Positions 1 through 64,000 of a DNA stretch of 64,000 nucleotides are shown in pieces (the first letter of the stretch is position 1; each line of letters opens with the position of its first letter). The DNA comes from Bacillus tequilensis KCTC 13622 (GTDB lineage Bacteria; Bacillota; Bacilli; Bacillales; Bacillaceae). Below the pieces are notes generated by a model that searched no databases, was not told where the DNA came from, and saw nothing but the letters and a program-made list of their open reading frames with translations. The position numbers were made by a program, and so were the translations under genes. The DNA is taken from the NCBI RefSeq assembly GCF_000507145.1, contig NZ_AYTO01000028.1, forward strand, positions 1 to 64,000. Reading direction: 5' to 3'.

Positions 1-231
1 AGACTCCAGCACATAATACCCCGGCTCCTCTTCTTTCGTTGACACCATGTACTCTCTCGTTTTCTCGTCCTGAAACGCTGGAACTTGCGGCAGGTCTTTT
101 GGATCCATGTCTTTTGGTTTTACAGCTTCTGTTTTATTGTCATTTTTTTTGTTTTTTTCATTGTCGTTCATACTGCATCCTCCTGTTAGGGCTAGTAATA
201 AGCTGAAGCAAATAAAGATGATCTTTTTCAT
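1..231 (-). CDS. YvcA-like lipoprotein, copy 5 (3' part outside window)
   Basis: First 77 codons of a lipoprotein gene whose 3' end lies beyond base 1. It has a lysine-rich start, a hydrophobic stretch and the lipobox LTGGC, then an Asn/Lys-rich linker, the DLPQVPAFQDEK block and GYYVLES, as in the four copies that follow. Bases 1-120 differ from 991-1110 (copy 1) at only four positions, so this is a recent duplicate. A GGAGGTTCGTA Shine-Dalgarno stretch sits just before the ATG. In B. subtilis YvcA is a predicted lipoprotein needed for complex colony architecture (recalled). Whether this copy is intact cannot be seen. Confidence 0.85.
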   Translation of the reverse strand, partial: MKKIIFICFSLLLALTGGCSMNDNEKNKKNDNKTEAVKPKDMDPKDLPQVPAFQDEKTREYMVSTKEEEPGYYVLES

Positions 232-436
232 TACGAACCTCCAAGGGTTTTTTGAGCTGATTAATCAAAATCATACTAATGACCCTGTTTCAAAGTGATT
301 ATTTTATCCTTATTCATGTTACAACATGGAATAAATTTGATAAATAGGAAAATAGACTCGGTTTACACCAATAAACAGAAAGGAGTGCTTAAGATACGGG
401 TTAAATTTCTCTTACTCGAAAAAACGCTGTTTCCCT

Positions 437-510
437 TGGCAGTCTTTGAGCGATTACTACTTCTGTTTCGAATAAAACCTCTTCGAGATAAACAATTCTT
501 TGACATCAGT
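437..510 (-). pseudogene. remnant of the 3' end of the yvcB-like gene
   Basis: On the minus strand this stretch reads LFISKRFYSKQK and a stop, matching LFISRIFYSRKE at the end of the DUF2339 gene ending at 3782. The similarity continues into the noncoding DNA (TTCATGTTACAACATGGAAT near 314 against TTCATATTACAAAATGGAAT near 3707). Copy 5 therefore sits behind a relic of the yvcB-yvcA junction, so the duplicated unit included the end of yvcB. Nothing else is seen between 232 and 525. Confidence 0.65.
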
Positions 511-525
511 GTTTGTATTTTTCTC

Positions 526-1218
526 TTACCCATCGCCAAAGGTAACAGAATTTATTATTCTTTTAACCTGTTCTTCATTTGCTTTTGGATCTGGTTTGCA
601 TGTCTGTGCATTGGCAGAGCAGCTAAACATAAAAGAATATTCCATACCTAAATCATCTTGTTTTTTTGATTTTATATACCCAAGATAGATATAAGATGGT
701 TTTTCTTCTTTGTCGAAGAATTCTTGTTTTGAAGCAAAGTAAATATCCTTGTCCTCCGCTTCTAATTTTTCAAAATGACCTTTGTATTCATTTTTACCGC
801 TAACGATATCCAACATAGTCTCCGGATCATTTATAAATGATTCATTTTGATAAAACTTTACTGAAGCATTCATGACTATATTCGTTTTTTTATTCACACT
901 GTCAAAAAATAGTGATTCGTTTTTCTTTGAAGTTTCAGAGTCTGAGTACTCCCCATTCTCCGGAAACAACATCCTAAATCCTTTCAGCTTAGACTCCAGC
1001 ACATAATACCCCGGCTCCTCTTCTTTCGTTGACACCATGTACTCTCTCGTTTTTTCATCCTGAAACGCCGGAACTTGCGGCAGGTCTTTTGGATCCATGT
1101 CTTCTGGTTTTACGGCTTTTGTTTTATTGTCATTTGTACTGTTTTTATCAGTTTCATTCATACTGCATCCGCCTAGGGCAAGCAATAAGCTGATGCAAAT
1201 CAAGATGATCTTTTTCAT
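526..1218 (-). CDS. YvcA-like lipoprotein, copy 1
   Basis: A 230-residue predicted lipoprotein: signal peptide of about 18 residues ending at the lipobox ALGGC, a hydrophilic linker (NETDKNSTNDNKTKAVKPED) and a globular domain. The ATG follows GGAGGGTCGCC. The first third is almost identical to the other copies. The rest diverges but keeps the ETMLDIVSG block, a YLGYIKS motif, a CSANAQTC cysteine pair and a closing INSVTF. It should be anchored to the outer face of the cytoplasmic membrane. Its function is unknown beyond the YvcA link to colony structure. Confidence 0.85.
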   Translation of the reverse strand: MKKIILICISLLLALGGCSMNETDKNSTNDNKTKAVKPEDMDPKDLPQVPAFQDEKTREYMVSTKEEEPGYYVLESKLKGFRMLFPENGEYSDSETSKKNESLFFDSVNKKTNIVMNASVKFYQNESFINDPETMLDIVSGKNEYKGHFEKLEAEDKDIYFASKQEFFDKEEKPSYIYLGYIKSKKQDDLGMEYSFMFSCSANAQTCKPDPKANEEQVKRIINSVTFGDG

Positions 1219-1331
1219 GGCGACCCTCCAAAAGGTTTAACTAATCAATACTGCTGGTCCGATTGTAAAATAATTCTATAGTGATATGAAACAGGACTTT
1301 ACTTTTTTATTCCGGTAAACATTCTTATTGC

Positions 1332-2015
1332 CTATCTCTTCCCTCCTTCTAAAAAGGTGATAGAACGAATCAGAGTATCAGCTCTTTCTCTTGCTTGATC
1401 TTCATCCAAAGCACAGGGTTTATCATCTTTTTTACAACGAACTATAAAAGAATATACGATTCCCAGGTATTCTTCACTACTAGATTTTATATATCCAAAA
1501 TATTGGAAGGAATAATTGTATTTACGAGCACTATTTTTAAAAGTGCTTTTTTTTGATGCTGCATAAACAGTTTTTCCAGCAGTTTTTTCTTTCTTAAAAT
1601 CACCTTTGTAACCATTCTCATTACTAATTTGGTGCAACATTGTCTCTGGACTATTAATAAAAGTAGATTTGTTATAATAGCTAATTTGTGCATCTAAGAG
1701 AATATTTGATTTTTCATTATCGCTTTGAAACCCTATCGATTCGCTATTCTCCCCATTTGACGTAGAATAGTCTGGAAGATACTCGCCATCCCATGGAAAC
1801 AACATCCTAAATCCTTTCAGCTTAGACTCCAGCACATAATATCCCGGTTCCTCTTCTATCGTTGACACCATATACTCTCTCGTTTTTTCATCTTGAAACG
1901 CCGGAACTTGCGGCAGGTCTTTTGGGTTTACGGCTTTTGTTTTATTGTCATTTGTACTGCATCCGGTTGTCAGAGCAAGTAATATGCTGGTGCAAATCAA
2001 GATGATCTTTTTCAT
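1332..2015 (-). CDS. YvcA-like lipoprotein, copy 2
   Basis: A predicted lipoprotein of 227 residues from the ATG at 2015, which follows GGAGGGTCATC; an upstream in-frame ATG at 2063 has no such signal. The lipobox is LTTGC. The linker is shorter than in copies 1 and 4 because the DPKD segment is missing. The C-terminal half (ETMLHQISNENGYKG, YFGYIKSS, a CKKDDKPC cysteine pair, RSITFLEG) resembles copy 4 more than its immediate neighbours, so the array looks mosaic. Confidence 0.85.
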   Translation of the reverse strand: MKKIILICTSILLALTTGCSTNDNKTKAVNPKDLPQVPAFQDEKTREYMVSTIEEEPGYYVLESKLKGFRMLFPWDGEYLPDYSTSNGENSESIGFQSDNEKSNILLDAQISYYNKSTFINSPETMLHQISNENGYKGDFKKEKTAGKTVYAASKKSTFKNSARKYNYSFQYFGYIKSSSEEYLGIVYSFIVRCKKDDKPCALDEDQARERADTLIRSITFLEGGKR

Positions 2016-2173
2016 GATGACCCTCCAAAGGTTTTCTTGTTTCCCCAAAATCATGCTAATCACCTTATTAGATTTCTATAACTTCTTGCGTTCATTGAGG
2101 AAACTATTATTAATGGTCGAATTCTAAATCATCAATGAACCGTAATGTTTCGCCCTCATTCTCATTTTCCATC

Positions 2174-2860
2174 TTATTTCTCCTTTTTATCTATTAAAAA
2201 GGTGATAGAATGAATTAATTTCTCAACTTTATTTTTAGCCCTTTCTTCATCTAAATAGCATGGCTGATTTTCATTTTTGCATCCGAAGAAAAAGGTGTAT
2301 TCAACTCCTAGGTTATCTTTTTCTGTAGATTTCACATACCCAAAGTAACTGTATGAATCATTATATTTTCTATCAATATCGTTAAAGATATCTTTTTTCT
2401 TAGCAAAGTAGATATCCGTGTTCTTATTGCTGCTTTTTTTGTATTCGCCTTTGTAATCATTTTTACCACTTACAATATCCAGCATTGTTTCAGGTTCATT
2501 CGCAAAACTTTCTTCTTTGTAATAGGTTACATGCCCATCAAACATTACATTGGTGTCTTTGTCAAAACTATTAAATCCAATACTTTCTTTATTTTTCCCA
2601 GTCAACGAGGATCTTCTTGATAGATATTTCGCATCTCCCGGAAACAGCATCCTAAACCCTTTCAGCTTAGACTCAAGCACATAATATCCCGGCTCCGCTT
2701 CTTTCGTTGACATCATGTATTCTCTCATTTTTTCGTCCTGAAATGCTGGAACTTGCGGCAAGTCTTTTGGGTTTACGGCTTTTGTTTCATTATCATTCAT
2801 ACTGCATCCGCTTGTTAGGACAAGCAATAAGCTGAAACTGATCAAAATGATTTTTTTCAT
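2174..2860 (-). CDS. yvcA: YvcA-like lipoprotein, copy 3 (closest to YvcA as recalled)
   Basis: A 228-residue predicted lipoprotein with lipobox LTSGC. From about residue 75 on (LSRRSSLTGKNKESIGFNS, HVTYYKEESF, YFGYVKSTEKDN, HSITFLIDKKEK) it is the copy that best fits my memory of B. subtilis YvcA, so it may descend most directly from the single ancestral gene. YvcA is reported to be DegU-regulated and required for complex colony development. The Shine-Dalgarno sequence is GGAGGCTCTTC. The lipobox Cys and the Cys pair near residues 193-200 are visible. Confidence 0.85.
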   Translation of the reverse strand: MKKIILISFSLLLVLTSGCSMNDNETKAVNPKDLPQVPAFQDEKMREYMMSTKEAEPGYYVLESKLKGFRMLFPGDAKYLSRRSSLTGKNKESIGFNSFDKDTNVMFDGHVTYYKEESFANEPETMLDIVSGKNDYKGEYKKSSNKNTDIYFAKKKDIFNDIDRKYNDSYSYFGYVKSTEKDNLGVEYTFFFGCKNENQPCYLDEERAKNKVEKLIHSITFLIDKKEK

Positions 2861-2950
2861 GAAGAGCCTCCATGGTTTTTTGGTTAATTGGCTTTTATGT
2901 CCTTAATCAAAAAGTGATTTTTAGCCTGAATTTTAATCTTTGTATTCCGT

Positions 2951-3673
2951 TTATTTCTCCTGTTTATGATCTAAAAAGGTGATGGATTTCATCTGCTTTT
3001 TCACCTGATCTCCTAAATGATCTTGATCTAATGTACAAGGCTTCTTATCATTCGGACATCTAAACATAAATGAAAATACGATACCTGCTTGTTTTTTCTC
3101 GGGTGATTTCATATAACCGAAATATCTGTATGAAAAGTTGTATTTGTTTTTCTCGTTTTGAAAATGATTTTTCTTATGAGCAATATAAATATCTTTGTCT
3201 TCGTTCTCCAGCTTTTCAAACTTGCCTTTATAACCATTTTCACTGCTAACTTGCTCTAACATTGTCTCAGGAGTATTAATAAAAGAAGTTCCTTGGTAAT
3301 ACTCTATTTGTGCGTTTATCATTTTATTTTTTGGTTTATCGTAACTATCAAATGCGATTATTTCTTCATTTTCATCAAAGCTAGACAAATAGCTTGAATA
3401 TGTCGCATCCTCCGGAAACAGCATCCTAAACCCTTTCAGCTTAGACTCAAGCAAATAATACCCTGGCTCCGCTTCTTTCGTTGACACCATGTATTCTCTC
3501 ATTTTTTCGTCCTGAAACGCCGGAACTTTCGGCAGGTCTTTGGGATCCATATCTTTTGGTTTTACGGCTTTTGTTTTATTGTCATTTGTGCTGTTTTTAT
3601 CAGTGTCATTCATACTGCATCCGCCTGTTAGGGCAAGCAATAAGCTTGTGCAAATCAAAATGATCTTTTTCAT
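2951..3673 (-). CDS. YvcA-like lipoprotein, copy 4
   Basis: A predicted lipoprotein of 240 residues from the ATG at 3673, preceded by GGAGGATCGCC. The longer frame from 3730 would put 19 polar residues before the signal peptide and is unlikely. Lipobox LTGGC, full-length linker, then the shared FRMLFP block. It shares FEKLE.EDKDIY with copy 1 and ETMLEQVSSENGYKG with copy 2, evidence of recombination between copies. It lies 108 bases downstream of the yvcB-like gene and could be its partner transcript. Confidence 0.85.
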   Translation of the reverse strand: MKKIILICTSLLLALTGGCSMNDTDKNSTNDNKTKAVKPKDMDPKDLPKVPAFQDEKMREYMVSTKEAEPGYYLLESKLKGFRMLFPEDATYSSYLSSFDENEEIIAFDSYDKPKNKMINAQIEYYQGTSFINTPETMLEQVSSENGYKGKFEKLENEDKDIYIAHKKNHFQNEKNKYNFSYRYFGYMKSPEKKQAGIVFSFMFRCPNDKKPCTLDQDHLGDQVKKQMKSITFLDHKQEK

Positions 3674-3781
3674 GGCGATCCTCCACGGTTTAACTGTTAG
3701 ATTGTTATTCATATTACAAAATGGAATCAAACGAACAAAAGACCGCCGCGTTCTCTCGGCAGTCTTGATCAGGCATGATTG

Positions 3782-5440
3782 TTACTCTTTTCTCGAATAA
3801 AATATTCTTGAGATAAACAGGCCAATGACTCCTAACAAGATGAATAAGACCGCTCTCCAAACAAGATCAATTGAAGCAGAATCTATTAAAATCATTTTGG
3901 CTAGTGTAATGAATAAAAAGATCAGCCCGATTCGGTTCCATGTCTTGTCTTTGGTTGTGTAATAAACAGCGTACATCACAATGACAAAAATAAACCAAGA
4001 CAGGGATACACCGACGTTTACTGATACGCCGGCAATTCTATCCGTCATCCATATGGATAATTTACTGAAGAATACAAGCATCAGGAATGAAACAGCGTAT
4101 GAAACAACAATCGTGATTTGTTTATGCTGTATGTTTTTCGAATACAGATAGGCAGAAAATAGTGAGCTGATCAGCACCAGCCAAGAGACGATGCTGAGAA
4201 CGTGTAATGAATGTGCCGGGTATTGCATCAGGCCGCAGGCTGCCTGGAATAATACAATCACTCCGGCTATGCCGATCAGCCAGCTTTTTTTGCGGTAGGA
4301 CACGTAACACATCATCATTCCTTGTAACGTGAATATGATGTACAGCAAAATCTCATTTTCATCTAATGCATCCGCTGCTAATACATTAAAATAAATCATA
4401 GAAATGAGAAAAAACGTATGTTTGATTTCGGGAAATTCTTTTCTTTTCCAAAAGCTTACCAACAGGTACAACACAAATGCAGCAGTATAAAATGCGTATA
4501 ATGCTGTATCGCTCTTCATATAGAGGACAATTCCTGTGCTGAAAACGACAAAAGCTCCGATGGAAACGGCTGTGAGATAGACAGCTTTTTTAAATTGGCT
4601 GTTCGATCGTAAGGCTGAGAGGATCGTAATCGCCTGCTGTAGGATAAATACAGCAAGGGTCCAACCCGTCACCTGTGCATCTGTAAATGATAAGAAAGCA
4701 AAAATCGCTAATATGAAAGCATAGTTTGCTATATTCCATGCCACGATGTACTTTTGTTTGACGGTCTCATACATCAAGCCTGCGAAAACCAATGCCTCAT
4801 ATACATAAAAGATGTATTCGTTCCCATGTTCCCCGCCAAATAAAAAAGGATACAAGTAAACACCTGCGCCGATAATCGCAATCAGTGTTTGTGATCGATA
4901 CTTTCTTGATATGTACACTCCGCCTGCAACACCTGCCGCAAGAAGGATCATGGTAAGCGGGGTCGGTATGATCTGGTACAGCATATTCCCCGCAAATAGG
5001 GAAACTATGTAGACAATATTACTGCCCGCCAATAATGAAATACTCAGCACACTGCTATTTTTCTTATATTGCCTGCTTCCGAGAACATATAGCACTATGG
5101 AGACAATCAGTCCTGCAGCCACCCTCATATATGTGTTGACCCATCCTTTTTCAGCAGCCGCCGCAAACGCCCAAATCATGCCAAGAAGAAAAACAAAAAT
5201 AAAGATCTTTGGAAGCCAATTTCCCGCCAAGTTTTCTAACGTGCGGTTTTCTTTTGGCGGAGCCGGCGTCTTTTTTGGAACTTCGGCTTCTTTGTTGATT
5301 TTTGGGTTCTCTTCCGTTTTGACGATGGCTTGTTCTTTCTTGCTTCTAGAAAGGTATAGGATCTCCCTTTTGACACTTTCCAGTTCTTGTTCCAAGCGCC
5401 CAACTCTTTTGTTCAGTTCATCAATTTTTTTGTTCACCAT
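3782..5440 (-). CDS. large DUF2339-type polytopic membrane protein (YvcB-like)
   Basis: A 552-residue protein. Residues 1-45 form a heptad-patterned coiled coil (KIDELNKRVGRLEQELESVKREI), followed by a Lys/Pro/Glu-rich linker to about residue 78 and then roughly 14-16 hydrophobic segments to the C-terminus. This layout (N-terminal coiled coil, many membrane helices, no recognised catalytic motif) is that of DUF2339 proteins, whose function is unknown. The ATG follows GGGGAGAGA. It is the first gene of the unit that continues into the lipoprotein array. From gene order I take it to be the YvcB counterpart, but am less sure of the name than of the family. Confidence 0.8.
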   Translation of the reverse strand: MVNKKIDELNKRVGRLEQELESVKREILYLSRSKKEQAIVKTEENPKINKEAEVPKKTPAPPKENRTLENLAGNWLPKIFIFVFLLGMIWAFAAAAEKGWVNTYMRVAAGLIVSIVLYVLGSRQYKKNSSVLSISLLAGSNIVYIVSLFAGNMLYQIIPTPLTMILLAAGVAGGVYISRKYRSQTLIAIIGAGVYLYPFLFGGEHGNEYIFYVYEALVFAGLMYETVKQKYIVAWNIANYAFILAIFAFLSFTDAQVTGWTLAVFILQQAITILSALRSNSQFKKAVYLTAVSIGAFVVFSTGIVLYMKSDTALYAFYTAAFVLYLLVSFWKRKEFPEIKHTFFLISMIYFNVLAADALDENEILLYIIFTLQGMMMCYVSYRKKSWLIGIAGVIVLFQAACGLMQYPAHSLHVLSIVSWLVLISSLFSAYLYSKNIQHKQITIVVSYAVSFLMLVFFSKLSIWMTDRIAGVSVNVGVSLSWFIFVIVMYAVYYTTKDKTWNRIGLIFLFITLAKMILIDSASIDLVWRAVLFILLGVIGLFISRIFYSRKE

Positions 5441-5694
5441 TCTCTCCCCATTTTCGAATAATTAGCAGCCGCTTTTTCATGATATGATTCTTCCTCACTC
5501 TCCTTACCGGTTCGTATAAAATCATCCTAAAGACCTGTTGTCCATTCAGGATTTTCATCCTTTATTATGTTACATCAGGAAAATTTACGATGAATAGGAA
5601 ATTTGATTGATTTTTTGTATTTATTCTCATAAACATAGATATTTTTCATTTCATTTACTGGAATAACGACAAAGAGATCCGTCATAAAGATGCA

Positions 5695-5725
5695 TAAAAA
5701 AAGGAGCTGTCATCTATACAGCTCC
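5695..5725 (-). terminator. terminator of the his operon
   Basis: On the minus strand GGAGCTGT, a seven-base loop and ACAGCTCC are followed by a run of seven T, directly after the hisI stop codon. Between it and the yvcB-like start at 5440 lie about 255 AT-rich bases that must hold the yvcB promoter. I could not pick out a convincing -35/-10 pair there. Confidence 0.9.
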
Positions 5726-5732
5726 CATGCTC

Positions 5733-6356
5733 TTATTTCTCAGTATGTCGTTTCTTCAATACATCGAGCACATCATCCAGCGGCAGGGCTTGTTCTCTGA
5801 GCAGGACAAGCAGGTGATACAGCAGGTCTGCCGCTTCCCATTTGAGCTCCTCGTGGTCTCGGTTTTTCGCGGCAATGATGACTTCAGATGCTTCTTCACC
5901 GACTTTTTTCAAAATCTTATCGACGCCTTCTCTGAAAAGGTATGTCGTGTAAGCTCCTTCAGGCATTTCCGCTTGGCGTTCCGCGATTACGCGTTCCAGC
6001 TCGTTCATAATGTCAAATCGGCCGGCAGCCTGTTCTTCTGTTTGTTCCTTTGTAAAACAGCTGTAGCTGCCAGTGTGGCATGCCGGGCCTGAGGGTTCTA
6101 CGAGCACGAGCAGTGCGTCTTGGTCACAGTCATACCGGATTTCTTTGACGGCTTGCGTGTTGCCTGAGGTTTCTCCTTTATGCCATAACGCTTGGCGAGA
6201 GCGGCTGTAAAACCATGTTTCTTTCGTTTCCAGCGTTTTTTCGTACGATTCCTTGTTCATATAGGCAAGTGTCAGTACTTCCTTACTTGCCGCATCCTGC
6301 ACGATGGCAGGGATTAACCCGTCCTCATTAAAACGCAGTTCATCTGCCTGTTTCAT
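5733..6356 (-). CDS. hisI: bifunctional phosphoribosyl-AMP cyclohydrolase / phosphoribosyl-ATP pyrophosphohydrolase
   Basis: 207 residues with two enzyme domains, catalysing the second and third steps of histidine synthesis in the cytoplasm. Residues 1-115 are the cyclohydrolase, with the metal-binding stretch [19 protein letters not shown] and nearby cysteines. Residues 115-207 are the pyrophosphohydrolase, with the MazG-like helix pattern [15 protein letters not shown] and WEAADLLYH. The start overlaps the hisF stop by 4 bases (ATGA), implying translational coupling. It is the last gene of the operon and is followed by a terminator. Confidence 0.97.
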
Positions 6357-7111
6357 CTCACATTCACCCCGTACTCTTTTAAGTATGATTTCACTTCTTT
6401 AATCGATGTTTCTTTATAATGAAAAATAGAGGCGGCCAGCGCGGCGTCGGCTTCTCCTTTTGTAAAAGCCTCAAGCATATGCTGCGCGTTTCCCGCACCT
6501 CCCGAAGCGATAACAGGTACTGGGACAGAATCAGAAACAAGCTTTGTCAGCCTGTGGTCAAAGCCTTTTTTCTCACCGTCAGAGTCCATGCTTGTCAGCA
6601 GGATTTCTCCAGCTCCGCGTTTGACACCTTCTTTTGCCCATCTCGTTACTTCCCAATCTGTTTTCTTTCTGCCGCCGTGTGTGTAGACCTTATATGTTCC
6701 GGATTCTTGGTCATACTTGGCATCGATGGCAAGGACGATACATTGCGAACCGAAAAACTCGGCTCCTTCTGTAATCAGCTCTGGGCGGAGAACAGCTGCC
6801 GTATTCACCGACACTTTGTCCGCGCCGGCACGCAGAAGTGTTTTCATATCGCTGAGCTGATTGATGCCGCCGCCGACTGTAAATGGAATGGCGAGCTTCG
6901 CGGCGACCTGCTCCACAACGTCAACCATTGTTTTGCGTCCTTCATGCGAGGCAGAAATATCAAGAAAAACGAGTTCATCGGCCCCTTCCCGGTCGTACAC
7001 TTCGGCGAGTTCAACCGGATCACCGGCATCCTTTAATTCGAGAAATTGAATTCCTTTGACAACGCGTCCTTCTTTGACATCAAGACATGGAATAATCCGT
7101 TTTGTGATCAT
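6353..7111 (-). CDS. hisF: imidazole glycerol phosphate synthase cyclase subunit
   Basis: A 252-residue (beta-alpha)8 barrel. With the HisH glutaminase it converts PRFAR and ammonia to imidazole glycerol phosphate and AICAR. The two catalytic aspartates of the family are visible in [12 protein letters not shown] (near residue 11) and LAIDAKYD (near residue 130). Phosphate-binding glycines appear in TVGGGI and IASGGAGN. It overlaps hisA upstream and hisI downstream by 4 bases each, a tightly coupled operon arrangement. Length is normal for the family. Confidence 0.97.
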
Positions 7112-7845
7112 TTGCGCTTCACCCTTTCAAGCGCCTCGCTCAGCGTAAACTGATTGGTGTACAGCGCTTTTCCGATGATCGCTCCAGACACGCCATCCGC
7201 CTGATAGCGGGCGAGGGCTTTAAGATCCGCGACAGAGCTGACTCCGCCGGAAGCAATCACAGATTTACCCGTTTCCTTAGCAAGCTCGACCGTACTGTCA
7301 ATATTAGGTCCTGACAGCATTCCGTCTGTCGCGATGTCAGTAAAAATAAAGACTTCCGCTCCTTCATTGGCAAGCTCTTTACCGAGTTCAGCTGCCTTAA
7401 GTGTTGATGTTTCCAGCCAACCCTCAGTTGACACAAAGCCGTTTCTCGCGTCCAGTCCGATTGCAATTTTCCCGCCATATTGTTTCAGCATTTTTTTGAC
7501 AAACGGAGGATTAGAAACAGCTGAGCTCCCCAGGATGACTCGATCGACTCCTGCTGATAAGTATTCATAAACGTCACTTTCGGAACGGATCCCGCCGCCG
7601 ATTTCCACTTTCAGGTCCAGCTGTTGCGCAATCTCGATCACATGGCGGTCATTTACTCTTTTTCCTTCTTTGGCGCCGTCGAGATCAACGAGATGAATCC
7701 ATTCAGCACCCTCACTCGCAAACAGTGCGGCCATGTCGTATGGTGAATCGCCGTATATCGTTTCCTGATTATAATCTCCTTGGACAAGGCGGACACATTT
7801 GCCGTTTCTCATATCAATTGCCGGATATAAAGTAAATGCACTCAT
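7108..7845 (-). CDS. hisA: ProFAR isomerase
   Basis: A 245-residue (beta-alpha)8 barrel that isomerises ProFAR to PRFAR. It is homologous to HisF by barrel architecture. Catalytic Asp8 lies in [17 protein letters not shown] and the second Asp in [14 protein letters not shown] (near 129). Phosphate sites are EIGGGIRS and IASGGVSS. It overlaps hisH by 4 bases. Nothing is unusual about it. Confidence 0.97.
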
Positions 7846-8480
7846 TTTTTCACCTTCTGTTCTGCTGCCATTTTCGTGAATTGGGTTAAAATCGACATTC
7901 CGACCGTGCTGCTTTTTTCCGGATGGAATTGGGCGCCGAAGACGTTCCCTTTTCCGACTACAGCAGGCACTCTCACCCCATAATCGGCGCTTGCCAGAAG
8001 TGCGGCCTCTTCCATCCCGTCAATGTAATACGAATGCACGAAATAAGCGTAGCCTTGTTCTGTTTCAGCCAATAGCGGAGATTCGTTATGAAAGGAAAGA
8101 CGGTTCCATCCCATATGCGGGACCTTCAGCTTGTTTCCTTTCTCATCTTCTGCTTTTAGCCTGACCGCTTTTCCTTTTAACAGCGCTAAGCCTGAGGCGG
8201 TGCCGTTTTCTTCGCTTTGGTCAAATAACAGCTGCATGCCGAGGCAGATCCCGAGAAGCAATCTCCCTTCTGACACCATCTCGTGAATCAACTGATCGAG
8301 CTTCGCGCTGCGCAAATTATCCATCGCATCGCCAAATGAACCGACTCCCGGCAAAATAAAGGCATCGGCTTCTTTCAGCTCCTCCGGCTTTTCAGAAACA
8401 AAGTACGGCACGCCGACACGCTCAAGCGCCTTTGAGACACTGTATAAATTGCCCATTCCGTAATCTATCACACCGATCAT
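7842..8480 (-). CDS. hisH: imidazole glycerol phosphate synthase glutamine amidotransferase subunit
   Basis: A 212-residue class I glutamine amidotransferase that supplies ammonia to HisF. The nucleophile Cys is in [11 protein letters not shown] (about residue 80) and the His-Glu pair in AQFHPEKSS (about 187-189). The oxyanion strand [10 protein letters not shown] is present. It starts directly after the hisB stop and overlaps hisA by 4 bases, consistent with a stoichiometric complex with HisF. Confidence 0.97.
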
Positions 8481-9065
8481 TTACAGCATCCCTTTCGTTG
8501 ACGGTATTCCTTTAACACGCGGATCAATCATTGTCGCTTCATCAAGCGCACGCCCCAGCGCTTTAAAAACAGCTTCAATCATGTGGTGGGTGTTTGTGCC
8601 GTAATGAACGATGACGTGCAGATTCATCCGTGCTTCAAGCGCCAGCTTCCACAAAAATTCATGTACCAGCTCTGTATCAAAGGTTCCGACTTTAGCTGCC
8701 GGGAAGTCACCGCGCATTTCCAAGTGCGGGCGATTGCTTAAATCGATGACAACTTGAGCAAGTGCTTCATCCATCGGCACAAATGCCGATCCGTAGCGTT
8801 TGATTCCTTTTTTATCGCCCAAGGCCTCGAGCAGCGCCTGCCCTAAACAGATGCCAATGTCTTCAGTCGTATGGTGATCATCGATATCAACATCACCTTT
8901 TGCGTTAATGGCAAGATCGAATTGCCCGTGTTTCGTGAACAAATCCAGCATGTGCGTCATAAACGGCACGTCTGTTTGAATATCCGCTTGTCCTTCGCCG
9001 TCAATTGCAAATGCCAGTTCAATATCTGTTTCGTTTGTTTTTCTGGCGCGTTCCGCTTTTCTCAT
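8481..9065 (-). CDS. hisB: imidazoleglycerol-phosphate dehydratase
   Basis: 194 residues, the monofunctional dehydratase without the histidinol-phosphatase domain found in enteric HisB. Metal-binding His clusters are visible: [10 protein letters not shown] near residue 66, HLEMRGDF near 115 and [16 protein letters not shown] near 163. It converts imidazole glycerol phosphate to imidazole acetol phosphate. The start overlaps the hisD stop by 4 bases. Confidence 0.97.
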
Positions 9066-10345
9066 TTTGAATTCCTCCGTTCTCTCGCTTCAATTGATCT
9101 GGCATGGGCTTCTAATCCTTCGAGTCTGGCAAAAGCCGCGATACTTTCGGCATGTTCTTCAAAGGCTGATTGGCTGTAAGAAATAATGCTCGATTTCTTT
9201 TGGAAATCCGTTACGTTTAATGGACTGGAAAATCTGGCTGTTCCGTTTGTCGGAAGCACATGGTTCGGTCCGGCAAAATAATCGCCGACAGGCTCAGGGC
9301 TGTATCTGCCTAAGAAAATCGCACCTGCGTGTTTGATTCTGCCAAGCAAAGCTTCGGGAGACTGTGTAATGATTTCTAAGTGCTCCGGTGCAAGTGTATT
9401 AACGATATCAATCGCATCATCCATTGTTTCCGCCACATAGATACAGCCGTAATCACTCACTGAAGCTTCCGCTATTTCTCGTCGCGGCAAGGTTTTCAGC
9501 TGCTCGTTCACCTTGGCTGAAACCGCCTCGGCAAGCGCTATGGAATCTGTGACAAACACGCATGAGCTGAGCTTATCGTGTTCCGCCTGTGAAAGCAGGT
9601 CGGCGGCAACTTCACGCGGAATCGCTGTTTCATCAGCCAGTACGACGATTTCACTCGGTCCGGCAATCATATCAATATCGACATCGCCAAACACTTCTCG
9701 TTTGGCAAGCGCCACATAAATATTTCCCGGACCTGTGATTTTATCCACCGGCTCAATGGTTTCAGTTCCATACGCCAGCGCTGCAATCGCTTGAGCGCCG
9801 CCCATTTTATAAATGTCTTTTATGCCCAGCTCGGCAGCAGCGACTAAAACACCCGGAGACAGCCGCCCGTCGCTTCCCGGAGGCGTGACGAGAACAATTC
9901 TTTCAACGCCCGCTACGAGCGCCGGAATCACATTCATCAAAACAGATGAGGGATATGCGGCCGTTCCCCCCGGCACATAGACGCCCGCGGAATCAAGCGC
10001 GGTCACTTTCTGCCCCAGCATTGTGCCGTCCTTTCTGTGGTAAAACCATGAAGATTGCAGCTGTCTTTCGTGATATTCCCTAATATTTTCGATTGCCTGC
10101 CTAATCACCTGAAGCAGCTGAGAATCCAGCAAAGTGTACGCTTCCTCTATCTCTTCTTTTGTAACAAGCGGGCTGTTTATTTCGATGCCGTCAAATTTCG
10201 CCGTGTAGCTGCGGACCGCCTGATCACCGTTTGCTTTCACATCGTCAATAATGGATCGGACCGCTTTTCTCTGCTCTTCCGTTCCGGCATCTATTGAACG
10301 CTTGAGAGAAAGGCGTTCTGCCCCGCTGATGGTTTTCATCTTCAT
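9062..10345 (-). CDS. hisD: histidinol dehydrogenase
   Basis: A 427-residue NAD- and zinc-dependent enzyme oxidising L-histidinol to L-histidine, the last two steps of the pathway. Recognisable blocks are [36 protein letters not shown], the zinc-region [11 protein letters not shown], and [13 protein letters not shown] near residue 365. It overlaps hisG by 4 bases. Length and motifs are as expected. Confidence 0.97.
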
Positions 10346-10983
10346 TTTGCCGTTTCTCCTTCCACGACGAGGGATAATCGGGATGCCATTTCGTCAATCA
10401 CATCGTCTTTCATGCGATAGCTTACCGGGTTGACAATAAAGCGAGATGTAATGTCACAAATGTGCTCCGTTTCAATAAGCCCGTTTTCTTTCAGCGTCTG
10501 TCCTGTGGAAACAATGTCCACGATCCGATCCGCAAGTCCAATGAGCGGGGCCAACTCGATTGACCCGTTAAGCTTAATGATTTCGACTTGTTCACCCTGC
10601 TCTCTAAAATAACCGGAAGCCACATTCGGATACTTTGTCGCGATTCTCGGCGCTACGCCGCTCCAGTCTGTATCCGGAAGTCCGGCGACTGCCAAGTGGC
10701 ATTTGCTGATTTTCAAATCCAGCACCTCATACACATCGCGTTCCTCCTCCAGCATGACATCCTTGCCAGCAATTCCGACGTCTGCCACACCATGCTCCAC
10801 ATATGTTGTCACGTCCATCGGCTTTGCTAATATGAAACGGAGATTTTCCTCCGGTACATCGATGATCAGTTTTCTCGAATCTTCAAACTCCTCAGGGAGC
10901 TTGTAGCCCGCCTGCCTCAGCAGCCCTGCCGCTTCTTCAAATATCCGGCCCTTTGGCATCGCCATTGTGAGTAACTTACCCAT
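10342..10983 (-). CDS. hisG: ATP phosphoribosyltransferase, short form
   Basis: 213 residues from the ATG at 10983, which follows GAAAGGAAGAGCAAA; this start gives the usual [18 protein letters not shown]. It catalyses the first step, joining ATP and PRPP. It lacks the C-terminal regulatory domain of long HisG, so it is the short form that needs HisZ for activity and feedback control, in agreement with the adjacent hisZ. The periplasmic-binding-like fold motifs [10 protein letters not shown] and [16 protein letters not shown] (PRPP loop) are present. It overlaps the hisZ end by 8 bases. Confidence 0.95.
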
Positions 10984-12151
10984 TTTGCTCTTCCTTTCTG
11001 GCACCGATAAAATAGGTGACGTTTGCAAAAGATTTTGTCATCTGATCAATGTTTTCAATTCCCGATAAATCTTGAAGAACCACTTTGTTCCCTTTCATAC
11101 GTGCTTCATTCGCGTAGGCGATGGCTTGCGCACGCTGCTCTTTGCTGAAAATAACAGCGTCTATTTCACAAGATTCGTCTTTCACATGAAGCGCTTCAAG
11201 CAGCCGGTCGATTCGAAGCCCGAAGCCTGTCGCCGGGGCGGGTGAATCAAAATGACCCAGAAGCTTGTTGTAACGGCCGCCGCTTCCAATGACAAAGCCG
11301 ACATTTTCGGCGTACACCTCAAATAAAATGCCTGTGTAATAGCTCATGTGACTGACCATATTCAGATCAAGGCGGACATTTTCCGTACATCCGTAATCCT
11401 CAAGAATGTCCCAGAGCGCCTTCAGCTCATCAACCACGCTTCTTCCTTGTACGGAATCAACGATTTCCTCTGCACGTCTGCAAACTTCTATTCCGCCCCG
11501 CAGTTCAAGAAGCTCGAGCAGCCTGTTTTTATCAATGGAGGAAAGCGGAAGAGATTTGACGTGCTCTCTGTAGCCGACGTAATTCTTCTCGTATAAAAAT
11601 CTCCGCAGCACATCAGCGCGTTCAACGTTACCGAGCACCTCAACAAACAGGGCATCCGCAATGCCGGCGTGGCCAATGGCAATTTTAAAGGAAGCCAGCC
11701 CGACCCTTTTTAATGCGCCGACGACTAAAGCAATGACCTCTGCATCAGCGCTTGTCGTGCCGTCACCGATTAATTCCACTCCGACCTGCTCGAATTCAGC
11801 GGGGCGTCCGCCTTCACGTTCCTGTGCCCTGAACACATTTGCCGCATATCCGACTCTGAGCGGATGATCGTTTTTCAGAAGCTTTGACGCCGCCACCCTT
11901 GCAATCGGTCCAGTCATATCCGGGCGAAGCACCAATGTTTTGCCGTCCTGATCAAGAAGCTTAAACAGCCGCTGCTCTTCAATTGCAGACTGGACACCAA
12001 CGGTATCGTAAAACTCCAGTGTCGGCGTTTCCATAAATTGATATCCCCATTTATTGATCAAATCGGTTAACGATTGTCTCACCTTTTTTTTCGTTTCGTA
12101 TAAACCAGGCAGTGTATCCCTCATGCCATGCGGTTTTTCAAACATAAACAT
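10976..12151 (-). CDS. hisZ: ATP phosphoribosyltransferase regulatory subunit
   Basis: 391 residues from the ATG at 12151 ([12 protein letters not shown]), which has GGAGG eleven bases upstream. The longer frame to 12175 would start upstream of that signal. It is a histidyl-tRNA synthetase paralogue with class II motifs ([41 protein letters not shown]-like [15 protein letters not shown]) but no anticodon-binding tail, the hallmark of HisZ. It partners short HisG. As first gene of the operon it sets its expression. Confidence 0.95.
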
Positions 12152-12221
12152 TAACCCGAGCACCTCCGTTGCCATCGTTTGAAGGAAAATTCCGAATCCT
12201 TTAGTTCGCTAATATGATAAT

Positions 12222-12250
12222 ATGTTAGCAGATGAAAGAGTGAAAATCAA
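12222..12250 (-). promoter_or_regulatory. candidate promoter of the his operon
   Basis: Minus strand: TTGATT, 17 bases, TAACAT, about 70 bases before the hisZ start. It fits a vegetative sigma-A promoter, with a second possible -10 (TATTAT) slightly downstream. No T-box or other leader structure is evident in the short 5' region. Confidence 0.5.
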
Positions 12251-12398
12251 CGCTTAACTTTACCAGGGAATTTTTTCGTTCAGATTTCCTCCTCATAATA
12301 AAAGAAGCATGAATAAATCATGAAAGGTGCGTCATATCTCAAATTCTTTGTGTTTGGCGTGCTATAATACAAATCAAATAGAGAACAAGGAGATAAAG

Positions 12399-13151
12399 AT
12401 GAAAACACTGCGAACTCTATGTGTCCTGATCATTCTTTCAGGCGTTATTTTTTTCGGACTTAAAATAGATGCAAAAAATATAGATATTCCTTTTTTGGAC
12501 AGCCTTAAAAAAGTGGTTTTTGAAAGCAATACGGACACAGCCGCAAACAGCGAAAAGAAGCTGAAGGGAAGCGCAAAACCGCTGGATGTCGTCCTTTATA
12601 ACCAAATGGATGCACCTCGGCTCTATAACGGCTGTGAAGTCACAAGCCTTGCGATGGTGCTAAAATACGCTGGATACAACGTGTCCAAAAACACACTGGC
12701 TCACAAGATCACCACAGTGCCTTTGACATACAGCAGCGGATTAAAAGGTGACCCAAATGACGGATTTGTCGGCGATATGGCAAATGGCCCGGGTCTCGGT
12801 GTCTACCACGGACCGATCTATCAGCTGGCGAAAACCTATGCCGGAGACAAAGTGTCTGACCTGACTGGCAAAGGCATTTCCGCTGTTTATCAACAGCTTG
12901 AGAAGGGCAATCCCGTTTGGGTCATTACGACAGCCAGCTTTGCGCCAGTTGACAACATGCAGACATGGAAAACGCCAAACGGAACAATTGATATTACGTA
13001 CAGTGAACACAGCGTAGCCGTTACGGGATATGATAAGAAATATGTATATCTCAATGATCCATATGGCTATAAAAACAGAAAAACCGACAGAACGAGCTTT
13101 GAAAAAGCGTGGAAACAGATGGGCAGTCAGGCCATCGTGATTCAAAAGTAA
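12399..13151 (+). CDS. yvpB: secreted or membrane-anchored C39-like peptidase-fold protein (YvpB)
   Basis: 250 residues from the ATG at 12399, which is preceded by AAGGAGATAAAG; a -10-like TATAAT lies at 12363. Residues 5-23 form an N-terminal hydrophobic signal or anchor. A papain-like C39 fold follows: Cys in NGCEVTSLAMVLKYAGY (about residue 78), His in EHSVAVTGYD (about 207) and Asn/Asp in LNDPYGY. The family includes peptidases and bacteriocin-processing relatives; the substrate of YvpB is unknown to me. It is a single gene on the plus strand. Confidence 0.85.
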   Translation: MKTLRTLCVLIILSGVIFFGLKIDAKNIDIPFLDSLKKVVFESNTDTAANSEKKLKGSAKPLDVVLYNQMDAPRLYNGCEVTSLAMVLKYAGYNVSKNTLAHKITTVPLTYSSGLKGDPNDGFVGDMANGPGLGVYHGPIYQLAKTYAGDKVSDLTGKGISAVYQQLEKGNPVWVITTASFAPVDNMQTWKTPNGTIDITYSEHSVAVTGYDKKYVYLNDPYGYKNRKTDRTSFEKAWKQMGSQAIVIQK

Positions 13152-13353
13152 ACAGCCTGCTTCCACAGTGCCTATGCTCTACCCTGGGCAAAAACGACAA
13201 TATTCATGCTTTTTGCAGCAATCCCGTAATATCGATTCATTTCCCACCTAACATTTTTTTACATTCAGGCTGTCTGTTTTTATGATGAAAGCAGATTCAG
13301 CCTTGCCCGATCTGAGTGAGAGAAGCCGGTGCAAGACGCTGAGGCTTCTCTAA

Positions 13354-13690
13354 AAAATCGTGTCTATCCTATTTATGTTCGGTTTGTTTGTGGGTTTCAG
13401 CCTGTTTCAGTCACCAACTGCTTTTGCAGCTGACAAAGTGGTTCACGAAACAATTATCGTGCCAAAAAATACAACATATGATGGGAAGGGGCAGCGGTTC
13501 ATGGCGGAAAATTCATTAGACAGCTCGGCGGTTCAACCTTCCACGTTGATGTGATCATCGACAAGCGCACCATCACGAACATGAAAGAAGCAACAGCAAA
13601 ACAAGCACGGTCAGCATGACAAATACACGCTACTCCAAAAAATGGGTTGGCGTCCACATATTTATGAAAACAACAATACACCAACATAAA
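13354..13690 (+). pseudogene. pelC: decayed pectate lyase gene (pelC/yvpA remnant)
   Basis: A broken gene. The signal peptide (SILFMFGLFVGFSLFQ) and mature start (AADKVVHETIIVPKNTTYDG) of a PL3 pectate lyase read in one frame to GQRF at 13498. The frame then shifts and the text jumps to a late part of the protein (GGKFIRQLGGSTFHVDVIID, TNMKEA), then to TNTRYS..KWVGV and YENNNT in further frames. The usual ATG before KIV is also gone. Roughly 110 internal residues are missing and at least two further frameshifts are present, so no lyase can be made. The DNA between 13152 and 13353 contains no gene. Confidence 0.85.
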
Positions 13691-13724
13691 AAAAGCCCGC
13701 TGATGTTTATTCAGCGGGCTTTTT
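13687..13724. terminator. bidirectional terminator after yvoF and the pelC remnant
   Basis: AGCCCGCTGA and TCAGCGGGCT form a 10-bp stem with A and T runs on both sides, so it can stop transcription from either direction. It lies at the end of yvoF (minus) and of the pelC relic (plus). Confidence 0.9.
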
Positions 13725-14225
13725 CAATCTTTCTTGCATTTCTTCCTTCGTATAAATGATTTTCATCGGATTTCCGCCGACAAATGCCCCAGCAGGCACA
13801 TCCTTATGGACAAGAGTTCCGGCGGACACAACTGCGCCATCCCCTATTTCCACACCGGGCAGAATGGTCGTGTTGGCACCGATCATAACTTCATCTCCGA
13901 TCATGACTTCGCCGATCCGGTATTCCTGAATCAAATACTCATGGGCCAAAATGGTCGTATTGTATCCGATGATCGTATTTGTTCCGACTGAGATTTTTTC
14001 TGGAAACATAATATCAGGCATCACCATGAGAGCAAAGGATGTCTGTTTTCCGACCTCCATCCGCAGCAATGTACGGTACAGCCAGTTTTTCATCCCTATA
14101 AACGGTGTATATCTCGCAATTTGAATGACAATAAAATTTTTGACAACCTTCAAAAAAGGCACTGTCTGATAGACATGCCATAGTGAGTTAGCTCCCGAGA
14201 CCGGATGCCGATCTGTTTTTCTCAC
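13707..14225 (-). CDS. yvoF: hexapeptide-repeat acyltransferase (YvoF)
   Basis: 172 residues ending in a left-handed beta-helix: hexapeptide-type repeats run from about residue 68 to 160 (VGTNTIIGYNTTILAH, VMIGDEVMIGANTTILPGVEIGDGAVVSAGTLVHKDVPAG). This is the fold of maltose/galactoside-type O-acetyltransferases. The acceptor is unknown. It is the last gene of the hprK-lgt-yvoD-ppaX-yvoF operon, 3 bases after ppaX. Confidence 0.88.
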   Translation of the reverse strand: MRKTDRHPVSGANSLWHVYQTVPFLKVVKNFIVIQIARYTPFIGMKNWLYRTLLRMEVGKQTSFALMVMPDIMFPEKISVGTNTIIGYNTTILAHEYLIQEYRIGEVMIGDEVMIGANTTILPGVEIGDGAVVSAGTLVHKDVPAGAFVGGNPMKIIYTKEEMQERLKKPAE

Positions 14226-14228
14226 AGA

Positions 14229-14879
14229 TTACTTCACTCCAACGATTTGTAATAGATCACTCATTTTCTCAAGCATAAAGTCAGGATCATGTTTCGCCAG
14301 TGTTTCCGGCCCTTTAATCGTCCATGCGACTCCAGCCGTTTTTGTTCCGGCGTTTTTCCCTGCCAGCACATCGTGATAATTATCTCCGACCATAATAGCT
14401 TCCTCAGGCTCGCTTTCAAGCTGTTTCAGCGCTAAAAGAACCGGCTCAGGATCAGGCTTTGCATTTGTCACATCATCAAGGGTAACGACCGTTTCAAAGA
14501 ATTCGCCGATTCCCGTCAGCTTGAGTCCCATATTGACAGTATCTCTTAATTTCGTTGTCACAATCCCTAATTTGAAGCCTGCTTTTTTCAATGCATCCAG
14601 TGTTTCATACACCGTTTCATATTCAGTCACGAGTGTGTCATGCATATCATGATTGTACGCTCTGTACATGGCGATCATATCATCGCATTTATCAGCGTCC
14701 ATCGAGGAGAATGTGTCAAAAAGAGACGGCCCGATAAACGCGAGTACATCTTCTCGTTTATATTTGCTCGGATAATAATGCTCCAGTGTATGTAAAAAGG
14801 ACGCGATAATTAATTCATTCGTATTGATAAGCGTTCCGTCTAAATCAAACAGAATCGTCGTAACTTGTCTGTCGTTCAT
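14229..14879 (-). CDS. ppaX: pyrophosphatase PpaX (HAD family)
   Basis: 216 residues from the ATG at 14879, which overlaps the yvoD stop (ATGA); a longer frame to 14921 has no support. HAD motifs are visible: [11 protein letters not shown] (about 9-18), [33 protein letters not shown]. PpaX hydrolyses the pyrophosphate released when HPr kinase/phosphorylase dephosphorylates Ser46-P HPr by phosphorolysis. Its place in the hprK operon supports that role. Confidence 0.95.
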
Positions 14880-15814
14880 ATTGCTTCCTTTCCAACCGCT
14901 GCGGGTTTCCATTTTTTCCATGTGTGCGCAATAGCCATCGTCAGCAGTACTGCTGTGGTGACACGAATCAGAAGAAGAAGCCAGACCGGTATGCCGAGCG
15001 GAATAAAGACAAGTGTATCTTCAACGACCGCGTGGCAGGCAACGAGAAAAATAAATGCCAATGTCATATCGCGTCTGCTCACGCCGTCATCTTCGACAGC
15101 TTTGATCATCACACCCGCCCCGTAGGCCAGGCCGATCGTCAATCCTGCCACCATCGTCATAGACGTATTTTTATTCATTCCGAGCAGCTGCGTAAACGGC
15201 GACAGCCATCTGGAAAACCGATGCAGCCAGCCTAAATCTCTTAAAAACTGAATGATGATCATCAGCGGAATCACAATTGCCGCCAGCTGCAAAACACCGA
15301 GTCCGGCTTTCGTTAAAGACTCGGCCAGTATTCCCAGCCAGCCATCAGGCGCCGCGCTCTTCGCGGCGATAAAACCGTACTGCGCCGTTTCCTGTCCGCC
15401 ATGCCAGATGAGGTTGATGACGATTGCTGACACTGCGGCCAAGCCGATGCGCACCGCCAATATGATGCCTATTCTGATGCCTACCTTTGCAGCAACTGTC
15501 GATTCAATAATCAAGTTATGACAGAATGAAAGCATGACAGCTAAAATAAAGACTTCCTTCACAGATAAATCCAATGTCAAAATCCCGGCAATTCCGGCGT
15601 ACAAATTCAGCATATTTCCGAGTACAAGCGGAATGGCCGCTTCACCAGATAGCCCGAACAATCCCATCACCGGAGTAATCAGCCGTACAAGCCAATCCAT
15701 GACAGGCGTATGCTGAAGCAACGTAACCAATAGTGTTACCGGGAAAATGACTTTACCGAGTGTCCAAGTTGTTTGAAGACCTGCCGCAAGACCGGCCAGA
15801 AAGATCTTCTTCAT
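14876..15814 (-). CDS. yvoD: nucleoside-recognition/Gate-domain membrane protein (YvoD)
   Basis: 312 residues with about 8-9 hydrophobic segments arranged as two related halves, each with a Gate-like segment ([38 protein letters not shown]). The spore maturation SpmA/SpmB and nucleoside transporter gate families share this pattern. The transported substrate is unknown. It lies between lgt and ppaX and is translationally coupled to ppaX. Confidence 0.85.
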
Positions 15815-15837
15815 CCCTCATCCCCCTTTATTGACGT

Positions 15838-16647
15838 CTAGTCCGCGTACCGCTCCTTCGAGTATCCCTTGACACGTCTAAAGATGATGGCTGCCACAGC
15901 CAAAACGATCAATACGATTGAAATCACTTGAGCGATGCGGAGCGCATCAGTCAGCATTAAGCTGTCAGTCCGCATTCCTTCAATAAAGTATCTTCCGATT
16001 GAATACCAAATGATATAGATCAAGAACATCTCGCCTCTGTGCAAATTCGCTCGGCGCAGGAGCAGTAAAATGATGACACCGACAAAGCTCCAAAGCGATT
16101 CATATAAAAAAGTAGGGTGATAATACTGCCCGTTGATGTACATTTGATTGATGATAAATTCAGGCAGGTGCAGGCTTTCTAAAAAGGCTCTGCTGACTGC
16201 CTCGCCGTGCGCTTCCTGGTTCATGAAGTTTCCCCAGCGGCCGATCGCCTGACCGAGCAAAATGCTTGGCGCGGCAATATCCGCAAGCTTCCAGAACGAA
16301 AGGTTTTTCACTCTTGAAAAGATATAACCTGTTAAAATGGCGCCGATTAAACCGCCGTGAATGGCAATGCCGCCCTTCCAAATCTTAATGATTTCTCCCG
16401 GATGCGCCGCATAATAATCCCATTCAAACGCAACGTAATAAATTCGTGCGCAAATAATCGCAATCGGAATGGCAAACAGGACAAGATCGATAAACGTATC
16501 TTTCTGCAGCCCCCGTTTCTCACTTTCCCTCATCGCAATCCAAAGTCCCAGCAAAGCGCCGACACCGATAATGATTCCATACCAATGGACGGCCAGCGGT
16601 CCCAGCTGAAAAGCTATCGGATTGAGTGGTTCAATCGCTTCATTCAT
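15838..16647 (-). CDS. lgt: prolipoprotein diacylglyceryl transferase
   Basis: A 269-residue membrane enzyme that transfers diacylglycerol from phosphatidylglycerol to the lipobox cysteine of prelipoproteins, for example the YvcA-like proteins and CccB of this window. About seven membrane helices. The family signature reads [13 protein letters not shown] (about residues 134-146), with the conserved HGGLIGAI near 102 and EGMRTDSL near 219. Second gene of the hprK operon, 13 bases after hprK. Confidence 0.96.
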
Positions 16648-16660
16648 TTAACGCCAACTC

Positions 16661-17593
16661 CTATTCGTCTTGTTCACCGTCTTCAATGACGTCCGCCAGC
16701 TTGTTGGTAAATTGCTCGGCGGCATTCAGGCCCATCCGCTTCAATCTGAAGTTCATCGCTGCCACTTCGATGATGACTGCGAGATTTCGGCCCGGGCGGA
16801 CGGGAATCGTCAGTTTTGTAATTTCTGTATCAATGATTTTCATGGTTTCTTCTTCAAGCCCGAGACGGTCGTATTGCTTGCCCTGCTCCCAGAGCTCAAG
16901 ATTCATGACAATCGTAATTCGTTTATTGCTTCTGACCGCACCGGCGCCAAACAGCGTCATCACATTGATAATGCCCAGCCCTCTGATTTCAAGGAGATGC
17001 TCAATTAATTCCGGAGCGTTTCCGACAAGGGTATCCTGATCCTCCTGCCGAATTTCAACGCAATCATCGGCAACAAGGCGGTGCCCTCTTTTTACAAGCT
17101 CCAGCGCGGTTTCACTTTTCCCGACGCCGCTTTTTCCCGTAATCAGCACGCCCACACCGTAAATATCGACAAGAACGCCATGAATCGCTGTTGTAGGCGC
17201 CAGACGGCTCTCAAGGAAGTTGGTTAAACGGCTGGACAGCCTTGTCGTTTTCAGCGGCGATCTGAGGACAGGCACGCCGTTTTTCTCAGAAGCGTCAATC
17301 AGCTCCTGCGGGATAGGCATATCTCTAGAAAGAATAATAGCTGGTGTTACATCAGTGCATAGAGAATCCATTCGCTGCCTTTTATCCTCTTCCGGCAGCT
17401 GCTCAAAGAAAGAAAGCTCCGTTTTTCCAAGAAGCTGCACGCGCTCTCTTGGATAATATGTAAAATATCCGGCAATTTCAATGCCCGGTCTTGATAAGTC
17501 ACTCATTGTAATCGGGCGGTTAACCCCTTCTTCTCCGCTGATTAATTCCAAATTGAACTGATCCATTACGTCTTTTGTGCGAACCTTTGCCAC
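16661..17593 (-). CDS. hprK: HPr kinase/phosphorylase
   Basis: 310 residues. It phosphorylates HPr on Ser46 with ATP or pyrophosphate and reverses this by phosphorolysis, making it the metabolic sensor of CcpA-dependent catabolite repression. Walker A is [19 protein letters not shown] (about 152-170), followed by VADD. The HprK signature [16 protein letters not shown] lies near 202-217. The N-terminal domain (1-130) is also typical. The ATG has an AGGAGGAA Shine-Dalgarno sequence. First gene of the operon, whose last product but one (PpaX) removes the pyrophosphate HprK makes. Confidence 0.97.
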
Positions 17594-17705
17594 GATATGT
17601 TCCTCCTGTTCCGGGCTGCCCCGAGCTTGCTCACAATACTTTCATTTTATCACTTTCGGGCTTGAACCTAAAACAGATTTTATAAAAGACAGGAAAACGC
17701 CTCAG

Positions 17706-17722
17706 CTGGTCTAGATCACTAG
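17706..17722. promoter_or_regulatory. putative NagR operator upstream of nagA
   Basis: A 17-bp imperfect palindrome, CTGGTCTAGATCACTAG, lies 53 bases before the nagA start. It resembles the TGGTCTAGACCA-type sites of GntR/HutC regulators and the nagAB operator of B. subtilis as I recall it. Because the local nagR copy has lost its DNA-binding domain, the site may be unoccupied. Confidence 0.6.
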
Positions 17723-17774
17723 TCTGAAAAGAAGTAAAATAAAGGTATTCATATTCCAGAAAGGCGGATTACCT

Positions 17775-18965
17775 ATGGCAGAAAGTCTTCTTATCAAAGG
17801 CATTGCGATCGTGACAGAAAATGAAGTCATCAACAATGGCTATGTCGGAGTCAATGACGGGAAAATCAGCACAGTTTCCACAGAACGGCCTAAAGAGTCT
17901 TATTCAAAAGAGATTCAAGCACCCGCAGATTCCGTTTTGCTTCCCGGCATGATTGACATTCATATTCACGGCGGGTATGGCGCCGATACGATGGATGCAG
18001 CCTTTTCCGCCCTCGACACCATGTCCGCAAGACTTCCCGAAGAAGGCACGACGAGCTTTTTAGCAACAACGATTACGCAGGAACACGGGCATATTTCTCA
18101 AGCTTTGGTGAATGCAAGAGATTGGAAAGCAGCTGAAGAATCCTCTTTATTAGGCGCGGAACTGCTCGGCATTCATTTGGAGGGCCCCTTTGTTTCACCT
18201 AAAAGAGCCGGAGCGCAGCCAAAGGAATGGATCAGGCCGTCGGATGTTTCGCTTTTCAAAAAATGGCAGCAGGAGGCGGGCGGACTGATCAAAATTGTCA
18301 CACTCGCGCCGGAGGAGGATCAGCATTTTGAACTGATCCGCTATTTGAAAGACGAATCAATTATCGCGTCGATGGGGCACACAGATGCCGACTCCGCATT
18401 ACTGTCCGAGGCCGCGAAAGCAGGCGCGAGCCATATGACCCATCTTTACAACGCGATGAGCCCGTTTCATCACCGAGAGCCCGGAGTGATCGGAACCGCG
18501 CTTGCCCATGATGGGTTTGCGGCCGAGCTCATTGCCGACGGCATCCACTCCCACCCTTTTGCGGCAAAGCTCGCTTTTTTGGCAAAAGGCAGCAGCAAGC
18601 TCATTTTAATTACCGATTCCATGAGAGCAAAAGGCCTGAAGGACGGTGTATATGAGTTTGGCGGCCAAAGTGTGACGGTAAGAGGAAAAACAGCTCTGCT
18701 TTCAGACGGAACGCTTGCCGGCTCGATCCTCAAAATGAACGAAGGCGCACGGCATATGCGCGAGTTTACAAATTGCTCTTGGATGGATATAGCTAATATA
18801 ACTTCTGCAAACGCGGCCAAACAGCTGGGCATCTTTGACCGGAAAGGCAGCGTCACTGTAGGAAAAGATGCAGATCTTGTAATTGTCAACAGTGATTGCG
18901 AGGTGATGCTCACCATCTGCCGCGGAAACATTGCATTTATATCCAAGGAGGCTGACCTGATATGA
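17775..18965 (+). CDS. nagA: N-acetylglucosamine-6-phosphate deacetylase
   Basis: A 396-residue amidohydrolase that removes acetate from GlcNAc-6-P in the cytoplasm. It has a metal-dependent TIM barrel: HIHGGYGADTMDA (HxH near 62-64), catalytic Glu in IHLEGPFVSPKRAG (about 137), metal His in MGHTDAD and THLYNAMSPFHHREPG, and catalytic Asp in LITDSMRAKG. The ATG follows AAGGCGG. It overlaps nagB by 4 bases, so the two GlcNAc enzymes are coupled. Confidence 0.97.
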   Translation: MAESLLIKGIAIVTENEVINNGYVGVNDGKISTVSTERPKESYSKEIQAPADSVLLPGMIDIHIHGGYGADTMDAAFSALDTMSARLPEEGTTSFLATTITQEHGHISQALVNARDWKAAEESSLLGAELLGIHLEGPFVSPKRAGAQPKEWIRPSDVSLFKKWQQEAGGLIKIVTLAPEEDQHFELIRYLKDESIIASMGHTDADSALLSEAAKAGASHMTHLYNAMSPFHHREPGVIGTALAHDGFAAELIADGIHSHPFAAKLAFLAKGSSKLILITDSMRAKGLKDGVYEFGGQSVTVRGKTALLSDGTLAGSILKMNEGARHMREFTNCSWMDIANITSANAAKQLGIFDRKGSVTVGKDADLVIVNSDCEVMLTICRGNIAFISKEADLI

Positions 18966-19666
18966 AAGTAATGGAATGTCAAACATATGAAGAGCTAAGC
19001 CAAAAAGCAGCCAGAATAGCGGCTGACACAATCATAGAAAAGCCTGACGCCGTTCTCGGTTTAGCGACAGGCGGCACACCGGAAGGCACGTATCGCGAGC
19101 TGATCCGCCTGCATCAAACGGAGAACCTCTCATTCCAAAACGTCACCACGGTTAATTTAGATGAGTACGCCGGACTTTCAAGCAATGACCCGAACAGCTA
19201 TCACTTCTATATGAACGACCGTTTTTTTCAGCATATCGACAGCAAACCCAGCCGGCATTATATTCCGAATGGAAATGCAGACGACCTAGAAGCCGAATGC
19301 AGACGGTATGAACAGCTAGTCGAATCTCTGGGCGGCGCTGACATTCAGCTTCTCGGCATCGGCCGGAACGGACATATCGGCTTTAACGAACCGGGAACGC
19401 CTTTCAATTCGCGAACTCATGTTGTGACATTAAATGAACAAACCCGCAAGGCGAACGCCAGATATTTCCCTTCAATAGACAGCGTGCCGAAAAAAGCGCT
19501 CACAATGGGAATTCAGACCATTCTCTCAAGCAAGCGCATTCTGCTGCTTATTTCCGGCAAAAGCAAAGCGGAAGCTGCGAGAAAGCTCTTAGAAGGAGCC
19601 ATCACTGAAGATTTTCCCGCATCTGCTTTGCACCTGCATGCTGATGTCACGGTATTAATCAAATGA
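18962..19666 (+). CDS. nagB: glucosamine-6-phosphate deaminase, C-terminal tail altered
   Basis: 234 residues. It converts glucosamine-6-P to fructose-6-P and ammonia. Motifs: LGLATGGTPEGTYRELI (phosphate loop), NLDEYAGL (catalytic Asp), GIGRNGHIGFNEPG. The B. subtilis enzyme as I recall it is 242 residues and continues past VTVLI. Here the frame ends VTVLIK because the DNA after ATTAATC runs straight into mid-nagR sequence. The catalytic body is complete, so activity is plausible. The C-terminus is the product of a deletion that fused nagB to nagR. Confidence 0.93.
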   Translation: MKVMECQTYEELSQKAARIAADTIIEKPDAVLGLATGGTPEGTYRELIRLHQTENLSFQNVTTVNLDEYAGLSSNDPNSYHFYMNDRFFQHIDSKPSRHYIPNGNADDLEAECRRYEQLVESLGGADIQLLGIGRNGHIGFNEPGTPFNSRTHVVTLNEQTRKANARYFPSIDSVPKKALTMGIQTILSSKRILLLISGKSKAEAARKLLEGAITEDFPASALHLHADVTVLIK

Positions 19667-19982
19667 TATTCCGATGGCGATCGAATCATCGCATATTCCG
19701 TTTGAGGTAGCGGGTGAATTAAACGAATCGCATTTTCAGTCGTCAATTTACGAGCTTATTGAAAAGTACAACAACATCCCGATTTCCCGTGCAATACAGG
19801 AGCTTGAACCAAGTGCTGCAACGCCGGAAGAAGCAAGCATTCTTGGCATTCAAAAAGGGGCGCCTGTCCTGTTAATCAAACGAACAACATATTTACAGAA
19901 CGGAACTGCTTTTGAACATGCAAAGTCAGTATACAGGAGCGACCGTTATACATTTGTCCATTATATGGATCGGCTGTCATAA
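19667..19982 (+). pseudogene. nagR: nagR (yvoA) lacking its DNA-binding domain
   Basis: Only the C-terminal part of a GntR/HutC-family repressor remains: reading from ND.IPMAIESSHIPFEV to HYMDRLS, the second half of the UTRA effector domain. A full NagR is about 243 residues with an N-terminal winged helix; here about 138 residues, including that whole helix, are missing at the junction with nagB. An in-frame ATG at 19674 could give a 102-residue fragment, but no Shine-Dalgarno sequence is evident. It cannot bind operators, so nagAB should be derepressed unless another copy exists. Confidence 0.88.
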
Positions 19983-20012
19983 AAAATCTCCAACCCTTTT
20001 AAGGATTGGAGA
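19983..20012 (-). terminator. terminator at the end of yvnB
   Basis: Minus strand: TCTCCAATCCTT and AAGGGTTGGAGA pair, followed by TTTTTT. The hairpin contains the last codons and stop of yvnB. On the plus strand it also closes the nag region. Confidence 0.85.
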
Positions 20013-23000
20013 CATGGCGAAAATCAAACTGGTCTGGCGCCTGACGAAATGTCTCTTTTTTCGTCTTGAACTTCCAGATCGGTGATTTCGTTTTGCCGTT
20101 AAATCTGTCTTCCACAATGGTGTACCAATAATAAACGGAGTTGGGTTCAAGATGATCCCAGCGGAATTCAGCGGTATCCCCGCTCTTCACTTGCTCCCGT
20201 TTTCCGAGCTCTTCATTGGTATATACATTGCATTCAAAATAATCCGTTTCCACCTTTTTGATTCTTGGCCTCAGATCAAGCGAAAGAGAAAACTCATCCT
20301 TGTTGCCATAGGTATCCATATCATAATAGTTTTTATCGTTTACATAAGGAGAGTACGTCGACACATGCACCATGTCATTCGCCTGATCAAATTGCAGCAG
20401 GCGCAAATACCCTTGCCCGCCTTCTGGCCCGCCCTGATAATCGGCCAGCATTTGATGAACAAGGCGATCCGGTTTTCCATCACCATCATCATCCAGCTCA
20501 TCTGTTTTTCTCATGGCGCTATGATAATGCCCGCTCAGCACCATCACCACATTCGGATTCGGCTTCACGATTTCTTTGAAGATTTTCTCTCCGATCGGGC
20601 TTCTGTTGCCGCTGACCAGCAAATACTCATGAAACGCTAAAACAGCCATCCGGTCAGGGTGCTTCTTCAGCACCTGATTCATCCACGCGATGTCTTCATC
20701 GGTAATGCCCCACCCCATGTACAGCATGATATAATCATTGCCGTTGCTTGAGATCAAATCGTAATGTCCGCGGTTATTTTTATAAGAACCGCCATAATGT
20801 AATTTTTTTTCAAAACGATCACTGCCAAAGTATTTGCCAAACGCCCTGTAGGACCCGTCCTTATGTCCGACATCATGGTTACCGGCCAGCACACCGTAAG
20901 GAATCCCGCTCTTATCCAGAACGGACATTGATCGATCAGCGTTTTTCCACTGCCTAATGTCGGCGGAATCATCTACAATATCACCCGTGTGAAACACGTA
21001 TTTGATATTGAGCTGCTTTTGATTATCTTTTATCCATGCGGTTTGTTTATCGAAAATATGCGGATAGCTTTCGGCGTAATACTGTGTATCGGACATCCAG
21101 ACAAACGTGTACATCTTCTTCGCAGGAGGAATTTCATCCTGTACGATCACATTCATCTTCGACTTCCGCACAAAATCGGAGGCGATTACAGACGCCTTCA
21201 GTGTAAACGGCTTGTCATCCTTCGCAACAAAGCTGTCAACCGGCTGCCATTCATTTGTCCGGTAATTCCAAACATACATCGTCACCTTTCTGCCCGGCAA
21301 AGAACTTCCCTTCCAGACCGCCTCCGCCAAGTCATTCTCCTCAACCGACGAATCAACCGTCACTTCAAAGCGATGATAAGGAAAAAGCTCCTTCTCTTCG
21401 GTCGATACTGTTTTTCCGTCATCAGCCGATACCCGCTCCAATTCTTTATTCGTAAACGGGGTCTCGCTTTCCGGCATAAAGCTTTTCGGCGGTTCAGTCA
21501 GTGACGCGTGCTTAAATATTTTCACATTGTTCCGTGCGGTATATTGAAAACCTCTATAAAAAGCGACATCCATGGTGTCATTCGTCGGATCCTTCACCCG
21601 CACAGAAAGCTTAGCTCTATGCGTGTCGGCTTCGCTGTCTATGACCTCCGGCTGATCAGGATGCTCGCGTTCTGTTTTAAACGTTCTCTCAATGACTGTT
21701 TTATTGCCCGCCAGATCCGTTGCTGTCACTTTTAGCGAATGGTTTCCCGGCAAAAGCTCGGAGGATGACGTATAGTATGGAAGTGTAATGCTTTCCCCAT
21801 CTAAAAACGCTTCCGCTTCCTCAATTTTGCTCCATTTATCATACATATCCGCCTGCAGAATGAGGTTTCCTTTGTATGTTTGTCCCTCGGTAATATTCGG
21901 CTCGATGTGCGGCCCTGAATTATCTACCCGCACAACCAGGCTTACATTTTCCTTGCCATCGCTTGCTTGAATATGGTGAGCGCCTTCAGAAAGCTTTGTT
22001 GTATCCCACTCCAATAGCTGTGACGTAAAAAGTTCGTCAGGCAGATTGAATTGATATTGCCAGCTTTTATTCGAACGCTGATTATCTCCAATAAACAGTT
22101 CTTTCTCGGGAGAAACCCTTTGATCCCTGATCACGGTCCCATCAGATAACACCAATCGGGCGTTTTTGACTAAGAAATCGTCACGATTTTCAGCCGTATC
22201 AAAAGGAGACACCTTTGAACCTGACCGTATCGTAATACGCTGCAGCTGCTTCCCTTTACGAAGCAGCGTCTCGGGCAATGGAACAGAGTAGGTGCGGTAT
22301 TTATTTGTCGTATCATCAAACACCTTTAACACTTTGCCTTCCATCGTTACCGCGTTTTTAAAATAAAGATTCGTTTTCCTCGTATCGAACGCAAAAAATG
22401 CTTCCTTTTCCATAGCGGGCTCTGTCACTTGTTTCTTTCCATCAATCCACAGCTTCATGCTGCCAGTGCGCCCGTCTGTCGTCGCTTTGAGAAACTGGAT
22501 TCCCGACAGCGTGTCTCTGTTTTCAATGTTCATCCGCAAACCGTGCGACTTGCTGGTTTGTTTAATATCAATCATTTTGACCGGCGTTTTTGCTTCATTG
22601 ATCCCGTCTCCTGCCGCCACGTAATACTCAAGCTGGTCCTTCCCGATCAGCTCAGGTGAATACACAATATAGTGGTAGAGATTGTCATTTCGGTCTTTTT
22701 CAGCAAGAATGCGCTTAAACGGTTTGTTTTCATCTGTCCGATAGTAAAAAGCCGCTGTTTTCACAAGACTGCGGTCCCGTATGTCAGCCCGCAGTTCAAT
22801 GCTTTCAGCAGGACGGACAGGCTTGCGGTCAGTCAAATCCTCAATGACCGGTTTTTCTTTATCGAGCTTGATTTTTCGTTTCTGCTCAGGCACCTGCGCC
22901 TGTAGTACAGTTCCGGGGGATGGACTCTTTTCTCCAATTGAAATATTGAGAAGTTCTGCGGTTCCGTCCAGCGGATACTTGTAAAGCACAGACGACAGCC

Positions 23001-23871
23001 GGCGCAGCGTATGTTTCCGATAATGTGCAACCGAAATGTCTTTTCCTGTATTCGTTGAAATCACGACTGCCCGCGGCTTGGTATTGGCCATGCCCTCTGC
23101 CCCTTCTATCACCGCGAGATTTTTCCCTTCCGTTAGCTGTGTCTGGTAATATCGATTGAAATCCTCCGCCTTCAATTCGGGATGCCCGGCAGGCTTCAGC
23201 CAAACCACATATGTTTCGCCGGATGGAATCGTGATCTTTTTTTCCGGTCTCCAAATGAGATCGGAGTCAGGCCCTTCTTTCGGATAGCGGTAACGGATGT
23301 GATAGTCTTTAAAATCAATGGTCCTGTCAGTCGTATTATAAACCTCAATAAATTCATAACCGTCTGCTCGTCCCGTGTTCTTCGTATCAACCGCTAACTC
23401 TGTGATCAAAAGCTCCGGAATATGAGAAAGGTCAGCCTGATATCCTTCAAGCTTCAATTTTTTCGTCTCCGACTCGACCCGCTGCTTCCCATTGGAAACC
23501 ACAATGTAATACTCAAGCTCGCTGTTCCAAATCAATCGCTTCGGAATTTGCGCAAAAAACTTGCGGACCGCTCCAGGCGTTGGGTCCATGGGCACCATTT
23601 TGTAGCCCAGCTCATTACTTTGTTTGTAAAACAGAAAGGCGGAAAATGCTTGATACTCATTGTCACGCACTTGAGCCTCAACCATCAGATTGCTTTTCAT
23701 TTCAGCCTTCACATCGATTTGAGGAGGATTTTCAAGCAAGGGTATGTAATGAGGCGTTTGAAATGGCTCCGGTTTTATAACAGGAACAGCTTTCGGTTCA
23801 TGATGGCCGCCAGATAAAACTGAAAGAAAAGACAAAAATATTGAAGCGATAACTGTGTATTTCCTCATCAA
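19999..23871 (-). CDS. yvnB: very large secreted calcineurin-like phosphoesterase (YvnB)
   Basis: 1290 residues. Signal peptide at 1-21. A lamin-tail-like domain lies near 150-270 (LLITELAVDTKNTG, YEFIEVYNTTDRTIDFKDYHI). Several Ig-like or beta-sandwich repeats follow, one with DLAGNKTVIER. The metallophosphatase domain is at about 915-1190: WMSDTQYYAE, FHTGDIVDDS, GVLAGNHDVGH, AFHEYLLVSG, VLSGHYHSAM, which supply the metal-ligand Asp, Asn and His residues. An Fn3-like tail ends the protein. It is probably exported to the wall or medium, acting on an unknown phosphoester. The ATG follows GGGAGGTGTTTTG. Confidence 0.9.
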   Translation of the reverse strand: MMRKYTVIASIFLSFLSVLSGGHHEPKAVPVIKPEPFQTPHYIPLLENPPQIDVKAEMKSNLMVEAQVRDNEYQAFSAFLFYKQSNELGYKMVPMDPTPGAVRKFFAQIPKRLIWNSELEYYIVVSNGKQRVESETKKLKLEGYQADLSHIPELLITELAVDTKNTGRADGYEFIEVYNTTDRTIDFKDYHIRYRYPKEGPDSDLIWRPEKKITIPSGETYVVWLKPAGHPELKAEDFNRYYQTQLTEGKNLAVIEGAEGMANTKPRAVVISTNTGKDISVAHYRKHTLRRLSSVLYKYPLDGTAELLNISIGEKSPSPGTVLQAQVPEQKRKIKLDKEKPVIEDLTDRKPVRPAESIELRADIRDRSLVKTAAFYYRTDENKPFKRILAEKDRNDNLYHYIVYSPELIGKDQLEYYVAAGDGINEAKTPVKMIDIKQTSKSHGLRMNIENRDTLSGIQFLKATTDGRTGSMKLWIDGKKQVTEPAMEKEAFFAFDTRKTNLYFKNAVTMEGKVLKVFDDTTNKYRTYSVPLPETLLRKGKQLQRITIRSGSKVSPFDTAENRDDFLVKNARLVLSDGTVIRDQRVSPEKELFIGDNQRSNKSWQYQFNLPDELFTSQLLEWDTTKLSEGAHHIQASDGKENVSLVVRVDNSGPHIEPNITEGQTYKGNLILQADMYDKWSKIEEAEAFLDGESITLPYYTSSSELLPGNHSLKVTATDLAGNKTVIERTFKTEREHPDQPEVIDSEADTHRAKLSVRVKDPTNDTMDVAFYRGFQYTARNNVKIFKHASLTEPPKSFMPESETPFTNKELERVSADDGKTVSTEEKELFPYHRFEVTVDSSVEENDLAEAVWKGSSLPGRKVTMYVWNYRTNEWQPVDSFVAKDDKPFTLKASVIASDFVRKSKMNVIVQDEIPPAKKMYTFVWMSDTQYYAESYPHIFDKQTAWIKDNQKQLNIKYVFHTGDIVDDSADIRQWKNADRSMSVLDKSGIPYGVLAGNHDVGHKDGSYRAFGKYFGSDRFEKKLHYGGSYKNNRGHYDLISSNGNDYIMLYMGWGITDEDIAWMNQVLKKHPDRMAVLAFHEYLLVSGNRSPIGEKIFKEIVKPNPNVVMVLSGHYHSAMRKTDELDDDGDGKPDRLVHQMLADYQGGPEGGQGYLRLLQFDQANDMVHVSTYSPYVNDKNYYDMDTYGNKDEFSLSLDLRPRIKKVETDYFECNVYTNEELGKREQVKSGDTAEFRWDHLEPNSVYYWYTIVEDRFNGKTKSPIWKFKTKKETFRQAPDQFDFRHVSNP

Positions 23872-23939
23872 AACACCTCCCTTTTTCGTATTTTGCGTCT
23901 GAATAGGGAAGCTTATGAGTTTATTTTTTATTTTCTATA

Positions 23940-23949
23940 TTGTTAACAA
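23940..23949. promoter_or_regulatory. palindrome TTGTTAACAA, candidate PchR half-operator
   Basis: A perfect 10-bp palindrome in the yvnB/pchR intergenic region, sharing TTGTT...AACAA with the longer palindrome at 24005. It may be a second operator of the MarR-type regulator, left from the lost biosynthetic promoter. Confidence 0.4.
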
Positions 23950-24004
23950 ATAAACATTTCATTTTTTATCACAACAGAATTTGATATCTATAATACATCC
24001 TTTT

Positions 24005-24024
24005 ATTGTTCACTGGTAAACAAT
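24005..24024. promoter_or_regulatory. palindrome before pchR, candidate autoregulatory operator
   Basis: ATTGTTCACT/GGTAAACAAT is a 20-bp imperfect palindrome (8 of 10 pairs) ending 24 bases before the pchR start. MarR regulators usually repress their own divergent promoter region through such sites, and PchR is known to control itself. Assignment to PchR is inference. Confidence 0.5.
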
Positions 24025-24047
24025 AATGAAGTGAAGGGAGACAAACC

Positions 24048-24542
24048 ATGTCTGATCTGACAAAGCAGATGATATACGACATATACGTGAGACTGCTGCA
24101 CCTTAATGAACAAAAAGCGAATACTTCACTTCAGCAATTTTTTAAGGAAGCCGCAGAAGAGGATATGATCGAAGTTCCTAAAAACATGACAAGCATTCAT
24201 GTTATTAACTGTATCGGCCAGCATGAACCGATTAACAATGCGGGAATCGCCAGAAAAATGAACTTATCGAAAGCGAATGTAACGAAAATCAGCACAAAAC
24301 TGATTAAGGAGGAATTCATTAACAGCTATCAGCTGACAGATAACAAAAAAGAAGTGTATTTCAAATTAACCCGTAAAGGCAGACGGATTTTCGACTTGCA
24401 TGAGAAATTGCATAAAAAAAAGGAGCTGACGTTTTACCAATTCCTCGACTCATTCTCACAAGATGAGCAAAATACTGTACTGAAATTTTTAGAGCAGCTG
24501 ACATCTGCACTTGGAAGCAGAACACACCGATGGGACTCCTGA
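24048..24542 (+). CDS. pchR: MarR-family regulator PchR (YvmB), orphan, frameshifted C-terminus
   Basis: 164 residues with a central winged helix (NNAGIARKMNLSKANVTKISTKLI, about 65-88) flanked by dimerisation helices, a typical MarR layout. In B. subtilis this protein represses the pulcherriminic acid genes yvmC-cypX and the transporter yvmA. Here the final residues read ALGSRTHRWDS. One base earlier in frame the DNA encodes AEHTDGTPDKPVK and a stop, the ending I recall, so a one-base insertion near 24512 has replaced the last dozen or so residues. The ATG has AAGGGAGAC. The targets it controlled are gone. Confidence 0.88.
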   Translation: MSDLTKQMIYDIYVRLLHLNEQKANTSLQQFFKEAAEEDMIEVPKNMTSIHVINCIGQHEPINNAGIARKMNLSKANVTKISTKLIKEEFINSYQLTDNKKEVYFKLTRKGRRIFDLHEKLHKKKELTFYQFLDSFSQDEQNTVLKFLEQLTSALGSRTHRWDS

Positions 24543-24565
24543 CAAACCTGTAAAGTAAAAAAAGA

Positions 24566-24800
24566 CGGTGCACACTTTAATGATTACCAACGAATTTGAA
24601 CACAACAGAGGGAGCTCCATCGGAATGTTTAACTTTATCAGATATACAGGCATGGCAGCAGGGCCGATGATTTCTGCCTATCTGCTCACCCTGATGCCGT
24701 CTGCCATGTCCTTTGGGCGCTTTTAGGTCTTGTATTTGCTGTATTGAGCTTCGGCCTTTTGCCCCAAGTGCAACACTCGCACAATAACTTCAAACATACA
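24566..24800 (+). pseudogene. yvmA: remnant of the pulcherriminate transporter gene (yvmA/pchT)
   Basis: Only the last segment of an MFS transporter can be read: [41 protein letters not shown], then after a frameshift near 24715 [19 protein letters not shown]. These are the last two or so membrane helices. The 5' three-quarters of the gene are missing, and the remnant follows pchR directly, as the intact gene does in B. subtilis. It is non-functional. Confidence 0.85.
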
Positions 24801-24803
24801 TGT

Positions 24804-24835
24804 AAAAAAGCTGCCTTTGCCCGGCAGCTTTTTTT
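24804..24835. terminator. bidirectional terminator after yvlD
   Basis: AGCTGCC and GGCAGCT form a GC-rich stem with A6 before and T7 after, ending the minus-strand yvl operon and the plus-strand pchR-yvmA relic. Confidence 0.9.
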
Positions 24836-25193
24836 ATTTTTTTCTAAGCGGCTCTAAAACGCCTTTTTGAATCAGCAAATGGAACACAGACAGGATGACG
24901 GATGCCCATATCGCTGTGCCAAAGCCATCGATTTGAAAACTGTCACCCATAATGGACGCGGTCATCATCAGCGTGATGGCGTTAATCACAAACAAGAAGA
25001 GACCAAACGTGACCATCGTGACTGGCAGTGTAAAGATAATCAAAAGCGGTTTAATCAGCACGTTTAAGATCGATAAAATGAGGCTGGCGATAATCGCTGC
25101 CCCGATACTGCTGATATGGATGGAGTCAATATATCCATCAATAACGATTAATAATAATGCATTTACCAAAATACTGACTGCCCATTTTACCAT
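24834..25193 (-). CDS. yvlD: phage-holin-superfamily membrane protein (YvlD)
   Basis: 119 residues with four hydrophobic segments (residues 5-20, 28-55, 58-80, 90-112), the pattern of the YvlD/YkvA-like superfamily-IV holin relatives, with no catalytic motif. It is the last gene of the yvlA-B-C-D operon, starting 1 base after the yvlC stop. Function unknown; a membrane-stress role is suggested by the operon promoter and the PspC partner. Confidence 0.88.
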   Translation of the reverse strand: MVKWAVSILVNALLLIVIDGYIDSIHISSIGAAIIASLILSILNVLIKPLLIIFTLPVTMVTFGLFLFVINAITLMMTASIMGDSFQIDGFGTAIWASVILSVFHLLIQKGVLEPLRKK

Positions 25194-25194
25194 G

Positions 25195-25392
25195 TCATTT
25201 CATATCCCTTTCTGACGGAACGATAAAAATCCAAACGATATAAATGAGCAAAACAGGAAAAACACTTGTCATAACAGCTAAGATGACAGTTATGACTCTG
25301 AGGAGCGATGCGTCCCAATTGAAATATTCCGCGAGGCCTCCGACGACACCCGCAATTTTTTTGTTTTTTTCTGAGCGATAAAGTCTATTCAT
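25195..25392 (-). CDS. yvlC: PspC-domain protein (YvlC)
   Basis: 65 residues. The PspC motif begins at the N-terminus (LYRSEKNKKIAGVVGGLAEYFNWDASLLRVI), followed by a single membrane segment (about 36-56) and a short charged end. PspC proteins in Proteobacteria sense membrane stress with PspA. Here it stands between the DUF4097 protein YvlB and YvlD in one operon. Confidence 0.93.
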   Translation of the reverse strand: MNRLYRSEKNKKIAGVVGGLAEYFNWDASLLRVITVILAVMTSVFPVLLIYIVWIFIVPSERDMK

Positions 25393-25396
25393 GCGA

Positions 25397-26494
25397 TCAC
25401 CTCTGTGAGTACTTTAGTTTGATGGCGCCTGTCAATGATTCTGAGAAGACGGTGATGTTTTGATCATGAGCCTGATTTGAAGTGAACATCATTTCTTTTT
25501 GAATGGTATCATTTTTTTCTTTCAGCATCTCAACATCCATTAATTCATGGGACAGCGAACCGAGATTGCTTTTCAGCTCTGCCTTTACGGCGAGATCGTC
25601 CGGAATCGCAAGCTCCACACTTCCGGTTGTCGTTTTTGCATAAATGGAGCGGCAATCCGATTCTATTACGTTAATCGCAATATTTCCGTTAAAGCTCTGA
25701 ACGTCAATGGATTCGCTTCTCCCGCGAAGATCGATCAATCCGTTAATGGTTTCCGCTTCTATCGTGCCGCAGCTGTGGCTGGCAAGTTTAATTTGCCCGT
25801 TGGCCGTTTCCGCCGTGGCTTTTTCAGCTGTTAAATGCGAGAACGACAGCACGCCGTTTGTCGTTTTCGCCGAGAACTCTTTTACATGTAAATGTTCCCC
25901 TCTGACCGGGCCGTTAAACAGCTTCACCCGAATCTTATCATACTCCTTCTGAGGAATATAGAGAGTTACATTCGTTTTCATCGTTTTCTTCTCAGTACGG
26001 ATAAAAAACTTATTTCCTTTAATTTCACATTCAATATGCTGAAGAAATGCATGTCTCGCCGCATCTTGGCTGTCAGCACGATATATCTTCGCCTGGCATT
26101 CTGCTCTGATATCCTCGTCTTCCCAAGGAACGATATTCACGCTGCCGTTGGCTATTTGAAGTTCAACACTGGAAAAGTCAGTATCTTTAAATTGAAAAAT
26201 GTGCTGAACATCATACGCATGGCCAAAATTCAAATCAAGGTCAACTTCCTTGACCTTTTTCACAGCTGAATCAATCCAGTCAAACAGCTTGGCTCCCAAA
26301 GACGGCTTACCGCTTTCTTTTTTTGCTGCTGTAAATGGCTCTTCCTCGTCATGAACGTGAACTGAGAGCGCTGTGATTTTTTCTTCTTTTTCCTTGTAGT
26401 CGCTGTCAAGCTTTTCAATCAGTGTCAAAGCCTCTTGTGCTGTAAGCTTTCCTTCCTCAACAAGCTTAAGGATTCGTTCCTTTTCTTGCTTCAT
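25397..26494 (-). CDS. yvlB: DUF4097 beta-strand repeat protein (YvlB)
   Basis: 365 residues. Residues 1-32 form an SHOCT-like helical motif (ERILKLVEEGKLTAQEALTLIEKLD). After an acidic linker, residues 110-350 are DUF4097, a right-handed beta-helix-like repeat with alternating phrases such as AKTTNGVLSFSHL, AETANGQIKLAS, AETINGLIDLRG, VQSFNGNIAINV, AKTTTGSVELAI. No signal peptide, so probably cytoplasmic, at the membrane with YvlC. The ATG follows GGGGAGGAGATCG. Confidence 0.92.
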   Translation of the reverse strand: MKQEKERILKLVEEGKLTAQEALTLIEKLDSDYKEKEEKITALSVHVHDEEEPFTAAKKESGKPSLGAKLFDWIDSAVKKVKEVDLDLNFGHAYDVQHIFQFKDTDFSSVELQIANGSVNIVPWEDEDIRAECQAKIYRADSQDAARHAFLQHIECEIKGNKFFIRTEKKTMKTNVTLYIPQKEYDKIRVKLFNGPVRGEHLHVKEFSAKTTNGVLSFSHLTAEKATAETANGQIKLASHSCGTIEAETINGLIDLRGRSESIDVQSFNGNIAINVIESDCRSIYAKTTTGSVELAIPDDLAVKAELKSNLGSLSHELMDVEMLKEKNDTIQKEMMFTSNQAHDQNITVFSESLTGAIKLKYSQR

Positions 26495-26518
26495 TACGAT
26501 CTCCTCCCCATTGTCTAC

Positions 26519-26845
26519 TTATGCTGCACGCAGCACCTTAATGCCCTGAATCACATTCCAAATGATAATGCCGATGACAACTAAGAAATAAATAACCGCT
26601 CCCCCAAAGATCACAAATACAGGCAGCAAGCTGTCCTCATCAATCGCAATGGCTCCGCCAAGAAAAGCGATAAAAAGGAACAGCCAGCCGACAAAAGGAA
26701 TAATGTGAGAAATAAGAGAACGTATCGCATGGCGTTTTGTTTCTTTCTCATCTACAACAAAATATGCGACAATCGGCACAATGATAGGCGCAATGAACAC
26801 ACTGAAATAACAAAGGGATGCAATAACAGCCTGATTACGGTTCAA
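26519..26845 (-). CDS. yvlA: DUF4870-like membrane protein (YvlA)
   Basis: 108 residues from a TTG at 26845 (MNRNQAVIASLCYFSVF), eleven bases after GGAG. The GTG at 26857 overlaps that signal too closely. Three hydrophobic segments with the pattern Y.V..KETKRHAIRSLISHI between the first two, as in the DUF4870 family. First gene of the yvl operon, directly behind a sigma-W-type promoter. Function unknown. Confidence 0.85.
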   Translation of the reverse strand: MNRNQAVIASLCYFSVFIAPIIVPIVAYFVVDEKETKRHAIRSLISHIIPFVGWLFLFIAFLGGAIAIDEDSLLPVFVIFGGAVIYFLVVIGIIIWNVIQGIKVLRAA

Positions 26846-26908
26846 TTCATTCCACACTCCTGTTTTGAATTGTCCATGACAAAAGATCAGGGACGTTTTA
26901 CTTATTTA

Positions 26909-26934
26909 TACGTTTCAAACGTCTTCAAGTTTCA
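26909..26934 (-). promoter_or_regulatory. sigma-W promoter of yvlABCD
   Basis: Minus strand TGAAAC, 16 bases, CGTATA matches the sigma-W consensus (TGAAAC-N16/17-CGTA) exactly. In B. subtilis yvlABCD belongs to the sigma-W cell-envelope stress regulon. The promoter lies 64 bases before the yvlA start codon. Confidence 0.9.
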
Positions 26935-27062
26935 AATTCATTCTTTAGACATGCTCCGATTTACGGAAATTGGATTTTAAAAAGTTTCAGAAGTAGAATC
27001 TTCCGGCTGTACCGATTACAATATGTAAAAAGCTTACGGCAATCAAGGAGGCTGGACAAGCA

Positions 27063-27293
27063 ATGGAAAAAGACCCCAGTGACTATACAGTAACACAAGA
27101 ATCAGTGTTAAAGCTGATTCATGAACAAAAAAGAATGAATCGTGAAATGATCGCCGAGCTTGAACAGATTCATGGATCCCTTTCGATCTCTCACGATATT
27201 CAATACATAAAAGTACTGCTCGACAGCAGCAATACACATATTGTTCAAGATTTAATAAGTGTGAGTAAGCAGTTGTATAAGAAGACTTTGTAA
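27063..27293 (+). CDS. yvkN: small protein of unknown function (YvkN)
   Basis: A 76-residue, charged, probably helical protein without membrane segment or signal peptide. The ATG follows AAGGAGG with good spacing, and the frame sits alone between two minus-strand units. Gene order matches B. subtilis yvkN. I recognise no domain. Confidence 0.8.
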
Positions 27294-27409
27294 TTGCGGA
27301 AAAAGTTGCGTTTATTATAACAAAACAAAGCTAAAGGTTAGGTGACAGCATCTTGCCTTTTTTGTTTTGAAGGAACAAACAGTTCTCTGCCGTTACATAT
27401 AATTGTAAC

Positions 27410-27457
27410 AAAAAAAGCCTGCCGGCATGTCCAACGAATGGACTCTGCCAGCAGGCT
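27410..27457 (-). terminator. terminator of the second flagellin gene
   Basis: Minus strand: AGCCTGCTGGCAGAGTCCA pairs with TGGACATGCCGGCAGGCT (long stem, short loop), followed by T7. It lies 35 bases after the flagellin stop codon. Confidence 0.9.
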
Positions 27458-27491
27458 GTGACTATCAGAAAGAACGATAGCCGTTCAAAAA

Positions 27492-28313
27492 TTAACGTAA
27501 TAATTGAAGTACGTTTTGCGGCTGTTGGTTCGCTTGAGCAAGCATCGCTTGAGAAGCTTGAGAAAGAATGTTGTTCTTTGTGAACTCGCTCATTTCTTTC
27601 GCCATGTCAACGTCACGGATACGAGACTCAGCAGCTGTCAGGTTTTCACCAGAAGCGCTCAAGTTGTTGATTGTGTGCTCAAGACGGTTTTGTACCGCAC
27701 CGAGTTTAGCACGTTGACCTGAAACATTTGTAATTGCAGAATCAATTTTTTCGATCTCAGTGTCAAAACTAAAATCATCCGCTGCAACATCAATACCTTT
27801 TACTCCTAAAGTTGTTGCATCCATGTTGCCAATTGTAACATTAATGTTTTGGTTAGCATTTGCACCAATTTGGAATGTAAATCCTGCTGTTACAGTACCG
27901 TCTAATAATTTTTTTCCGTTAAATTCAGTACGTTGAGAGATACCATCGATCTCGTCAGTCAAAGCATCCATTTCATCTTTAATTGCAGTTAAATCCTCTT
28001 TTTGTTGTGTCCCAGTGTTACCCGCTTGAACAGTAAGTTCACGCATACGTTGAAGGATCGCATGAGTTTCAGTCAATGCACCCTCAGCTGTTTGGATAAG
28101 AGAGATTCCATCTTGAGAGTTTTTAGAAGCCATTTCAAGACCTCTGATTTGTCCTCTCATTTTTTCAGAGATCGCAAGACCCGCTGCGTCATCTCCCGCA
28201 CGGTTGATACGAAGACCTGAAGAAAGTTTCTCCATGTTCTTTTGGCTAGCACCGTTGTTTGAGCCTAAACGGTTTAGTGTGTTAAGTGCTGCGATATTGT
28301 GGTTAATTCTCAT
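27492..28313 (-). CDS. yvzB: second, full-length flagellin (yvzB locus)
   Basis: 273 residues from the ATG at 28313, preceded by GGAGG. Both conserved flagellin ends are complete: MRINHNIAALNTLNRLG to about residue 100 (D0/D1), and the last ~90 residues ending NVLQLLR. Only the central part (about 100-190) differs from Hag. Bases 27532-27701 are identical to the matching part of hag over 170 positions, and the 5' 236 bases differ at about six, implying gene conversion. In strain 168 the gene at this place is, as I recall, a truncated flagellin-like ORF; here it can encode a filament subunit. The leader resembles that of hag. Confidence 0.93.
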   Translation of the reverse strand: MRINHNIAALNTLNRLGSNNGASQKNMEKLSSGLRINRAGDDAAGLAISEKMRGQIRGLEMASKNSQDGISLIQTAEGALTETHAILQRMRELTVQAGNTGTQQKEDLTAIKDEMDALTDEIDGISQRTEFNGKKLLDGTVTAGFTFQIGANANQNINVTIGNMDATTLGVKGIDVAADDFSFDTEIEKIDSAITNVSGQRAKLGAVQNRLEHTINNLSASGENLTAAESRIRDVDMAKEMSEFTKNNILSQASQAMLAQANQQPQNVLQLLR

Positions 28314-28323
28314 GTGTAACATA

Positions 28324-28373
28324 CCTCCATGTGTATATGTTTTGAAATCAAAGACTTCCTTTTCTTTGATTTC
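28324..28373 (-). promoter_or_regulatory. CsrA-type leader hairpin and Shine-Dalgarno of the second flagellin
   Basis: Minus strand: GAAATCAAAG (28373-28364), loop AAAAGGAAGT, CTTTGATTTC (28353-28344) is a perfect 10-bp hairpin presenting GGA in its loop. 15 bases further comes ATGGAGG, the Shine-Dalgarno sequence with a second GGA. This is the two-site arrangement used by CsrA on the hag leader. Binding is inferred, not shown. Confidence 0.55.
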
Positions 28374-28479
28374 TGGCGTATGAGATTCCATTAAAGCTTC
28401 TAACTTTATCAGGATACTTTAAACCCCTTATTAGGGCTTTTTCACCTAATATGGAAAACATATTCGCCTTTCAATTCAT

Positions 28480-28487
28480 ATATCGAC
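28480..28487 (-). promoter_or_regulatory. possible sigma-D -10 element of the second flagellin
   Basis: GTCGATAT on the minus strand resembles the sigma-D -10 (GCCGATAT). The matching -35 (TAAA at 15 bases) is not well conserved; CATTTACAAAG is the nearest. Expression by sigma-D is possible but weaker than for hag. Confidence 0.4.
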
Positions 28488-28581
28488 AGCTCTTTGTAAA
28501 TGTTCAGGCGTTTTTCCAAAGAAATTTTCTCCACTAAAAAATGAAATGATGACACAAATGTGAACTTCACCCTCTAGGCCA

Positions 28582-28629
28582 TAAAAAAAGCTTGCCTGCT
28601 AAGCCCAAAGATGGACTTGCTGACAAGCT
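28582..28629 (-). terminator. uvrA terminator
   Basis: Minus strand: AGCTTGTCAGCAAGTCC and GGGCTTAGCAGGCAAGCT form a long stem, followed by T7. The DNA from here to the flagellin start (28314-28652) holds only this terminator, the possible promoter and the leader hairpin. Confidence 0.9.
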
Positions 28630-28652
28630 GAAACCTCTCTGAATAGAGGATA

Positions 28653-31526
28653 TTAAGATGTAGCTGTTTCTTTCGCTTTCAAGATCGATGTCATGCGTTT
28701 TTTGTCACGCTCCATAACAGGCTTCAGATAACGGCCTGTATACGATTCTTCGACTTCGGTGATTTCCTCAGGTGTACCTGACGCGACAATGGTTCCGCCA
28801 CCTGCTCCGCCTTCAGGCCCCAGATCCACAATATAATCCGCCGTCTTAATGATATCAAGATTATGCTCAATAACGAGGACTGTATCGCCATTGTCCACCA
28901 AACGCTGAAGCACGACAAGGAGTCTGGCGATATCGTCGACGTGCAAGCCCGTCGTCGGCTCATCTAAAATGTAGAGGGTGCGCCCCGTTGAGCGTTTGTG
29001 CAGCTCCGATGCGAGCTTCACACGCTGCGCTTCTCCGCCTGACAAGGTCGTTGCCGGCTGGCCCAGCGTAATATAACCTAAGCCAACATCATAAAGGGTT
29101 TGGAGCTTACGCTTGATTTTCGGGATGTTTTCAAAGAAAGAAAGAGCATCTTCAACAGTCATATCAAGCACATCGGAAATGCTTTTTCCTTTGTACGTCA
29201 CTTCTAACGTTTCCCGGTTATAACGTTTGCCGTGGCATACCTCACACGGAACGTACACGTCAGGAAGGAAATGCATTTCAATTTTAATAATTCCGTCTCC
29301 GCGGCAGGCTTCACATCGGCCGCCCTTCACATTAAAGCTGAAACGGCCTTTTTTATAGCCGCGGACCTTCGCTTCATTTGTCTGCGCGAATACATCGCGA
29401 ATGTCGTCAAACACTCCGGTGTATGTCGCAGGATTGGATCTCGGCGTTCTTCCAATTGGCGCCTGGTCAATGTCTATGACTTTGTCCAAGTGATCCAAGC
29501 CTTTTATTTCTTTATGGCTGCCAGGCTTTGCTTTCGCTTTATGAAGCTTTTGCGCCAGTGCCTTGTGTAAAATTTCATTGATCAGGGTACTCTTCCCTGA
29601 GCCGGAAACCCCTGTAACTGCTGTGAATGTTCCAAGCGGGAACTTGGCATTCACTTTCTTCAGGTTGTTTTCTGCAGCGCCTTTTATCTCAATGTAACGG
29701 CCGTCCGGCTTTCTTCTTTCAGGAGGCAATGGGATGAACTTTTCCCCTGATAAATAGCTTCCTGTCAATGAATCTGGATCTTTCATCACTTCTTCCGGCG
29801 TTCCCGCAGACATCACCTGTCCGCCATGAATGCCGGCTCCCGGCCCTATATCGATTAAATAATCGGCTGCCATCATTGTGTCCTCATCATGTTCGACAAC
29901 AATCAGCGTGTTTCCAAGGTCTCTCATATTTTTCAAGGCACTGATCAATCGGTCGTTATCACGCTGATGCAGCCCGATTGACGGCTCATCTAAAATATAA
30001 AGCACACCGGATAAACGTGAGCCAATTTGCGTTGCCAGCCTGATACGCTGCGCCTCTCCCCCGGACAATGTTCCCGCCGCCCTGCTTAATGTCAGATAAT
30101 CAAGGCCGACTTTGTCTAAAAAGCTTAAACGCTCCACAATTTCGCGCAAGATCAAATTGGCAATCTGCATATCCTTCTCAGAAAGGGTAAGGCCTTTGAA
30201 GAAAGTGAGTGCATCAGTTACAGACTGCTCGGTAATTTTTCCGATGTGGCGGCCGTCAATCAGTACGGCAAGCGCTTCTCTCTTTAACCGGTAGCCTTTA
30301 CATGTTGGACAAGCCTTTTGAGACATATACTGTTCCATTTGCTCACGAATGAAATCAGAGCTTGTCTCCTTATAGCGTCTTTCAATATTGCGCAAGACGC
30401 CTTCAAATTGAATGTCGCCTTCTCGTATTTGCCCAAAGTCATTTTCATAACGGAAATAAATCAAATCATCTCCGCTGCCATACAGCACTTTATCCAACTG
30501 ATCCTTCGGCAGCTCTTTTACCGGCACATCCATATCAATTCCATAGTGGGTGCAGACCGCATGAAGCAGCTGCGGGTAATATTGTGAGCTGATCGGTGTC
30601 CAAGGGGCGACCGCATTCTCCTTTAATGATAATTCTTGATTGGGGATGACGAGATCCGCATCCACTTCAAGCTTCATTCCGAGACCGTCACACGTCGGAC
30701 ACGCGCCGAACGGGCTGTTGAACGAAAACAGCCGCGGCTCAAGTTCGCCAATTGAAAATCCGCAGTGCGGACAGGCATGATGCTCACTGAACATCAGCTC
30801 TTCCTTACCAATGACATCAATCATAATCCGTCCTTCACCTAAGCGAAGCGCTGTTTCCAATGAATCAGACAGACGGGCTGACACGCCTTCTTTCACCACA
30901 ATCCGGTCAATGACAACCTCAATCGAATGCTTTTTATTCTTTTCTAATTCGATATCATCAGAAAGCTCTGCCATCTCGCCGTCAATTCTGACTCTGACAT
31001 AACCTTGTTTTCTGATCTGGTCCAGCACCTTGACATGAGCGCCTTTGCGGCCTGAAACAATTGGAGCCAGAACTTGAAGCTTCGTCCGTTCCGGGTATTC
31101 CAAAATTCTGTCCACCATCTGCTCAATGGTCTGCGACGTAATCTCAATCCCGTGCTCAGGGCAATGCGGCTTTCCTACTCTCGCATACAAAAGGCGAAGA
31201 TAATCATAAATCTCAGTTACCGTACCGACAGTTGATCTCGGATTGCGGCTCGTTGTTTTCTGATCGATGCTGATGGCGGGAGACAGTCCCTCAATCGCGT
31301 CAACATCCGGCTTATCCATTTGCCCTAAAAACTGGCGGGCATAGGCAGACAGCGACTCGACATACCGTCTCTGCCCTTCTGCATATATAGTGTCAAAGGC
31401 AAGGGAGGATTTCCCTGATCCTGACAAACCCGTGACAACGACAAGCTGGTCTCTTGGAATTGTTACATCGATATTTTTCAGGTTATGCGCCCTGGCTCCC
31501 TTCACCTCTATCCGATCCATAGCCAT
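28653..31526 (-). CDS. uvrA: excinuclease ABC subunit A
   Basis: 957 residues. DNA damage-recognition ATPase of nucleotide excision repair that loads UvrB. Two ABC modules: Walker [15 protein letters not shown] (about 31-44) and [13 protein letters not shown] (about 640), ABC signatures [17 protein letters not shown] and [15 protein letters not shown], Walker [13 protein letters not shown] and [12 protein letters not shown]. Zinc-finger cysteines are visible in [19 protein letters not shown] and [14 protein letters not shown]. It starts 7 bases after uvrB, hence one SOS-controlled operon. Confidence 0.98.
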
Positions 31527-31533
31527 TTGCTCA

Positions 31534-33519
31534 TCATCCTTCCGCTTTTAGCTCTAAAAGTAAATCGCGAAGCTCCGCGGCTCTTTCAAAGTCAAGCGCC
31601 TTGGCTGCTTCTTTCATTTCGTGCTCCATCTGTTCAACGACCTTCTGACGTTCTTTCTTCGTCATTTTCGACAGCTTCGGCGCGACTTTTGTTTTGTATT
31701 CTGCTTTATCTTCAGCTGCTACTGTGGCACGAATCACATCACGAATTTCCTTATTTATTGTTTGCGGCGTAATGCCGTGCTCTTCGTTAAACCGCTCCTG
31801 CTGCTCACGGCGGCGTTTTGTTTCATTCATCGCAATTTCCATAGACTTCGTTATTTTATCGGCATACATAATGACGCGGCCTTCCGAGTTCCTGGCTGCC
31901 CGTCCGATAGTCTGGATCAGCGACCGCTCCGAACGAAGGAAACCTTCCTTATCCGCATCCAAAATCGCGACAAGAGATACTTCAGGAATGTCGAGTCCTT
32001 CCCTCAGCAGGTTGATGCCGATAAGCACATCATGCTTGCCAAGGCGAAGGTCGCGAATGATCTCAATCCGTTCAAGCGTTTTAATCTCCGAATGTAGATA
32101 GTTTACTTTAATGCCGATTTCCTTCAAATAATCGGTCAGGTCCTCTGACATTTTCTTCGTCAAGGTTGTGACGAGCACCCGTTCATTTCGCTCAATTCTT
32201 GCTTGAATTTCGCCGATCAAATCATCAATCTGGCCTTCGATCGGACGCACCTCAATGAGCGGATCAAGAAGACCGGTCGGACGGATGATCTGCTCAACCA
32301 TTTCATCCGTGTGCTCAATCTCATACGGCCCTGGCGTAGCAGATACATACACGATATTGTGCATATGCTTTTCAAACTCTTCAAAACGGAGCGGACGGTT
32401 ATCAAGCGCCGATGGAAGACGGAAGCCGTGATCCACGAGCACCTGTTTCCGCGCCTGGTCTCCGTTAAACATACCGCGCACCTGAGGAATCGTCACATGC
32501 GACTCATCCACCACGATCATGAAATCGTCGGGGAAATAATCAAGAAGCGTATATGGCGTTGAACCAGGAGGCCGAAGCGTCAAATGTCTTGAATAGTTCT
32601 CAATGCCGGAGCAGAAACCCATTTCCCGCATCATTTCAAGATCATATCTTGTCCGCTGCTCTAAACGCTGCGCTTCAAGCAGCTTGCCATTTTCATGCAT
32701 GACCTTCAGCTGCTCCTCGAGCTCTTTCTCGATATTTTGAATCGCTTTCTCCATTTTCTCGGCACGCGTTACGAAGTGGGATGCCGGGAAAATCGCGACG
32801 TGATCGCGGTCGCCGAGAATTTCTCCTGTCAGGGCATCAACTTCTCGGATCCGTTCGATTTCATCCCCGAAAAACTCAACTCTTATACAATGTTCATCAC
32901 GAGAGGCCGGGAAGATTTCCACTACATCTCCGCGCACACGAAATGTACCGCGCTGAAAGTCGATATCGTTGCGGGCATATTGGATGTCTACAAGCTTTCT
33001 GAGCAGCTCGTTGCGTTCGATTTCCATTTCAGGCCGCAAAGACAAAACCATTTCCCGGTATTCTTCCGGCGAACCGAGACCATATATACAAGACACACTC
33101 GCAATAATAATGACATCTCTCCGTTCAAACAAAGACGATGTTGCGGAGTGCCTCAATTTATCAATTTCATCATTAATACTAGCGTCTTTCTCTATAAATG
33201 TATCCGTTTGAGGCACATACGCCTCCGGCTGATAATAATCATAGTAGCTGACAAAATACTCGACAGCGTTGTTCGGAAAAAATTCCTTGAACTCGCTGTA
33301 AAGCTGTCCGGCGAGGGTTTTGTTATGGGCAATCACGAGCGTCGGCTTATTGACTTCTTTAATCAAATTGGACACTGTAAATGTTTTGCCCGTTCCTGTC
33401 GCGCCCAGCAGAGTCTGATGCTTCTTGCCCTCCTGAATCCCTTTTACAAGTTTTTCAATGGCTTTTGGCTGATCTCCCTGGGGCTGATATTTCGAGACTA
33501 ACTCAAAGCGATCTTTCAC
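31534..33519 (-). CDS. uvrB: excinuclease ABC subunit B
   Basis: A 661-residue helicase-like repair protein that verifies damage and recruits UvrC. Walker [11 protein letters not shown] (about 39-48), the beta-hairpin region [25 protein letters not shown] box VVDESHVT (about 338), motif [15 protein letters not shown] (about 540), and the C-terminal UVR domain ([24 protein letters not shown]) for UvrC/UvrA contact. A LexA box lies 78 bases upstream. Confidence 0.98.
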
Positions 33520-33596
33520 AAAATAAGCCTCCGTTTCTTTAACGAAATCTTCCTATAGATATAGTAACACAACGGAAAGCAAAATCACCAAAAATA

Positions 33597-33610
33597 CGAA
33601 CTAAAGTTCG
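33597..33610. promoter_or_regulatory. LexA (DinR) SOS box of uvrBA
   Basis: CGAACTAAAGTTCG is a near-perfect palindrome with the CGAAC-N4-GTTCG form of the B. subtilis LexA operator. It sits upstream of uvrB, in agreement with SOS induction of uvrBA. Confidence 0.95.
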
Positions 33611-33642
33611 GTGGTTTTTTATTTCCAGCTGTTTTCGTGTAT

Positions 33643-33672
33643 AAAAAACCTGCTTTCAAACGCAAAAGCAGG
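33643..33672 (-). terminator. csbA terminator
   Basis: Minus strand CCTGCTTT, 8-base loop, AAAGCAGG, then TTTTTTA. It separates csbA from the SOS box and uvrB promoter. Confidence 0.85.
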
Positions 33673-33703
33673 AATTCAGTCTTTTATATTCATTATGTCC
33701 GAT

Positions 33704-33934
33704 TTATTCTTCTTTTTTCTCAGCAGCTTTTTTAGCCATATACAGTCCGCCGGCCACAAGAGACACAACATCCAACCCTACAATAAAATACGTTTCTGTA
33801 TAGCCTTTTAAATAGGAGGCAAACAGCAATGCAGCTGTTAGAGCGATCGCCACATAATGATTAAAGGTAACTCTTGTAAATAGCACAACAAGCATAAAAG
33901 GGAAAAATAATGCAAAAACGGCTTTTGTAATCAA
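33704..33934 (-). CDS. csbA: general-stress membrane protein CsbA
   Basis: A 76-residue protein with three hydrophobic segments and a charged tail (MAKKAAEKKEE). The start is most likely the TTG at 33934, six bases after GGAGGG; an adjacent TTG at 33937 is closer than usual. CsbA is a classic sigma-B-dependent gene of B. subtilis, function unknown. A sigma-B-type promoter lies upstream. Confidence 0.9.
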   Translation of the reverse strand: MITKAVFALFFPFMLVVLFTRVTFNHYVAIALTAALLFASYLKGYTETYFIVGLDVVSLVAGGLYMAKKAAEKKEE

Positions 33935-34026
33935 CAAAAACCCTCCTCAGGGATTCTTCATCTGATCTGATTATAGTAAAAAATGAAGAATCGGACAATC
34001 ATTCAATCGTTCCCTCTTTGTACACC

Positions 34027-34052
34027 ATACCCTTTTTCAGCCTAAATCAATC
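34027..34052 (-). promoter_or_regulatory. sigma-B promoter of csbA
   Basis: Minus strand GATTGA, 14 bases, GGGTAT. The -10 is a perfect sigma-B GGGTAT and the -35 a weaker match to GTTTAA with the correct spacing. Confidence 0.75.
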
Positions 34053-34164
34053 ATCATATCTGCACTTTGGTTCCGGCTGACAGAAAAAAAACTAGATAAA
34101 TAATAGAATAGGTTGATTTAGCAGTTACGAAAGCTCAATAAAAATGGACAGGGGGCGGACGAAT

Positions 34165-34565
34165 ATGCAATTCAAGTTCGTTACATCTGTTTTAACAGCA
34201 GCCGTACTACCCAGTCTCCTCCTGATGGCATCGCATCCCGCTCCTGCAATCACAGGTTTAGCCGATGAAGTGCTTCCGGATAATCATTATAGATGAAAGC
34301 CCCAGACGGCCGCCGATGGAAAAACAAAACAGCCGGCGAGCGTGATCGATCCGCTTCGCTTACTTCTCCAAGCGGAAAAAGCGACGATTTTAAAATTCAG
34401 TATGTGGCTCCTGAGAAGACAACCGTTCTCGAAGCAGAAGATCATGGTCACCTCTCGACGATTAAGCGGGGAGAAAGTGTGTATTTGAGACTGAAATCGA
34501 TGACGAGTGACTACAGGACAACAAGCAAAGCAACAATGATTTCACTTATTCTATTAAAAAAATAA
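34165..34565 (+). pseudogene. broken small secreted protein gene, family not recognised
   Basis: An ATG at 34165 after AGGGGGCGG opens a convincing signal peptide (MQFKFVTSVLTAAVLPSLLL, ending ASHPAPA), but the frame stops with TGA at 34294 after 43 codons. The same frame read through gives KPQTAADGKTKQPASVIDPL. From about 34350 a second frame continues to 34565 (LTSPSGKSDDFKIQYVAPEK ... RGESVYLRLKSMTSDYRTTS). The simplest reading is one former secreted protein of about 130 residues with a nonsense change and a frameshift. Two overlapping small genes (ATGA at 34293) is the alternative. I do not recognise the family. Confidence 0.4.
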
Positions 34566-34726
34566 ATTGATTACATACATGAGTGCCGCTGTTCTATTTT
34601 TGTTTATACATGCCCTTCTCCAAATTCGAGAATAAAAGAAAAATAGGCATACTGCACCAGTCCGACTGTATTTTTCGTGATATTCTAACTAACTTAACTA
34701 TTCATTTCATTTAGGACTTTCTGGGT

Positions 34727-34755
34727 TTGACAGCATTTTCCTGAAAATCTACAAT
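34727..34755 (+). promoter_or_regulatory. sigma-A promoter of yvkC
   Basis: TTGACA, 17 bases, TACAAT: a near-consensus vegetative promoter about 90 bases before the yvkC start. The region 34566-34726 contains no gene that I can see. Confidence 0.85.
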
Positions 34756-34760
34756 TGAAC

Positions 34761-34776
34761 GATAGTGTTTACTATC
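34761..34776. promoter_or_regulatory. palindromic candidate operator at the yvkC transcription start
   Basis: GATAGT-GTTT-ACTATC is a perfect 6+6 inverted repeat centred 6-21 bases after the -10, where a repressor would block transcription. The downstream TetR-type gene yvkB is the natural candidate. A weak terminator is the alternative, since a short T run follows. Confidence 0.5.
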
Positions 34777-34846
34777 ATTTTTTCTGAACACAGGCTCCGT
34801 TATAAAAGACTAGAGAGAAAAAATATGAAGGAATGGGGGTTCAAAT

Positions 34847-37339
34847 ATGTATTCTGTTATTTTTCGCCAAGCAGAAGAGTCCAGCCGGCTGGCTGGAGCA
34901 AAAGGCATGAATTTGATTAAACTGACTAAACACGGTCTTCCTGTACCAGACGGGTTTATTATTCAGACGAATGCGCTTGCCCGTTTTATGGAGGAAAACC
35001 AGCTTCATGAGACTAGCGAAAGCATTGAAAGCGGGATCATTGCCGGAACATTTTCTGATGAACTGAAAGAGGAGCTGACGGATTCCTTTTACAAGCTAAG
35101 AGAATCATACCGCTCTGTGGCCGTGCGTTCTTCATCCGCCTCGGAAGATTTAGAAGGCGCTTCCTTCGCGGGCCAATACGAAACCTACTTAAATATCAAA
35201 ACAGAGGAAGAGTTTTTGGCTAAAGTGAAAGAATGCTGGGGCTCATTTTTTTCAGGCCGAGTCAGCACCTATAAGAAAAAAATGAACAATCAAATCACAG
35301 AACCGTTAATGGGCATTGTCGTTCAGGGGCTGATTGATTCAGAAGTGTCAGGTGTTATTTTCAGCCGCAATCCTGTTACCCATGATGATAGAGAGCTATT
35401 AATCAGCGCAAGCTATGGTTTAGGAGAAGCTGTCGTCTCTGGAAGCGTCACCCCGGACACATTTATCGTCAATAAATCCTCATTCGAGATTCAGAAAGAA
35501 ATAGGCACAAAGGAAATCTACATGGAGTCTGCGGCAGAAGGAATTGCTGAAAAAGAAACGAGCGAAGATATGCGCAAGCGTTTTTGCCTTACAGATGAAC
35601 AAGTGATTGAACTGGCTGAAATCACGAAAAAAACCGAAGACCTGTACGGATATCCAGTCGATATCGAATTCGGAATCGCTAATCATCAAGTATACCTTCT
35701 GCAAGCCCGCCCGATCACAACCATTGAACAGGACAAAAAAGCGGCAGAAGAAAAACGCAGCTTCATGATGACAGACGCCGATATGAAAGATTTCTGGATC
35801 AACATGGAGTCAAATATTGAAGGTCCGGTAAGTCCGTTATTTTCATCATTCATTGTACCGGCTATGGAATACGGCTTGAAGAGAAACATGCAAAAGTTTC
35901 CGCTTGGGGCAATTGCAGAAGAAGTGAAGCTTTATCGCGGGCACATTTATTCCAAAAATCAAGGCGGACATCAGCCTGATGAGGACTGCGGCAAAGAGAT
36001 TTTTCCGATATTATCGGAGCGTATGTATGACATCATCAAACACACCTACCTTCCATTTTACGAGACGCTGGATCAGCTCGCACAAACTGATCATACTGCT
36101 GAAAGCGCACTCGATGCTTTTAGAAAGTTAAAAGCCTTTTATCTCAGAGCTTATGATGAACATTTCAATATTGTTTTCCCGCAAATGCTTCTGACAAACA
36201 AATTGCGAGCGATGTACCAGCACATTCAAGGAGAGTCTGAAACCGCTCATTTTTACGAAATGCTGACAGGAAAAATGAACAAATCACTGGAAACTGACCG
36301 CTGCCTGTGGCTATACTCCGTTGAAGTTCGGGAAAACCCGAATCTGCTGGCGATTTTTGAAAACACCGAGCCGGAACAGCTCCAAGAAAAATTAGAACAA
36401 ACAGATGAGGGCAGACACTTTCTGAAGAACATTCATGAATTTTTGCAGGATTACGGGTGGAGGTCTGTAAAGAGCCATGATCTGATTGAACAGATTTGGG
36501 CAGAAAATCCGTATTTTGCTCTGGCCAATATTCAAAATTACGTCCGCAATGGCTATCATTTTGACAATGAATTTCAGAAAACGAAAGAAAAACGAGAGAA
36601 ATTATATCATGACTTCTTGGAAAACATAGAAGATCCCCACGTACGAGAACAATTTGACCAGTATTATCAGTGGACGCTGAACTCTGCAAATATAATGGAT
36701 GACCACCACTTTTATATCGATGCCATGCTGGATGCCAAGGCGAGGGTCTTCCTGCTGAAGGTAGGTGAATTGCTGGTGAAACATGGTGTCATTCAAGATC
36801 GGGAGGACCTTTGGTTCTTGTATGATGATGAAGTGGAAAACGCGCTCCTTCATCCTGTATCTCTGCAAGAAAAAGCTGAAAAACGCAGACAGGCCTTTCA
36901 TGAGTATGAGCTGGCCAAAGCCCCTGCCTACCTCGGTACTCCGACAAAAGAACAGCTCAAAATCGCTGAAGAGATTGTCGGCGCTGTTATTGAGGATGAA
37001 AAAAACACGGAGAATCACATTTTTGGCATCGCGGCATCAAGCGGTATTGCCACAGGTCCAGTAAAAATCATTCGGGACGCCAGTGAATTTTCTCAATTCG
37101 CGTCTGGGGACATCCTCGTTTGCAAAATGACCACCCCGCTATGGACCAGCCTGTTTCAAGACGCCAAAGCGATTATTACAGACACAGGGGGCATTTTGTC
37201 CCACGCTGCGATTATTGCTCGCGAATACGGCATTCCCGCCGTACTCGGCACCCGTACGGCAACAGAAAGACTTAGACACGGGGATATCGTCACCGTCGAC
37301 GGAAGCAGCGGCAAAATCACGGTTGTCAGCCGGGCTTGA
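34847..37339 (+). CDS. yvkC: PEP-synthase-like / rifampin-phosphotransferase-like enzyme (YvkC)
   Basis: 830 residues in three parts: an N-terminal ATP-grasp-type nucleotide-binding domain (1-300; LAGAKGMNLIKLTKHGLPVPDGF, VRSSSASEDLEGASFAGQYETYLN, EFGIANHQVYLLQARP), a large middle domain (about 310-730), and a C-terminal swivelling phosphohistidine domain with the acceptor His in TDTGGILSHAAIIAREYGIPAVLGT (about 785). This architecture is shared by rifampin phosphotransferases and differs from true PEP synthase, which carries a pyruvate barrel. An antibiotic-phosphorylating role is therefore plausible but unproven. First gene of yvkC-yvkB-yvkA. Confidence 0.88.
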   Translation: MYSVIFRQAEESSRLAGAKGMNLIKLTKHGLPVPDGFIIQTNALARFMEENQLHETSESIESGIIAGTFSDELKEELTDSFYKLRESYRSVAVRSSSASEDLEGASFAGQYETYLNIKTEEEFLAKVKECWGSFFSGRVSTYKKKMNNQITEPLMGIVVQGLIDSEVSGVIFSRNPVTHDDRELLISASYGLGEAVVSGSVTPDTFIVNKSSFEIQKEIGTKEIYMESAAEGIAEKETSEDMRKRFCLTDEQVIELAEITKKTEDLYGYPVDIEFGIANHQVYLLQARPITTIEQDKKAAEEKRSFMMTDADMKDFWINMESNIEGPVSPLFSSFIVPAMEYGLKRNMQKFPLGAIAEEVKLYRGHIYSKNQGGHQPDEDCGKEIFPILSERMYDIIKHTYLPFYETLDQLAQTDHTAESALDAFRKLKAFYLRAYDEHFNIVFPQMLLTNKLRAMYQHIQGESETAHFYEMLTGKMNKSLETDRCLWLYSVEVRENPNLLAIFENTEPEQLQEKLEQTDEGRHFLKNIHEFLQDYGWRSVKSHDLIEQIWAENPYFALANIQNYVRNGYHFDNEFQKTKEKREKLYHDFLENIEDPHVREQFDQYYQWTLNSANIMDDHHFYIDAMLDAKARVFLLKVGELLVKHGVIQDREDLWFLYDDEVENALLHPVSLQEKAEKRRQAFHEYELAKAPAYLGTPTKEQLKIAEEIVGAVIEDEKNTENHIFGIAASSGIATGPVKIIRDASEFSQFASGDILVCKMTTPLWTSLFQDAKAIITDTGGILSHAAIIAREYGIPAVLGTRTATERLRHGDIVTVDGSSGKITVVSRA

Positions 37340-37415
37340 TGCGTTCCCGCTCTTTCTTATACAAGCGGGGCAGGTGTATACTTGTCCTGCCAGTATATTC
37401 GTGAGGTGAAGCGTA

Positions 37416-37979
37416 TTGAGATCGACAAACAAGAGAATCCTTGATGCTGCCACGCAGCTGCTCGTCAAAAAAGGATATCGCGCTATGACGACAAAAGAAA
37501 TCGCGGAAAAAGCAAACGTAAGTGAAGCGACGATTTTCAGGAATTTCAAAAACAAGCAGGGACTGGTCGAGGTTTTGCTTTCTCAGTATTCCTCAAATCA
37601 AGGCAGCATTCTGGAACAAACCGAAGGAGATTTGTACAAAGACCTGCTTCATATCGGAACCTGTCTCTTGGAGGAGCTCGAACGAAGAAAAGATATCATT
37701 AAAATCAGTTTTCGTGAACCGGCCATGTTTCAGGGGGTCATCAACCACGTCACTGAATATCCCCAATGTATGAAACAGCTGTTGGTTGATTATCTCAAAA
37801 CAATGGGCGAAAAAGGGGTTATTCAGTCAGGAGATGAAGCGGAGCATGCCGACGTGTTCATGTCGATCATTTTTGGTTATTTTATTCACCGTCTCCATTT
37901 AGGAGACAGGGTGATTTCAATGTCCCAGGAAAAAATGCTGGAGCATAGCACAGCTCTGTTTGTCAAAGGAATTTCTTGA
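37416..37979 (+). CDS. yvkB: TetR-family regulator (YvkB)
   Basis: 187 residues from a TTG start preceded by GAGGTGA. The N-terminal helix-turn-helix is clear (MTTKEIAEKANVSEATIFRNFKNKQGLVEVL, about 23-53) and the remaining helices form the ligand/dimer domain. It lies between the phosphotransferase-like yvkC and the exporter yvkA, a layout typical of a regulator that responds to the compound handled by its neighbours. Confidence 0.9.
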   Translation: MRSTNKRILDAATQLLVKKGYRAMTTKEIAEKANVSEATIFRNFKNKQGLVEVLLSQYSSNQGSILEQTEGDLYKDLLHIGTCLLEELERRKDIIKISFREPAMFQGVINHVTEYPQCMKQLLVDYLKTMGEKGVIQSGDEAEHADVFMSIIFGYFIHRLHLGDRVISMSQEKMLEHSTALFVKGIS

Positions 37980-38013
37980 TGATTTCCTTGGCATAACAAG
38001 AAGGAGGATCCCA

Positions 38014-39348
38014 ATGAGCTCAAGAAAAGAATGGGCGCTGATCGTCTCGCTATTATTAGGGGCCATCCTCGCTCCCATCAACTCAACGATGATCGCGGTC
38101 GCGCTCTCATCCATATCCCATACGTATAACGAGTCCATCGCAAGCATCACTTGGGTGGTCACCGTTTATTTAATCGTGATGGCCGTCACACAGCCAATTG
38201 CTGGAAAACTCGGTGACATGTACGGCAATAAAACAATGTACTTATGGGGCGTCGGCCTTTTTCTAATCGCGTCTTTAGGCTGCGCCCTCTCACCGAGCCT
38301 GGTGCTGTTGATTGTCTTTCGGGCGTTGCAGGCTGTCGGCGGCGCACTGCTTACGCCAAATAGCATCGCCATTATCCGTCACGTTGTTTCTGAAAAGCGC
38401 CTTCCGAAGGTGTTTGGATTTTTTGGGCTTGGCGCGGGGCTTGGCGCCGCTCTTGGGCCTTTCATCGGCTCTTTGCTGATTGACAGCTTTAGCTGGCATT
38501 CGATTTTTTGGGTCAACATCCCGTTTCTCGCCATTGCTTTAATTACGGCATTAACCATGTTCCCACAATATAAAGAAAACAAATCTGACGCGCCGCTGGA
38601 TATTATCGGTTCTCTCCTGCTTGCAGGCAGCATCGTTTCAATCATCCTGCTGACGAAAAATGAAACTTCATGGGGCTATGCGGTATACAGTGTATTGATC
38701 CTTCTTTTTGTCCCGCTTTTTTTCAGAAGAGAAAAACGCACAAAGCACCCAATCATAGATTTTAGACTGTTTAAAAGCTCAACCTTTACAAATGCCAACC
38801 TATCAGTCTTATTAAGCAATCTGATGATGTACGCCGTCTTATTGATCATGCCGTTATTCATGACGAGCCAATTTGGGCTCAATACGTCTAACAGCGGCAT
38901 GGCGCTCTCTGTATTTTCGATCTTCATGTCGGCCAGCAACTGGGTGGGGGCACAGCTCCATCACAAATGGGGAGCAAAAAAAATCATTTTTCTTTCATTT
39001 GCGATGATGGCTGGTGCGAATCTATTATTTTTGCTGTTAAGCAGCTCTCATTCTGTCTTGTTCCTTATGATCTCCCTTATTCTAGGCGGGCTCGCATCGG
39101 GAGTGGGACTGACCAGCATGCAGATATCATCTCTTGCCACAGTAGATCCCGGCATGTCAGGAGTGGCGTCCGGCATTTTCTCGACCTTCCGTTATTTCGG
39201 AAGCATTATTTCATCAGCCTTAATCGGTCTGATTTCCGGATACCACACCTTATTTATCATTCTCTTCGCTGTCTCCATCATTGGCGTTTTTGTTTCATTA
39301 GGCATCAAATCTGATGAAACGGCACGGATGGAAAAAAACTCAGCGTAA
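38014..39348 (+). CDS. yvkA: MFS drug transporter, DHA2 type (YvkA)
   Basis: 444 residues from the ATG at 38014 after AAGGAGGATCCC; the frame extending to 37960 overlaps yvkB and is not needed. About 14 hydrophobic segments. Motif A-like GKLGDMYGNKTMYLWG near residue 65 and the antiporter motif C-like GLGAGLGAALGPFIGSLLID near 140 place it with 14-helix drug/proton antiporters. The substrate is unknown. It ends the yvkCBA unit. Confidence 0.9.
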   Translation: MSSRKEWALIVSLLLGAILAPINSTMIAVALSSISHTYNESIASITWVVTVYLIVMAVTQPIAGKLGDMYGNKTMYLWGVGLFLIASLGCALSPSLVLLIVFRALQAVGGALLTPNSIAIIRHVVSEKRLPKVFGFFGLGAGLGAALGPFIGSLLIDSFSWHSIFWVNIPFLAIALITALTMFPQYKENKSDAPLDIIGSLLLAGSIVSIILLTKNETSWGYAVYSVLILLFVPLFFRREKRTKHPIIDFRLFKSSTFTNANLSVLLSNLMMYAVLLIMPLFMTSQFGLNTSNSGMALSVFSIFMSASNWVGAQLHHKWGAKKIIFLSFAMMAGANLLFLLLSSSHSVLFLMISLILGGLASGVGLTSMQISSLATVDPGMSGVASGIFSTFRYFGSIISSALIGLISGYHTLFIILFAVSIIGVFVSLGIKSDETARMEKNSA

Positions 39349-39352
39349 CGCA

Positions 39353-39398
39353 AAACAGCCCGGCACCGCATATTCTTGCGGTGCTGGGCTGTCTTTTA
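39353..39398. terminator. bidirectional terminator between yvkA and minJ
   Basis: ACAGCCCGGCACCGCA and TGCGGTGCTGGGCTGT pair around a six-base loop, with A and T runs on the sides. It serves both convergent genes. Confidence 0.9.
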
Positions 39399-40592
39399 TG
39401 ATCCAGACAAAGCGGCTGCTTCGTCTTCACGTTCATCCTTTACGAAAAGGATGCCCAATTCATGATGTTCTCCCTCATAAGAAGCTCTTTGATCAAAACG
39501 AATTTCTCCGTTCAAACCGATAATTTCAAGCTTCACATATGCACGGTTATGCTGGAGCGCTTCATAAAAATCAGATACGTTCTTAACCGGTATGCCATTC
39601 ACTTTAGTAATGACTTCTCCAATTTTCAATTCCAGGTCCTCAGCCGGCGTATTTGGTATAATCCCAAGCACCATTAAGCCCTGATCACGTTTCGAGAAAT
39701 AAAACGGAGCCGCGTTATCATTCACCCTTTGCTTAATGGATAGAAAAATACGTCCTAATACAGCCGCACATACGGCTGCACCCGCAAGCGGCGTCCACAG
39801 TAAACCCGCTGCACCGAGAGCTGTGACGATTAAGCCTAGAATACAAACACGTTTCGCTGTGATCCTTATGCTCGTTTCAGGAAGAGACCCTTGCACCCTT
39901 TGTCCAAATCCGACAAAGTACGGAATCCATAGAAAATGGAATGATCCGCCCGGAATGGTAAACACAGGCCACCAGCTGACATGTGATTCTAATCCGTTGC
40001 CAGGCACGAGAAGGAACAACGGCAAAAGCCATATCCGGTTTGCCAACTGCTGCCCGATCGGCAAACCTCGGCTGCTCAAGACAATTGCCGGTGATGTTCT
40101 CACATGTGCAGAGCGATAAGCAACCGCTCCTTCAATAATAATCAACAAGCCCAAAAACACAGCCATAGCCGGCCAGACAACTGCAAATCCTTGCGGGAAT
40201 CTCTCCAGAAAAGGTTCCGCCTGATTGATTTGCAGTCCGAAACCTATCAGCATACTCGCGCTTACGATATATGCAGCAGACATCCAGTTTGCGCGAAGAG
40301 TGAGCGCTGCCGCTGCAGTGATAACGGCAATAATCGCAAGTAAACCGAGAGGAATCGAGATTCCGAGTACGCCTAAAACAACCGACAAAAGGAGGCCAGG
40401 GATCAGTCCTTTTGTATAAGTAAATTTCAGTTCATCATAAATATCCGCTATTCTAGTATGAAAGGTTTTTCTTTCCCGTTTGATCCTTACATAGCCGAAA
40501 AACAGACTTATCATGATAAAAAACCAGAAAAGCGGGTGCAAGAAGAACAGGCCCACGCTTTTTAACAGTTCAAATCCCCATTGAACAGACAC
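39396..40592 (-). CDS. minJ: cell-division topology protein MinJ
   Basis: 398 residues. About seven or eight membrane segments up to residue 290, then a cytoplasmic PDZ domain (MVLGIIPNTPAEDLELKIGEVITKVNGIPVKNVSDFYEAL, about 305-350) and an acidic tail. MinJ links DivIVA at septum and poles to MinD and is needed for normal division and swarming in B. subtilis. It is followed on the same strand by swrA, another swarming gene. Confidence 0.93.
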   Translation of the reverse strand: MSVQWGFELLKSVGLFFLHPLFWFFIMISLFFGYVRIKRERKTFHTRIADIYDELKFTYTKGLIPGLLLSVVLGVLGISIPLGLLAIIAVITAAAALTLRANWMSAAYIVSASMLIGFGLQINQAEPFLERFPQGFAVVWPAMAVFLGLLIIIEGAVAYRSAHVRTSPAIVLSSRGLPIGQQLANRIWLLPLFLLVPGNGLESHVSWWPVFTIPGGSFHFLWIPYFVGFGQRVQGSLPETSIRITAKRVCILGLIVTALGAAGLLWTPLAGAAVCAAVLGRIFLSIKQRVNDNAAPFYFSKRDQGLMVLGIIPNTPAEDLELKIGEVITKVNGIPVKNVSDFYEALQHNRAYVKLEIIGLNGEIRFDQRASYEGEHHELGILFVKDEREDEAAALSGS

Positions 40593-40670
40593 TATCTTTC
40601 ACCGCCTCAAGCCAAACATATTACATCTATTCTATCAAATATTAAATGGCTTGGATATCCTCGGGAGCGT

Positions 40671-41024
40671 TTATCCCTCTTGCGTCATCCACAGCGTGAC
40701 ATTCGATAATGAAAAATCCTTTAAATAATGGTTTACATCCACATCCAATAAACCGCTGATCAAGTGCATCGACCTTTTTATATCTGTCAGATTGATTCCT
40801 AATCGCTTATGATTCTTCATTAAGTAGTTAAAATAATGTTTGGCACATTCTTCATCGATATCATTTACTGATTCGACATTGGTGTAATTGACTAAATACC
40901 TGCTAAACAGCATAAGAAGACTTAGTGCTTTTGTAGCTGAAAATGTTACATCTTGTGTTCTGTCTTTTAATTGTTCGACTAATTCATAATATTTTTTCTC
41001 ACGCACAATACTTGCCCTCTTCAA
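40671..41024 (-). CDS. swrA: swarming motility activator SwrA, intact
   Basis: 117 codons from a TTG at 41024, preceded by GGGGG seven bases upstream; the longer ATG frame at 41099 adds hydrophobic residues unlike SwrA. SwrA works with DegU to activate the fla/che operon and swarming. In strain 168 the gene is frameshifted at a homopolymer of eight A (recalled). Here the frame is complete and the likely tract, at the codons for REKKYY, reads GAG AAA AAA, only six A. Two promoters are recognisable upstream. Confidence 0.93.
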   Translation of the reverse strand: MKRASIVREKKYYELVEQLKDRTQDVTFSATKALSLLMLFSRYLVNYTNVESVNDIDEECAKHYFNYLMKNHKRLGINLTDIKRSMHLISGLLDVDVNHYLKDFSLSNVTLWMTQEG

Positions 41025-41178
41025 TTGTGAACCCCCATTTTCTTTATACAGATAAGCACGGGCCAGTATAAGCAGCAGTACTGGAGTGCTAACAAGCATT
41101 TTCGCTAACGTTTCTCATTAAATACCTGTCTTACAGCTGCCATAAACCTGATTACTGTTCTTTTTAGAACCTTCTTAT

Positions 41179-41207
41179 ATTGTATGAAGTAAACAGAGAC
41201 TAGGCAA
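41179..41207 (-). promoter_or_regulatory. sigma-A promoter of swrA
   Basis: Minus strand TTGCCT, 17 bases, TACAAT, about 155 bases before the swrA start codon. Confidence 0.55.
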
Positions 41208-41267
41208 CTTGCAAAAGTTTCATTTTAAATGCATATTATCTCGTTAGAAAGTCTCTCTCATATATTG

Positions 41268-41291
41268 ATATCGGGTAATCACAGTCCTTTA
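41268..41291 (-). promoter_or_regulatory. sigma-D-type promoter of swrA
   Basis: Minus strand CCCGATAT with TATAAAGG about 15 bases upstream resembles TAAA-N15-GCCGATAT. B. subtilis swrA is known to have both sigma-A and sigma-D promoters, giving positive feedback in motile cells. The 41025-41374 stretch holds these promoters and no gene. Confidence 0.6.
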
Positions 41292-41374
41292 TAAATGTTT
41301 ATTTGTGAAATTTTTTTAATTTCTTGTCAAAAACTCATTTTTTATGTGACTTATGATTCATTCACTCGTTAAGT

Positions 41375-41405
41375 ATAAAGAAACAGGAGATGGAAGACCA
41401 TCTCC
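41375..41405 (-). terminator. ctpB terminator
   Basis: Minus strand GGAGATGG, TCTT loop, CCATCTCC, then TGTTTCTTTATAC, directly after the ctpB stop. Confidence 0.75.
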
Positions 41406-41406
41406 T

Positions 41407-42849
41407 TTATTTTACAAATAGTGATTTCAGCGCTGTTTGAAGCTGCAAATCATTTTTTTCGTTTGATTTTTTCTTTTCTATCTGCTGATTTAAGGCCTCA
41501 GCAGTGCGAATATCGATTACACCCGTCTTATCCAGCTTGTTTTGATCTTGAAAGGCCAAAACCGCTTTTTGCATGTCCTTGCTGAAATAGCCATCCTCAC
41601 GTCCCGGGTCGAAGCTAAGCCCTTTTAATAATACCTGTGCATGCTTAACATCTTCATTGTTCATATCCACTTTAAGCGGCTCTTTCAGCTGCAAAGGTCC
41701 GGCGGAAAAATAATCAGGCTGCTTCATCGCAATGGTCGGCTCAATTCCTTTCTTATGAATCCAGTTTCCATTTGGCGTCAGCCACTTGTAGAGCGTCAAT
41801 TTGATGTTGCTGCCGTCCCCCATTGGCACAGCCTGTTGAACCGTCCCCTTACCAAAAGACCTATCGCCTACAACATCATAATGTCCTGCTTCCTTTAATG
41901 CGCCGGCAAGAATCTCTGATGCGGAGGCACTCCCTTTATCCGTAATCACATTGACAGGATACGCTTTTTTATGGGGCAAGGTTGAAAAATATCGTTTTTT
42001 ATCTCCATTGCGCTCAGCAATCTGAATATACGGCTTATCCTTTGTAACGAAGTGCTTAAGAATTTCTTCCACACTTTGAAGATATCCGCCCGGGTTGCCG
42101 CGGACATCAATAACAAGGCCATCAATTCCTTTTTTCTCAAGACCGCCCAGCGCTTTTGCAAAATCCTTCGCGGTATGCTCGGAAAAAGTAGAGATGCTGA
42201 TATATCCGACAGAGTGCCCCTGCACGTTTTTCTCTGAAGCAAATACCGTTTCGAGTGGAATCTCAGCTCTCTTAATCCGGAATGACAGCTGCTTTTTCGT
42301 GCCCGGCCGCTGAATCTTCATTAAAACGCTTGACCCTTTCTTTCCTCTTATTTTTAACACAGCGTGATTTAAATCCTTGCCAGCCATTGATTCTCCATTG
42401 ATGCTGATAATTTCATCATTAGGCTTAAGCCCGGCTTTTTCCGCTGGCGATTTCTTAAATGGGGAAACAATAATAATTTTGCCGTTTGCCATTCCAACCT
42501 CAGCCCCAATGCCTTCAAATGAGGAATCAAGAGAATCAGAAAATTGCTTAGCTGTCTGCTTGTCCATGTAGACAGAATAAGGATCATTCAGCGTAGACAG
42601 CATTCCTTGGATGGCTCCCTCGAGCAGCTTTTCTCTATCAACTTTTTCTACATACTCATTCGAAATTAACTCATACGCTTTTTCGATTTTGTCCATAGCC
42701 TTATTCCGTTCAGAGTCAGCTTGTGCCGTGACGGGAACTGCTGCAGTCTGGGGCTTATCCATCTCAAGCAGGTTCATTCCCGCATATACACCGGCGCCTC
42801 CGAACAGCATGCTCCCCGCTGCGATCACAGCCATTATCTTTTGATTCAT
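41407..42849 (-). CDS. ctpB: carboxy-terminal processing protease CtpB
   Basis: 480 residues: N-terminal membrane anchor/signal (5-25), PDZ domain (about 95-180), S41 protease domain with catalytic Ser in DKGSASASEILAGAL (about 309) and Lys in GDRSFGKGTVQQ (about 334), and a C-terminal peptidoglycan-binding-like domain (about 390-455, VKHAQVLLKGLSFDPG ... FSKDMQKAVLAFQ). In sporulation CtpB cleaves SpoIVFA and so helps activate pro-sigma-K processing. ATG after AGGAGGAG. Confidence 0.95.
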   Translation of the reverse strand: MNQKIMAVIAAGSMLFGGAGVYAGMNLLEMDKPQTAAVPVTAQADSERNKAMDKIEKAYELISNEYVEKVDREKLLEGAIQGMLSTLNDPYSVYMDKQTAKQFSDSLDSSFEGIGAEVGMANGKIIIVSPFKKSPAEKAGLKPNDEIISINGESMAGKDLNHAVLKIRGKKGSSVLMKIQRPGTKKQLSFRIKRAEIPLETVFASEKNVQGHSVGYISISTFSEHTAKDFAKALGGLEKKGIDGLVIDVRGNPGGYLQSVEEILKHFVTKDKPYIQIAERNGDKKRYFSTLPHKKAYPVNVITDKGSASASEILAGALKEAGHYDVVGDRSFGKGTVQQAVPMGDGSNIKLTLYKWLTPNGNWIHKKGIEPTIAMKQPDYFSAGPLQLKEPLKVDMNNEDVKHAQVLLKGLSFDPGREDGYFSKDMQKAVLAFQDQNKLDKTGVIDIRTAEALNQQIEKKKSNEKNDLQLQTALKSLFVK

Positions 42850-42989
42850 CCTTTACTCCTCCTGTATGCCAGACTGTCTTTATCAAAACCTAGAGATAGT
42901 ATATGTAGAGGATGGAGATTTCATGTAATCATAGAAGAAAAAGAAGGCAAAAGAAAAGCCGCCCACAGAAGCGGGACGGCTTTTTCTCT

Positions 42990-43880
42990 TTATACTCGCA
43001 GAAACTTGCGGATGGAAGTCAGACTTCCCCATACTCCAATTACTGCTCCGATTGCAACCAGCACTAACGAAACCTGGAATACAAATGGATTATAAGGAAG
43101 AAGAGAGACAAATGATCCTTGAACCTTCGGAACGACCCAGCCGATGAGGTATTGGTAAGTGCTCAGCACCAATGCAATCGGAATCACTGAACCGAATACG
43201 CCAAGCAGCAATCCTTCAAGGAAAAACGGCCAGCGGATAAACCAGTTCGTCGCACCGACAAGCTTCATGATTTCAATTTCTTTTCTTCTTGCGAAAATTG
43301 TAATTTTAATGGTATTGGAAATCAAGAACATCGCCGTGAATACCAGTCCGATAATTAACGCGATTCCGATGTTGCGGGAAACGCCGACCACTTTAAACAA
43401 ACGGCTGACTTCTTCTTTACCGTACGTGACTTTATAGACATGATCCATTTTTTCAATCTTTTTTGCCACGTTCGGCGTATCATGCGGATCTGTTGTTTTA
43501 ACGACATATGCGTTATTAAGCGGATTTTCCTGATTCTTCATCGTCAGGGATTTACCGCTGTCGCCAAAGCTGTCAACCAGCTGGTCAAGCTCTTTTTCTT
43601 TAGATGAAAAAGTGACACTCTGAATGCCCTTCAGTTCCTTAATATCGCTCTGCAGTTTATCCTGTGCCTTCTGGTCTGCCGTCAAATCAATCAAAACTTT
43701 GATTTCGACTTGTTTTTCGGCGTTCGTGGCCATGTTATTCAAATTCAGCATAATCACTAAAAACACGCCGACTAAAATCAGCGTAACTGTTACAGCACTA
43801 ATGGATGCAAATGTCATCCATGTGTTTCTCCCGAGAGATTTAAAACTCTCACGCAAGTGGCGCCCGAGAATTTTAATCAT
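42990..43880 (-). CDS. ftsX: cell-division ABC transporter permease FtsX
   Basis: 296 residues from the ATG at 43880 (MIKILGRHLRESFKSLGRN), overlapping the ftsE end by 8 bases. One membrane helix near 22-45, an extracellular domain (about 50-165) and three helices at the C-terminus (about 170-290) is the standard FtsX layout. FtsEX in B. subtilis activates the wall hydrolase CwlO and affects asymmetric division at sporulation entry. Confidence 0.96.
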   Translation of the reverse strand: MIKILGRHLRESFKSLGRNTWMTFASISAVTVTLILVGVFLVIMLNLNNMATNAEKQVEIKVLIDLTADQKAQDKLQSDIKELKGIQSVTFSSKEKELDQLVDSFGDSGKSLTMKNQENPLNNAYVVKTTDPHDTPNVAKKIEKMDHVYKVTYGKEEVSRLFKVVGVSRNIGIALIIGLVFTAMFLISNTIKITIFARRKEIEIMKLVGATNWFIRWPFFLEGLLLGVFGSVIPIALVLSTYQYLIGWVVPKVQGSFVSLLPYNPFVFQVSLVLVAIGAVIGVWGSLTSIRKFLRV

Positions 43881-44559
43881 ATGAACCATACTCCCCTCTT
43901 GACTCATCACGCACAATGATACCATCTTCGATTGCAATGACACGTTTCTTAATGGTGTTTACGATTTCTTTGTTATGTGTCGCCATTACGACTGTTGTCC
44001 CGCGGTTATTGATTTCCTCCAGCGTCTTCATGACTTCCCATGACGTATCCGGATCAAGGTTTCCTGTAGGTTCATCAGCGATGACAACATCAGGGTTGTT
44101 CACAATTGATCTGGCAATAGATACACGCTGCTGCTCCCCGCCTGAAAGATGGTCAGGAAATTGTCTCGCTTTATGCTTCAGCTGCACGAGATCAAGCACT
44201 TCAAGCACCCGTTTCTTAATGACAGACGGCTGTTCTCCAATTACTTCAAGGGCAAATGCCACATTTTCAAAAACAGTAAGTTTCGGCAGAAGCTTAAAAT
44301 CCTGGAAGACAACGCCTATTTTACGGCGCACGAAAGGAATCTCTTTTTCTTTAATTGCAGCGAGATCTTTATGATTGATTAAAATTTGTCCTTTTGTCGG
44401 TTTTTCTTCTCTGTATATCATTTTAATAAAAGTAGATTTACCCGCACCGCTCGGACCGACAACATACACAAACTCGCCGGGATGAATGTCAACAGAAATC
44501 CCATTAAGCGCTTTTACACCGTTCGGATAGGCTTTGTATACTTCCTTCATCTCTATCAT
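43873..44559 (-). CDS. ftsE: cell-division ABC transporter ATPase FtsE
   Basis: A 228-residue ABC ATPase. Walker A VGPSGAGKSTFIKM (about 34-47), Q-loop VVFQDFKLLP, signature LSGGEQQRVSIARSI (about 139-153), Walker B VVIADEPTGNLDP (about 158-170), switch His in MATHNKE. It drives FtsX conformational signalling to the wall. ATGA-type overlap with ftsX couples the two subunits. Confidence 0.97.
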   Translation of the reverse strand: MIEMKEVYKAYPNGVKALNGISVDIHPGEFVYVVGPSGAGKSTFIKMIYREEKPTKGQILINHKDLAAIKEKEIPFVRRKIGVVFQDFKLLPKLTVFENVAFALEVIGEQPSVIKKRVLEVLDLVQLKHKARQFPDHLSGGEQQRVSIARSIVNNPDVVIADEPTGNLDPDTSWEVMKTLEEINNRGTTVVMATHNKEIVNTIKKRVIAIEDGIIVRDESRGEYGSYD

Positions 44560-44752
44560 GAAATCACCTAATCTTTTATATCATTTTATTTATCACACGG
44601 TCACACTCGTCGAATACATTCGACAATTTATGACCTATTCATTTGTAAAAAGATGAAAAATCTGAAACTTTTATTTTTCAACACACTTCATTATACGTCA
44701 AATTTAGACATAATACTATTACAGTTTCTTTTCATTCATATTGTCAGGGCAT

Positions 44753-44790
44753 AAAAAAATCTTTGCCTGCGCTGCGGCAAAGATTTTTTT
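44753..44790 (-). terminator. cccB terminator
   Basis: AAAATCTTTGCC and GGCAAAGATTTT form a 12-bp stem with flanking A/T runs, between cccB and ftsE. The rest of 44560-44752 is AT-rich DNA with no gene; it should hold the ftsEX promoter. Confidence 0.9.
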
Positions 44791-44793
44791 ATC

Positions 44794-45132
44794 TTACTTT
44801 TTTTCCGACAGCCATTTGGCAATAACAGCGGCTTCTTTATCATTTACAAGCCCCTTCGGCATATTGCCCCGGCCGTTTTTAATAATGCTTTCAATTTTGT
44901 GTTCGTCGTATTTGCCTCCGACTTCTTGAAGATTAGGCCCTGATACACCTTCTAAATCTTTGCCGTGACAGCCTACGCAGCTTTGCTGATATAATTCTTC
45001 CCCTTCGGATGCAGAGGCTTCAGTCTTGCTGCCGGTGTCTGCCTTCTCTTCTTTTGCATCGTTTGAACCGCAGGCGGCCAACAGAACGGAAAGAGTAAGT
45101 CCAAGCAATAGTATCGATAACTTTGATTTCAT
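44794..45132 (-). CDS. cccB: cytochrome c551, lipoprotein
   Basis: 112 residues from the ATG at 45132. Lipobox LLAAC near residue 20 makes it a membrane-anchored lipoprotein on the outer surface. The heme motif CVGCH lies near residue 53 and the axial Met in GRGNMPKG near 92. A small c-type cytochrome of the respiratory chain. A GTG at 45144 in the same frame is only two bases from AAGGAG and is less likely. Confidence 0.94.
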   Translation of the reverse strand: MKSKLSILLLGLTLSVLLAACGSNDAKEEKADTGSKTEASASEGEELYQQSCVGCHGKDLEGVSGPNLQEVGGKYDEHKIESIIKNGRGNMPKGLVNDKEAAVIAKWLSEKK

Positions 45133-45180
45133 GTTGAGAAGCACAACTCCTTTACGATCTCTACCATATTATAACCTCGT

Positions 45181-46026
45181 TTAAGCGCGTTTGAAACCCT
45201 CGCCCAATACCTCGCTCGCGTCCGCTACAATCACAAAAGCAGACTCATCAATCTGTTTGACGATTTGTTTCAATTTGGTGAATTCAGTTTGCCCAACCAC
45301 GCACATTAAAATCGGGCGGTCATCGTCAGTATATCCGCCGACTGCGGAAATTTTCGTCACGCCTCTGTCGATTTTCTGTAAAACGGCTTCCTTGACTGCC
45401 TGCTCCTGCTTTGTAATAATAAGCGCCATTTTTGAACGATTAAAGCCGACTTGAACGACATCAATCGTTTTGCTGGACACAAAGACGCCAAGCATGGCAT
45501 ATAAGCCTTGCTCAATATTAAATACGATCATAGCCGTAATGACAATCAATCCGTCAATGATGGCAAGACACGTTCCCAATGACAGACCGGAGTACTTATG
45601 AATGATCTGTGCAGCCAAGGCGGTTCCGCCAGTCGAACCTTTCCCTAAATACACAATGCCAATTCCGACACCGATGCCGACGCCGCCAAAAATCGCCGCC
45701 AGAAGCTCATGATGGGTAGCCGGCTGAATATTTCTTGTCAAAAACACGACAAGCGGCAAAAAAACAGAACCCGCGAGCGTCTTAAGACCAAATTTTCCGC
45801 CAAGCAAAACGACACCGGCAATAAATAAAGGGATATTAATAATCCACTGCACATACGCTGCTTCAAAACCATATGACTGTAAAATTGTGCTGATTCCGCT
45901 GACACCGCCGGCGGCAATCTTATTTGGAAGCAAAAATACATTAAAGGACACGGCTGTAATTGCTGCTCCTATCAGTATGTATACATAATCCCGTAAAATC
46001 CGATATGTGTTATTCCGTATGTCCAT
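45181..46026 (-). CDS. yvjA: YitT-family membrane protein (YvjA)
   Basis: 281 residues from the ATG at 46026, seven bases after GGAGG (a second ATG lies just before). Five hydrophobic segments in residues 1-180 (DUF161) and a soluble C-terminal DUF2179 domain (about 215-275, ALIITKQEQAVKEAVLQKI, RGVTKISAVGGY, LMCVVGQTEFTKLKQIV). Function unknown; paralogues YitT, YpjC, YqfU and YxkD are common in bacilli. Confidence 0.9.
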   Translation of the reverse strand: MDIRNNTYRILRDYVYILIGAAITAVSFNVFLLPNKIAAGGVSGISTILQSYGFEAAYVQWIINIPLFIAGVVLLGGKFGLKTLAGSVFLPLVVFLTRNIQPATHHELLAAIFGGVGIGVGIGIVYLGKGSTGGTALAAQIIHKYSGLSLGTCLAIIDGLIVITAMIVFNIEQGLYAMLGVFVSSKTIDVVQVGFNRSKMALIITKQEQAVKEAVLQKIDRGVTKISAVGGYTDDDRPILMCVVGQTEFTKLKQIVKQIDESAFVIVADASEVLGEGFKRA

Positions 46027-46154
46027 CATATATCCTCCGTTTCTTCCATTGCTCTCCGATAGCATTTTAATCCTTCCCCGATCAGATGTAAATAACACCC
46101 AAATAAAGTGGTAATATGCTAAAGCAGCAGTGAAATCAAGGATATGAAGGAATG

Positions 46155-46187
46155 AAAAAACACACCTGAATATATCAGGTGTGTTTT
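46155..46187 (-). terminator. prfB terminator
   Basis: Minus strand AAACACACCTGA and TCAGGTGTGTTT form a perfect 12-bp stem around TATAT, with a short T run downstream, 5 bases after the prfB stop. Confidence 0.85.
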
Positions 46188-46191
46188 GTGC

Positions 46192-47293
<1,102 letters not shown>

Positions 47294-47316
47294 TCCAATT
47301 CACCTCATTAAAAGAT

Positions 47317-47340
47317 CCGCGGGCGCTCAAAGCGCCGCGG
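47317..47340 (-). terminator. GC-rich hairpin between secA and prfB
   Basis: CCGCGGCGCT-TTG-AGCGCCCGCGG is a stem of ten pairs with one bulged base, followed by ATCTTTTAATG, a poor T run. It probably attenuates rather than fully stops secA transcripts before prfB, or protects RNA ends. Confidence 0.6.
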
Positions 47341-47362
47341 TCAAAAACTTGCCTGACTCGAA

Positions 47363-49888
47363 CTATTCAGTCCGGCCGCAGCAATTTTTATATTTTTTTC
47401 CGCTTCCGCAGTGGCATGGTGCATTTCGGCCAATATCAACCACTTTACGAACCGGTGCTTTCTTCGCTTTTTTGCTTTCTTCGCCTTCTTGCGGCTGATG
47501 AGCCGTTGTCTGGCCTTGTACAACCTCTTCACGCTCAAGATTGTTTTCAATCTCGGCCTTCATCACAAATTTTGCGACCTCGTCCTCAATTGATTCAATC
47601 ATATGCTCAAACATCGCAAAGCCTTCCATTTGATACTCACGCAGCGGGTTTGTTTGCGCGTAAGCACGAAGGTGAATCCCTTGACGGAGCTGATCCATCG
47701 CATCGATATGGTCCATCCATTTTGAATCGACGGCGCGAAGCACGATGACTTTCTCAAATTCACGCATTTGTTCTTCGCCGAATTTTTCTTCTTTTTCATC
47801 ATATTTGGTCATGATGCGGTCCATGATGAGTTCATGCATTTCATCAGGTTCTTTGCCAAAGATATCACTCTTCTCAAGCGCGCCTTCGTCAAGGTAAGTC
47901 GTGTTGACAAGCTCCACAAGACCGTCAAGCTTCCACTCCTCTGGAAGTTCTTCTCTTGGTGTATAAGCCGCAATTGCCCGTTCGAGAGAAGATTTAATCA
48001 TATTTTCAACGATTTCACGCAGGTTTTCAGAGTCGATAACTTCAAAGCGCTGCTTATAAATGACCTCGCGCTGCTGGCGAAGAACGTCATCATATTGCAG
48101 AAGCTGTTTACGTGAATCGAAGTTATTGCCTTCGACACGTTTTTGAGACGATTCAACCGCGCGGGACACCATTTTGCTTTGAATTGGAGTAGAATCGTCC
48201 ATGCCAAAACGGTCAAGCATCGCCATTGTCCGCTCAGCTCCGAATCTGCGCATCAATTCATCTTCCATAGAAAGATAAAATTGGGTGATCCCCGGATCTC
48301 CTTGACGTCCGGAACGTCCTCGAAGCTGATTGTCAATCCGGCGTGATTCGTGTCGTTCTGTACCGATAACAGCGAGACCGCCAAGCTCTTTTACACCTTC
48401 GCCAAGCTTAATATCTGTTCCGCGCCCCGCCATGTTTGTCGCAATTGTAACTGCGCCTTTTTGGCCGGCCTCTTCAATGATCTGCGCTTCACGTTCATGG
48501 TTTTTGGCGTTTAATACTTGATGCGGAATCCCTTTGTTTTTCAAAAGCTTAGAAATCAATTCAGATGTTTCAACCGCAACCGTACCGACAAGAACAGGCT
48601 GTCCCGTCATGTAACGCTGTGCGACATCCTCCGCAACGGCCTTAAACTTTCCTTCCATCGTACGGTAAATTAAATCCGGACGATCGTCACGGACAACAGG
48701 CTGGTTAGTAGGAATCGTGACAACCTGCATGTTGTAGATGTTGCGGAACTCCTCTTCCTCTGTCTTAGCCGTACCCGTCATACCGGCAAGCTTTTCATAC
48801 ATCCGGAAGTAGTTTTGGAACGTAATCGTCGCCAAGGTCATGCTCTCATTTTGAATTTCAAGCCCTTCCTTCGCTTCAATCGCCTGGTGAAGCCCCTCAC
48901 TGTAGCGGCGGCCTTTCATCAGACGTCCCGTAAAGGAATCAACAATAACAACCTGTCCGTCTTCCACTACATAGTCAACGTCCTTTTGCATCGCAACGTG
49001 AGCTTTTAAGGCCTGGTTGATATGGTGGTTGAGCGCGACATGCTTTACATCAAAGAGGTTATCGATGCCGAATGCTTTTTCCGCCTTCGTCATGCCTTCT
49101 TCAGTAAGCTGAACAGCTTTTGTTTTGATGTCATACGTGTAATCCTTCTCCGCTTTTAACGTACGGACAAACGCATTTGCCTGTACATACAGCTTAGTGG
49201 ATTTTGCAGCTTGTCCAGAAATGATTAGCGGTGTTCTCGCTTCATCAATTAAAATAGAGTCAACTTCATCAATGACCGCAAAATGCAGCGGGCGCTGAAC
49301 CATCTGCTCTTTATAAAGAACCATATTGTCACGCAAATAGTCGAAGCCAAGCTCGTTGTTTGTAGAGTAAGTAATGTCAGCGGCATAAGCTTCCCGTTTT
49401 TCATCCTTTGACATTGAGTTTAAATTCAAGCCGACAGTCAGACCGAGAAACTCGAAAATTTTCCCCATCTGCTCAGCGTCACGGCTTGCCAAGTATTCGT
49501 TGACAGTCACGACGTGTACGCCTTTACCTGTTAATGCATTTAAATAAACAGGCAGAGTAGAGGTTAACGTTTTCCCTTCCCCTGTTTTCATTTCCGCGAT
49601 ATTTCCGTCATGAAGCGCCACGCCCCCCATGAGCTGGACTTTGAACGGAAACATGCCGGTTACGCGGCGCGAAGCTTCCCGAACAACGGCGAATGCTTCA
49701 ACAAGAAGATCATCAGTTGTCGCCCCTTTTTCAAGGCGCTCTTTAAATTCAATCGTTTTATGTTTCAGCTCCTCGTCGGAGAGATTTTCATAGTCTCCGC
49801 GAATTGCATCAATGTCGTTAGCTATTTTTTCGTATCTATTCAGCGTACGTTTTGTTGGATCAAACATTTTATTTAAAATTCCAAGCAT
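47363..49888 (-). CDS. secA: preprotein translocase ATPase SecA
   Basis: 841 residues. Motor of the Sec export pathway, at the membrane with SecYEG; required for secretion of many proteins including those with signal peptides in this window. Walker [15 protein letters not shown] (about 101-114), DEVD in [21 protein letters not shown] (about 207), motif [23 protein letters not shown] (about 520), and the C-terminal zinc site [14 protein letters not shown] that binds SecB-like partners or lipids. The ATG follows GAGGAGCG. Confidence 0.98.
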
Positions 49889-49909
49889 TTATAACGCTCC
49901 TCTATCATC

Positions 49910-49933
49910 ACATGCCTGTTTTTGCAGGCATGT
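49910..49933 (-). promoter_or_regulatory. hairpin in the secA leader
   Basis: ACATGCCTG-CAAAAA-CAGGCATGT is a perfect 9-bp stem ending 21 bases before the secA start codon, just before GAGGAGCG. It has no T run, so it is unlikely to be a terminator and may influence secA translation or RNA stability. Confidence 0.5.
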
Positions 49934-50021
49934 ATAAATAATTTACTAGTCCATGTATACCTCTCATTATCATATCATACCTTTTGTTATTTCCAAAGAA
50001 TTTGCAAATAAGAAACAACAA

Positions 50022-50052
50022 AAACCTTCCGCGGACATTACGGAAGGCTTCT
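50022..50052 (-). terminator. hpf terminator
   Basis: Minus strand CCTTCCG, 9-base loop, CGGAAGG, TTTTTG, just after the hpf stop. Confidence 0.8.
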
Positions 50053-50057
50053 CTTCA

Positions 50058-50627
50058 TTATTCAGTCGGTTCAATCAAGCCATATTTCCCATCATTTCGG
50101 CGGTACACGACATTTGTTAGGTTTGTTTCCGCATTTGTGAAAACAAAGAAATTATGGCCGAGCATATTCATTTGCAAGATCGCTTCTTCACTATCCATCG
50201 GCTTTAAATTAAAGCGCTTCTGACGGACAATGTCCAAGCTCTCATCCTCTTCAATTTCATCCTGAACCGCAATATCTGTATCAGAGTCAAGGCCGTTTGC
50301 CAATAAATGCTTCGGAGAGCCCTGCTCACGGAATTTACGGTTTACTTTCGTTTTATGCTTGCGGATTTGACGTTCCAGTTTGTTTGTAGCGAGATCAATT
50401 GCGTTGTACATATCCTCGTTATGCACCTCGGACCGAAGCGCCAGATCTGTCATCGGAATTGTAACCTCAACTTTAGACTCCTTGTCATTGTAAAACTTCA
50501 AGTTGACGTTCACATCAGCATTCACGCTATGGTCAAAATAACGCTCCAGCTTGCCGATCTTCTTCTCGACATGATCCTTTAACGCGGGTGTCACTTCAAT
50601 ATTTTCTCCTCTGATGTTATAGTTCAT
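50058..50627 (-). CDS. hpf: long-form ribosome hibernation promoting factor
   Basis: 189 residues from the ATG at 50627, nine bases after GGAGG. The N-terminal S30AE domain (1-100; MNYNIRGENIEVTPALKDHV) binds the 30S decoding region. The C-terminal domain (about 130-189; VRQKRFNLKPMDSEEAILQMNMLGHNFFVFTNAET) dimerises to join two 70S ribosomes. Formerly yvyD. A sigma-B promoter upstream agrees with stress induction. Confidence 0.96.
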   Translation of the reverse strand: MNYNIRGENIEVTPALKDHVEKKIGKLERYFDHSVNADVNVNLKFYNDKESKVEVTIPMTDLALRSEVHNEDMYNAIDLATNKLERQIRKHKTKVNRKFREQGSPKHLLANGLDSDTDIAVQDEIEEDESLDIVRQKRFNLKPMDSEEAILQMNMLGHNFFVFTNAETNLTNVVYRRNDGKYGLIEPTE

Positions 50628-50672
50628 CAAAGAACGCCTCCCTTTTATTAAGGATATGTATCTATTTCTCCT

Positions 50673-50698
50673 TTACCCTGCACCAATCCTGCCAAAAC
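50673..50698 (-). promoter_or_regulatory. sigma-B promoter of hpf
   Basis: Minus strand GTTTTG, 14 bases, GGGTAA: close to the sigma-B consensus GTTTAA-N12/15-GGGTAT. It lies 46 bases before the hpf start codon. B. subtilis yvyD is known to be sigma-B controlled. Confidence 0.8.
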
Positions 50699-50817
50699 GT
50701 AAACTTTTTGTGAAAATTCAGTGAAATTTGTCGATTTGTGTTTGTATTTCCTGCTGCATTGGCGGTTCGGAGGTATATGTATATGCTGATTAAAAGAAAC
50801 AAATACCTCACACACGC

Positions 50818-51195
50818 CTAATTGATAACAAAAGGTTCCATACATTGGTGTATGGACAGCATCCATTTTCTATAATGATTCAGAAAATGTTCTTTTAAAT
50901 ACTCGCAGAACTCATGAGAGGGAAAAGAGAAAGAAACCAATTGATCAAACTCTGCAAAAATTTGGTCAAATGCTTTCACACAAATTTCAGCACAACGCGA
51001 ATCCATAATAAAGAGAAGTGTGGAATGTGTTGAATCCAAATAAAAAAAGGCTTGGATCAGATCTTGATAGATCCGATCCCCTTCTGTTTTTGATAAATTC
51101 TGTTCAGCCTCTATCAAATAACATAGCCCTTCCTCAATAGTAAACAGAAGATGATAATAAGCTGATAAAAGCGTATAATCTTCAATGCTCTTCAA
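50818..51195 (-). CDS. small acidic helical protein after fliT, unknown function
   Basis: 125 residues from a TTG at 51195 (after AGGTGA) or 128 from the GTG at 51204, which directly follows the fliT stop. It is acidic, leucine/phenylalanine-rich and predicted helical (YYHLLFTIEEGLCYLIEAEQ; DLIQAFFYLDSTHSTLLFIM; FPSHEFCEYLKEHFLNHYRK), with three or four cysteines and no signal or membrane segment. Size and helicity recall flagellar export chaperones such as FliS and FliT. Its position at the end of flaG-fliD-fliS-fliT suggests co-expression. I do not recall an annotated gene here in strain 168 and recognise no family. Confidence 0.7.
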   Translation of the reverse strand: MKSIEDYTLLSAYYHLLFTIEEGLCYLIEAEQNLSKTEGDRIYQDLIQAFFYLDSTHSTLLFIMDSRCAEICVKAFDQIFAEFDQLVSFSFPSHEFCEYLKEHFLNHYRKWMLSIHQCMEPFVIN

Positions 51196-51204
51196 GGCAC
51201 TCAC

Positions 51205-51546
51205 CTATTTACGCTTGTCATAATATCTGCCGTCAATCGTAATGTTGTTATAAGGATTTAAATACGTTGTATGCATTGTACGTTTTCTTTTTACCTGCTG
51301 AAGTTCTGCTGCGATTGACTGCTTCAGTCTTCCCATTTCCTTCACAATAGCCTGGTCCCATTCCAAAACAAGCTTCATCTGCTTTTGTTCTTCCCTTGAA
51401 AGCGGCAGAGATATTTCCTGAATCAGTTCAGACCGTTTAGCCACAAAGTCTTCAATTTCCTTTAAAAGTTCATCGCTTTCGGGTGTTTGTTGTATGTGCG
51501 ACAGCATACTCTGCGTTTCAGTGTACAGTTGATCTATGTTTTTCAT
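51205..51546 (-). CDS. fliT: flagellar protein FliT (FliD chaperone)
   Basis: A 113-residue helical protein (IDQLYTETQSMLSHIQQ ... LPLSREEQKQMKLVLEWDQAIVKEMGRL). In B. subtilis it acts as export chaperone of the cap protein FliD. The start overlaps the fliS stop by 4 bases (ATGA), and a further small gene follows immediately. Confidence 0.9.
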   Translation of the reverse strand: MKNIDQLYTETQSMLSHIQQTPESDELLKEIEDFVAKRSELIQEISLPLSREEQKQMKLVLEWDQAIVKEMGRLKQSIAAELQQVKRKRTMHTTYLNPYNNITIDGRYYDKRK

Positions 51547-51944
51547 GCGATTCCGCCTGATCCGTGCCGGTCCTTCCGTTCACTCTGAATGGCTTGTTTC
51601 CAAGCATCCCGAAAATCTGTTACATAGCCTTCAACCTCAGCCAGCATACTCATATCATTTTTGATATTTGCCTGTACCAATCTTCGATACATATAATCGT
51701 ACATCGCACCCATGGAAGCGGAAAGCTCTATGTTGCGGTTAAGTGTAAAATTTAATTCTTGAATGATATTTTGCGCTTTAATCAGATTTTCATTTTTTCG
51801 TTGCATATCATCATTCTCAATGGCCTGAGAGGCAAGTCGTATAAATTTCAAACAGCCATTATACAGCATAAGCGTCAGTTCACCGGGTGTAGCGGTATTC
51901 ACCGAATTTTGCTGATAGGCTGTATAAGGATTTTGGATCGCCAT
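51543..51944 (-). CDS. fliS: flagellin export chaperone FliS
   Basis: 133 residues, helical. Family blocks: NPYTAYQQNSVNTATPGELTLMLYNGCLKFI at the N-terminus and AQNIIQELNFTLNRNIELSASMGAMYDYMYRRL (about 55-88). It binds the C-terminal part of flagellin and delivers it to FlhA, also cooperating with FliW in Hag homeostasis. It should serve both flagellins of this genome, as their C-termini are identical over the last ~57 residues. Confidence 0.96.
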   Translation of the reverse strand: MAIQNPYTAYQQNSVNTATPGELTLMLYNGCLKFIRLASQAIENDDMQRKNENLIKAQNIIQELNFTLNRNIELSASMGAMYDYMYRRLVQANIKNDMSMLAEVEGYVTDFRDAWKQAIQSERKDRHGSGGIA

Positions 51945-51965
51945 GTGTCATCCTCCAAATTACAT

Positions 51966-53462
51966 TTATTGTGCAAGAAGCTGTGATAAATAGGACGATT
52001 GTTCGTTCATTTTTTGAATCGCAGAATCCATTGCACTGAATTTTGTATAGTAGCGGTTTTCTATCGAATTCAACCGATCCTGCATCTTGATAATATCAGT
52101 GCTGATCGTGTTTAAATTTTTACCGATTGAGTAGTTATTGGCGCCCATTGTAGAGTTACCGGCTTTTGCTTCGATACTTTTCACTGTACTTTTCAGCGTG
52201 TCACCGATGCGCTTCATAATCCCTTTATCACTATATGCGCTGCTGCTCGACCCGCTTGTAAATAAAGCTGCGACGCTTTTCGGATCTTCTTGTATTTTAG
52301 CTTTCAGTTTGTCTTCATTAATCTCTAGATGTCCCCGCAATTGGTAAGTACCTGAAGTCGAGATGCCAAATTCAGTTAATTGATAGGATTTCCCATCCGC
52401 ATTTACTTGTGAATAAAAATCAGACCGCATTTGGTTCGTACCGGTGCTGATACTGCTATCATTTCTCAGCAAACCGCTTTTCGCCTTTGCTTCCCAGAGT
52501 TCTACTTCTTTATCGGACATTGCTTCTTTTTGTTCACTCGTCAGCGGCGTATAGTCTCTGTATTTTTCTTCCTGAAGCTTTCCATTCAGGCTGTCAACCA
52601 ATTCATTGTATTTGTCTACAAACTCTTTAATTTGATTGTAAATCCCGTCAACATCAGTCGAAACAGCTGTCGTAACAGGACCAGATGCTGCAGTTGTATT
52701 TTTGATCGAATAGGTAACACCATTAACTGTAAAGTTGTTTGTCAGCTTCTCCATTTCAAAGCCGTTAATTGTGACTTTTGCATTTGTTCCTTCTTTGTAA
52801 GCAGTTAGCTTATTATCGGCGTCCAAAGAAAATCCAAGCTGGCCGGACATAAAGTCGGCTGAAGCAGAATTTGCCGCCTGTATGCTGCCGCCTGAACCTG
52901 TGGCTTTAGAAGAAAACGCAATCGTTTCCACATACGCGGTGCCGTTCCAAATTTTATCTTTAAATGCTGATACTCCGAGATCAGAGCTATTAAGTTTAGA
53001 AATCACATTATCAATTGTATCGGCGCTTGTCACACTGATGTTTACTGTCTTTGCCGTTGTCTCACCAGGCGCCACAACGTTAAATGCCAAATTATAATCG
53101 CCTTGCGTGTATCCCGTATAATTATTTGCTTTATACGTCGCCGCGGTTGCCAAGCTTGCTACTTCAACAGTAGAAGAAGAGTTTGGCGCACTTGCGTTTC
53201 CTGTAGCAGTTAACACAGATTCATCTGAGCTTTTCACCGTTTTGCTCTGATACGTACTCGGATATGTCAGCGTATTTTTAGACATATAATCTTGCAATTC
53301 TTTTATTTTTGTATTTACTTCACGATAGCTGTCACGCTGCCATTCAAGAGTCTGTTTTTTTTGTGTCAGCCTGTCAAGCGGCGCTTTTTCTGTCTTCATC
53401 AGCTTTGAGACGATATCATCTATATCCATTCCTGATGCCAGACCTGTTATTCTCGTGACCAT
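51966..53462 (-). CDS. fliD: flagellar hook-associated protein 2 (filament cap)
   Basis: 498 residues. N-terminal FliD_N ([35 protein letters not shown]) and C-terminal FliD_C with coiled coil ([17 protein letters not shown]). The middle is Ser/Thr/Ala-rich, as usual for exposed cap domains. The protein forms the pentameric cap under which flagellin folds. It follows flaG by 17 bases. Confidence 0.97.
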
Positions 53463-53479
53463 TTCAAACCACTCCTAAT

Positions 53480-53809
53480 CTACTTTTTTTCATCTACAAA
53501 TAACCCAAGATATTCAGTCATAGCCGCATAAAAATCAAGCCATCGTTTTGGCGGAATTTCACGAATGACCTCATTTGTAGAGTCCTCTATTACCTTTACA
53601 TAGTATTCATTTAACTTCTCATGAAGCTCAAACTTCAGGTGAACTTGCGAAGGTTCCAGCAGCTTGTTCATTTCCCCTACCATTTCGGAAAGGTTGGTAT
53701 ATGAAACTTGATGAGCAGGAACTTTATTCTCGTAATCTTTCTGATTATGTATTTGAGTATCATAACGATCCCAAACAGGTTGTAACGTAGTGAGCCTTTC
53801 AATGTTCAA
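53480..53809 (-). CDS. flaG: flagellar protein FlaG (YvyC)
   Basis: 109 residues from a TTG at 53809, eight bases after GGGG. The FlaG domain covers about 40-105 (EMVGEMNKLLEPSQVHLKFELHEKLNEYYVKVIEDSTNEVIREIPPKRWLDFYAAM). FlaG proteins affect filament length; the exact role in Bacillus is unclear. First gene of flaG-fliD-fliS-fliT, behind a sigma-D promoter. Confidence 0.92.
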   Translation of the reverse strand: MNIERLTTLQPVWDRYDTQIHNQKDYENKVPAHQVSYTNLSEMVGEMNKLLEPSQVHLKFELHEKLNEYYVKVIEDSTNEVIREIPPKRWLDFYAAMTEYLGLFVDEKK

Positions 53810-53841
53810 TTGATCATCCCCTATGCGCCAATCTAACGTTT

Positions 53842-53867
53842 ATATCGACTAAATCGAGATAAGATTA
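53842..53867 (-). promoter_or_regulatory. sigma-D promoter of flaG-fliDST
   Basis: Minus strand TAAT, 14 bases, GTCGATAT, near the sigma-D consensus TAAA-N15-GCCGATAT. Its start would lie about 30 bases before the flaG codon. Confidence 0.75.
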
Positions 53868-54009
53868 CACATATTTTTGGAAAAAATCTCTTCCGTTTTA
53901 AATTTCTTGTTTGGAAATACATTTATAATAAGTTAGTGGAGAATCCGGTTATTATATCATGAGTTAATGACAGCATGGAGAATGATTCGGAGTTAGACAT
54001 ATAAATAAA

Positions 54010-54032
54010 AGACCTTGGCAACGCCAAGGTCT
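54010..54032 (-). terminator. hag terminator
   Basis: Minus strand AGACCTTGGC, GTT loop, GCCAAGGTCT, then TTTATTTAT, directly after the hag stop codon. Confidence 0.9.
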
Positions 54033-54041
54033 TCTTTAAAA

Positions 54042-54896
54042 TTAACGTAACAATTGAAGTACGTTTTGCGGCTGTTGGTTTGCTTGAGCAAGCATCGCTT
54101 GAGAAGCTTGAGAAAGAATGTTGTTCTTTGTGAACTCGCTCATTTCTTTCGCCATGTCAACGTCACGGATACGAGACTCAGCAGCTGTCAGGTTTTCACC
54201 AGAAGCGCTCAAGTTGTTGATTGTGTGCTCAAGACGGTTTTGTACCGCACCAAGTTTTGAACGTTGAGTTGAAACATTGTTAATAGCAGTATCAATCAAA
54301 CCAAGCTGTGTATCAAATGCTGTTGCATCATCTTTGAATGCAGTAACATCGATAGCGTCAACTCCAAGTCCAGTTGCACTCATATCACCGATATTAACTG
54401 CAAGTTGCTGCCCTGCGTTTGCACCGATTTGGAATGTTAATTTATTAGTTGCAAAGTCGCCATTAAGGAGCTTCTTACCGTTAAATTCAGTTCTATCAGA
54501 GATACCTTTACTTCCACCTGTCATACCACCAATTTCTTCTTTCAAAGAATTGATCTCTTCTTGGATAGCACCTAAGTCAGTAGCGTCTTGAGTACCAGTA
54601 TTGTTTGCTTGTACTGCAAGTTCACGAACACGTTGAAGGATAGAGTGAGTTTCAGTTAATGCACCCTCAGCTGTTTGGATAAGAGAGATTCCATCTTGAG
54701 AGTTTTTAGAAGCCATATCAAGACCTCTGATTTGTCCTCTCATTTTTTCAGAGATCGCAAGACCAGCTGCATCATCTCCCGCACGGTTGATACGAAGACC
54801 TGAAGAAAGCTTCTCCATGTTCTTTTGGCTAGCACCGTTGTTTGCGCCTAAACGGTTTAATGTGTTAAGTGCTGCGATATTGTGGTTAATTCTCAT
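54042..54896 (-). CDS. hag: flagellin (major filament subunit)
   Basis: 284 residues. Complete D0/D1 ends: MRINHNIAALNTLNRLG ... and ... LSQASQAMLAQANQQPQNVLQLLR. The central, surface-exposed part (about 100-205) is specific to this strain and makes the protein shorter than the 304 residues I recall for strain 168. GGGAGG precedes the ATG, a CsrA-binding leader hairpin lies upstream, and a sigma-D promoter is clear. Hag is exported through the flagellar secretion system and sequestered by FliW when it accumulates. Confidence 0.97.
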   Translation of the reverse strand: MRINHNIAALNTLNRLGANNGASQKNMEKLSSGLRINRAGDDAAGLAISEKMRGQIRGLDMASKNSQDGISLIQTAEGALTETHSILQRVRELAVQANNTGTQDATDLGAIQEEINSLKEEIGGMTGGSKGISDRTEFNGKKLLNGDFATNKLTFQIGANAGQQLAVNIGDMSATGLGVDAIDVTAFKDDATAFDTQLGLIDTAINNVSTQRSKLGAVQNRLEHTINNLSASGENLTAAESRIRDVDMAKEMSEFTKNNILSQASQAMLAQANQQPQNVLQLLR

Positions 54897-54904
54897 TGTT
54901 TTGT

Positions 54905-54942
54905 TCCTCCCTGAATATGTTTTTAGGCACGTCCTTGTGCCT
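54905..54942 (-). promoter_or_regulatory. hag leader with two CsrA sites
   Basis: Minus strand: AGGCAC-AAGGAC-GTGCCT (54942-54925) is a hairpin with GGA in the loop (site BS1); 14 bases on, CAGGGAGG is the Shine-Dalgarno sequence with the second GGA (BS2). CsrA bound to both blocks Hag translation in B. subtilis. Confidence 0.9.
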
Positions 54943-54993
54943 CATTTTTATAACTGGCGGAGTCTTTTGCGTCTCCTCCCGGCTACATCATTA

Positions 54994-55020
54994 ATATCGG
55001 ATTGTCTCTGAATTTGTTAA
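54994..55020 (-). promoter_or_regulatory. sigma-D promoter of hag
   Basis: Minus strand TTAA, 15 bases, TCCGATAT. This is the known hag promoter form, upstream of a roughly 90-base leader. Confidence 0.9.
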
Positions 55021-55029
55021 TACAAAAAT

Positions 55030-55058
55030 AAAAAAATCCTCACTTTTTTTGTGAGGAT
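55030..55058 (-). terminator. terminator overlapping the end of csrA
   Basis: Minus strand TCCTCAC, A-rich loop, GTGAGGA, then TTTTTTTATTTT. The csrA stop codon lies inside the downstream arm of the hairpin. Confidence 0.85.
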
Positions 55059-55264
55059 AATGCGGAGATCACATCGCTGGATAACGCTGCAGCACGGTTA
55101 TTTTCTTCCTGAATGGTCAAATAAATTTCTTTCCTGTGAATGTCGATATGTTTTGGGGCGTCAATTCCGAGTTTCACTTGATCACCCTCAACCGCAATGA
55201 CTTTCACTTCAATATCAGCACCTATTTGAATCGCTTCGTTTATTTTCCGCGATAAAACTAGCAT
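55040..55264 (-). CDS. csrA: carbon storage regulator CsrA
   Basis: 74 residues, an RNA-binding dimer ([15 protein letters not shown]; binding Arg in [10 protein letters not shown] near residue 44). It represses translation of hag by binding GGA sites in its leader and is antagonised by FliW. The start overlaps the fliW end by 7 bases. The second flagellin leader offers the same kind of target. Confidence 0.97.
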
Positions 55265-55689
55265 GATTCTCCTCCAATCAGATGCTTTGTCGTATATGAG
55301 GAGTCGTGTAAAACGACTTGCTTAGCCATCATGTTTTTGCGATTTACAATAATGGGAGCCAATAAATTGGCAGTAGATTTTTCGAATGGCTCAGCCATCG
55401 TCAAGATTGTCATGACTTCTACATCTTCAATATGATCGATATCCAAAAGTTCCGCAGTTGATTCATCAAGGTCAAACTCATAATTCTTAAAAAAGATGAA
55501 CGGACTTACAACGATGAACGCAAGATTTTCCGAAGTGACGGACTGCAGCGCCACGAATGGAGAGTCTTTTGAAAGCGGAAGAATGACGAACTGTTTTTCC
55601 TCTATAAAGCCGGGAATCCCGTTTTCAAAAAGAATAATTTGCTCCTCTTTTACGTTCATTTGGCCATGGTATTTCGTATGAATGATCAT
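55258..55689 (-). CDS. fliW: flagellar assembly factor FliW
   Basis: A 143-residue beta-rich protein ([46 protein letters not shown]). FliW binds either Hag or CsrA: when Hag is exported, FliW is free to inhibit CsrA allosterically, allowing more Hag translation. Placement directly before csrA and near hag reflects this loop. Confidence 0.96.
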
Positions 55690-55709
55690 TGTTCACGATC
55701 CTTTTCTGT

Positions 55710-56288
55710 TTACTTTTCTGATGATTCTTTTGGGTATTCTACATCTATATTTAAATCAGGGTATTGAAGCATGTCAACCTTAACGTCTCCCGGCGTATAT
55801 TCAACAATTGGTTTTCGCGGTTCAGCCTCAATAACAGGTTTTCGCGGCGTAATCTGAATATCAAGCTGTGACGGGGTATATTGTATTTTCACCCTTGAAA
55901 GAGAAATAGCATAATTCTCACCTAATTGAATCTGATGCATCTCAGAGTTCCTCTTTGCTTGTGAAGCGATTGGGTTCCCCTTATTTTCAATTCTCATAAG
56001 CTCGGCCCCTTCTTCTGCTGTGCGGGCTATACCCTGCATTACATCCTCACGGCCTTGTTGGGCGGCTTCTTCAATCCGTTTGAATATATGTTTTCTGTCT
56101 AATTCTTCCCATGCTTGCGTCTGGTCAATCGTAAGTTTTCCAGGTGTCACCGATATTTCCATTTCCGCGTTTGGCTGCTGAATCTCAAGATCGGCTTGCG
56201 GCTGCTCCATTTTTAAATTGGCAGGCGTCGTTGTTAAACCAATTTTTCCTTGAACACTATGCATAATCAATCTGGGGATTTGCATCAC
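55710..56288 (-). CDS. yviE: DUF6470 protein YviE
   Basis: 192 residues rich in short Pro-containing repeats near both ends (LKMEQPQADLEIQQPNAEMEI; PRKPVIEAEPRKPIVEYTPGDV). The central part is helical (WEELDRKHIFKRIEEAAQQGREDVMQGIARTAEEG). No signal peptide. Always found between flgL and fliW in this group; function unknown. Confidence 0.88.
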   Translation of the reverse strand: MMQIPRLIMHSVQGKIGLTTTPANLKMEQPQADLEIQQPNAEMEISVTPGKLTIDQTQAWEELDRKHIFKRIEEAAQQGREDVMQGIARTAEEGAELMRIENKGNPIASQAKRNSEMHQIQLGENYAISLSRVKIQYTPSQLDIQITPRKPVIEAEPRKPIVEYTPGDVKVDMLQYPDLNIDVEYPKESSEK

Positions 56289-56304
56289 TCTACCTCCCGA
56301 ACTA

Positions 56305-56333
56305 TAAAAAAAGCGAACTCCTGAGAGCCGCTT
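56305..56333 (-). terminator. hairpin between flgL and yviE
   Basis: Minus strand AAGCG-GCTCTCAGGAGTT-CGCTT with an inner CTC/GAG pairing, followed by TTTTTTATAG. It may partly separate flgMNKL from yviE-fliW-csrA transcripts. Confidence 0.55.
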
Positions 56334-57228
56334 ACTTTAAAAAGTCAATCAATGTAGGCTGAACAATTTGCGCATTTACAGACAGAGTAGCCCTGTGCAC
56401 GCTTTGCTGCGCAATAAACTCTGTTATTACTTCTTCCAGTTCTACATCTTCATTGTCTGACAACACTTTTGTAGCTGTTTCTTCTTGAGCTGAAAGCCTT
56501 GTATTAACCAGTTCAAGACGATTATATCTCGCTCCAAGATCAGAACGTTCAGCGCTCATGCCGTCAGAAAATTGATCAATATCATCTAAAACGCTGTTCA
56601 TCCCATCGACTGAACCTGAACTAAGCGCCTTCTCAAATGAGTCAAGCATTTCAAACACATTCTGTCCGCTTCCAGAAGTGCCACCAAAAGCTGACTTTGG
56701 ATCTGAATTCACTTTCAATGTCATATTATTAGAAATATTGACATTGACATCAGCAGTATCAGAAATAGTATAAGTTCCGTCTCCGTTATCTGTAACCGGA
56801 GGCTTGTCTGAATTTGTGCCATTAAAGATATATCTGCCGTTCACTTGTGTATTAGCAATATTTAAAAGCTGGTCCTTTAACTGCTTCACTTCAACACCCA
56901 TCGCTTGCCGCTCCGTTTCGCCGTTTGTATCATTTTGAGCTTGGACAGCTAAATCTCTGACCTTTGATAAGATGTCAATTCCTTCAGTAATGTTTGTTTC
57001 AGTGTTTTCGAGCCAGGTAAAGGCTTGAGAAGCATTGCTTTGATATTGCTGCACTTGAGACAATTGCGTATTATACTTTAAGCTTTTCATCGCTGATACA
57101 GGATCGTCGGAAGCTTTTGAGAATTTTTTTCCAGACGAAATCTGTGATTGAAGTTTATCCAGCTTTGAGTAGCTTGAACCGATATATCTCAATGAGTTTT
57201 GCTGAATCATACCTTGTGTTACTCTCAT
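56332..57228 (-). CDS. flgL: flagellar hook-associated protein 3
   Basis: 298 residues. Flagellin-like ends: [43 protein letters not shown] at the N-terminus and the C-terminal [28 protein letters not shown] type helix. It joins the hook to the filament with FlgK. Nine bases separate it from flgK. Confidence 0.97.
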
Positions 57229-57237
57229 TTGATCTAC

Positions 57238-58761
57238 CTACCTTCCTCCTACACCCATGCCATTGATCACTTTGTCGAGTATTTCGTCTTGTAAAGTCAC
57301 CATTCTTGCGGCAGCATTGTATGCGTGTTGGAATTGAATCATATTCGTCATTTCTTCGTCTAAAGAAACTGCGCTCATTTGCTGGCGGTTTATGTCCGCG
57401 TCATTCAGCTGTGTTTCAGTATTAGACGACAAACGATTTGCTTCTTGTGCTTTAATTCCCAGCTCGCCAATCAGACCTGAATAGTAATCCAGCACACTTG
57501 TCTTTTTACCATTAATGGTTATATCACCTGTTAACACATTGGCTAGTTTTATTGCATTTGAATTATCGTTGGCTGCGCCAGTCAGTGAGAAAGCAATGTT
57601 CGCGCCGCTTGAATCTGATATGCTGGAAGCTACTTTAACCTTGCCTGCTGCTCCTTTTGCCGGTGCAGTTTCACCGCCGGTAAATTCAAAAAAGTCCCCG
57701 CCTTGTGCGCCGCTCTTGGTCAAACCATTCCGGTGCACCTCATTGAACGCTTTCGCGAATTCAAGTGCCATATTATCGAGGTCAGAAAGCATGTCAGGAT
57801 ATACGCCTTTTTCTTCGCCGTTTGCTGTTACATAACCGTAAGACTCTATAAATCCTAAAAGAGATCCCTTGCTATTGAATGACTCAGCCTGTACAGCAGT
57901 GTTCCCGATTGAGATACTAGATACTAAACCAGTTGCATTATCGTAGTTGGCTGCAAGTTCTGAAACCTCGTAATTTTCACCGTCCAAAACAGTTCCCAGC
58001 GACTGTTTATTTTTATCGAGGATTTCAATTGATACTGTTCCTTCAGCAGAAGCAAGTGCATTACCGCCTGATTTGTTATAGCTGACTTTAATATCAACCA
58101 TTGAGGATAATTTATCAATCAGCAAATCCCGCTGATCATATAAACCATTTGGCAGAAGCCCCACCGGCTCTACTTGTGCAATTTGCTTATTTAAACTGTT
58201 TAATTGGGAAAGCACCGAATTGACATCCAACACAGTCGTATCTAGCTCTGCTTTTAAGTTTGATTGAACATTTGTAAGTGATTCAGAAAGATAATTAAAC
58301 GTTTCTGCTAGAGCTTTTCCTTTTTCAGCGACAACAGAACGTGCACTGTCTTCGTTTGTATTATTCGATAATTCCTGCAAGGAATTCCAAAACGAATTAA
58401 GCACACTGTTTAAGCCGCTGCCGTCCGTCTCATTTAAGATGCCTTCCATTTGGGACAGAGCTTTGGCTTTCGTGTCGTAGTATCCAGCACTGTTGTTTTG
58501 AAGGCGGTACTGGTAATCAAGAAAGATATCTCTTATTCTCTCAACTGACTTCCCTTGAACTCCCGTACCCATTTGTCCAGCGGTTTTTTCAGCATTTTTT
58601 GATACAGCAGGGAAATAGTCAGTTGCTTCCAATGAGACACGCTGTCTTGTATAACCATCAGTATTGGCATTTGCCACGTTATTTGCCGTCGTGCTTAATG
58701 CTGCCTGCTGAGCGCTTAACGCCCGCCTTGCAGTTTCAAGCCCCATAAAGGTAGATGTCAT
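57238..58761 (-). CDS. flgK: flagellar hook-associated protein 1
   Basis: 507 residues. The N-terminal rod/hook motif TARRALSAQQAALSTTANNVANANTDGYTRQRVSL (about 10-44) and C-terminal SLDEEMTNMIQFQHAYNAAARMVTLQDEILDKVIN are diagnostic. Junction protein between hook and FlgL. It is preceded by flgN, its export chaperone. Confidence 0.97.
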   Translation of the reverse strand: MTSTFMGLETARRALSAQQAALSTTANNVANANTDGYTRQRVSLEATDYFPAVSKNAEKTAGQMGTGVQGKSVERIRDIFLDYQYRLQNNSAGYYDTKAKALSQMEGILNETDGSGLNSVLNSFWNSLQELSNNTNEDSARSVVAEKGKALAETFNYLSESLTNVQSNLKAELDTTVLDVNSVLSQLNSLNKQIAQVEPVGLLPNGLYDQRDLLIDKLSSMVDIKVSYNKSGGNALASAEGTVSIEILDKNKQSLGTVLDGENYEVSELAANYDNATGLVSSISIGNTAVQAESFNSKGSLLGFIESYGYVTANGEEKGVYPDMLSDLDNMALEFAKAFNEVHRNGLTKSGAQGGDFFEFTGGETAPAKGAAGKVKVASSISDSSGANIAFSLTGAANDNSNAIKLANVLTGDITINGKKTSVLDYYSGLIGELGIKAQEANRLSSNTETQLNDADINRQQMSAVSLDEEMTNMIQFQHAYNAAARMVTLQDEILDKVINGMGVGGR

Positions 58762-58778
58762 ATTCCAATTCCTTTCTG

Positions 58779-59261
58779 CTAAGCTTTTGAATCAAATAGT
58801 TTCATTCGGCTGCTCTTCGGAAGCTCAGCTTTAATTGATTTGCTGTAATTAAAGTTATTATCCTTAGGAACCAGCATATCGTAAGAAATAGAGATGAATT
58901 GCAGCGCATCTCTCGTCAGCTGCCTATTCATCTCGTTCACTTTTTTCAGATGTCCGAGAACGTTAGAAAGAGCTTCATACAGCTGTTCCAGCTCTTCCTT
59001 TTCACTGCCTGTAGTTTTGGCGATACATGCGGAAATAGTGTTATTTTCACTGTATCCGAGAAAGACGGAAGTTGCTTTGATCCGGTCCTCTTCTGTCTGT
59101 CCGATGGCTTGAATATATTTTTGCTCTTTTGTCAAAATGTTAGAAAGCTCTTTTGTTTTGCCGGCTTTGAGCGCTTCCGTCTTTTCCTCAGACAGCGTGA
59201 GCAGGTGCTCATGCAGAACGCAAAGTCGCTTCAATTGTTCGATAATTGGCTTTGCTGACAT
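58779..59261 (-). CDS. flgN: FlgN-type chaperone of FlgK/FlgL (YvyG)
   Basis: A 160-residue, largely helical protein (IIEQLKRLCVLHEHLLTLSEEKTEALKAGKTKELSNIL) with the FlgN-like coiled-coil pattern and a basic tail. In B. subtilis it is required for FlgK and FlgL function. It lies between flgM and flgK. Confidence 0.92.
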   Translation of the reverse strand: MSAKPIIEQLKRLCVLHEHLLTLSEEKTEALKAGKTKELSNILTKEQKYIQAIGQTEEDRIKATSVFLGYSENNTISACIAKTTGSEKEELEQLYEALSNVLGHLKKVNEMNRQLTRDALQFISISYDMLVPKDNNFNYSKSIKAELPKSSRMKLFDSKA

Positions 59262-59276
59262 GGGCTTTCTCCTTTG

Positions 59277-59543
59277 TTATTGCTTTTTATAAAAATTAAT
59301 CATGTTTTTCGCTATATGATTTGCGTCTACTTTGTATGATCCATTTTCAATTTGCGCTTTAAGCTGCGCAATTTTTTCCTGGCGTGAACCAGTGACTGCG
59401 TCGGATGCACTTTGCATTTCTTTAGCCTGGGATGAAATTTCAATTTTATCCTGAGGCTGTGCAGCAGTTTTTTGTACCGCTTGCTTATCATAATTTTTTT
59501 GGTATGGATTAACGGATTGTGTTCCAAATTGATTGATTTTCAT
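59277..59543 (-). CDS. flgM: anti-sigma-D factor FlgM
   Basis: 88 residues. A disordered N-terminus ([20 protein letters not shown]) and helical sigma-binding C-terminal half ([18 protein letters not shown] ... [29 protein letters not shown]). FlgM holds sigma-D inactive until hook completion. A sigma-D promoter directly upstream gives negative feedback. Confidence 0.97.
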
Positions 59544-59590
59544 AGGATTCCTCTCGCTTTCCGTTGCAGTCTTTAAACAATCTAACCCTT

Positions 59591-59617
59591 TTATCGACTG
59601 CGGTTTCAGTTAGTTTA
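59591..59617 (-). promoter_or_regulatory. sigma-D promoter of flgM
   Basis: Minus strand TAAA, 15 bases, GTCGATAA: excellent sigma-D match, located just before the end of yvyF and about 50 bases before flgM. Confidence 0.9.
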
Positions 59618-59622
59618 GGGAA

Positions 59623-60042
59623 TCAGCTGTTTTTGGTATTATAGGCATAGTATGTGTCTTTTTTACTATTTTCTCTCTCTGTTTTCAGCGTGTCCTCGTG
59701 ATCCAAATGATCTATTTGAGCCTTTAAATCGGACTGACAGGCCTTGCAGAACTTGCCTTCCCGAATCGATGCCCCGCACCTTTCACAAGGGTATGCCAAA
59801 TTAGGAAGATGAGCGATTTGAATGCGTTTCTGCCTGATGAATTTCAATATCAGCTCTTCTTCCACACCTGTTTCCTCGGTTACCCGGCTCAAAGTTGATT
59901 GCCGGTTTTCCTGTTTCCTTAAAAACTTATATACAATCTCAAATGATTTTTCTTCTTCCTTAATACACGCCTGACATATGGTTTGCAGCTTTGTTTTTAA
60001 AAACAAAGTATTGCATTTCGGACAATTCGCCAGTTCTCCCAT
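59623..60042 (-). CDS. yvyF: flagellar-operon zinc-ribbon protein YvyF
   Basis: 139 residues. Two CxxC pairs in the N-terminal ribbon (CPKCN, CQAC) and two in the C-terminal one (CERCG, CKAC) suggest two bound zinc ions. A winged-helix-like middle (STLSRVTEETGVEEELILKFIRQKRIQI) suggests nucleic-acid or protein binding. The family is found in flagellar operons; exact function unknown. Confidence 0.9.
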   Translation of the reverse strand: MGELANCPKCNTLFLKTKLQTICQACIKEEEKSFEIVYKFLRKQENRQSTLSRVTEETGVEEELILKFIRQKRIQIAHLPNLAYPCERCGASIREGKFCKACQSDLKAQIDHLDHEDTLKTERENSKKDTYYAYNTKNS

Positions 60043-60115
60043 CTTTATTTCTCCTTATTCGATAATATACCTGTGTTGATTTCTAATGATTATATCGGCA
60101 TAAAAACAGAATCAT

Positions 60116-60838
60116 TTAGCTTCTGATCAAGGTAAAGGATGCCACTGAAGCGGCTTTTCCTTTCTCTAATAAACAGCGCGCTGCAAAATGCAAAGTGGCG
60201 CCTGTTGTATAAAGATCGTCTATTAAAATGATATTCATACCTTTAACTGAGTTGTTTTTCGTGTCAAAAATGCGCGCTGAAAACAGGCGTTCCATTTTCT
60301 TTTTCTTTGACTGTTTCTCATTATTCAAGCGGATGAGGGGGCGGCGGATAGGCCGGTCTAAACATTCTGCCAAGAGCTGAGCCTGATTAAATCCGCGCTC
60401 TTCCTCCCGTTCCTTGCTCAGCGGAATTGGAACGAGAACAAAATGCTTATCGGGGTATACCTCTGAAAAGGTTGAAGAAAAGTCAGTTTTAAATGCATTT
60501 ATGATTCCTGCATCTCCTCTAAATTTAAAACGGGAGAGCGTTTCTTTCATCATATCATTATATGTGTAAACTGAACGGTTTTGGCGGAGCAGCAAGCTGC
60601 GACTGATCCTCGATTTCCATGCCTCGCAATCCCTGCATACCGCAGGAACGGATTGAGGTCTGCCGCACAGGCTGCAGATATGTCCTGTGATTTTTTCAAA
60701 TTTGCTTCTGCAGGAATGACAGACCTTTTCGTCAGGCTTTAATAAAAAAAGTGCTCTCCATGTAACAGCTTGAGAAAATTGCGAATCGCATAGCAGACAG
60801 ATCAGTTTATGAACGCCCCCTCCTGCTTCGTTTGGCAT
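60116..60838 (-). CDS. comFC: competence protein ComFC, start codon in doubt
   Basis: A phosphoribosyltransferase-like protein needed for DNA transformation. Zinc-type cysteines CLLCDSQ, CHSC, CSLCGRP, CRDC in the first 80 residues, then the PRTase motif ILIDDLYTTGATLHFAARCL (about 206). The usual start, an ATG overlapping the comFB stop as ATGA, is here CTGA (60805), with GGAGGGG eleven bases upstream. The nearest ATG is at 60838 (240 residues) and lacks a Shine-Dalgarno sequence. Either CTG initiation or reinitiation within comFB is needed. Confidence 0.92.
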   Translation of the reverse strand: MPNEAGGGVHKLICLLCDSQFSQAVTWRALFLLKPDEKVCHSCRSKFEKITGHICSLCGRPQSVPAVCRDCEAWKSRISRSLLLRQNRSVYTYNDMMKETLSRFKFRGDAGIINAFKTDFSSTFSEVYPDKHFVLVPIPLSKEREEERGFNQAQLLAECLDRPIRRPLIRLNNEKQSKKKKMERLFSARIFDTKNNSVKGMNIILIDDLYTTGATLHFAARCLLEKGKAASVASFTLIRS

Positions 60839-61098
60839 AAATCGCTTGGATTCTCTGATACCACAGCAGCAGATTCAGCCAAAATAACAAGCATAGCCGT
60901 GTTTTTTTGTTTATCTACCATCTCCGCTTTCGAATATGCGATCTTTTTAAGATCAGTAACGTAGGATGGTCTAACTTTGTTTAAAGAAAGTGCCAATACA
61001 TCGTTTTTGCATACCTCGCAAGTGCAGGTCATATGAAGCTGGTCCATATATCGGTCGAGCAGTTCTTTCATTACGATTTCTTTTGAATTGACAAGCAT
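60802..61098 (-). CDS. comFB: competence protein ComFB
   Basis: 98 residues. The late competence development domain is read from the N-terminus (VNSKEIVMKELLDRYMDQLHM), with cysteines CTCEVCKNDVLALSLNKVRPSYV that can bind zinc. Homologues in cyanobacteria bind cyclic nucleotides. In B. subtilis it is in the comF operon but not required for transformation. The ATG follows GAGGAGCTG. Confidence 0.93.
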   Translation of the reverse strand: MLVNSKEIVMKELLDRYMDQLHMTCTCEVCKNDVLALSLNKVRPSYVTDLKKIAYSKAEMVDKQKNTAMLVILAESAAVVSENPSDLCQTKQEGAFIN

Positions 61099-61166
61099 TT
61101 TTACAGCTCCTCATCATCGGTCATATGAGTATACTGTACCACGTTTTCAAATAATGGCTAGTATAT

Positions 61167-62543
61167 TCATCCATTTTTGGCTGCCAAGTCATTCATTTCT
61201 TTTATATGCTTTTTTGCATCCAGCATACTCTTTGTTTTACCGTAGTGAAAGAAAATGACATCACCGCCAGCATGCTCTTTATGCCGACCTGTTCTTCCTG
61301 CGATTTGAACTAGTGCGCTTTCCGTAAAAATAGGCGATTCCGCCCCTAATATACCCGTTTGCACCTTTGGGACGGTGACGCCTCTTTCTAGTATTGTTGT
61401 TGTGAGTAAGAGATCAAGCTGGCCGTCTCTGAACTGCTGTACTTTTTCTTTTCTGCACTTGTCTTCTGCATGCACAGACGCGGTTCGGCAATGAACATCT
61501 TTAAAGCAGGCAGCTGCCTTTCCCAGAACAGAAACAGAGGGAACAAATAAAAAAACAGGCCTCCCTTCTTTCACATGAAACTCTATCCATCTTTTTACCG
61601 CTGACGGAATTTTGTTTCGGTTTAATTTCTTTTTCCAGTTTCCGCACCATACAAAGCGTGGTTCCGGAAGAGGTTTCTTATGGTATCTCGCTGGAATCCG
61701 AACTGAATGTAACTGTCCGTTCAATGTTTTTCTTTTTAATTCTTTTGGGGGCGTTGCACTTAAGTAAACAAGAGTGCTGTTTTTCTTTCTTGCTTTCTGA
61801 ACAGCGAATTGAAGAGTTTGATCAGCAGAATACGGAAAGGCATCAACTTCATCAACGATCATGACATCGAATGCGTTTTTATAACGCAAAAGCTGATGTG
61901 TGGTGGAAATCATAAGCGGAGATATACGTCCTTTGTCCTCGCTTCCTCCGTAAAGCGCTGAAATGTCAGTGCCCTGAATGGCAGCCTTGAGTCTGGGAGC
62001 AAGCTCTAATACAACATCGGTGCGCGGTGTCGCAATGCAAACACGCAGTCCTTGGTTTAGCGCGGATTCTATACCAGGGAATAGCATCTCTGTTTTGCCA
62101 GCGCCGCAAACCGCCCAGATGAGAAGCTCTTCCTTTTTTGATATTGCCTCGATTAAGACATCGGCGGCCTTTTGCTGTCCGCTTGAGAGCTTGCCATCCC
62201 ACGTCAGCTTGACAGGCAGCCAGTTCGCTTCATTCTCTTCTTTCCATGAATATAGAGGCACATTCTCACTCACCCTTCCCATCATGACACAGGAGCGGCA
62301 ATACATCTGCTTCTTTCCAGATGAGTGATAAAAAGAAAAATACCGCTGATCATTTTGGCCGCATCTATTACACCTATATCCCCGTTTATTTATCGATATA
62401 GAGTTTTGAGCGGCGATATAGCCATTCCCGATATGCCATTCAATCAGCTCATCGGAAAATGGGAGTTCAGTTCTGAGCAGATGGCGGCTTTGAAGCGTCT
62501 GCTGCAATTCTTTTGAGAAAGAAACGTTCCTTACAGTCGGCAA
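61167..62543 (-). CDS. comFA: DNA uptake helicase ComFA
   Basis: 458 residues. An N-terminal zinc finger of four cysteines (CNRCGQ ... CRSC, about 58-85) precedes an SF2 helicase core: Walker A WAVCGAGKTEM (about 143), DEVD box VIVDEVDAFP (about 224), LVYLSATPP (motif III) and QIAGRTGRHKEHAGG (motif VI). It drives single-stranded DNA import at the membrane. The start is a TTG at 62543, nine bases after AAGGAGGG; an ATG two bases after that signal is out of frame. Confidence 0.95.
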   Translation of the reverse strand: MPTVRNVSFSKELQQTLQSRHLLRTELPFSDELIEWHIGNGYIAAQNSISINKRGYRCNRCGQNDQRYFSFYHSSGKKQMYCRSCVMMGRVSENVPLYSWKEENEANWLPVKLTWDGKLSSGQQKAADVLIEAISKKEELLIWAVCGAGKTEMLFPGIESALNQGLRVCIATPRTDVVLELAPRLKAAIQGTDISALYGGSEDKGRISPLMISTTHQLLRYKNAFDVMIVDEVDAFPYSADQTLQFAVQKARKKNSTLVYLSATPPKELKRKTLNGQLHSVRIPARYHKKPLPEPRFVWCGNWKKKLNRNKIPSAVKRWIEFHVKEGRPVFLFVPSVSVLGKAAACFKDVHCRTASVHAEDKCRKEKVQQFRDGQLDLLLTTTILERGVTVPKVQTGILGAESPIFTESALVQIAGRTGRHKEHAGGDVIFFHYGKTKSMLDAKKHIKEMNDLAAKNG

Positions 62544-62622
62544 TCAGCATAACCCTCCTTCCTTTCGAGACAGTATGACTCAGTGAATATTTACTGTCCA
62601 GCAATCAAAATAAAAATATAAA

Positions 62623-62652
62623 AAAATCTCCGCTGCGAAAACGGAGATTTTT
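62623..62652 (-). terminator. degV terminator
   Basis: AAATCTCCG and CGGAGATTT pair around CTGCGAAAA with T7 following on the minus strand. It isolates the comF operon promoter region (62556-62622), where I see A- and T-rich blocks but no unambiguous pair of ComK boxes. Confidence 0.9.
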
Positions 62653-62654
62653 CG

Positions 62655-63500
62655 TTATTTATAACACCAGCAAATTCCTAGCGCCCCCTCACCCAAATGG
62701 GTGCCGATAACCGCGCCAAAATAACTGTTATAAAATTCAACATGAGGATATTTTTCAGAAAGCTCTTCGATGACTTTCGCCGCTTCTTCTTCTCGATTCG
62801 CGTGAATAACAGCAGCTCGCATAGGCAACCCTTTACGCGCATCTTCATCTAAAAGCTCATAAATTCGCGAAATCGCTTTTTTACGTGTCCGAATCTTTTC
62901 AAAAGGCACAATTACCTTATTGTCAAAATGAAGAATAGGCTTTACTTTTAGAAGACTCCCAATAAAGGCTTGGGCGCTGCTTAATCGTCCGCCCCGCTGA
63001 AGATGGGCTAAATCATCTACCATAAAATACGCCCGGACTGTTTTTTTCATTTCCTCCAGTTCTTTTATGATATCTTCCGGCGATGATACTCCATTTTTGA
63101 TTAATTCAGCAGCCTTAAGAGCGTAAAAGCCCTGAGCCGAACAGCTGATCTCTGAGTCAAATGGATACACCTTAATGTTGTCGACCATTGTGTCGGCCGC
63201 TGCTGCACTGCTGAACGTACCGCTGATCCCGCTGGAAAGATGAATACTGATGACCGCATCATAAGACTTGCCAAGCTCTTCATACAAAGCAACCAGCTCG
63301 CCAATTGGCGGCTGAGAAGTCGTCGGAAGCGCTGCATGTTTTTTTACTTCATCGTAAAAGCTTTTCCAGTCCAGTTCGATTTCTTCACGATAAGTTTCTT
63401 CCCCAAAAACAACCTGGAGAGGGATCATGTGTATCTGATGTTGTTCTCGCATTTCTTTCGGAATATATGCTGTGCTGTCTGTTACTATTGCAATATTCAT
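62655..63500 (-). CDS. degV: DegV family fatty-acid-binding protein (YviA)
   Basis: 281 residues. DegV fold: N-terminal VTDSTAYIPKE and GISGTFSSAAAA (fatty-acid carboxylate-binding Ser), then RGGRLSSAQAFIGSLLKVKPIL, and the ending FGAVIGTHLGEGALGICW. Proteins of this family present fatty acids to FakA kinase. In B. subtilis it lies directly after degU. Confidence 0.95.
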   Translation of the reverse strand: MNIAIVTDSTAYIPKEMREQHQIHMIPLQVVFGEETYREEIELDWKSFYDEVKKHAALPTTSQPPIGELVALYEELGKSYDAVISIHLSSGISGTFSSAAAADTMVDNIKVYPFDSEISCSAQGFYALKAAELIKNGVSSPEDIIKELEEMKKTVRAYFMVDDLAHLQRGGRLSSAQAFIGSLLKVKPILHFDNKVIVPFEKIRTRKKAISRIYELLDEDARKGLPMRAAVIHANREEEAAKVIEELSEKYPHVEFYNSYFGAVIGTHLGEGALGICWCYK

Positions 63501-63555
63501 AGCTTCAATACCTGCCTTAATGCTTTATAAATCTATTGTAAGGGAAACACAAAAT

Positions 63556-63588
63556 TAAAAAAAGACCTGCCTAGTAAAAGGCAAGTCT
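63556..63588 (-). terminator. degU terminator
   Basis: Minus strand AGACTTGCC, 8-base loop, GGCAGGTCT, then T6, after the degU stop codon. Confidence 0.9.
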
Positions 63589-63597
63589 CATTTTATA

Positions 63598-64000
63598 CTA
63601 TCTCATTTCTACCCAGCCATTTTTAATAGCGACCACAACGGCTTGCGTCCGGTCGTTCACATTCATTTTTTGCAAGATATTACTCACATGGTTTTTCACG
63701 GTTTTCTCACTGATAAACAATGATTCGCCAATACCGCGGTTGCTTTTTCCGTCTGCAAGCATCTGCAGCACTTCACATTCCCGCCTAGTTAAAATATGTA
63801 ATGGTCTGCGGATTTCAGGGTATACCTCATGCTGAGGGTGTGCAGAAACTCCGCTTGTTGCAAGGCGGCGGAATTCGTTAACGAGGTTGTGGGTAACCTT
63901 CGGATGAAGGTAAGAACCGCCCTCGGCAACTACTTTTACCGCTTCAATTAATGTATCAGCATCCATCTCTTTCAGCAGATAACCTCTTGCGCCTGTTTTC
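63598..64000 (-). CDS. degU: response regulator DegU, C-terminal part
   Basis: The 3' 134 codons; the gene continues past the window end, read from [21 protein letters not shown] (end of the receiver domain). The LuxR/NarL-type helix-turn-helix is complete: [60 protein letters not shown]. DegU-P controls motility, competence, exoenzymes and colony structure; swrA, the flagellar and comF genes and the yvcA-like genes of this window are in its sphere. Confidence 0.97.

Follow-up and report, generated by a model that had tools for sequence, protein, structure and literature searches.

A second flagellin gene in Bacillus tequilensis with a hag-like two-GGA leader and a probable link to phage csrA–flagellin cassettes

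An intact second flagellin gene stands at the yvzB position of Bacillus tequilensis KCTC 13622. We consider it probable that this gene works as a second flagellin, that it is driven by SigD and controlled by CsrA and FliW, and that its leader came from a phage-type csrA–flagellin cassette. What is new here is that one viral contig has an intact csrA that is preceded by a similar promoter, finishes in a near-identical hairpin and is immediately followed by a flagellin gene. Positions refer to the window, that is, the whole stretch of 64,000 nucleotides that was analysed. The gene names yvzB, hag, uvrA, flgL and blyA are presumptive, and the genome G036 is the one that we take to be B. subtilis strain 168.

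The flagellin gene at the yvzB position

The coding sequence (27492–28313, minus strand) lies between uvrA (28653–31526) and an opposite-strand ORF of 76 aa (27063–27293). It encodes a protein of 273 aa with intact D0/D1 ends and a short variable centre. The sequence-only reading of this DNA had described a full-length second flagellin, and this description holds: the frame is intact, and both domains of bacterial flagellins were found well above their Pfam cut-offs (Flagellin_N, residues 3–142, 166.8 bits against 26.6; Flagellin_C, residues 187–272, 118.1 bits against 23). The ATG at 28313 is the likely start, because small indels throw the frame from 28391 out of register between species. 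These indels fall between the leader hairpin and the start, and the upstream extension in the 299-aa ORF that begins at 28391 and crosses the leader was for this reason not accepted as part of the protein. Four Flagellin_N matches were found in the whole genome (3.98 Mb, 50 contigs), namely yvzB, hag, a weaker match near 56.8–57.2 kb that is probably flgL, and a gene on contig C29. The passages on yvzB that were retrieved from the literature report neither a full-length gene nor a CsrA leader.

By eye, residues 1–72 of YvzB show two differences from Hag of strain 168, and the last 71 residues are identical. The closest sequences with a solved structure are flagellin chains near-identical to the same Hag. 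Passages of PMC6070490 state that FliW contacts flagellin through the N-terminal part and D1-C, that FliS does so through the C end, and that the N-terminal 72 residues of Hag are enough for FliW binding. When the sequences were compared, the FliW- and FliS-binding regions were almost unaltered in YvzB.

We found yvzB intact in six genomes, and a seventh copy (G014, Bacillus sp. SKDU12) is cut at a contig end. The DNA around the gene is 90–91% identical to that of B. spizizenii TU-B-10 and B. inaquosorum, which places the host in the B. subtilis group. Strain 168 carries a relative at the same place beside uvrA that is similar in the C-terminal two thirds; unlike the window gene, it has lost the counterpart of window 28043–28574, that is, the promoter, the leader and the first ~89 codons. 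This agrees with the truncated relative in strain 168 of which the sequence-only reading had spoken. No yvzB is present at the site in three near relatives (G033, G015 and G009; in G033 the missing stretch is that of window 27294–28630), nor beside uvrA in five more distant genomes (flanks L175, L176, L177, L187 and L188). The terminator regions on the two sides of yvzB (28583–28652 and 27410–27479) are 71% alike over 72 nt, and like terminators in these places could provide a recombination route for insertion or loss.

The truncation in strain 168, the absence from G033, G015 and G009, and the TGAA that replaces TAAA in the window promoter would all suit a decaying leftover, meaning a dispensable and little expressed gene that is kept by chance, with a leader preserved by the shortness of time. 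We consider this unlikely. The gene is intact in six genomes, dN/dS among four yvzB orthologues with a yvzB-type centre is 0.05–0.28 (six pairs), and the leader hairpin is kept next to an upstream stretch of leader with indels and an average difference of 18%.

The centre of the gene is more diverged than its ends. Of the six yvzB genes that are complete, those of G011 (B. inaquosorum) and G039 have hag-type centres; the G011 centre is 96% identical to hag of G009, and the G039 centre is nearest to hag of G039 itself (73%). Central domains are strongly diverged, with mean dS > 1, against ~0.25–0.32 at the ends (~0.25 for paralogues of the same genome, 0.31 for yvzB and hag across genomes, and, for yvzB orthologues, 0.29 and 0.25). 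Such values could be expected of a recombination store, in which the locus would mainly supply central-domain variants to hag. We regard this explanation as quite improbable: a silent store would not need a promoter, a Shine-Dalgarno sequence and a conserved hairpin, and signs of conversion at the ends within a genome are weak, the own hag being the nearest hag to yvzB in only one of six genes at the N end and two of six at the C end. The same data lent little support to strongly concerted evolution of the two genes, and this reading was set aside.

The yvzB leader and its hairpin

Two putative CsrA sites precede the start on the minus strand. The Shine-Dalgarno sequence GGAGG (28324–28328, in the context ACACAUGGAGGU), which would be site 2, lies 10 nt upstream of the ATG. 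The candidate site 1 is a hairpin at 28344–28373 (GAAAUCAAAGA-AAAGGAAG-UCUUUGAUUUC), with a GGA in its loop of 8 nt. The sequence-only reading had proposed a perfect hairpin of 10 bp; this is present, and one further A-U pair extends the stem to 11 bp. Both the GGAGG and the hag-like order of the leader, a loop GGA followed by a GGA in the Shine-Dalgarno sequence, were found as it had described them. An equal hairpin appeared in none of 3000 dinucleotide shuffles, and any GGA-loop hairpin (≥4 bp, score ≥6) in 143 of 3000. The same test was passed by 4 of 35 window ORFs (yvzB 14, hag 10, others 7 and 6), hence by 2 of the 33 ORFs besides yvzB and hag; the ORFs had at least 150 codons from stop to stop and a Shine-Dalgarno sequence, and some are surely non-genes.

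We then compared the leader among 44 Bacillus genomes. A full-length match was obtained in seven of them (G000, which is the genome of the window, G005, G011, G014, G034, which is B. spizizenii, G037 and G039), and the last 37 nt only were matched in ten further genomes. The 26-nt hairpin pattern, with up to two mismatches, has one copy in each of the seven genomes and none in the other 37, and a reversed control pattern was absent from all 44. In the alignment of the seven leaders, 27 of 30 hairpin columns are invariant, compared with 53 of 106 columns in the stretch from promoter to hairpin (Fisher p = 4.9e-5); the mean pairwise distance is 0.038 in the hairpin versus 0.179 in the upstream leader. 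Stem pairing is kept in all 77 of 77 pair cells, so that both arms are conserved, as the sequence-only reading requires. The compensatory changes that it had also named were looked for and are absent: three stem pairs vary, each on one side and to G-U, and no two-sided change was seen in the 11-bp stem among the seven leaders. In these leaders the support for the yvzB hairpin is conservation, not covariation.

A consensus fold of the whole leader recovered the same 11-bp helix. One of its 44 pairs has a two-sided change, which is located outside this helix, and the other helices of the fold were given no weight. The Rfam scan of the leader gave nothing above threshold; its one sub-threshold match, cow-rumen-4, was dismissed (23 bits against a threshold of 48.5, E 0.2).

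The hairpin might have a role other than CsrA binding, either as an RNA-stability hairpin or as a palindromic DNA operator. The near-perfect inverted repeat suits an operator, and stem changes are few. Passages of PMC7652899 give RUACARGGAUGU as the SELEX consensus for CsrA and describe the selected hairpins as mostly of ≤4 pairs; by this comparison the yvzB stem of 11 bp is longer than is typical, and together with the 8-nt loop it departs from the SELEX-typical hairpins. We hold such a role to be improbable in view of three observations: the GGA-containing loop is invariant in seven of seven leaders, all three stem changes preserve RNA pairing as G-U, and the placement is that of the GGA-loop hairpins that most Bacillus flagellin leaders bear on other stem sequences (84 of 91, see below).

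SigD promoters have the consensus TAAA-N15-GCCGATAT. A SigD-like promoter, TGAA-N15-GTCGATAT, is found at 28480–28506 (minus strand). Its position is conserved in the seven genomes, where a promoter of the type TAAA-N15-G[CT]CGATAT is aligned with two exceptions, the TGAA of the window (TAAA in the other six) and the −10 element of G034, in which two bases are changed. The window copy has two mismatches, a level that chance sites also reach (14 window sites with at most two mismatches against 6.5 expected by chance); the hag promoter likewise has two mismatches to the SigD consensus. At the other end of the gene, an intrinsic terminator with a stem, a UUCG loop and a T run was recognized by eye at 27410–27458 (minus strand), in agreement with the strong terminator claimed before.

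We regard CsrA-FliW regulation of yvzB as probable. SigD would transcribe the gene in motile cells from the promoter at 28480–28506, and the mRNA would begin with some 160 nt of leader. A CsrA dimer bound to the loop GGA and the Shine-Dalgarno GGA would block ribosome entry, and FliW would release the mRNA from CsrA. Cytoplasmic Hag, and YvzB with its Hag-matching ends, would capture FliW, and as a result Hag and YvzB would be made only during their export. YvzB would be built into the filament as an alternative or minor subunit and would expose another surface than Hag.

Flagellin leaders in the genus Bacillus

The main flagellin gene hag (54042–54896, minus strand, 284 aa) is located in the same window as yvzB, and upstream of it are the host csrA (55040–55264, minus strand), whose product has the FliW-binding tail with N55, and fliW (55258–55689, minus strand). 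The hag leader of B. subtilis is reportedly under CsrA-FliW control. Like that hag, yvzB has a SigD-type promoter, a GGA-loop hairpin and a Shine-Dalgarno sequence with GGA, and csrA and fliW are present in the genome. Unlike hag, it has no csrA directly upstream, its CsrA sites are putative, and its stem is longer and of other sequence; the hag hairpin of the window is AGGCAC-AAGGAC-GUGCCU (54925–54942, minus strand), with the loop AAGGAC in the place of AAAGGAAG. The sequence-only reading had called the stem sequence unrelated to that of hag. This is correct for the stem but not for the spacer AAAACATAT after it, which is common to both leaders.

We searched the flagellin genes of the genus for a GGA-loop hairpin before the Shine-Dalgarno sequence and found it in 84 of 91 (43 of 44 Bacillus genomes; G004 yields no flagellin gene for this set because a contig end interrupts the gene there). 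The 91 genes are non-independent, as leaders are common to tandem copies. Among the genes that failed, the stem was too weak in three (G000 C29, G018 1201977 and G019 C11), and no hairpin was found in four (G006 402682, G007 C26, G027 C3 and G030 3294860). Two genes (G001 C19 and G022 970389) pass by stems distant from the Shine-Dalgarno sequence that are probably not CsrA sites. The stems are of at least three types: GCAC in hag and its relatives, AGAC in tandem flagellins from the B. pumilus group, and that of yvzB. The two-GGA design is thus the rule for flagellin leaders in Bacillus, and the yvzB leader represents one of its variants. Seven tandem flagellins each are present in G006 (C2:395836-403629) and G030 (C7:3288003-3295811), six of the seven in each case with a hag-type GGA hairpin.

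Phage csrA–flagellin cassettes and the yvzB leader

The idea that the yvzB leader copies the hag design is right for the two-GGA layout, but the leader has a nearer relative in phages, namely the 3' end of a csrA located ahead of a flagellin gene. In the viral contig L206 (IMG/VR 2716885011_000001), a promoter (TATAAACATTCAGGAAGTGGTGTCGATAT, from 4710) is followed by an intact csrA (4782–4970) and a flagellin gene (from 5001). The last codons of this csrA, GAAGTCAAAGAAAGGGAAGTCTTTGATTTC, are the yvzB hairpin with one pairing-neutral stem change and one loop change, and a similar promoter and the Shine-Dalgarno region are also common to L206 and yvzB. No other exact match to the hairpin pattern was found in the viral collection, from which records near the B. 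tequilensis genome were possibly left out, and the cassette DNA of L206 had no match in 50,697 phage records. Among 80 genomes of the family it matched nine places in eight genomes, namely the C29 cassette, all seven yvzB leaders and one flagellin start region in G018.

The whole yvzB leaders matched the L206 cassette better than 1000 of 1000 shuffles in seven of seven cases. Their matches to the host csrA were mostly at chance level, except in two of the seven leaders, for which few shuffles were as good (8 of 1000 in G005 and 15 of 1000 in G014). The stretch from promoter to hairpin showed no similarity to phage csrA, with 28–81% of shuffles as good, and a CsrA profile scan of the yvzB leader found no csrA relic. 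A resemblance seen by eye (EALLES / DAPKEF) had no statistical support, and a relic is not claimed. Unlike yvzB, the phage cassettes (L206, C29 and EZ-2018a) retain a csrA directly upstream of the flagellin gene. As neither a csrA nor a demonstrable relic of one is present in its leader, yvzB probably derives from a phage-type csrA–flagellin cassette but does not itself belong to that class. Common descent with the L206 cassette is well supported for the hairpin and Shine-Dalgarno region and fairly supported for the promoter, where the match is partly mere consensus. By this account a phage-type cassette would have been the source of the hairpin and the Shine-Dalgarno region, and probably of the promoter as well; csrA would have been lost or overwritten, and the hairpin, formerly its last codons, retained. 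The loss of csrA is what we infer from these comparisons; events may also have run in the reverse direction, with csrA placed before a pre-existing hairpin.

The B. tequilensis genome carries a csrA–flagellin pair of its own. The C29 flagellin (305 aa), the third of this genome, is on a prophage-like contig of 123,902 bases that is matched at 100% by an IMG/VR viral contig of equal length, and families of endolysins, integrases and phage sigma factors surround it. Directly upstream of the flagellin gene, and overlapping its start, is an intact CsrA homologue (53.5 bits against a cut-off of 27) that lacks the asparagine needed for FliW binding (the pair is L179 3786–4965, equal to G000 contig C29 31785–32964). 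A short GGA hairpin is located inside this csrA reading frame. Bacillus phage EZ-2018a (B. pumilus; L189) has a flagellin 72% identical to YvzB, preceded by a divergent CsrA-like ORF that scores below the cut-off (24.7 bits); flagellin matches came from 12 phage records in all, and those other than EZ-2018a are <60% identical.

A profile scan gave 14 flagellin-bearing IMG/VR contigs. A CsrA-like ORF is found just upstream of the flagellin gene in nine of these (L200, which is C29, L201, L202, L203, L206, L207, L208, L210 and L213), five of which (L200, L202, L207, L208 and L213) themselves supplied the CsrA scan profile; L192, L195, L196 and L197 (identical to L202, L207, L208 and L213) had first been detected by a profile built without them, and the CsrA match of L210 is part of a longer ORF. 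The other five (L204, L205, L209, L211 and L212) have no upstream CsrA-like ORF, the upstream DNA of L209 being cut off. In 3300033128_000043, a CsrA-like gene and the flagellin start are at one end and the remainder of the flagellin gene at the other. Beyond the nine, pairs are present in L199/L193 and in L189 (EZ-2018a); across all these pairs the CsrA tails are very different. Among the nine, neighbours were scanned in C29, L192, L195, L196 and L197. Terminase, portal or helicase genes occur close to the pair in the last three, and the neighbours of L192 include no family of known phage function; no TnpB/TldR was found among the scanned neighbour proteins of the phage pairs, which are a part of all neighbours.

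The pair is seldom seen in whole genomes: among the 44 scanned, only G000 has a second CsrA above the cut-off. G019 has a below-cut-off CsrA beside its flagellin gene, and for about 12 kb its contig shows 91–93% identity to EZ-2018a. That phages can carry CsrA was known before: the C29 CsrA matches 30 annotated phage records, of which 28 are Vibrio phages, and PHROGs includes a CsrA-like family. The host residues R44 and E46 are invariant in the host CsrA and the seven phage-type CsrAs aligned with it. At the position of host N55, none of the seven has an asparagine, with short tails that make the alignment uncertain there. A passage of PMC7829508 gives N55 as required for FliW binding, and the phage CsrAs may thus escape FliW. 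No description of phage csrA–flagellin pairs was found in the literature covered on phage CsrA and flagellin, which was a small part of the papers listed and included few subscription papers.

Comparable cases occur elsewhere in the genus. G018, G022 and G001 (B. altitudinis 41KF2b) have a flagellin gene outside their tandem locus, in a common island of ~1.34 kb (L222 5643–6983; L224 6094–7393; L227 925–2219) that is similar in size to the yvzB island missing from G033. In G018 it stands among ACCA-domain, MarR and collagen-repeat genes, and in G001 beside sulfate permease, SBF and NamZ genes. At the start of the G018 gene, 455 nt of DNA share 88% identity with the csrA–flagellin junction of EZ-2018a, and by eye its csrA frame of this type is shifted. 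The leader of the second flagellin of G028 resembles the end of the C29 csrA (L223 about 6040–6110; L179 about 4720–4770). Its short hairpin, GGC-AAGGAU-GCC, compares with GAU-AAGGAU-AUC in C29, so that two of three pairs are changed on both sides (by eye); this is suggestive only, because the C29 stretch is also coding.

It is possible, though in our view rather doubtful, that yvzB is the remainder of a domesticated phage cassette, that phage CsrA evades FliW and silences hag on lysogeny, and that stranded cassettes become second flagellins. Large temperate phages of Bacillus and relatives would then bear a flagellin behind a FliW-insensitive CsrA. On lysogeny the phage CsrA, acting at the GGA hairpins, would silence hag (and yvzB), and the phage flagellin would replace or join the host filament; cassettes in the chromosome would lose csrA, keep the hairpin and become second flagellins. 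The TldR-FliCP prophages described in passages of PMC13418256 are alike in that a phage flagellin is tied to a regulator possibly acting on host flagellin. Unlike the phage csrA–flagellin pairs, they are enterobacterial, and their RNA-guided repressor TldR acts on DNA. According to the same passages, no prophage-encoded flagellins were known before the TldR-linked genes, and csrA-tldR-fliC loci occur in chromosomes; the paper nowhere mentions Bacillus. If the domesticated-cassette account is true, phage CsrA-flagellin would be a translational counterpart of the TldR phages.

The Hag-FliW-CsrA circuit has already been measured. On the reading that we prefer, in which yvzB is a working second flagellin under CsrA-FliW control, it appears that in several close relatives a second mRNA and a second protein take part in the same Hag-FliW-CsrA titration. 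The likely phage ancestry of the yvzB leader adds interest to this reading, and the phage cassettes suggest that the circuit may be both a target of takeover and a source of second flagellins.
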